From a virus, in the IMG/VR virus record IMGVR_UViG_3300002052_000030, positions 1 to 27,839 of that record: 27,839 nt of DNA; one strand, 5' to 3'. Position numbers and translations under genes: made by a program. Below the pieces are notes generated by a model. The model did no database searches, was not told the origin of the DNA, and was given only the letters and a program-made list of their open reading frames with translations. Positions 1 to 27,839 of this stretch are shown in pieces (the first letter of the stretch is position 1; each line of letters starts with the position of its first letter).

Positions 1-3000
1 CGTCCGGAACCTTGCCGGGCATAGTCAAATGAGAACCGTCAAAGACGCGATCAACGTGTGCATTGTACCGGGCATTGTAAATTTCTTTCATGTCATCCTG
101 AACGCCTTCCGTTTCGGCTACCCAGGATTGAAAACGATCATGGATTTGACTCATTTTGTAAATGGCCGTATCAGTCGCCGCCTGATCGAACCATTTATTT
201 CCGTACGCGTCCCGCCTCCAAACTTTTGGAAACCCGCCGTTCAGGATATAATCCATGAGCTTGAAGAAATTTACGTCGCGGGTGCCCCATGTATCGGTAG
301 CATGATAGGACGATTCCCCCGCCTGTCGATTCCTGTTCGCGGCCGCATTGGAAGGCCCGGTCCAAACAATATTGAATTTGCCGATATCCGGGACATGATC
401 GATCTTGAAATTCCGAACGGTCCCTTCCATCATGTCGAGCATGAAATTTCGGATATGCTTGATCGGCATCCAGGCCGCGCCTATCCTGATTTTAATATCG
501 TGGATTGGAATATCTTCCGGTTGAATCATTTGGAGGGCATCGACATTTTCCTGGAATTTTTCGTCCGTCCGGGCGGCTTGAATAGCCGTCTTCAGCTTTC
601 GCTTGACGTTCCCGCTCAAATATTCATCGGCCGTCACATAACCGCGCTCGGGATCGTTGTAGATTTTTCCTTTCAGCCTGGCAACTACGTCGTCTCTCGA
701 TGCCCCGGTAAGTTGGCTGATAAATCCGAGATCCACGCGGCCTTTATAATTCAGCGAATAAACCAGGGCTTCCGTGATATCTTCGACCGATTCTGGCGGC
801 TTGACTTTAGCGATATAGTTTTCAGAGAAGATCGCTTCCTTGCCCTTGCTCGTTTCTTCGATTTCATCCCATTTTTCAAGCGCGAGCAATACACCGGCGT
901 CCGGGTCGTCAAAGATCGCCATGACGTTCTTGCGCGAATTGATCCATCCGAATTTTTTGACGAAATTATCGTATTGTGTGTTCAGGATTTTGCGGAATTT
1001 TTCGAGTTCATCTTTGGATACTTCGGCAATGTGTCCTCTTAGCAATTCTCGAATCGTATCCCGAATCGGAATAAGAGCCCTGATCCGCTTTGCCCGGTCT
1101 TTCTGTGTCGGCGTGCGTTCCTCATACTCGATCGGGGTGCCGCCGTCATTGATGTAAAGTTTTCCGTCCTGGCCAACATAATAGGCGCCGTCCTTAATAT
1201 CGCCAGCTTTCGGCATATTTTCGAGCAAGTTCAGTTCATGGTTGACCTGGATTTCCGTGTAAACGCCGTCCGGGAGTTTCTTGGTCGCTTCATCGATCTT
1301 TTCCCCGACATTCGTGTTGTCACCGATCGTCACGACTTGCTCGCCGTATCGACCCATTTGAACGCCCATAGTGCCAAGAACCATTTCGGGATGATCCTTG
1401 AAGTATTGGTTGATATCCCTCTCTGCCTTCCAAGTCGTTTCCCGTATTGTGCCGTCTTTATTGAGATAAGGTAGCTTTTCGCGGACTGTCTCGACGAACG
1501 GATTGTCCGGTATGGGCGTGAGATTGTCGCCCCGTTTTCTGAAAAAGCAGATGTCGCAGGCCGCCTCGGCTCCGACAAAGGTACCGTTCGGGAGACGGAT
1601 GGCCCCGACCAGCTCGGCCTCTTCGGAGAAAATTTGGCGAGCTTTCGCGTTGGCCTTATCCATGGTTCCGGTGGACGTAATGATCGCCATTAGGCCGCCG
1701 GGCCGGGTAAGATTCAAGGATTTATTGATGAAGTAATCGTGAATCCTGAACCGAAACGGATTATGCGTCCGGTCGTGCGGCTGCGAATCGCCGAAGGGCA
1801 CGTTCGATATTACCAGATCGTAGAAGTTTTCCGGCATGGACACATTCTCGAACCGGTCATTGATGATGCTCTGATTCTGGTAAAGCTGCTTGGCAATCCG
1901 GGCACTGATATTGTCCATCTCGATTCCGGTTAAACTGGAAATCTTGCGGAGCTCATCCGGCATAGTCCCGAACTCCAACCCGATACCTACCGATGGAGAA
2001 AGGATTCTGCCAGGCGTAAAGCCGAATTTGGCCAGGGTCCGGTAAATAGCGTCATAGACCGCGACCGGCGTATAGTAGGCGTCTATGGTACTTCGCCGTG
2101 CCGCTTCCAGTTCTTCGTTCGTGAGGACCTCCGCGACCATGTTTGCCCGGCTTTGCCAGGCCTCAGGCGGATAATGTTCCAGGGCCGGGCTGAGTGCCCC
2201 CCAACCGGAAAACTTGGCCAGCACCTTTTGTTCCTGGGGCGTGGCGAGCCGGTCTTCTTCCTCGATTCGTTTAAGGAGCCGAATGGCGCTTATGTTATCG
2301 GTAAATCGCTGGGCAATGCTGCGTTGGTCGAGGTTGTCTGTGGTGAGGATCGTGTGGTCGATTCGTCCGGCTGACTGAACGGCATCTGAGACTTCGGAAG
2401 TATCTTCAGTTCCGTCTCCGGTGGTAGGTAAATCCGCTCCGTCATCAGTAACTCCTTCGCCGCCTGGAAGTTCACCCCCTTCCTCGACACCAGGTCCGCC
2501 AGCCCCCTCCTCACCGACTCCTGCGCCTCGATCAGTGCCAGTCGATACTCCCCCACCTTCTTTAAATGTTTCACCATCTCGGGCCGATGACTCTCCCAAT
2601 GCCGCGCCGCCTGTCGTCCAATCGCTGATAACTGTTCCATCTTCCCCCACCTCTAAATACTGAGTTTTATCGGTCTTTTCATGAACGATCGGTTCCAGAC
2701 CGTATTTGATCACATCGTCCGGGTGTACGCTTTCTCCATATCCGATAGCGCCTTGGCCGGTAAAGCCTTCCTGTCTGTATTCGTCATCGAACGCCATGAC
2801 GCCCTGGGGCTGCATCTCTGGCGCCCGGGTGGTATCCCGATAGGCATACCAGTAAAGGCCGTCTTCCGATTGTTTTCCGGCATAGAGCGCCTTGTAAATA
2901 TCTTCCAGGGTATCCAGGACTTTTTGGACATTCTCTTTCGCCGAGAGATATTCCTGCAAGGTAACCGGAACATAATCCGGTTTCATGGTCGGCACGCCGT

Positions 3001-5353
3001 TCTCGTCCCAGGTCATGCCGTCGAAGAAGGCCTTGAACAACTCATTGAATCGGTCCCGTTCTTCTTCAGTCGGGTAGGCGCCGTGCTCCCGCCTGAAAAG
3101 TTCTTCCACTGCGCCGGATGCCACAAAAGCCGGATCGACCAGGTAGTAGTTTTCCTTTTCCAGGTTATCCGCAACGTAGGCCTCAAAAGCGCGGGCGAAC
3201 ATCTCGACCGGCTGTGACCAATATTTGCCTTGTTTCCCGCCATCCAGGCCGATTGCGTCCGTCCAGAACCTGGTTTTCGAGACGAACTCGCTTTCCCATT
3301 TATCCTTGATCCAGTTCTCGGCTTCCTTGAGCCGGTTCCGACCTTTCCTCGAGGTATAATGAATACCGCGCAAGAGGTCTTCGACGGTCTGCATCATACT
3401 GCTGAGGTCGTACTTGAATTTAAAGGCGTGCTTGAGGTCGTCGAACGGGTTGTAAGAACGGTATTCCTCATTCTCGTTGTTCTTCATGCTGACTTTAGAA
3501 TAAAAATCAAACCCGTGACCCCATTCATGGGCCAGGCTGCCATCCCCGTGTGTCTTGGTGAGATTGATCGTGTTGTCTTCCGGATGAAAAGTCGCTGCCG
3601 CTCTCCCTCCGCGCCCTCGGGCACCGTACATGATCCCGAGGCGCCTTTCCATGTTGTACGATGCCGCCTTGGCAGGAGCGCCGAGGATTTTCACCAGGTC
3701 ATAGAGCGAATCGAACGTAAGGTTCACGCTCTTCTGTCTGTGCGGGCCTTCCGTCCAGTTCCCGAACGCCACGGTACCAAGGCCGAACGTATCGATCAGG
3801 TCTTGTCCTGTTACGTTTTTACCTTTTCTCTCGGCACCATCCGTCTCGATATCGAAGATTTTTCGTCGTTCCCGGACTATCTTGAGATTCTTTTCCTCAT
3901 CGTTTTCTTTCTCAATCAGCCTGTCCGTCCACTTGGTGAGGATATTTTTCTGCATGATGAAGAGGCTGTATTTCACAATATCTGTATACGATTGACCCCA
4001 TTCGGTAAGGATGCCATCCAAGGTGCCGCTGGACAGATCGTAAAAGTTGACGATATTATCGAGTTTGCGGATTTCGTAATTCGATTCGTCAACCATCAGC
4101 CTGATTAGAGCGTCCCGCGCCTGAGAAATCGTCGTGCCGCTGGTAATCGCTTCGGCGAGCTGTTCCAGGGTCGCAATGTATTTCGCCGCCATCTTCCGGA
4201 CTTCTTCTTTTCCGGTAGGGCCGCTGAGAGCTTCCTGGATGGCGTCCTCGTAGCTTTTTCCCCACCCTTTTCGGCCCCCGAATTTCTTGCCGGCCCACTC
4301 GGTGAATCCGACAATGTCACGGCGCATGGCGTTAAACCATCGGGTCAGTCCAGGTGTAGCATCCTTGGATAATTCATTGGTAGGGATCAGGGTAGCCTTG
4401 ACCGTCATGCGTTGGAGGGCGGCCAGGACTTTTTTGGTATCTGTTTCGGTGATTTCCTTGTCCAGTTCGAGCGTGATCTTTTCGATCCTGTCTTCGGTAG
4501 ACATTCCCGCCCGTTTCCAGCGGCGCTCCCCGACATCTTTGAGTTTCTTGACTTTCTTTTTCTCTTTCTTGCCTTTTTCCTCTTCCCCGACGGCTTCTTC
4601 GAGTGTGGGCGCCTTGGCTCCTTCGGCTTCTTCTATTTCCGTTATGCCCTTCAATTCACGCATCCAGCGTGAGATATAAGGCTTGATGCCATTCCCGAAA
4701 TTGTTGACCAGGAATTGAACCAGGTCTTTCAGGTTCTTTCCGGCTTCTTTCCACTTTGCCAGGGCCGCCTCAAAGTGAGGCTTGGCCGCAGCGTAGGTTT
4801 TTTCGTCTATGGCGCCAGGGAACGTCCGAACAACACCTTTTCCTCCAAAGAGTTCGTAAAGTCCCGTAATGGCCTCATCGACGCCTTGCACGCCCGCCTT
4901 GGCAGCTTTCTTGGCAATATCGGACGCTTTCGGCACGGCGGGTTTTTCTGTCGGAGGCTTGGGCGCTGTCGGTGGTACCGGTGCGGCCCCTTCTTCCGCA
5001 ACGGCCGGCGCCGCAGCCTCTTCAACCGGAGCTATTTCTTCCGGTGCGGCTTCCTCAATCATCCGTTCAATTTCCTCGATAGGCGTCTCGGCGATTTCCG
5101 CTTCGATCGCGGACACTTCCGGCTTTGGCGGGACTTCGGGTTTTATGGGAGGTTTTTTGCCGGTTGCCTGTTTTACGATATCCGCTCGTTCTTGTTCGAG
5201 ATCCCGGATAATGTCTTCCACGGCTGACACATTGGCAATCTGAGCGTCAAATCCTTCCTTGCGATATTCGGCGGCGGCATTCCTGACTTGATTCTTTTCT
5301 TCATCAGAAAAAAGGTTCGTATGTAATTCCAGGCAATGACTTAAGCTGCTCAA
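1..5353 (-). CDS. Giant polyvalent phage protein, DarB-like (zincin-like + N6-methylase + pre-helicase region), 3' end outside window
   Basis: At least 1784 residues, open to the left edge. The start is TTG at 5353, overlapping the TGA of the upstream 68-residue gene, with GGAGG seven bases before it; no ATG fits as well. Order of parts: short N-terminus; Pro/Ala/Glu-rich linker (about 55-150); Lys/Glu-rich stretch near 255-285; a region with HEWGH at 609-613, resembling the zincin-like LPD1-type domain of phage polyvalent proteins; a Gly/Glu/Asp-rich linker (about 905-985); then a DarB-type methylase region with SPSVGIG near 1118 (SAM motif I) and NVPF at 1184-1187 (motif IV, normally NPPY). 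The last visible part ends in FDGSHLTMPG, which in DarB-like proteins lies just before the SNF2 helicase domain. Family knowledge: P1 DarB is packaged and injected to protect phage DNA from type I restriction. A similar role here, helped by its place after the internal virion genes, is inference. Confidence 0.85.
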   Translation of the reverse strand, partial: MSSLSHCLELHTNLFSDEEKNQVRNAAAEYRKEGFDAQIANVSAVEDIIRDLEQERADIVKQATGKKPPIKPEVPPKPEVSAIEAEIAETPIEEIERMIEEAAPEEIAPVEEAAAPAVAEEGAAPVPPTAPKPPTEKPAVPKASDIAKKAAKAGVQGVDEAITGLYELFGGKGVVRTFPGAIDEKTYAAAKPHFEAALAKWKEAGKNLKDLVQFLVNNFGNGIKPYISRWMRELKGITEIEEAEGAKAPTLEEAVGEEEKGKKEKKKVKKLKDVGERRWKRAGMSTEDRIEKITLELDKEITETDTKKVLAALQRMTVKATLIPTNELSKDATPGLTRWFNAMRRDIVGFTEWAGKKFGGRKGWGKSYEDAIQEALSGPTGKEEVRKMAAKYIATLEQLAEAITSGTTISQARDALIRLMVDESNYEIRKLDNIVNFYDLSSGTLDGILTEWGQSYTDIVKYSLFIMQKNILTKWTDRLIEKENDEEKNLKIVRERRKIFDIETDGAERKGKNVTGQDLIDTFGLGTVAFGNWTEGPHRQKSVNLTFDSLYDLVKILGAPAKAASYNMERRLGIMYGARGRGGRAAATFHPEDNTINLTKTHGDGSLAHEWGHGFDFYSKVSMKNNENEEYRSYNPFDDLKHAFKFKYDLSSMMQTVEDLLRGIHYTSRKGRNRLKEAENWIKDKWESEFVSKTRFWTDAIGLDGGKQGKYWSQPVEMFARAFEAYVADNLEKENYYLVDPAFVASGAVEELFRREHGAYPTEEERDRFNELFKAFFDGMTWDENGVPTMKPDYVPVTLQEYLSAKENVQKVLDTLEDIYKALYAGKQSEDGLYWYAYRDTTRAPEMQPQGVMAFDDEYRQEGFTGQGAIGYGESVHPDDVIKYGLEPIVHEKTDKTQYLEVGEDGTVISDWTTGGAALGESSARDGETFKEGGGVSTGTDRGAGVGEEGAGGPGVEEGGELPGGEGVTDDGADLPTTGDGTEDTSEVSDAVQSAGRIDHTILTTDNLDQRSIAQRFTDNISAIRLLKRIEEEDRLATPQEQKVLAKFSGWGALSPALEHYPPEAWQSRANMVAEVLTNEELEAARRSTIDAYYTPVAVYDAIYRTLAKFGFTPGRILSPSVGIGLEFGTMPDELRKISSLTGIEMDNISARIAKQLYQNQSIINDRFENVSMPENFYDLVISNVPFGDSQPHDRTHNPFRFRIHDYFINKSLNLTRPGGLMAIITSTGTMDKANAKARQIFSEEAELVGAIRLPNGTFVGAEAACDICFFRKRGDNLTPIPDNPFVETVREKLPYLNKDGTIRETTWKAERDINQYFKDHPEMVLGTMGVQMGRYGEQVVTIGDNTNVGEKIDEATKKLPDGVYTEIQVNHELNLLENMPKAGDIKDGAYYVGQDGKLYINDGGTPIEYEERTPTQKDRAKRIRALIPIRDTIRELLRGHIAEVSKDELEKFRKILNTQYDNFVKKFGWINSRKNVMAIFDDPDAGVLLALEKWDEIEETSKGKEAIFSENYIAKVKPPESVEDITEALVYSLNYKGRVDLGFISQLTGASRDDVVARLKGKIYNDPERGYVTADEYLSGNVKRKLKTAIQAARTDEKFQENVDALQMIQPEDIPIHDIKIRIGAAWMPIKHIRNFMLDMMEGTVRNFKIDHVPDIGKFNIVWTGPSNAAANRNRQAGESSYHATDTWGTRDVNFFKLMDYILNGGFPKVWRRDAYGNKWFDQAATDTAIYKMSQIHDRFQSWVAETEGVQDDMKEIYNARYNAHVDRVFDGSHLTMPGKVPD

Positions 5354-5556
5354 CTTATGACCTCCAAGAATGCCCGCATGAAGATGAGAAGTTCCTCTTC
5401 TTCCATGATGTATGAAAATGGTTTTTTAATGAATTGAGCGCCACCAAACTCTTCTTCCTCTGCTGCTGCTGTCCCATAATCAGGCCAAAAGTTGTCTGCA
5501 TAATAACTTTCTGCCCAATATGCAGTCGGCCAGTAGCCTGCCGTCAAGAGGGCCAT
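5350..5556 (-). CDS. Small Tyr/Trp-rich phage protein, 68 aa
   Basis: The N-terminal third carries tandem aromatic motifs (YWPTAYWAES, then YYADNFWPDYG), a pattern I recognise from small proteins in phage tail gene clusters. It is followed by an acidic EEEEF run and a hydrophobic C-terminal helix. AAGGGG lies seven bases before the ATG. The gene follows the repeat-bearing fibre-like gene after 12 bases, and its stop codon overlaps the TTG start of the giant gene, so the two are probably translationally coupled. Function is unknown; a minor virion part is a guess from position. Confidence 0.7.
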   Translation of the reverse strand: MALLTAGYWPTAYWAESYYADNFWPDYGTAAAEEEEFGGAQFIKKPFSYIMEEEELLIFMRAFLEVIS

Positions 5557-5568
5557 TTCTAATCCCCT

Positions 5569-6573
5569 TTAGCTGGCGTCTCTTGTACCAATGGCGGTTC
5601 TGTTTCCATTGATATCGACGGTCGCTGAAATTCTGTTTTTTGAATCTGCGATATCCCTGAAAACAATCGTGGCCGTTCCACCTCCTGATGATTTTCCCGT
5701 AAGCACAGAAAGGCAGAGCTTCAATGCCCCGGCAAGGGAAATTGCCGTTCCGTCATTGTCAACTTCCACCCCGGTTATGTCTGATACGGATATGTTGTTC
5801 AGTGCAGCGATTAGGCCAGGAACATCGTCCGTTTGCAATTCATCCGTATCAAGCAGGATATCGTCAACGATCCCGTCAATCGTATCGATCTTTCCCTCTA
5901 TGGTTGCCAAGGAACCTGGAATATCGTCTGTTTGAAGTTCGTTTGTGTCCACCAAGATAGTATCTACAATTCCGTCAATCGTGTCGATTTTACCATCGAT
6001 AGCCGCCAGGGCGGCCGGAGTATCGTCTGCCTGCAGCTCATTCGTGTCAGCAAGAATATCGTCAATCAGCAAATCGAGACGCCCGCCATTCGTCAAATCT
6101 GTCTGCAATTCGTTCGTATCTGTTAGGATCGCATTGATGTCTGCGCCATTATCGTTGGCCGTCTGGGGCGTTCCGTTGACCTCCATGACGTTTACATGAA
6201 AACCGGTCGGATCGGCCTGAGACTGCGTTTCCCATTCATTCACGATCGATGCCGCGAGCGTTGCAAGTGTGGCGGGCGTTACCAAATCTGTATAAATAAA
6301 CAAAGGATCAATATGGACGTTTGCCGTTGAACTGACTGCCTGAATTACGATAAAAGCGGCATCGGTTTCTGCCTGGCTTAAGCCGAACAGATAAACTCCG
6401 GGAGCATCTACGGCATCAAGTTGCGATGGATTAGTATCAGCGGTGGCCGCGCACGCACCGGCGTCCAAGGAAATCTGGGCAGTGATATTGGCAGAATCTC
6501 CCGTTTGAGGTGCTCCGGCGGCTGTATTCCAAGCATATACAGCCACTATCTGGCCTGCCACGTTCCTATACAT
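5569..6573 (-). CDS. Fibre-like structural protein with 33-residue repeats, 334 aa
   Basis: The first 95 or so residues look like a beta domain of the kind that begins many phage appendage proteins (MYRNVAGQIVAVYAW...). Residues about 149-255 hold repeats of a 33-residue unit with the core IL-x-DT-x-ELQ-x-DD followed by KIDTIDGIVD, in heptad-like spacing that suggests a trimeric coiled coil. A short C-terminal beta part ends in RISATVDINGNRTAIGTRDAS. I read it as a fibre or spike shaft protein, or a baseplate-upper-type protein; no receptor-binding or enzyme domain is evident. GGAG lies 11 bases before the ATG, inside the end of the 44-residue gene. Confidence 0.75.
   Translation of the reverse strand: MYRNVAGQIVAVYAWNTAAGAPQTGDSANITAQISLDAGACAATADTNPSQLDAVDAPGVYLFGLSQAETDAAFIVIQAVSSTANVHIDPLFIYTDLVTPATLATLAASIVNEWETQSQADPTGFHVNVMEVNGTPQTANDNGADINAILTDTNELQTDLTNGGRLDLLIDDILADTNELQADDTPAALAAIDGKIDTIDGIVDTILVDTNELQTDDIPGSLATIEGKIDTIDGIVDDILLDTDELQTDDVPGLIAALNNISVSDITGVEVDNDGTAISLAGALKLCLSVLTGKSSGGGTATIVFRDIADSKNRISATVDINGNRTAIGTRDAS
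5770..6130 (-). repeat. Coding tandem repeats, about 99 bases per unit
   Basis: Three to four imperfect copies encode IL-x-DT-x-ELQ-x-DD plus KIDTIDGIVD within the fibre-like protein. Copies 2 and 3 are nearly identical in protein; the outer copies are shorter or more diverged. The boundaries are approximate. Confidence 0.7.
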
Positions 6574-6579
6574 AAGACC

Positions 6580-6714
6580 TTATTCTCCTGTTATTTCCTT
6601 CGCAAGGATCTCTTGAATGCGACCGTTTATGGGGTTTCTTTCTATTTCGAACCGCCATTGCCTGGGTTTTGGATTTTCAGGCATAGCGATGATTTTTGCC
6701 GGTTGAACATTCAT
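6580..6714 (-). CDS. Small phage protein, 44 aa
   Basis: Short gene beginning MNVQPAKIIAMPENPKPRQW and ending KEITGE, then TAA. The ATG at 6714 overlaps the TGA of the upstream 86-residue gene (ATGA), and AGGAG immediately precedes it, so translation is probably coupled to that gene. It fills the gap to the fibre-like gene exactly (6 bases remain). The charged beta-type pattern, with one Trp and an RFEIERN segment, recalls very small proteins found in phage tail clusters. Function unknown. Confidence 0.6.
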   Translation of the reverse strand: MNVQPAKIIAMPENPKPRQWRFEIERNPINGRIQEILAKEITGE

Positions 6715-6971
6715 CTCCTGTAATTTCTGAAATATTGCTTCCGCAAGAACAAGAAGGGCCTTACTTTCAAGTTGTGCGTTTTTTCTATAACGTCCATGAT
6801 GGACAGGATTTTTTCTGCGTGATCAGGGGGTAATGGTTCCATGCTGCTCTTTTTGCAGGCCATTTTCATCTTTATCTGTCCGAATTTTACAGGATTTCCT
6901 GATTTATCCAGGACTTCCAGGCCTTTTTCCTTGTAGCGCCTTTCTATTTCGTTAATGGACATCTTTTTCAT
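6711..6971 (-). CDS. Small basic protein of unknown function, 86 aa
   Basis: Begins MKKMSINEIERRYKEKGLEV, one base after the stop of the 852-residue gene. GGGG lies seven bases before the first ATG; the second Met (codon 4) is a possible alternative start. The protein is Lys/Arg-rich and mostly helical in pattern, ending in RKQYFRNYRR. No known domain is recognised. The tight packing supports it being real. Confidence 0.6.
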   Translation of the reverse strand: MKKMSINEIERRYKEKGLEVLDKSGNPVKFGQIKMKMACKKSSMEPLPPDHAEKILSIMDVIEKTHNLKVRPFLFLRKQYFRNYRR

Positions 6972-6972
6972 G

Positions 6973-9531
6973 CTACATCCCCAGGCATTCTAAGAGAGTA
7001 TTCCATTTGTCAATATCGGCGGTAATTTCGTCATAAGCCTCTTTTGCATCCATTTTTACCGTCATTTCCTCACCCGTATCGGTCATTATTTTCCTGCTTA
7101 TGGTAACGCCTTCCAGGCCTTCCGGAGTAGGCGCGGCTTTTGGCGCAACTGCCGCTGGAGGTCCGGCCGGCTTGGTAAAATCAGCCGCCTCTAACCAGCC
7201 TTTGAACTGATCGATGGTCATCTCCTGAATGGATAAAATCCGGTCCCACCCAGGTTCATAATTGGCCAGATAGCCAGCCCGCGCCATCGGTTCGGTCATG
7301 AAGCCGACCATGACTTTGTGCTCATCAAAACTGCCGTCGGCTTTAGCCTGGTTCACAATGAAAACTTTATCGCTATCCGTTTGCTCCCCGACGAATACAT
7401 CGACCTGATCGCCGTCTTTCGCTTCCGTGCGCCGGATATAGCCATAATGGCTTTTGAGTTCCCGATCCCAGGCCTTACCGTCTTCGTCTTTTCCTGTCCT
7501 GGTGGATCCTTTCGGGTTCTCGATCGTGATATCCAGGCCTTGCCAGGTTACGTGTCCTTTTTTGTAATTCCCCGCTTCTGCCTGGGCCTCGGTCGGCTCC
7601 GTCTCAATCTCTTGGCCTTCCAGTTCGGCAGTGATTTCGCTCGGACCCGCTTCGGCCGCGCCTTCGATGTCTTCAATGGTTATGGCCTCCCCCGGCCTAC
7701 CGGGTTGCCCGGGTTCTTCGAGTTCCAAATCCGGGCGGCCTTCCCCTGCGCCCGGTCGTACAAGTCCGCCCTCTTCTTCTTCGACATATTGTCCCTCGGG
7801 TGCCGCTTCTCCCAAGCCGATACCTTCTCCTGGAAGAATTTGTCCCTCATCTTCTCGTATCCTGCCGGCATATTCTTCCCCCCTTTCTTCTGCTGCTAAT
7901 TGTTCTCTTAGGCCTTCAGCGGCAGCCGGTGTTTCGGCGGCCCTGTAGGCTAATTCTTCTTCCGTTGCGGCCCGTTCTGCCGCAGTTTGCTCGGACAACC
8001 TTTGCCAGGTATCGAGTAAGTCTTCCCCTTCATAGTATTGCTCGAATACTCTGGCCGATTCTTCTGCCGGGGTGGGCACTCTACGTGCTTCGGCCTGCTG
8101 CGCGGATAAACGCTCCCACATATCAAGGAGCGGCTCTTCTTCTCCTATTCGAACGGATGGATACCCCGTGGGGTATGTGGGCGGCGCGGGAACTTCCGGA
8201 GCTGCAGGAACCGGAGGCGGCGCTTCGGCAAGGGCGGTCAAATCCACCAAATCGACTTCAGGCCTTTCCTTGGTCGTGCCGGGCAAAAGATCCTGCGTTT
8301 CCGTACTGGCGGTTAATCCCGTAATGATCTTATTGATTGCGAGGGCTGTAGGATGATCCGGCGGGATGGCGTCATGGATTTCTTTCAGCTCGCCAAACGT
8401 GAGCCTGCCTTCATGGTAATCATCAAGGATCTGGCGGGTAATCTGATCCGGGGCGCGACCTGCAATAGTGCCTGGTATGGCCATGCCGCCACCCATGAGG
8501 GCACCGGTAAACCCACCTCCAATAGCGGCCTCTAATGCCCCTTCAGTAATGCCTTGTTCCGGATCGGCCAGGTACTTTGTGGCCACGTTACTCATGATCG
8601 TCTCGACAGCGCTCTGGGGCGCCTCTTCGATCAGGCCTTCAGATAAGGCTTCCTGGATGATATTACGCAGGAAATTCTTGGATTCGCCACCAATGATTTT
8701 ACCCATGACGTATCCGGACGGTGCTCCCAATATTCCGGTCGATACGGTCGTGGTGAGCCCGACAAAGGCGCTACCGGCCAATGCCATGATTTTGCGGGCC
8801 AGCTTTTTCTTTCCAGCTTCATCGAGGTTATCGGGCAAGGCATCGTATATTTCCTGGTAAATCGGCATTTCGGCCAGGTCTTCCGGGTTGCGGGCGATCA
8901 AGTCTTCGTAAATCTGGTCCGCATTGGAAATTCCCGCCGTGACACCTTCGCCGATTGCACCGCCGATCATACCGGCTACTCCGGGGCTCATTCCGGCCGA
9001 AATCAAACTACGGGCAATAACCATACCGCCGCCCATGCCCAAAAATGTCATGGGGATCGATTCGGCAGCCATCATGGCTATTTTGGGTACCGCTTCGGCT
9101 GCCGTTACGCCTTCAGGCCCGAGAAACGGTTTTTTCTTTAGTTCCTTGGCTCTTGGAGAAAGGGATTCTTCCCAATATTTCTCGGTTTCCTCGGCTATCT
9201 TGCGGGTTTGTTCTGTTCTGGATGCCTCAGTAAGGAATTCCCCGAGCGCCCCGAGGTCTTCCTCTCGGCCCGTAATGGCCCCGATTGCCTGCAGGCCTTT
9301 CCCGGCAAGATAAGGCATATCCTGTAAGGCCATAATCGGGCGCAAGGTTTTAAGCGCGGTCCCTACCCCTGTAGCAATAGATTTCGGAATATCGCTAATC
9401 CGCATAGGACCGGTCGGTTCCCATTGCCCTTCCCATGGAATTTCGTCAGAAGGGTAGAACTCTTCTTCTTCCTCTTCCTCGTAGGACTCCCAATTACCTT
9501 CCCAGGGGATATCTTCGTAATAGTTCGGCAT
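6973..9531 (-). CDS. Putative internal virion protein with C-terminal pyrophosphatase-like domain, 852 aa
   Basis: Composite protein. The N-terminus has two acidic IPWEG-type repeats (DIPWEGNWE and EIPWEGQWE). Residues about 60-360 alternate helices with Gly/Ala-rich hydrophobic stretches such as GMGGGMVIARSLISAGMS and GGGFTGALMGGGMAIPG, which could insert in membranes. Residues about 400-650 are a Pro/Glu/Gln/Ala-rich linker. Residues about 655-785 match the inorganic-pyrophosphatase-like domain known from phage polyvalent proteins (GHVTWQGLDITIENPKGS, HYGYIRRT, KDGDQVDVFVG, DEHKVMVGF). A short helical tail ends in LLECLGM. Its place after two helical proteins and before fibre genes fits an ejected internal protein. 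That role, and whether the domain hydrolyses pyrophosphate, are inference. Confidence 0.75.
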   Translation of the reverse strand: MPNYYEDIPWEGNWESYEEEEEEEFYPSDEIPWEGQWEPTGPMRISDIPKSIATGVGTALKTLRPIMALQDMPYLAGKGLQAIGAITGREEDLGALGEFLTEASRTEQTRKIAEETEKYWEESLSPRAKELKKKPFLGPEGVTAAEAVPKIAMMAAESIPMTFLGMGGGMVIARSLISAGMSPGVAGMIGGAIGEGVTAGISNADQIYEDLIARNPEDLAEMPIYQEIYDALPDNLDEAGKKKLARKIMALAGSAFVGLTTTVSTGILGAPSGYVMGKIIGGESKNFLRNIIQEALSEGLIEEAPQSAVETIMSNVATKYLADPEQGITEGALEAAIGGGFTGALMGGGMAIPGTIAGRAPDQITRQILDDYHEGRLTFGELKEIHDAIPPDHPTALAINKIITGLTASTETQDLLPGTTKERPEVDLVDLTALAEAPPPVPAAPEVPAPPTYPTGYPSVRIGEEEPLLDMWERLSAQQAEARRVPTPAEESARVFEQYYEGEDLLDTWQRLSEQTAAERAATEEELAYRAAETPAAAEGLREQLAAEERGEEYAGRIREDEGQILPGEGIGLGEAAPEGQYVEEEEGGLVRPGAGEGRPDLELEEPGQPGRPGEAITIEDIEGAAEAGPSEITAELEGQEIETEPTEAQAEAGNYKKGHVTWQGLDITIENPKGSTRTGKDEDGKAWDRELKSHYGYIRRTEAKDGDQVDVFVGEQTDSDKVFIVNQAKADGSFDEHKVMVGFMTEPMARAGYLANYEPGWDRILSIQEMTIDQFKGWLEAADFTKPAGPPAAVAPKAAPTPEGLEGVTISRKIMTDTGEEMTVKMDAKEAYDEITADIDKWNTLLECLGM

Positions 9532-9533
9532 AA

Positions 9534-10772
9534 TTACCTGTTTCCCTGAATTGCACCTCGAGCGACGTAAGTTTCTTCCCTTCCATCAGGGTAACGTCTT
9601 TTCATGAGACGGCCCTGGTTATCGAATAATTCGTAACTGCCATCGGCATACTTTCGAACGGTGTATCCGGTGTTCGGGTCGCGCATGGTTTTGTAGTTTC
9701 GCCTGGATGTTTTGGTCTTTTCCGCTCCTTCTTCGGCTCCGGCCTTGGCTTCTTCTTGCTCGGGCGCTGGCTGCGTTCCGGTCACATTGGCGATATAATC
9801 CTTGGCATAAGTTTCGAAATCGGGCGCTCCTTCTCTTTTCTCGCCTGCAACATTATAGACATCAGGATCGGATTTATATTGCTTCAAGGCGTCTTGCCTA
9901 AGTTTCAGCAAGTCTTTCTCTGTAATGCCGCCTTTGGCTGTTTTCGCGTTGTATTTGACCATTTCCTTGAGAACGTCGGGCGCTACCCAACCCATGAGCC
10001 CTTGCATGAACTCACCGCGATTCGCAAAATATTGAGGGTCTTTCTGGCCGGTATAGTAGACCAGCATACCGTCCGGGTCGTCTGGATTAGGGATAGGATT
10101 CCCCATTTCATCGTAACTTATAGGTGGGGAAAACTGGATATCATCGATGTAGCTATTCTCGTCGCCGTGCTTATCGAAAAACTGCAGGATGGCGTCTTTG
10201 TTCTTGTTGGCAAGACCCCACTGAGCGATAGAATAATCCTTGCGAAGTTCCTGCTCGTTTTCCTTCATGGTTGTTTCTTTGCGGCCTTTCTCCCTGGTGT
10301 AAGCGCCGGCCGCTTCCGCTTCCGTCTGGGCCCGCTCTGCTACATCTTGAGCGCGGCCTTTGATTGCCATTTCCTGTGGAAAGGCCACGTCTTTCATGTA
10401 CCGGGCCTGCGCCTGATTCATACGTTCCTGATAGCGCGTGTTAATGCCTTCGCGTTCGGATTCAATCGCCTCTCTTTCTTTAACGGCCATTTCGCGTTCT
10501 CTGATATCCATTTCACGCTGTTTCAAGGATAATTCAGCCGCTCCTTCTGCAATGTCTGCCGCAGACGGTCTTCCTACGGCCCTACCCGCTGAAGACCGGC
10601 CTCCACGAATTACCCGGCTTGCACCGAATAATCCTGGCAACTGAGGGGCGACCCGCCCCCTGGCCGCCATTTCACGAAGCATAGGAACGACCTGGTAAGG
10701 GTTGCCGAGCGCGCCCGGATCATACCGGATTGCGTTTGCCCGTCCTGCCGCGAGTGCTTGCGATATCGCCAT
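9534..10772 (-). CDS. Putative internal virion protein with long charged coiled coil, 412 aa
   Basis: The start is ATG at 10772 (MAISQALAAGRANAIRYDPG): GGAGG lies eight bases before it and the upstream gene stops two bases earlier. An in-frame ATG 13 codons upstream would lie inside the upstream gene and has no better site. Residues about 85-165 are very rich in Arg, Glu, Met and Gln (REMDIREREMAVKEREAIE) and should form a long coiled coil. The C-terminus repeats short Asp/Gly/Tyr segments (YTVRKYADGSYELFDNQGR). It sits between two other helical proteins where podoviruses carry internal core or ejection proteins. No recognised domain, so the role is inferred from position. Confidence 0.65.
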   Translation of the reverse strand: MAISQALAAGRANAIRYDPGALGNPYQVVPMLREMAARGRVAPQLPGLFGASRVIRGGRSSAGRAVGRPSAADIAEGAAELSLKQREMDIREREMAVKEREAIESEREGINTRYQERMNQAQARYMKDVAFPQEMAIKGRAQDVAERAQTEAEAAGAYTREKGRKETTMKENEQELRKDYSIAQWGLANKNKDAILQFFDKHGDENSYIDDIQFSPPISYDEMGNPIPNPDDPDGMLVYYTGQKDPQYFANRGEFMQGLMGWVAPDVLKEMVKYNAKTAKGGITEKDLLKLRQDALKQYKSDPDVYNVAGEKREGAPDFETYAKDYIANVTGTQPAPEQEEAKAGAEEGAEKTKTSRRNYKTMRDPNTGYTVRKYADGSYELFDNQGRLMKRRYPDGREETYVARGAIQGNR

Positions 10773-10773
10773 C

Positions 10774-11751
10774 TTATTGTCCTCCTGCCAAGTAATACCC
10801 GGCAAAGTCACCGAGTGGATTTAGGATCGACTGTGCATAACTGCCTGCTATGTTGCCGATCGCTTGAGCCCTGCCTGTTTTGCTGACCTGTTCCGCTATT
10901 CCGATATCCGCTATTGTTTTCGCTATATCCGTCTGCGCCCCGAGAAATCCCGATGAACGATCGGATATGGCTTTCATGATATTGGCGAATACGGTCGGAT
11001 CAAAAGCCTCCATGGCACCGAGAGCCGTTCCTTGGACTCTCTCTTTTTCGAGCTGACGCGCTTGATTCATGGCCCCAATGACATTTTTAGATTCTTCGAG
11101 AGCCGTCCTCCTAGTGAGTGCCCCGAATTTTCCAGAGGACGGATCGATTCCGTAGGATAGGGCTTCCCTGGCAATGTCTTCTCTCGTTTTAGCGGCCTCC
11201 TGCCTGGCCTGAATACCCGCCTCTGCCGCGACACCTTCGTAATCCGGGGTAGTCAACTGCTTAATGAGGTCTGCCATTTGCTGCCTTTCCTGAATAGTCC
11301 CTGACAATGCGGAAGCGATTTCCGTGTCGAGCCCGCCGTATGACTTCTGCCATTCGGCGTACTGCGTCTGGATTTGAGACAACAAATTATTGAGCATATC
11401 AGTGGTTCCGGAAGGTTGGCCATACGTTGTCGTCGGCTGATCAAGCGCATTCAAGGCACGGTTGAAGATGTTCTTTACGTCACTCATGCTGCTTGTCCAG
11501 GCTTTCAGGAAATTATTGCCCAACTCGGTAGACCTGGACGCCCTTTGCTTTTCGATCTCCCAGGCTTGTTGTTGTTGCTGAAGCTGAAATTGGGCCGTTT
11601 TGAGCTGCGTTTGCCCGAAACTCAAGGCAAGGTCTTCGGCCGTTAATGCCGGGCTACGGTTTCGACCCCTTTCCCACACGCTTTGACCGGATCTTGCCAT
11701 TTTTTGCTTCAACTGCATATATCCCATTGCTGAACGCGGCATTAAAGCCAT
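10774..11751 (-). CDS. Putative internal virion / DNA ejection protein, 325 aa
   Basis: Helical protein rich in Gln and Ala (QTQLKTAQFQLQQQQQAW near the start). The central motif ALSYGIDPSSGKFGAL followed by a long helix recalls phage internal virion proteins, many of which carry a Y-G-hydrophobic-[ND]-P-x-S-x-[RK]-F motif; this is recognition from memory, not a search. The C-terminus is Ala/Gly-rich and ends GYYLAGGQ. GGGAGGG lies seven bases before the ATG. It is the first of three consecutive helical genes after the tail proteins, suggesting an ejection set analogous to T7 gp14-16. Confidence 0.65.
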   Translation of the reverse strand: MALMPRSAMGYMQLKQKMARSGQSVWERGRNRSPALTAEDLALSFGQTQLKTAQFQLQQQQQAWEIEKQRASRSTELGNNFLKAWTSSMSDVKNIFNRALNALDQPTTTYGQPSGTTDMLNNLLSQIQTQYAEWQKSYGGLDTEIASALSGTIQERQQMADLIKQLTTPDYEGVAAEAGIQARQEAAKTREDIAREALSYGIDPSSGKFGALTRRTALEESKNVIGAMNQARQLEKERVQGTALGAMEAFDPTVFANIMKAISDRSSGFLGAQTDIAKTIADIGIAEQVSKTGRAQAIGNIAGSYAQSILNPLGDFAGYYLAGGQ

Positions 11752-11754
11752 TGT

Positions 11755-12288
11755 TTAACCCTCCCGTGCCTTATCTTCTTCCATGAGCTCTCTCATGGAT
11801 GTTGCCATATCGAAACGGCGAACTCGTACATTACCTATGATTTCCACTTCCCAGGACCGGCCGCGATAGCCCTGGTCGATCCTGAACGGTATTCCGTTCG
11901 CATAAACGTCTTTTGTAAATTTCAAGGTGCCATCGGCATAAATCTTTACAGTCATATTGAAAGCGCCCGAATAAGCCGCCGGCGCCGTGACGTCCAAAAG
12001 TTCATCCCCATTGATCGGAATGCTCTCCCCGATTGGATCTTCGCCAACTGCGCCCCCCATGGAAAAGGCATCGATTAGCAGGCCGTTCTGCCTGATCGTG
12101 TCGTAATAATCCTGTAAATTGTCATAATAACCCGATCGATCGCCAACGTCCGCAATGAGCCGAGCGCAAGAAAATGTCATGCGCCTCGGGAGCAAGATTT
12201 TTCCGCTTTTCCAGGTAAAATTCGACCCGAAAGGCTGCGTATCGTCTCCCTCCCATTCATAGATATATGTCTCGTAAGCAGTTGACAT
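11755..12288 (-). CDS. Tail-associated structural protein of unknown function, 177 aa
   Basis: Beta-rich protein starting MSTAYETYIYEWEGDDTQPF and ending RELMEEDKAREG. The middle (TVKIYADGTLKFTKDVYANGIPFRI, shown here as TVKIYADG and FTKDVYANG) and the segment SWEVEIIGNVRVRRFDMATS look like beta strands leading to a C-terminal helix. It lies one base after the nozzle-like gene, whose last codons provide GAGAAGAG as a weak ribosome site, so coupling is likely. In similar phage clusters a small beta protein follows the nozzle gene; I would place it at the tail tip, without firm evidence. Confidence 0.6.
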   Translation of the reverse strand: MSTAYETYIYEWEGDDTQPFGSNFTWKSGKILLPRRMTFSCARLIADVGDRSGYYDNLQDYYDTIRQNGLLIDAFSMGGAVGEDPIGESIPINGDELLDVTAPAAYSGAFNMTVKIYADGTLKFTKDVYANGIPFRIDQGYRGRSWEVEIIGNVRVRRFDMATSMRELMEEDKAREG

Positions 12289-12289
12289 T

Positions 12290-14329
12290 TTAACTCTTCT
12301 CTAACAACAGTTTGTAAGACAGTTCTCCGTCCGGTACGAAAGGAAACTCTAAGCCCGTATCATCGGCATTGTACGACCCGGTTGACGGATCGACGTACAC
12401 GCCGTTGATTGTAGCCGTAGGATCGTCAACCCAAGCCGACCCGATACTGAATCCAAGGTAATTTCCCCATCCGATATCCACCGTGTCACCGGCATCGGCG
12501 CCCGTAATCGAATCTACGGTTATCGAATCAATGGAACTGAAACATTTTTCCCCGTCATGCGATCCGGCTGCCGTTGCGGTAAAAACTTCCGTCTGGGACG
12601 CCGTTCCGTCTGCCAGGGTACCGGTCACCGTGACTTGAAGGACCGTCAAAGAGGCGTTTGCGTCGGTGATCGTGAGCACTATATTGCGTGGAACATCGGG
12701 ATCGTCCACATTCGCCATGGATCCAGTGCCGCCCGTAAGGTCGTACTGATCAGCCTTGCCGCTTGTGCTATATGCTTCCGGCGTATCCCATTCCTCGAGG
12801 GAATAAGCGTCTGTGTCCCATTCATTCGTAATGGCATAATACAGTATGTCAGTAGGAGGGTAATTGTAGACCGCCTGGGAATAGAGATCGAGCGTCGTGA
12901 AATCTCCCGTTTCGAGATCCATAATGATGCAACCGTTGACCGATCCGCTTTCGTACCAGAACCCGAAATATCGGCTTCCATGGATTTCGCTCACCATAGA
13001 GGACGGAGCGTAACCGTCAAGCCACTGATAAGCCGACAGGTGATTCTTGGTGAGATTAGCCACGGCACCTGACGAATTAACGATCGCCAGGCCGACTTTG
13101 GACGGATAAACAAGGCCGTCCTTCCAGCGCACGGTTCCTTTTGAGCTTACGCAGGCATAATCTGCCGGAAGGGGCACGACAGAAAGGGATCCTGGCGTAT
13201 TTCCTATAACCAGGTAAGGCCTTTCGGTAGTTGTCACAACGGCGATTTCCGGGCTGTCTGAAGACAGGTACGCGCCTACTCCGGCAATCGATACGATCGT
13301 GTCGGCCAGGGTTTCGACATATCCGGTCGGCCATGCCCACGGTTTGTAAGGCTCGCAGACATAAAGATCCTTCCCGACGAATCCGAGCAGAATGCCGTTG
13401 CCCATGTATGCAAGTCCCGACAACCCGTCAGGTGGCGGGTCGTACTCTTCGGTCACGATATCTGCGCCCGTGTCGGCAAGATCGAAAGTGTCATTGTAGG
13501 TAGTCGCCGTGGATGCTATCTGCGCCAGATATTGATAGGTTACAGTCGCACCGCCAGTGGCGGCCCGGTAGATATTCTTATGGGTAATATTGTTCTCGTA
13601 ACACCGCCATGTCACGCCGCCATCAGTCTGATCCGCGTCAATCAACTCTCTCCATGTCGGCTCGCTGACAGCCGAAGTGCCTGCAACTACACATTTATAG
13701 ATATAATCGCCACCCTCATCAGCGGTCGGATAAACGAAATCCCCCACCGAGTAAGCCGTAGACGCTTCCCAAATCATGGTAATATTGGTCAGGTTGACCG
13801 TTTGGCCTTCCATAGGGTCAACGATATTTGATGCTGGCGATGGAAGGGATTCTTCGTTCCAGGATGATAAAACCGTCCAGACGTAGGCCACATCAGTAGT
13901 ATCGCCGGCGCCGCCGGCGCCTTTCGCTGCAGTCATGGCGTCTTTCGGGCTAGGCAGGGCGAGCGGATAAAAGTTTCTCGGGTAAGGCCCGAAATTGAGG
14001 CCGCCGGTCGTTGCTTCGGATTCATTCGTCTTTTTGGGGATGCCGTCTCCGGTATAGTAAACCTTGTTTGCCGTATCGGCTGCGACCGGCCCTTTGACCA
14101 GGTTTACCTCGGCAGAAAAGAGGAACCAATAAGAACCTTCATAAAGATAAATCGTGATTGTGTCGTCTATCGTGATCAGGGAATGATATTCTACGGCTAC
14201 TTCGAACCAGGGAATGATATGGCCACTTTCCAGGTTACAGTTTTCAGCCGTCTGGGATTGATTGAAAGGCAAGAGTTCCGGACCTATCTTGGGAAAGATC
14301 CCTTTAAAGTCTTTGATCGTTAAGCGCAT
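12290..14329 (-). CDS. Nozzle-like (tail tubular B-type) protein with inserted accessory domains, 679 aa
   Basis: The N-terminus (IKDFKGIFPKIGPELLPF, then a Gln/Asn segment and CNLESGHIIPWFE) has the layout of podovirus nozzle or tail tubular B proteins, in which an early Q...N..L..G...P motif leads into a beta-propeller-like body. Residues about 185-246 hold an inserted module (WEASTAYSVGDFVYP ... YIYKCVVAGTSAVSEPTW ... DGGVTWRC) that I recognise as a small carbohydrate-binding-like domain common in phage structural proteins. Residues about 553-625 contain a second beta module (VTGTLADGTASQTEVFTATA ... VDIGWGNYLG). It follows the adaptors and fibre genes. Assignment as nozzle is by pattern and position; a generic propeller-type tail protein is the alternative. 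Confidence 0.65.
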   Translation of the reverse strand: MRLTIKDFKGIFPKIGPELLPFNQSQTAENCNLESGHIIPWFEVAVEYHSLITIDDTITIYLYEGSYWFLFSAEVNLVKGPVAADTANKVYYTGDGIPKKTNESEATTGGLNFGPYPRNFYPLALPSPKDAMTAAKGAGGAGDTTDVAYVWTVLSSWNEESLPSPASNIVDPMEGQTVNLTNITMIWEASTAYSVGDFVYPTADEGGDYIYKCVVAGTSAVSEPTWRELIDADQTDGGVTWRCYENNITHKNIYRAATGGATVTYQYLAQIASTATTYNDTFDLADTGADIVTEEYDPPPDGLSGLAYMGNGILLGFVGKDLYVCEPYKPWAWPTGYVETLADTIVSIAGVGAYLSSDSPEIAVVTTTERPYLVIGNTPGSLSVVPLPADYACVSSKGTVRWKDGLVYPSKVGLAIVNSSGAVANLTKNHLSAYQWLDGYAPSSMVSEIHGSRYFGFWYESGSVNGCIIMDLETGDFTTLDLYSQAVYNYPPTDILYYAITNEWDTDAYSLEEWDTPEAYSTSGKADQYDLTGGTGSMANVDDPDVPRNIVLTITDANASLTVLQVTVTGTLADGTASQTEVFTATAAGSHDGEKCFSSIDSITVDSITGADAGDTVDIGWGNYLGFSIGSAWVDDPTATINGVYVDPSTGSYNADDTGLEFPFVPDGELSYKLLLEKS

Positions 14330-14340
14330 TTACGGTCCCA

Positions 14341-15486
14341 TTATGTTGTATATTCGATCATAAGGCGCGGACGCCAGGCCACGGTTGATTCATCAGCAAA
14401 ATAATGAGTAAAATAGGCATCATATCCTATTGTCGGTGCATTGCCCAAAACATCATAATAGTAATCCCGCAAACAGAACATGGCCACACCGGAAGCATCC
14501 GCTACTGACTGCAAGTAAGCCAACCCGGCTGCAGAAAAACTGTCAGAAGTAACATATTGAGTTCCGGCCAGGGCGCCTTGCCCAATATAACTAAAATCGC
14601 CCAAACCATAATCCAGGGTACAGAACAAGTCGGCTTCAAATTCATCAAAATCCCCGACTGCGAGGGGATCGGTTTGAGTTCCTTCATAGACGTTGACTTG
14701 TTGCGCGTTCGAACTTTCGCTGCAATTTCTTCCGAATACGGTCAGCATGGCATCAATTATGGTTGAGCCTGGCCCTCCGATTGCCGATAAGTCGAAATAA
14801 AGGTACGAACGATTCAAGTAATACCAATCCGTTCCGTTTACCCCGGCCCAAATCGTAGGGTTTCCTATGGTTGTAGAATCATACGCGACATCCGCTGCGG
14901 CCCTTGCCACAGTGGCGGCCCAACCGGAAGCATAAGCCTCAAACGTGAAAAGGTAACCGTCTGCCGCGTCCGGTTCGAAAAATTCCACATCATCCCCCCA
15001 ATCACACAGTTCTCCGGCAATAAGCGCCCAGGTCGTCCCGCCTACATTTTTCCACCACCTCATTTCGCAATCGTAAATATTGGATTGGTAGATTTCTTCC
15101 CCTGGATAATTAGCCGACAAAATACCGTTCGGATTGTAGGCAATCGAGCGATTGCTCCCTTTCTGAAAGAAAGTGTCCAGGTTTCCGGCTGTTAAGCGTT
15201 GAACCAGGACCGATCCGGCAGGCCACGCAACATTGCTGGTTCCTTCCTGGCTGCGCGCTATCGTAAATGTATTGCCGCTTATGGCCGTTATTTTAACGAT
15301 TTCGATCGCTTTAGTCGGGTCGGTTAGGGTTGCGTATACGGCACCGGTTTGATTGTTGACCGCATTAATGAACCTCTGGGCACCACCAGGTTCGACATAA
15401 CAGGTCGTTGCGGTTGCGCTGATCGCTGCGGAAAGAAAGGCGACCGCCTTTGGCTGGCAAAATCTATGAACCGTATTAGCCGTCAT
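14341..15486 (-). CDS. Fibre/spike protein with C-terminal beta-sandwich domain, 381 aa
   Basis: Two parts. Residues 1 to about 150 form a virion-anchor-like region (early beta repeats, then FFQKGSNRSIAYNPNGIL and YPGEEIYQSNIY) that is clearly related to the neighbouring 143-residue protein. Residues about 165-381 form a separate domain (NRSYLYFDLSAIG ... INA-type strands ... QVNVYEGTQTDPLA ... RPRLMIEYTT) resembling DNRLRE-type beta-sandwich domains of surface proteins. That suggests binding to the host surface or a glycan. Its ATG overlaps the upstream stop by four bases. No catalytic motif is visible. Confidence 0.65.
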   Translation of the reverse strand: MTANTVHRFCQPKAVAFLSAAISATATTCYVEPGGAQRFINAVNNQTGAVYATLTDPTKAIEIVKITAISGNTFTIARSQEGTSNVAWPAGSVLVQRLTAGNLDTFFQKGSNRSIAYNPNGILSANYPGEEIYQSNIYDCEMRWWKNVGGTTWALIAGELCDWGDDVEFFEPDAADGYLFTFEAYASGWAATVARAAADVAYDSTTIGNPTIWAGVNGTDWYYLNRSYLYFDLSAIGGPGSTIIDAMLTVFGRNCSESSNAQQVNVYEGTQTDPLAVGDFDEFEADLFCTLDYGLGDFSYIGQGALAGTQYVTSDSFSAAGLAYLQSVADASGVAMFCLRDYYYDVLGNAPTIGYDAYFTHYFADESTVAWRPRLMIEYTT

Positions 15487-15914
15487 GAGTTCAAGGCCTT
15501 CCAGGTCGTTCCGGTACAGTGCTTGTACCAGATTTGAGCTACCGTATCGTAAACCTCTTCACCGAAGTAACTTGCCGCCAGGGAACCATCAGGGCTGGTG
15601 GAGACTTCACGATTCGTACCTTTTTGAAAGAATGAGCTTAAAATTGTATTATTGAGGGCAAGCATCACAGAAGCCCCTATCGAAAACGACTGAGGGCTTC
15701 CGGACCTGGTTATGCTCGAAAATGTGTTGCTTGATCTGCCGGCTACCAACATCCATTCGGCGGTACTGCCTTCCTCGACGTAAATGTAAAAGGCCTCGCC
15801 GGTTCCCGGGGAAGGGAAACCACTGCCGTCGGCCACGTCGAATGACGTGTCTCCCGTCCCGACGGCTTCAGCAAGTGTGGTTTCCGCATTGTTTTCAAAT
15901 AGGTAAATTGTCAT
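15483..15914 (-). CDS. Short fibre-anchor-like protein, paralogue of the N-terminus of the next gene, 143 aa
   Basis: Beta-rich small protein: ETTLAEAVGTGDTSFDVADG, then EWMLVAGRSSNTFSSITRSG, then FFQKGTNREVSTSPDGSLAA and SYFGEEVYDTVAQIWYKHCT. The second half aligns by eye with residues 105-160 of the downstream 381-residue protein, sharing FFQKG-[ST]-NR, PDG/PNG and GEE-[VI]-Y. It lacks any long C-terminal receptor domain. ATGA overlaps join it to genes on both sides. Likely a virion-attachment module that works with, or arose by duplication from, its neighbour. Confidence 0.65.
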   Translation of the reverse strand: MTIYLFENNAETTLAEAVGTGDTSFDVADGSGFPSPGTGEAFYIYVEEGSTAEWMLVAGRSSNTFSSITRSGSPQSFSIGASVMLALNNTILSSFFQKGTNREVSTSPDGSLAASYFGEEVYDTVAQIWYKHCTGTTWKALNS

Positions 15915-16597
15915 AACGCAATCCCCTTACGCATTCTTACACGCAAACCCAAGTTCGTTGCCCCTGTGATTTTATTCAATTTTTCGTTATTGACTCGCTC
16001 ATCGAACATATCACGGTAATAGACGGCAAGCTGCGGATCGTACCACGGCATGGCCTTTTGAGCGAACAGGCGGGCCAGGGCGCCATTGGAAATCGTTCTA
16101 CGATGAAAATTATAGAGGAAGTCTTCTACGGATGTTGCAGTATCGAGTGGGCGTAAGTTGACCCTGACTAATAGGCCTGATGTACTCCCTTCTGTTGGAA
16201 TAGGCCAAAGGTTGAGCGTAGCGGGCGTCTGCTGATAGACATAAAAATGTGTCGGCTCTTCTGCCGTCTGAAAGAGCCAGTTACCCTGTTGATGCCTGTC
16301 TTCCTGCAACCTGCTCAATGGATAGAGGCTTTTGTATTGCGTGTTATCCGCTCCGTTTGGTTTATACTTTGCATTTTCCACATTCATGATTCGGGATTCA
16401 GTCGTGCCAACACCGGTGAGGGAATATGATGACGTATTGGCAATCACCGTAATGGCAGTTAAGGTTTCGGTAAGCATTAAGGTTTGTTCGCAAAATTCTA
16501 TAAGGGCGTCCCGGACGGCGTTTAGGAAAGCCGGTTCCGGAAGGCCTTCAATCCAAGGAAAGATGTATCTATGCCAACTCGTTAATGCCGTTGCCAT
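15911..16597 (-). CDS. Second adaptor-like head-tail connector protein, 228 aa
   Basis: The opening HRYIFPWIEGLPEPAFLNAV and RDALIEFCEQTLM form helices typical of phage adaptor proteins, followed by a beta insertion (NTSSYSLTG, LNLWPIPTEGS) and C-terminal helices (GALARLFAQKAMPWYDPQL). This helix-strand-helix plan matches the T7 gp11 / P22 gp4 kind of connector. Its ATG overlaps the stop of the first adaptor gene (TAATG), with GGGGCAAGG just before it. I place it at the portal-tail junction. Whether it is an adaptor or a nozzle-adjacent stopper cannot be told from sequence. Confidence 0.65.
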   Translation of the reverse strand: MATALTSWHRYIFPWIEGLPEPAFLNAVRDALIEFCEQTLMLTETLTAITVIANTSSYSLTGVGTTESRIMNVENAKYKPNGADNTQYKSLYPLSRLQEDRHQQGNWLFQTAEEPTHFYVYQQTPATLNLWPIPTEGSTSGLLVRVNLRPLDTATSVEDFLYNFHRRTISNGALARLFAQKAMPWYDPQLAVYYRDMFDERVNNEKLNKITGATNLGLRVRMRKGIAL

Positions 16598-17256
16598 TAC
16601 CTTGCCCCTCCTGCCTGCGCGATTGTGCCCTGCCTCGGTTGACCAACGGCGTCCAGGAACAGGTTATAATAAAAAAGTTGCCTGTCGGCGTTACCGGGGT
16701 AATCCGTATCGGGCGAAAACGCCATGGATGCCGTAAGGTTGAACACGGCATCGACATATTTCTCGGCAACCCCGACCCTGGCCGTCTCCCAATCGCCCCC
16801 CACATCGTAAACGACCGTTGCGGGCTGTGCCGAATATTCTATTTCGACATAACCTGTTCCGGTATTTTTCGGGTAGCAATACCAGATTCGTTCCGTTTCG
16901 GGCGCCCAATTCAGGACCGTTGCGGATGCTGTGGTGCTCGACCAATTTCGTAAATGAGCGAGTAAAAGTTTGAGTAAGGTCGGCATACAGGCTGCGCCAA
17001 CCGTTACGCCGTCCGTTCCCATATTGCGAATGACGTTCAGAAGGGCAATGCCTTCGGCGGGAAGTTGCTGCTTCGCCCCGACAGCCAAAAGGACCGATTC
17101 TATTTTCGCATTGGCATAGGGCGCCTTGACTACCGTAAACCTGGCGGCTCGGTTGTACCATCCGATCAATTTGGTCACGGTCCAGTTGTCGTTGTCTTCA
17201 TCCTGCAAGACATCTTCCAGTTGCCCAACGAAAGTGAGCATCGACATATTTGCCAT
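16597..17256 (-). CDS. Phage adaptor protein (DUF6682-like), 219 aa
   Basis: Matches, by recalled pattern, the DUF6682 phage adaptor family. An N-terminal helix ends in VLQDEDNDNWTVTKLIGWYN. A beta part contains AVGAKQQLPAEGIALLNVIR with the typical LPA-G-hydrophobic-LL-x-V-x-RN motif, then YCYPKNTGTGYVEIEYSAQP. The C-terminus is helical and ends in DTDYPGNADRQLFYYNLFL, again typical. Length is usual for the family. Family knowledge: these proteins bind under the portal and link it to the tail. It is the first neck gene after the capsid group, which fits. Confidence 0.75.
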   Translation of the reverse strand: MANMSMLTFVGQLEDVLQDEDNDNWTVTKLIGWYNRAARFTVVKAPYANAKIESVLLAVGAKQQLPAEGIALLNVIRNMGTDGVTVGAACMPTLLKLLLAHLRNWSSTTASATVLNWAPETERIWYCYPKNTGTGYVEIEYSAQPATVVYDVGGDWETARVGVAEKYVDAVFNLTASMAFSPDTDYPGNADRQLFYYNLFLDAVGQPRQGTIAQAGGAR

Positions 17257-17271
17257 GATATGCTGTCCTTA

Positions 17272-17832
17272 TCAGGTTTTTCGGGATTCTTCCTGCAATC
17301 TTTCTGCCCTGGCATCTATCGCAATATTTTTCAATAATTGCAGGCTTTTCCCGTCTGTATCTATTCGCTTTCCGTATTCTTCGATCATATACGCTTCGAC
17401 CTGGGATTTCTTGTTCATGCCCATGATTTTGATCACATCGGCATCTTTTTCCATGGCAAGCCGTAAGCGTTCTTCCTCGATTTCATCGTCTGAAGTGTCC
17501 TTATCCGCGATGATCTTATCCTTTATGTCTTCATCCCCTTTCATGAGAACGGGCCTGGGTTTTTCTTTCTCTTGAAATTCGGCTTCTTGCGCGTTTTCCA
17601 GGTCGGTCAATACCTTGGAAACGTCAGCCGCGTGTTCCGCTTTTTCTCTTTCTTCCATGATTTGAGCATCTGTAAGTTTAATGTTTCTTAATGCGAAGTT
17701 TTCCCTCATTGCCTTGATTCTCAATTCTGCCGTTTCAGGATCAAAATCAACCATGTCAGCACGCTTTGATAAAGTGCGGGTCCACAAATAAATCCTTCCT
17801 GTTTTCAACTGCCTGAGATACTTGGTCGCCAT
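17272..17832 (-). CDS. Charged helical protein of unknown function, 186 aa
   Basis: Starts MATKYLRQLKTGRIYLWTRT, a short Arg/Lys segment reminiscent of the small N-terminal domain of some phage head proteins, then becomes a strongly charged, mostly helical protein rich in Glu, Asp and Lys (AEFQEKEKPRPVLMKGDEDI). AAGGAG lies eight bases before the ATG. It sits between the decoration-like gene and the first adaptor. A head-completion or assembly role is only a guess from position. Confidence 0.6.
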   Translation of the reverse strand: MATKYLRQLKTGRIYLWTRTLSKRADMVDFDPETAELRIKAMRENFALRNIKLTDAQIMEEREKAEHAADVSKVLTDLENAQEAEFQEKEKPRPVLMKGDEDIKDKIIADKDTSDDEIEEERLRLAMEKDADVIKIMGMNKKSQVEAYMIEEYGKRIDTDGKSLQLLKNIAIDARAERLQEESRKT

Positions 17833-17857
17833 TTTCAGCTCTCCTTAATTAGGGTTT

Positions 17858-17885
17858 GGGACCGGCCCGATGGAAGACCGGTCCC
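17858..17885 (-). terminator. Hairpin between the decoration-like gene and the 186-aa gene
   Basis: On the minus strand GGGACCGG pairs perfectly with CCGGTCCC across a 12-base loop. No U-run follows, so it is not a classical intrinsic terminator. It may slow transcription, protect the abundant upstream head mRNAs, or mark an RNA processing site. Confidence 0.4.
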
Positions 17886-17942
17886 TTGGGCGAGCCGTGC
17901 TTGGCGGCGAATCAAGGCAAGCCCAAACTGTCTAAAGGTTAA

Positions 17943-18449
17943 TTAAAAGACCTTCCAACCTGCCGCCCAGGTATCGAAGATCGCGGTTTCCGTATCGGCA
18001 CTTCCGAACGTCATGTCGATCGTACCGGCCGTGACGAAGACAAGACCATTAACGGTATCCCAACCCAGATCAGTATCAGTGACGAGAGTGATCTGGGTAG
18101 TCGCAGAATTAAGATTACAGGTTCCCATGAATCCGTCAGCCGCAGCGCCAAGTAAATGTGTCTCCGTTGCCGAGGCATTACCGATATCGGCCGTACAAGC
18201 TGCGCCTTCTGCGGTAGTCACTCGAACGCCCACGTTCATGAGCAAAAATCCAGCAGGCGGGTTGAAAAGCTCGAGTATGTCTGCAGCGGCAAAGCCAGTG
18301 CTCGGGAGCGTAACATCTGCTCCGGCAGCATTAGTGAGGCCACCATTAGCGACCAGATCGGGAATATCCACGTTGAGCATAAAAGGGGCATCGCCCGGAG
18401 CCTGATAAGGCATACCGACCCCTCTATCTTTGAATAGAAAAGTTGCCAT
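17943..18449 (-). CDS. Decoration-like head protein, 168 aa
   Basis: Small beta-rich, Ala/Thr/Gly-rich acidic protein beginning MATFLFKDRGVGMPYQAPGD, with no long helices and few Lys residues, ending WAAGWKVF. It directly follows the major capsid gene, the usual place for a capsid decoration or head-fibre protein, and has a strong site (CGGAGGA) before its ATG. The composition (many TAD, SAT and TDT segments) fits a secreted-like beta sandwich. No named family recognised; the decoration role is inferred. Confidence 0.6.
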   Translation of the reverse strand: MATFLFKDRGVGMPYQAPGDAPFMLNVDIPDLVANGGLTNAAGADVTLPSTGFAAADILELFNPPAGFLLMNVGVRVTTAEGAACTADIGNASATETHLLGAAADGFMGTCNLNSATTQITLVTDTDLGWDTVNGLVFVTAGTIDMTFGSADTETAIFDTWAAGWKVF

Positions 18450-18507
18450 TGATTCTTCCTCCGTATCTGAGAGTTTCTAATGTTTCGCGTGGAACAGTTG
18501 GTTAATT

Positions 18508-18549
18508 GCGGGCAAACGCTTACTGACGCTTGCCCGCGTTTAAGCGTTT
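18508..18549 (-). terminator. Two mutually exclusive hairpins just after the capsid stop codon
   Basis: GCGGGCAA pairs with TTGCCCGC (18508-18515 with 18530-18537). A second perfect 9-bp pairing, AAACGCTTA with TAAGCGTTT (18541-18549 with 18514-18522), shares bases with the first, so only one can form. No U-tract follows either. Possible roles: partial attenuation, or a 3' stabiliser of capsid mRNA. Confidence 0.4.
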
Positions 18550-19333
18550 ACCCCTTTACGATGTAAACATCGACCAGGGCGGTCGGTTTCAGGACCGAAT
18601 ATCCATAGACATTGAGGCCCCTTACCAGGGTTCCGAATGTGCTCTCAGACCGTAGGGATTCCATTTTGGTCATCTGAGCGGCGAACGAGATGCCCTTCGG
18701 GTGACCGGCCAATGCGTGAAAAGCCGTGTCCGAACCATCGGTAACCGATGCGACCAGGTTGGAGCTGTAAATAGTCGCCGTATCGATCATGCCGAGCCTG
18801 CCGTTTCTCAGGATCGAAGTGCCATCCCCGGCGAGCGAGGCATCCTTGAGGTCGGACAATTTGATTTTCGCGCACGCCCAGGCGGGAAAAACAACCCACC
18901 TTCCTGTCTCGGGAATATTGTTCTCAGTAAGACAGAGCATGGCGTTTACGATTACTTCCAGAACATTAGCCGCTGTTACGGTTACCGCAGCGCTGGTTGT
19001 GCCCAGGGCAATATCGCCCGAAATAGCACCGGCGCTGTTTCCGGCATTGGACGAATCCACGTCGGCGTACACGTCTGCGAGAAGGGCGGTATCGATGGCG
19101 ATTTTCATCTGCTCCCCGGCATCGTCCGACCAACTGTCCATAAGGGCCACGTCGGTCTGGTGCTTATCGATGTCGTCACAGATGAAATTGAAATACTTCG
19201 CCTGATCGATCTCGAGTTCCACATTAGCCGATTCCGGCCTCTCGATAACCAGGGTTTGATTTTTGGAATAATCCCGAATGGTGATGTCGGGCACCGTGCG
19301 AATGATGACTTTATCGCCCATATCCTTGATCTC
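18548..19333 (-). CDS. Major capsid protein, exon 2 (residues 46-306)
   Basis: Second exon of the HK97-fold-type major capsid gene, encoding 261 residues. The reading frame upstream of the apparent Met start (19321) is EIKD, which belongs to the capsid sequence: exon 1 ends NTDYEG and the joined product reads NTDYEGEIKDMGDKVIIRTV. That is the conserved run I recall in this capsid family (TDYEG, then GDKVIIRT). Later parts (DITIRDYSKNQ, YFNFICDDIDKHQTD, GRWVVFPAW, FHALAGHPKGISFAAQMTKM) are typical of the family. The exon begins right after the intron's terminal G at 19334. The Met at 19321 has no Shine-Dalgarno sequence at useful spacing, and starting there would remove the first 49 residues. 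Confidence 0.9.
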   Translation of the reverse strand, partial: EIKDMGDKVIIRTVPDITIRDYSKNQTLVIERPESANVELEIDQAKYFNFICDDIDKHQTDVALMDSWSDDAGEQMKIAIDTALLADVYADVDSSNAGNSAGAISGDIALGTTSAAVTVTAANVLEVIVNAMLCLTENNIPETGRWVVFPAWACAKIKLSDLKDASLAGDGTSILRNGRLGMIDTATIYSSNLVASVTDGSDTAFHALAGHPKGISFAAQMTKMESLRSESTFGTLVRGLNVYGYSVLKPTALVDVYIVKG

Positions 19334-19407
19334 CGATTGTTATCGGCAGGCTCTTTATCCTGCCTTCTGCCGTTTTCACGACAGTCCAGACTATCTCATC
19401 TTTCTAC

Positions 19408-19457
19408 TTGCGAAATGAAGAACAACGGCGATATAATATTAGACATTCGCAAGGAGG
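19408..19457 (+). promoter_or_regulatory. Promoter and ribosome binding site of the intron endonuclease
   Basis: On the plus strand TTGCGA (19408-19413) and TATAAT (19432-19437) are 18 bases apart, a sigma70-like promoter with a perfect -10 box. AAGGAGG (19451-19457) follows, seven bases before the ATG at 19465. A start near 19444 would give a leader of about 20 bases. The element lies inside the intron, in the P8-to-P7 region. Confidence 0.65.
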
Positions 19458-19464
19458 TTAATTT

Positions 19465-20055
19465 ATGCAGGGAAAAAGAAAGCTTAATGTTGTATTCACG
19501 AAGGAAATACTTGAGACTGAATACAATGCCCTTCGTTCTACCGCCAAGATTGCCGAAAAGTATGGGGTGAGTAAAAAGTGCATCCTGAATTACATGAATC
19601 GATTTGGAATTGAAAGGGGGCGAAATCTTGTTCCCGCGGAGAAAGTCAAAGAACTGGCTATACGAGGACTTTCTGCGCCTGAAATCGGTGAGATCTTGGG
19701 TTTTACTCAAAGCGCGATTTCCAAAGTTGGAAGACAACTTGGAGTCGAAATTGCTGACAAATTTCACCCGGGTCACATTATCACGCATAATGGATACAAG
19801 ATGATCAGAAAGCCTGAGCATCCATACTCTGACGGCAAAGGGTATGTTCGTGAACACCGTCTTGTGATGGAAAATCATCTTGGACGCCTTCTGGATCAAG
19901 AAGAGATTATCCACCACATCAACGGCATTACGACCGACAACAGAATTGAAAATCTCAAAATTACTTCGTTGCCCGAACATACCAAAAGCCATCATTCCGG
20001 CAAAAAGGGTAGAGGCTCTGATAAAAAACCTCGAAAGAAAGCCCTGCGCTCGTGA
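19465..20055 (+). CDS. HNH homing endonuclease encoded antisense within the intron, 196 aa
   Basis: The only plus-strand gene. It probably cleaves intron-less capsid genes to spread the intron (family knowledge plus context). Residues about 22-48 (STAKIAEKYGVSKKCILNYM) and 60-93 (LSAPEIGEILGFTQSAISKV) are two helix-turn-helix segments that would read the DNA target. The C-terminal half is an HNH_3-type nuclease: REHRLV at 129-134, HHINGITTDNRIENL at 150-164 with the catalytic His and Asn, then EHTKSHH. The tail is Lys/Arg-rich. It has its own promoter and an ideal AAGGAGG site, so it does not depend on the late operon. Its direction is opposite to the intron RNA, which is unusual for phage intron endonucleases. 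Confidence 0.9.
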   Translation: MQGKRKLNVVFTKEILETEYNALRSTAKIAEKYGVSKKCILNYMNRFGIERGRNLVPAEKVKELAIRGLSAPEIGEILGFTQSAISKVGRQLGVEIADKFHPGHIITHNGYKMIRKPEHPYSDGKGYVREHRLVMENHLGRLLDQEEIIHHINGITTDNRIENLKITSLPEHTKSHHSGKKGRGSDKKPRKKALRS

Positions 20056-20256
20056 GGATTTCGCCATATCGTTATGATTTAGGTTATTTTCCTTAGTCGT
20101 TGGACCTTCGGCCCGTTTCCGGGTCGCTTGGCTGCGGATTACCCAATCCGTGGAATTTTTACAGACCGCCGATGCGTTGCCGCCCGGTATTGTATCCTTG
20201 GCTTTAAGGGAGTCCCCGCAATTCACAGGGTTTAATGAGGGCCAGATCATTGATTA

Positions 20257-20391
20257 ACCCTCGTAATCCGTATTGGAAATGGCGGCCCATACGGTACTGG
20301 CATAAAATTTCACCAGCAACATACTGGCCCACACTTCCGGAACAAAAGTGCCTGAATATTGAGGGGTTCCACTTGCAGCATTAACGGCCAT
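20257..20391 (-). CDS. Major capsid protein, exon 1 (residues 1-45)
   Basis: Forty-five codons from ATG at 20391, eight bases after AGGAGG, reading MAVNAASGTPQYSGTFVPEV and on to YASTVWAAISNTDYEG, then an in-frame TAA that is the first triplet of the intron. The SGTFVPEVW and KFY segments and the final TDYEG are the expected N-terminus of this capsid family, and the rest follows exactly in frame in exon 2. The whole protein is 306 residues. The exon lies directly after the scaffold gene, as usual. Without splicing only a 45-residue peptide would be made. Confidence 0.92.
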
Positions 20392-20447
20392 GATAAATAC
20401 CTCCTATAAAATGGCGCGCTTTGGACATGGGCCGTACCTGTTCAAAG

Positions 20448-21458
20448 TCAGGGAGTCGCCGGTCCTCCGCGCAGGGTTTGTTGAAATGCGATTTGAATTT
20501 TCCGAAATTCTTTAGGGTCCATGCGGCCCATGGCCATGAGCTTCGAGGCCTCGGAAAACTCTTTAGGTGTGACAATTCGTGGCGCAGGGTTCGTGTTTCC
20601 CTGTGGCGCTCCGTGCTGCGGCGCGGCGCCTTCAGGAACTACCTGTCCGGCCAACGGGTTTCCTTTCTGAGTTTGAGATACTTTCGGCTCATTGCCTTTT
20701 AGTTCGGCACCTGTGATCGTTTTCCAGGCAGTAAAAAATGAGGCCACTCCTTTTGCATTCCGTCGAGCTTCATGGGCTTTAAGGATGGATATCCTGGGGT
20801 ATCCGCCGGTCATTTCGTCGGGCTGTTGCAGCCATGCCAGAAATCCGGGGTCTTTGTTGACCGTTTCCCAATCAGGGCACGCTTCATCCAAAACGGCAAA
20901 ATAGGATTCCATTTCGCTTGCTTCGGTCTTTTTCGCCACTTGCCCTAATTGACCCCTGAGGGTATTGTTCTCAGCGATCAGATTGTTGACCACATTGACC
21001 AATTCGGTCATTTCTTCTCCGTACCCGTCCCATTTATTCACATCGAGGTTCGCTAATTGTTGCTGCTGCCTCCTTCCTTCTCCATTGCCGCCTTCAGGTT
21101 GCCGCGTTTCCTGTGGCAAATTCTGGGAGGTGGCGAGGATTAAAGAATTGAGGTTCTCTACTGTGGCCATAGCGCGGTTCAGTTGCGAACGAAGATCCGG
21201 GATTTCCTTATCGTACTTTCCCTTGAGCACATTGTATTTGTGCTCCCAATTCTCACTGACCGGTTGCGCCTGTGGTTCAGCCTGAATTTCCGGTTCCGGC
21301 TGTTGCATTACCGATTCTTCCGGTTTCTTGATATCCGGGTTGTGAACGGTAACATTCGCATTGGCTGAAGAGGCATCGATTATTGCCTTTTGCGCTTTCT
21401 TGGCCGCTTCGGCCTGTTGCTGTACTGCCTTGGGTAACTTCCCGTAATTCTGTGCCAT
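20448..21458 (-). CDS. Capsid scaffolding protein, 336 aa
   Basis: The start is ATG at 21458 (MAQNYGKLPKAVQQQAEAAK), nine bases after AAGGAG; an upstream in-frame start would put the ribosome site inside the gene. The protein is low in hydrophobic residues and rich in Gln, Glu, Lys and Pro: an early Ala/Lys helix, a Pro/Gln linker (QPEPEIQAEPQAQP), a coiled coil (KYNVLKGKYDKEIPDLRSQL) and a Gln-rich stretch. The C-terminus is helical (TPKEFSEASKLMAMGRMDPK), the usual capsid-binding part of scaffolds. It lies immediately before the major capsid gene. Role assigned from composition, domain plan and gene order. Confidence 0.75.
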   Translation of the reverse strand: MAQNYGKLPKAVQQQAEAAKKAQKAIIDASSANANVTVHNPDIKKPEESVMQQPEPEIQAEPQAQPVSENWEHKYNVLKGKYDKEIPDLRSQLNRAMATVENLNSLILATSQNLPQETRQPEGGNGEGRRQQQQLANLDVNKWDGYGEEMTELVNVVNNLIAENNTLRGQLGQVAKKTEASEMESYFAVLDEACPDWETVNKDPGFLAWLQQPDEMTGGYPRISILKAHEARRNAKGVASFFTAWKTITGAELKGNEPKVSQTQKGNPLAGQVVPEGAAPQHGAPQGNTNPAPRIVTPKEFSEASKLMAMGRMDPKEFRKIQIAFQQTLRGGPATP

Positions 21459-21521
21459 CTTTTCATTCTCCTTCCCCCGAGTCGTCTGCCGCCGTCTCAC
21501 GGTGTTCGGGTTTATCTTCGG

Positions 21522-21553
21522 CCCTCGAGCCTTGGCAAAAAGGTGTTCGAGGG
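21522..21553 (-). other. Hairpin in the gap before the scaffold gene
   Basis: CCCTCGA pairs with TCGAGGG (7 bp, 18-base loop), extendable by GGCC/GGCC pairing with a bulge. It lies in the 115-base gap (21459-21573), which otherwise holds only the scaffold gene's ribosome site. No U-run follows the stem. Confidence 0.35.
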
Positions 21554-21573
21554 GGCCCTAACCTATGAAAATC

Positions 21574-22569
21574 TTAACTGTATTCCCTGAATATGGCATA
21601 AACGAGTTTATGCGTGGTGCTCGGATCGGCCGACAGCACGACGGTCAGCGTGTTCGCGGTGAGAACCGCTTTTTCGAAGGTGTCGGTATCGTCCGTGGTG
21701 TTCCACTTGCAGATTGCGATATCGGTAGCGAGCGCACCGGTGATCGTGATAACTTCGGTGTCGTCACCGCCTACGGTCGTGTGCACACCTGCATAGGCAA
21801 TGTAATGCGAAGGCTTGAAGGTGCCGCGTTTTCTGAATACCGCGTAATCCCACCCGTGCGTATCGTCGGCGCCCGGATCGGCAGAGGCCGTGATCGTCAT
21901 GGTATCGGCCGTCATGACCACATCGGATACCAGGTCATTGTCGTCCGTGGCGTTGAAGGTCGCCATGCCGATATCACCGGCCAGGGCGCCCGTAACCGTA
22001 ACGGCAATCGTGGCATCGTCGGCCGTCAGGCAAGCCCGTTCTCCTGCCGCAAAAACGTCCCAGGTCGGCGTAATGTCTTCCCGCAAGACGATGTAATTGT
22101 ACTGCTTCGCCCCGGCTGTCGGGTCGGCAGTAAGGGTTAAGGTAATGGCGCCATCCGATACGACGGCCCCGCAAATCTGGTCGTTATCGTCGCATACCCC
22201 GTGCTCGACCAGGGCATAATCTCCTGCCGAGATATCTTTGTCGTAGAGGATTTCCGTGGCGTCACCGCCGAGTGAAACCGGCCCGTGACCTCCCGTAACG
22301 GCTCCCCAACCAATGACCGGCCCGATCGGCACGAACGCGCAGGACGATGCGCTCCCGATGTTCTTCCAATACTGAGCTTGCCCGAGAGCTGCACCGGACA
22401 AAGTGAACTCGCAGCCTTGAGCGAATCCGGCGGTTGCATCGGCAGGTACGATCGTGCCTTCACATCGCCTGATCGTGCCGCTGGCAGTCTTTTCGAGAGC
22501 CGTTACGGCACTTTGCGTGTGACCCGTAAGGGTCAAAAGTCCTAAAACTGGATTTTCTCTCCATCCCAT
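21574..22569 (-). CDS. Virion protein with three tandem beta repeats, 331 aa
   Basis: The start is ATG at 22569 (MGWRENPVLGLLTLTGHTQS), ten bases after GGAGG; the in-frame ATG 57 codons upstream would run back over the previous gene's stop region and code for a basic, unrelated stretch. After a head of about 100 residues the protein holds three related modules (about 100-165, 180-250 and 262-331), each with DDN-or-DDT, then a VVLTA-type strand and TLT(V/I)xxSADP followed by Y-A-(V/I)-x-R. The composition is acidic, Ala/Thr-rich and beta-type. A head fibre or decoration protein is likely; it lies between head-assembly genes rather than in the tail cluster. Confidence 0.65.
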   Translation of the reverse strand: MGWRENPVLGLLTLTGHTQSAVTALEKTASGTIRRCEGTIVPADATAGFAQGCEFTLSGAALGQAQYWKNIGSASSCAFVPIGPVIGWGAVTGGHGPVSLGGDATEILYDKDISAGDYALVEHGVCDDNDQICGAVVSDGAITLTLTADPTAGAKQYNYIVLREDITPTWDVFAAGERACLTADDATIAVTVTGALAGDIGMATFNATDDNDLVSDVVMTADTMTITASADPGADDTHGWDYAVFRKRGTFKPSHYIAYAGVHTTVGGDDTEVITITGALATDIAICKWNTTDDTDTFEKAVLTANTLTVVLSADPSTTHKLVYAIFREYS

Positions 22570-22643
22570 AATATTCTTGCCTCCGGTGTTTTGTATCGCG
22601 CTCCACCACGGCGCGAGTGGTTTCTGCCGCCAAATTATCGTTT

Positions 22644-22659
22644 CACCCTGATTAGGGTG
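22644..22659 (-). other. Small hairpin upstream of the triple-repeat gene
   Basis: CACCCT pairs with AGGGTG across a 4-base loop in the 103-base gap between the 209-residue gene and the triple-repeat gene. No U-run on the minus strand. A minor structural element at most; nothing else recognisable in this gap. Confidence 0.3.
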
Positions 22660-22672
22660 GTTTTTACCCTCA

Positions 22673-23302
22673 TTAATGTACCGACGGCTTGATTTCCCCC
22701 CGCGGCACCGGCGCCGGCCGTTTAAGAATGATTTCATCACCAGGGCCGTTCGTTCGAATCAGCCAATGCAGGCCTTCATTCAGAATGAGCGGGCTCCGGC
22801 GCCTTGCTCCGATCGGAACGGAAATGAAGTAAGCGATTTCGTTGCCGTGATATAGGTACATTCCACGCTTCAGGGCGTCTTCGTCTCGCGGGTACTGCTT
22901 CGATTCCCGGACTTCCACGCGCACATCGTTGTCAGCCATTTCCAAATCTATGCGGAGGCTCATATCCTGCCGTTCCTTGGGCGTCATTTTGTTCGGGTCT
23001 TTCTTGTTGTCCACGAATGCCCTGCACCCGAGTTTCGCCATGCAGTTCGAGAAGACCTTGCCCCGGAAAACAATCGAGTGCTGCAGTTTGTCGAACCGGT
23101 AGGTCTTCATGCCTTTACTGCCGTACAGAAGGTGAAAATTGTCGATATCCCGCTTTTTCATGTCGTCTATCGACAGGTTGCGATTCGCAGGATCCTGAAG
23201 CAGGCGTTTGACCGGATCGGCCACGCCGCTGATCTTTTCCGCTTCGTCGATCTGTTGCTGAAAACTGCGGTTCCTTTCGATCGGAATAATCTTGCCGCCC
23301 AT
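22673..23302 (-). CDS. Protein of unknown function in the head cluster, 209 aa
   Basis: The N-terminal third is helical (QQQIDEAEKISGVADPVKRL); the middle (YRFDKLQHSIVFRGKVFSNC, then MAKLGCRAF) and the C-terminus (MYLYHGNEIAYFISVPIGA, LHWLIRTNGPGDEIILKRP) look alpha/beta. AAGGAGCG precedes the ATG by six bases. It lies between the portal group and the triple-repeat protein. I recognise no family. An assembly or accessory head role is possible. Confidence 0.6.
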   Translation of the reverse strand: MGGKIIPIERNRSFQQQIDEAEKISGVADPVKRLLQDPANRNLSIDDMKKRDIDNFHLLYGSKGMKTYRFDKLQHSIVFRGKVFSNCMAKLGCRAFVDNKKDPNKMTPKERQDMSLRIDLEMADNDVRVEVRESKQYPRDEDALKRGMYLYHGNEIAYFISVPIGARRRSPLILNEGLHWLIRTNGPGDEIILKRPAPVPRGEIKPSVH

Positions 23303-23321
23303 GTAAAACGCTCCTTTCCTT

Positions 23322-23642
23322 CTAAATGATTGGTTTCTTTAAAAACTTTTCTTTTGATAACGTCTTCTGTTCCATGGTTCGAATGCCCCTTACCCATTCA
23401 CCGGCTTTTTTACAGATCAGCTCTAAATCCATAAGGATTTGCGTAGATCCCTGATGCCATCCGAGAACGACCTGGTTCTTTTCTATGGATGCCTGCGTCA
23501 TGATCGCGTTCCTGATATCTTCCAGTTTTTGCCGAACCTGCCGAAAGTCTGTGTTCGAATTGAGCCGGTCGATAGCGGACAGAAAACGCATATCGTCGTA
23601 CATTTCCTTCGGGATACGGTGCATCAATTCGTCATTTGCCAT
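23322..23642 (-). CDS. Small helical protein of unknown function, 106 aa
   Basis: Predicted all-helical: MANDELMHRIPKEMYDDMRF and VRQKLEDIRNAIMTQASIEK, then a Lys/Glu-rich C-terminus. The ATG lies two bases after the stop of the 87-residue upstream gene region, with no clear ribosome site, so coupling is likely. No domain recognised. Confidence 0.6.
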   Translation of the reverse strand: MANDELMHRIPKEMYDDMRFLSAIDRLNSNTDFRQVRQKLEDIRNAIMTQASIEKNQVVLGWHQGSTQILMDLELICKKAGEWVRGIRTMEQKTLSKEKFLKKPII

Positions 23643-23644
23643 TT

Positions 23645-23896
23645 TTATTTTTCGTACTTTTCCGAGTAATACCGTCCGTTACGCTGAATGATTTTGTATC
23701 CTGCCTCTTTCTCGCCTTCGAGCAGCTTATCCCAGGTAGGATGCTTGCGGCCTTTCAGGAGCAGGCCGGTTTCCGGTACCCGGCTCGGCCAATGACCTTC
23801 CTTGTCTGGTTTCAGGCCTGCCGCTATGGCCGATTCGTAATCGTAGCCTCCACCTTCCGCATTGAACGGTTTTTGTTTCGGTTGCGTTTTAGGCAT
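23645..23896 (-). CDS. Small conserved phage protein next to the portal, 83 aa
   Basis: Carries the run YDYESAIAAGLKPDKEGHWP, then SRVPETGLLLKGRKHPTWDK, a pattern I recall from small proteins encoded beside phage portal genes; function is not known to me. I chose ATG at 23896 with AGAGG nine bases ahead. A GTG six codons upstream (23914) with GGAGG before it is a credible alternative. The gene overlaps the portal stop by eight bases. Confidence 0.7.
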   Translation of the reverse strand: MPKTQPKQKPFNAEGGGYDYESAIAAGLKPDKEGHWPSRVPETGLLLKGRKHPTWDKLLEGEKEAGYKIIQRNGRYYSEKYEK

Positions 23897-26033
23897 TATA
23901 CCGGACCTCTTCACCGCCCATGCGGCCTCCGCTCGGGCTTAAAGGCGCCGGGCGCGGTGTTTGCGGGCCGCCAGGGGCGGCATTGGCATTTTCAGGCAAT
24001 CCCCCGGTAGTGGCCAAATACTCCTGAAGCATTTTATCCTGCGCCCTCATTTGCTCCTTAGTCGGCACGATATCCTCACTCGGCAGCTTGAGGCCTTTCG
24101 CTTGCTCCCTGAGCAGGACGGCGCGGCCTTCCTTGCCCATGATCGCATAATCGATATTGTTTGCCGTTTCTCTCAGGAACTCCATTCGCCTGAGTTGAAG
24201 TTGTTCCTGGATGATCATGTATTCGCTTGCACGCGCTATGATGTTGATATCGCCCTGTTTAATGCTGTTATCTTCATCGTAGAGCATCAAATGGGTCCAG
24301 TGTTCGTGGATGGTTTCCTTGATAACCGATTCGTCTACGTGCGCCACGACGGCCTTGAGCGATTTGCTCGCGGCGTTCAGGAGCATGGCGAGGCCGGACG
24401 CGGTTTCTCCCGCGCCCTTGATTTGGGCCGATCCGTAGATGTAGGCCGGCACGCCTGTCTGTTCCGATGCTTGCTGGAAGAAATATTCATAGACGCGCAT
24501 GAGCGCTTCGGTGATCGGGTTAGGTTGAAAGAATTGAATCGCTGGGCGGCTTCCGCCGTTCGGGTCGCTCTTGACCTTCCAGATTTTCCAGGGCCACATA
24601 TCCTCCACATCCTCGCCCGGGTCAACCCGGTCCATTTCGATGGCCACCTGCGGGCCGGAGGCTATGCCGAGGTTGTTCACGATGGCGCGGGCCACCCCGT
24701 TGCAGATATCCTGGATGTCTTCCATGAGTTCCGGGACGGACGTGCCCCAGATAGAATCCACCACATTCTCGAATGATGCGGCATAATACGGCCTTCTGCC
24801 TAACGGGTGAGGGTTCAGCCGGGCGCATATGATCCAGTTGCCGACCTTCCAGGCGGTTATCTGGTAATCGAGCATCGGGTCAGGCACCATGGCGGGATCC
24901 ATGCCCCATTCCAGCAAGAGCGCGCCCTGCGCGGTGCCCCAATACTCCAAAGCGTCGATCGGCTTGTCCGGGTCGGACCACTGTTCCGAGCGGCCTTCCG
25001 CTTCGGCCCGTTCCTGGTCCCAATCCCAAAGCCAATTCGTTAGTCCCCCCCGGCCATACTCATAGAGAGCCGCCCGAATAGCCTGCTCGTTAAAGCCCTC
25101 AACGCCAATCATTTCCTGTAAATCGGACCGTCTCAAGCGATGCCGCTGAATCAGGTAGCCGTCCTGAATATGTTTCGCGCCGGGGGAGGGGTACATATCG
25201 AACGGGCTTGCGCGCTCGTAGCAGCGGACGAACCGCTCTTCGATTGCCGGCGTCATGCGCCCGAACTGATCTTCCGTCCAGACCATGGTTTTCTTCTTTC
25301 TTATGATCGGCCCTTTCAGGAAAGCCGTCATGTAAGTCGCAATGTCCGTAATGAACTGAGAGAGAGCCCTGTAGTAGCCGCCCTGCTGCAGGTCGTCCTC
25401 GATCCGCTTTTCCATCTTGTCCGATACTTCTTTCGCGTCACCGAGTATTTCCTTTTCGACCTCGTTTTCTATCTCGCGCCGCCGCGCCTCGATATTCTCG
25501 AGCGGCACGGACTCGATCGAGCCGCGTTCCGTCATGATCGCCGCGACTTCCATCATGAGCTGGTTGTCTATCTCCTGCTGCTTGCTTCGAGGCATATCGG
25601 GCACCGGGGTAGGATCGATAGACCAGGGTTTTTCGCCCGGCGGCATGAGAATGTCCCGCACCCAGGACTCTACCGCCCGGCATTTGACGTTCGTGAGCAT
25701 CATGAACACTTCCGACCCGCCGAACCGGCGAATGTCGGCCAGCTTGTCGGCCATGTATTCCCCGCGCCGCTGATAGAGGCACTGCAGGAGGCGGTCTTTT
25801 ACATTCGTCGTTTCTTTCGCGTTGTGCGCCGCTTCCCAGCACGTCTGAAGGTGCGCGCTCAAGCCCTGGACCGAATCTTCCGTTTGAGCCCGTTGCGCAT
25901 CGTTCCGGTCCGCCTCGGCCTGCCGCATCGCGTCCCGCTCAGTCAACTGATCCGGCGAAACGACTCGAATCAGGCCGTTTCTCGGGGCGATCGCCCCGCT
26001 CGTCATCTGCCCTGCTTCCGATATGTCAGCCAT
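23889..26033 (-). CDS. Portal (head-tail connector) protein, 714 aa
   Basis: Large portal of the P22/N4 type. It forms the dodecameric ring through which DNA is packaged and released. Residues about 75-270 include AVESWVRDILMPPGEKPWSI and a long Glu/Arg helix. The middle has the receptor-like Y-x-R...SPFDMYPSPGA segment. A C-terminal core around 520-560 holds GVPAYIYGSAQIKGAGETAS, with the usual TG(V/I)P-x-Y-x-x-G and T-x-SG motifs of portals. The final 60 residues are Pro/Gly-rich and disordered. GGGGGAG lies ten bases before the ATG. It follows terL after 71 bases, as expected. Confidence 0.92.
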   Translation of the reverse strand: MADISEAGQMTSGAIAPRNGLIRVVSPDQLTERDAMRQAEADRNDAQRAQTEDSVQGLSAHLQTCWEAAHNAKETTNVKDRLLQCLYQRRGEYMADKLADIRRFGGSEVFMMLTNVKCRAVESWVRDILMPPGEKPWSIDPTPVPDMPRSKQQEIDNQLMMEVAAIMTERGSIESVPLENIEARRREIENEVEKEILGDAKEVSDKMEKRIEDDLQQGGYYRALSQFITDIATYMTAFLKGPIIRKKKTMVWTEDQFGRMTPAIEERFVRCYERASPFDMYPSPGAKHIQDGYLIQRHRLRRSDLQEMIGVEGFNEQAIRAALYEYGRGGLTNWLWDWDQERAEAEGRSEQWSDPDKPIDALEYWGTAQGALLLEWGMDPAMVPDPMLDYQITAWKVGNWIICARLNPHPLGRRPYYAASFENVVDSIWGTSVPELMEDIQDICNGVARAIVNNLGIASGPQVAIEMDRVDPGEDVEDMWPWKIWKVKSDPNGGSRPAIQFFQPNPITEALMRVYEYFFQQASEQTGVPAYIYGSAQIKGAGETASGLAMLLNAASKSLKAVVAHVDESVIKETIHEHWTHLMLYDEDNSIKQGDINIIARASEYMIIQEQLQLRRMEFLRETANNIDYAIMGKEGRAVLLREQAKGLKLPSEDIVPTKEQMRAQDKMLQEYLATTGGLPENANAAPGGPQTPRPAPLSPSGGRMGGEEVRYNA

Positions 26034-26104
26034 GGTAGATTAACTCCCCCTGCTTATTTAACACCCGCCTCTTAATACACTTTAAAAGACTTCATCGACT
26101 CTCA

Positions 26105-27724
26105 TCACGTCCAGCCTCGAGGGTTCCGGCGATCCGTGTTCCGGCGGCCGCCCGGCTGCACAGTGGGGCGCCTTTCCACGCCGTCTTCCATGTTCAGCCC
26201 GAACTGATGCAGAAAAGCCAGGGTCTGAAACGCTTTCGCGCCGTGCGACGCCCAATTATGCAAGGGCACGTTCCGGTACGTCTGCAGCTTGTCGTTCCAT
26301 TCTTTGCGGTAGTTTTCCAGGCTGCCCAGGCCGACCAGGTGATCCCCGTATTTCTGCACGCAGCCCGATTCGTCGAACCAGCACAAGTTCAGGATTTGCC
26401 GGGTCTGCTCGATACCGGCCTGATGGCTGAGTTTCGGGGCTACCCGAAAGTTGATGCCCATCTTCATGGCCGCCTGCAGCCGGCTTTTGCCCTGCAGGAA
26501 CAGCTCGCGCACTTTGATGTCGTGAGGCGCCCCGTGCATCCGGTACCGGTAACCGTACAAGTCCTTGTAAGAGAGGAGAATGTCACGGTAATGATCCATG
26601 CCTTCCCCGGAGTTCTCGTAATACCGGAGGACATGGATTTCCCGGCCAACGTCCTGGGTGAACCAGATGCAGGTAGAATCGTCCATGCCCAAGTCCCACC
26701 ACGTATCGACCAGGGCTGCGGACGTGTGAGGCACCCGGCAGATCCGGCCCTCTTTTCTGATTTTCGTAAACTGCGCCGTGAAATAGGCGCCCTCGACCGA
26801 CCCGGCGAACGCCTCGTCCGGTGTGCTCGGGTGCTCCCGCTTCATGTCCTCGCCCTGCACGGCCCATTTTTTGACGTACCACGCCTTTTGCGCCCTGGTG
26901 AGTTTCACGCCAGGGAGCGTGTCGTCAAAATATTTCTGCTGATAACCCAGGATCTCGACCGGTTCCATGAGGACGTTCAGCGGGTTCAGGTACCACGGGA
27001 AAAAAAAGAACTTGTAGTCCATCTTCGTGAGGTGGCGGCCGGACTTCTGCAGGTTTTCGGCCGTTTTGCACATATCGTAAAACAAGCCCTCCCGGCCTTC
27101 CGCCGTGCTTTCGATAATTACGATCTGGCCGGGATGAATGGCGTTCAATGTGCCCGTCTTGATCTCGGTCGCCTTGTCCGGGTATGCGGCGGCGATCTTC
27201 CCGAGCTCGCTGATGTGAATGAACTGAAATGTGCCGGACCGGCCCGACGTGGTGACCTTGATGCTCGACCCGTTGCTGAAACTCAGCATCCTGGCAGAAT
27301 CCGTCTCGGCACGGCGGGCTTCCTTGATTTCCTCGGGCAGGCTGTCATAAGCGAACTTGATGTTCCGGTCGAAAAAATCCTGCGCGTCCTCCTTGTTGTG
27401 CGCAATGATCGCCGCGTGAAAATTCGGCACCGTCAGCGCACTGTCCAAACCGAACAGGCAACTCAGGGTCGTCACCCCGTGCTGCCTGCTCTTCAGAACG
27501 ATATTGCAATAGTGCATCCTCAAATACAAAAGCGTCTGCACATCATTCATGCGAAACGAAACGTCCTGGCCCTGCTCGTTGACAATACGGTACAAATGAT
27601 CCATCCGCCACCGCTTGTCACCGAAATGCAGCCGGACTTCATCCAAAAATGCGTCGTAATCCCGCTGCGTCCATAACCCCCTCGGCACGGTCGCCAGGTA
27701 TTCACTCGAAGTCGATGACGGCAT
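26105..27724 (-). CDS. terL: Terminase large subunit, 539 aa
   Basis: ATPase-nuclease motor that packages DNA into the prohead through the portal. Visible motifs: Walker A-like KSRQHGVTT at 78-86 (a variant common in this terminase group), Walker B FIHISE at 168-173 (Ser in place of the usual Asp before the catalytic Glu), coupling motif IIESTAEG at 203-210, and an RNase-H-fold nuclease start WDLGMDDST at 343-351. Length is normal. The ATG at 27724 is preceded by eight G residues three bases away, an unusually short and G-only ribosome site. The small terminase gene is expected beyond the right edge. First gene of the visible operon. Confidence 0.92.
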   Translation of the reverse strand: MPSSTSSEYLATVPRGLWTQRDYDAFLDEVRLHFGDKRWRMDHLYRIVNEQGQDVSFRMNDVQTLLYLRMHYCNIVLKSRQHGVTTLSCLFGLDSALTVPNFHAAIIAHNKEDAQDFFDRNIKFAYDSLPEEIKEARRAETDSARMLSFSNGSSIKVTTSGRSGTFQFIHISELGKIAAAYPDKATEIKTGTLNAIHPGQIVIIESTAEGREGLFYDMCKTAENLQKSGRHLTKMDYKFFFFPWYLNPLNVLMEPVEILGYQQKYFDDTLPGVKLTRAQKAWYVKKWAVQGEDMKREHPSTPDEAFAGSVEGAYFTAQFTKIRKEGRICRVPHTSAALVDTWWDLGMDDSTCIWFTQDVGREIHVLRYYENSGEGMDHYRDILLSYKDLYGYRYRMHGAPHDIKVRELFLQGKSRLQAAMKMGINFRVAPKLSHQAGIEQTRQILNLCWFDESGCVQKYGDHLVGLGSLENYRKEWNDKLQTYRNVPLHNWASHGAKAFQTLAFLHQFGLNMEDGVERRPTVQPGGRRNTDRRNPRGWT

Positions 27725-27762
27725 ATGCCCCCCCCGCTAACATTCCACGCCACTCGGTTAAA

Positions 27763-27817
27763 CCCTACATTAGCCCTACATTAGCCCTACATTAGGCCTA
27801 CATTAGGCCTACATCAG
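27763..27817. repeat. Five 11-bp tandem repeats upstream of terL
   Basis: Unit CCCTACATTAG: copies 1-3 are identical, copies 4 and 5 start with G and the last has C for T (GCCTACATCAG). The unit length is not a multiple of three and contains TAA/TAG on the minus strand, so the tract is non-coding. It sits 39 bases from the terL start. Possible roles: protein-binding iterons, a packaging (pac/cos) recognition site or an operator. Confidence 0.85.
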
Positions 27818-27839
27818 CCAAGAACCCCACATATCTCAC

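Follow-up and report, generated by a model that had tools for sequence, protein, structure and literature searches.

A group I intron in a phage major capsid gene with an HNH endonuclease cassette in either orientation and a stop-free frame opposite the antisense form

Structure of the capsid locus

We analyzed a stretch of 27,839 nucleotides from an uncultured tailed phage (IMG/VR record IMGVR_UViG_3300002052_000030, positions 1 to 27,839; hereafter the window), in which the major capsid gene lies in two exons separated by a group I intron (Table 1). The first-pass annotation, which had been made from the sequence alone, had already proposed that such an intron splits this gene, and its exon and intron coordinates proved exact. 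It had overlooked the intron's own open reading frame (ORF), an HNH endonuclease gene that runs antisense to the intron and the capsid gene.

Table 1. Features of the capsid locus, with positions in the window
Feature	Coordinates	Strand	Remarks
Exon 1, major capsid gene	20257..20391	-	45 codons, ends GAGGGT; in-frame join to exon 2
Group I intron, 923 nt, IA-like	19334..20256	-	Last base G; RF00028; empty site in L001; covarying core in 20 homologues
Exon 2, major capsid gene	18548..19333	-	Codons 46-306 plus stop
P10 strand UGAUCU	20244..20249	-	Intron positions 8-13; pairs with exon 2 +2..+7 (AGAUCA); read from sequence
Internal guide sequence GCCCUC	20237..20242	-	Pairs with exon end GAGGGU (P1, U.G at splice site)
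P8 stem 5' strand CUUUCU	20036..20041	-	One edge of the flipping cassette; switch between window and L083 maps there
P8 stem 3' strand AGAAAG	19400..19405	-	Opposite edge of the flipping cassette; switch between window and L083 maps there
Capsid-sense open frame, 284 codons	19396..20250	-	Nearly whole intron; ATG 3 nt behind the TAA stop of exon 1
HNH homing-endonuclease gene, 196 aa	19465..20055	+	On the strand opposite intron and capsid; HNH_3 preceded by two helix-turn-helix units
Sigma-70-like promoter, TTGCGA-18-TATAAT	19408..19437	+	Predicted, for the antisense HNH gene; -35 adjoins P8 3' strand
Shine-Dalgarno AAGGAGG	19451..19457	+	7 nt ahead of HNH start codon; read from sequence

Joining the two exons yields a single open protein of 306 residues, in which NTDYEG is followed directly by EIKDMGDKV. 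Against PHROG 267 ("major head protein"), the joined protein scored 183 bits (residues 8-303), as compared with 155 bits for the ORF that starts at an internal methionine of exon 2. We found that the IMG/VR contig L001 carries an intron-free allele of the same capsid site, with exon 1 fused to exon 2; in intron-bearing relatives, exon 1 is 75-76% identical. The predicted structure of the L001 capsid, which differs from the window's protein by one residue, resembles HK97-fold capsids, with 8e16 from phage Che8 as the best match, and places the junction between codons 45 and 46 in a loop between a helix (residues 34-38) and a strand (residues 53-56). Across 29 aligned capsids, G45 was invariant and N40-Y43 and E46-I47 were nearly so, which bears out the earlier claim that the site lies in a highly conserved part of the protein.

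An internal ATG 12 nt into exon 2 does open a complete ORF, but we give almost no credence to a capsid consisting of this 257-residue product with exon 1 as a separate small gene, a reading refuted by the uninterrupted 306-residue gene at the empty site of L001 and opposed also by the covariance match to RF00028, by the continuity of exon 1 and exon 2 in dozens of relatives, by the in-frame joining of the exons and the terminal intron G in 21/21 analysed introns, and by the higher PHROG score of the joined protein. Automatic annotation breaks up capsid genes that carry these introns.

Intron RNA structure and empty site

The first-pass annotation had suggested a covariance search and an alignment with intron-free homologues. 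In the former, the Rfam model RF00028 matched positions 20266-19367 on the minus strand with 58.9 bits (E 9.2e-13), above its gathering score of 50, as the sole RNA family in the window; in the latter, intron-free relatives carry exon 1 fused to exon 2. P1 with its U.G pair, P10, P3-P8, P9 and the terminal G are all present. An RNAalifold consensus built from 20 homologous introns contains a P3-P8 core with compensatory changes, and the U.G pair at the 5' splice site is present in 20/20 of them, with the P1 columns paired. Subgroup IA has the extra stems P7.1/P7.2 between P7 and P3; this segment holds predicted helices that vary pairwise in most members, and the subgroup label is kept tentative as IA-like. 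From these features, the capsid pre-mRNA would be expected to self-splice and yield the 306-residue protein.

Nucleotide identity between the window and L001 is 99.6% across 5.8 kb on the downstream side and 99.0% across 1.9 kb on the upstream side. Within the interval -1772 to +327 around the site, just two bases distinguish them; both changes are synonymous and both sit at the junction: -1 is T in the window and C in L001, and +3 is G in the window and A in L001. The window's T at -1 forms the U.G pair of P1 and its G at +3 forms a P10 pair, one that the A of the empty site would break. Because both bases serve the intron in this way, the two differences look like a footprint left by homing in which a short stretch was co-converted, in a comparison that comes from one genome pair. 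Codon 45 is GGT in 21/21 analysed intron-bearing genes and in 14/57 distinct intron-free sites (p 4e-10). The record of a further contig, L002, which starts 3 nt into exon 2, was searched and matched neither exon 1 nor the intron.

The antisense HNH endonuclease gene

The product of the antisense gene matched Pfam HNH_3 (PF13392; E 1.4e-10, above the cut-off), HTH_50 (just above the cut-off) and the HNH endonuclease family PHROG 7545 (E 2e-25). H150, H151, N153 and N159 are invariant in 11 HNH members, and divergence from the homologue in L110 is biased toward third codon positions (25/19/50%). The predicted model comprises two helix-turn-helix units and the HNH part, and I-HmuI is among its fold matches, with a probability of 0.97 but an E value of 0.2. 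Promoter-like sites precede most of the homologous HNH genes in both orientations (combined p 1.7e-4 for antisense and 8e-4 for sense), which suggests that the antisense gene is expressed from its own promoter. We also considered whether this promoter mimics the homing site, as in the operator idea for I-TevI, and found no signal (combined p 0.65). A search of genome contigs with the HNH gene returned mostly distant HNH relatives; among isolated phages, the top matches were a free-standing gene (podovirus record L246) and a gene beside ribonucleotide reductase (L247), with no capsid introns.

On our reading, the locus holds a mobile IA-like intron that interrupts the major capsid gene at codons 45/46, for which an empty allele exists and whose P1 and P10 guides fit the flanking exons, as can be read in the sequence. 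The HNH endonuclease, made from its own opposite-strand promoter, would cut intron-free capsid genes at the conserved GGT/GAR (the slash marks the insertion site), and repair of the cut gene would copy the intron in; the two junction bases may reflect short co-conversion during this repair.

Orientation of the endonuclease cassette

Queries with intron motifs, the HNH gene and the capsid recovered introns at the same site from many IMG/VR contigs, among which capsid identity falls from about 78% to 36%. At least 23 distinct same-site introns bear an HNH gene, 9 of them in antisense orientation (window, L064, L085, L097, L105, L106, L110, L113 and L118) and 14 in sense orientation (L083, L099-L104, L115, L119, L121, L122, L124, L256 and L262). 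The antisense arrangement recurs across independent assemblies (L064/L065, L113/L114 and L106/L107). In group I introns of phages, the endonuclease gene is usually sense; as a rough baseline, we took 19 phage introns from any gene that share the core motif and a long P8 insert, and the longest ORF was sense in 16 and antisense in 3.

The clearest case is the comparison of the window with L083. The flanks run parallel (70% and 83% identity), while intron positions 218-856 align to 863-225 of L083 on the opposite strand (63%), and the HNH proteins are 60% identical. The entire cassette, including the promoter and the ribosome-binding site, is inverted between collinear flanks, and the boundaries of the switch coincide with the P8 stem, whose columns covary in antisense and sense introns alike. 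The C-terminal tails of the HNH proteins follow orientation: antisense genes often stop in the P3-side core (ALRS-stop, PHS-stop), and several sense genes have their stop within the P7 3' strand (KI-stop, EIV-stop, DIV-stop).

The HNH tree requires at least 7 orientation changes (bootstrap 5-7), the capsid tree at least 6 and the ribozyme tree at least 4 (3-5), and these exact counts are soft, as starred branches alone force only 1-2 changes. A single antisense clade was rejected on all three (p 0.0005 for HNH, 0.0003 for capsid and 0.017 for the ribozyme), with p values that derive from related introns and are not fully independent. At the level of sequence, these comparisons show that the HNH cassette in the P8 loop at one capsid site has switched orientation several times. 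The two arms of P8 form an inverted repeat, so that flipping the loop would leave the ribozyme unharmed and would take the promoter along with the gene.

The two orientations could instead stem from separate insertions of related HNH genes, or from swaps of cassettes between introns, which we judge unlikely but a serious contender. Transfer of HNH cassettes from one intron to another is known, and if a relative lying in the opposite direction replaced the resident cassette, the outcome could in some cases pass for an inversion. The trees of HNH and ribozyme have many weak branches and agree only loosely, which leaves room for such replacement. Against it stand the inversion of a complete cassette between collinear flanks with its edges in P8 (window and L083) and the maintenance of P8 pairing by compensatory changes in both classes. 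An intron family that has both nuclease orientations at a single capsid codon offers a test of how orientation affects splicing, expression timing and homing.

A stop-free capsid-sense frame

The capsid-sense frame that spans nearly the whole intron of the window is the codon-for-codon complement of the HNH gene; within that gene, it can therefore be closed only by TTA, CTA or TCA codons. The window's HNH gene has none of these codons where 3.1 were expected, a pattern repeated in 7 other antisense introns. In 8/9 antisense introns, the capsid-sense strand is open almost throughout, with 0 stops opposite the nuclease as compared with 23 expected; L106, the sole antisense intron with stops in this frame, also bears a second intron just upstream. 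All nine antisense HNH genes together contain 4 such codons (all in L106) where 30.6 were expected from the codon usage of genes on the same contigs, whereas the twelve sense introns contain 82 where 64.6 were expected on the same basis. Among leucine and serine codons, TTA, CTA and TCA account for 4/227 in the antisense and 82/317 in the sense genes (p 8e-17). Statistically, then, an antisense HNH gene goes with an opposite capsid-sense strand that is kept free of stops.

We considered whether the open frame might be a by-product of codon bias or G+C content. TTA, CTA and TCA are indeed uncommon in several of these phages, but this is already built into the expectation from the same contigs' genes (30.6 against 4 seen), the sense-oriented relatives use these codons freely (82 against 64.6) at overlapping G+C content, and the openness is limited to the codon-aligned frame, with 4-20 stops in each of the other two frames opposite the HNH gene. 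We therefore regard a by-product as improbable. Neither is stop avoidance a general rule for antisense intron nucleases: in other phage introns, three endonucleases lie antisense to a matching frame with 14-19 stops. These lie in L385 (GIY-YIG-like), L401 and L441 (apparently LAGLIDADG-like), each as an antisense ORF in a P8 loop whose sense strand is not open.

The frame starts with an ATG 6-12 nt into the intron in 7/9 antisense introns, and most of these ATGs lie at the exon 1 stop codon or shortly after it, near an upstream GAGG. In L064, L097 and L113, the frame is open throughout and continues in frame into exon 2; in L064 (3948-5789, plus strand), this gives an ORF of 613 residues from the P1 region of the intron across the whole intron into exon 2. 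These starts and extensions would fit a frame that encodes either a working protein or a variant N-terminus for the capsid, a reading we consider slightly more doubtful still than codon bias. The frame ends inside the intron in the window, L110, L105, L085 and L118, and third positions of the HNH gene, which are first positions of the sense frame, show the same degree of divergence (50-66%) whether antisense or sense pairs are compared; the protein sequence of the sense frame is therefore not what is kept, and we rejected a conserved protein on this ground.

Our tentative reading, which we hold as possible and short of probable, is that the cassette is invertible about P8 and that its antisense form has been selected for a stop-free pass-through frame, maintained as translatable and not for its protein. 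In the least certain step, ribosomes that stop at the end of exon 1 would restart at once on the intron ATG, and as a best guess, equally uncertain, these ribosomes would cover the unspliced capsid mRNA and limit premature transcription termination. Such coverage runs counter to the established view, put forward in a review, that ribosomes are kept out of group I introns by a stop just behind the splice site (PMC3073962). That stops are avoided opposite the antisense gene suggests selection acting on the translation of unspliced phage mRNA. Taken as a whole, the explanation in five parts (a mobile intron, splicing, homing by an antisense HNH enzyme, cassette flips at P8 and a guarded sense frame) appears to us likely.

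Comparison with known systems

The first-pass annotation had stressed that introns are rare in phage capsid genes. Rarity is a fair description, but novelty does not hold, as capsid introns of LittleE and Tuc2009 have been published (PMC3706429). The mycobacteriophage LittleE (JF937101) has a group I intron in its major capsid gene, with splicing shown by N-terminal protein sequence, and as in the window its HNH gene lies on the opposite strand; the capsid intron of lactococcal Tuc2009 is cited in the same paper (PMC3706429). Unlike the family described here, LittleE is a single case with no sense/antisense pair, and there are 2 stops in the frame opposite its endonuclease. By BLASTP and HMM comparison, the LittleE endonuclease showed no similarity to that of the window and was ruled out as a homologue.

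The closest parallel for two orientations comes from the nuclear rDNA introns L2066 and S956 of Didymium and Diderma, where one site holds a sense or an antisense endonuclease and the antisense gene is thought to have its own promoter (PMC9548176, PMC3073962). These differ in being eukaryotic rDNA introns with His-Cys box enzymes in P9 and no translated host gene, and they comprise two introns bearing endonuclease genes, as opposed to repeated switches within a phage capsid family. Every intron endonuclease of T4 lies in sense orientation (PMC2988022). The T4 td intron with I-TevI is likewise a mobile phage group I intron whose ORF extends into the core of the ribozyme and is served by a promoter of its own (PMC2988022, PMC3073962), though its enzyme is a sense GIY-YIG nuclease and its host gene is not a capsid gene. 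The methylase insertion of ShiLan is also a mobile HNH insert in which the host-gene strand is stop-free, but there the HNH gene shares the strand of the host gene in a different frame, no intron was detected and the insert is read through in the host frame (PMC11855218).

Our literature search, mostly without subscription papers, found no report of endonuclease-gene orientation switching in phage introns and none of stop avoidance opposite a phage intron endonuclease. Capsid introns and antisense intron nucleases are thus already known separately, while repeated flipping and a guarded sense frame look new. The group I intron of Bacillus phage SPO1 encodes the HNH enzyme I-HmuI, whose HNH part resembles the predicted model of the window's enzyme; it lies in a DNA polymerase gene in sense orientation and has other DNA-binding modules.

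Decay, additional introns and neighbouring genes

Some relatives look decayed: the antisense HNH gene of L085 (5392-5829) lacks the N-terminal helix-turn-helix part and is likely a decaying copy. That the window's intron has likewise degenerated and lost splicing or homing is very improbable, given its intact core, splice-site pairs and HNH motif and a required capsid gene that needs splicing.

Several other introns lie at or near this part of the capsid gene. Short introns with no ORF occur at or near the same site in L338 (2773-3062) and L388 (1-260) and could be used as minimal versions. L106 (IMGVR 3300037088_000027, capsid strand, around oriented position 2249) has two capsid group I introns separated by a 9-nt micro-exon, TACGAGGGT (Tyr-Glu-Gly), of which the upstream one has no ORF; L107 has the same arrangement. 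Similarly, in L262 (1900-2260) and L346 the same-site intron is closely preceded by a short group I intron that lacks an ORF, with an exon of about a dozen bases between them. A different intron, below the Rfam gathering score, lies near capsid codon 20 in L044 (about 4356-4996) and L038 (about 4340-5000) and carries a sense LAGLIDADG-like ORF. Elsewhere in the window, positions 2-5353 on the minus strand encode a protein of more than 1784 residues with methylase/helicase-like motifs, which we take to be typical of the large polyvalent proteins of phages.
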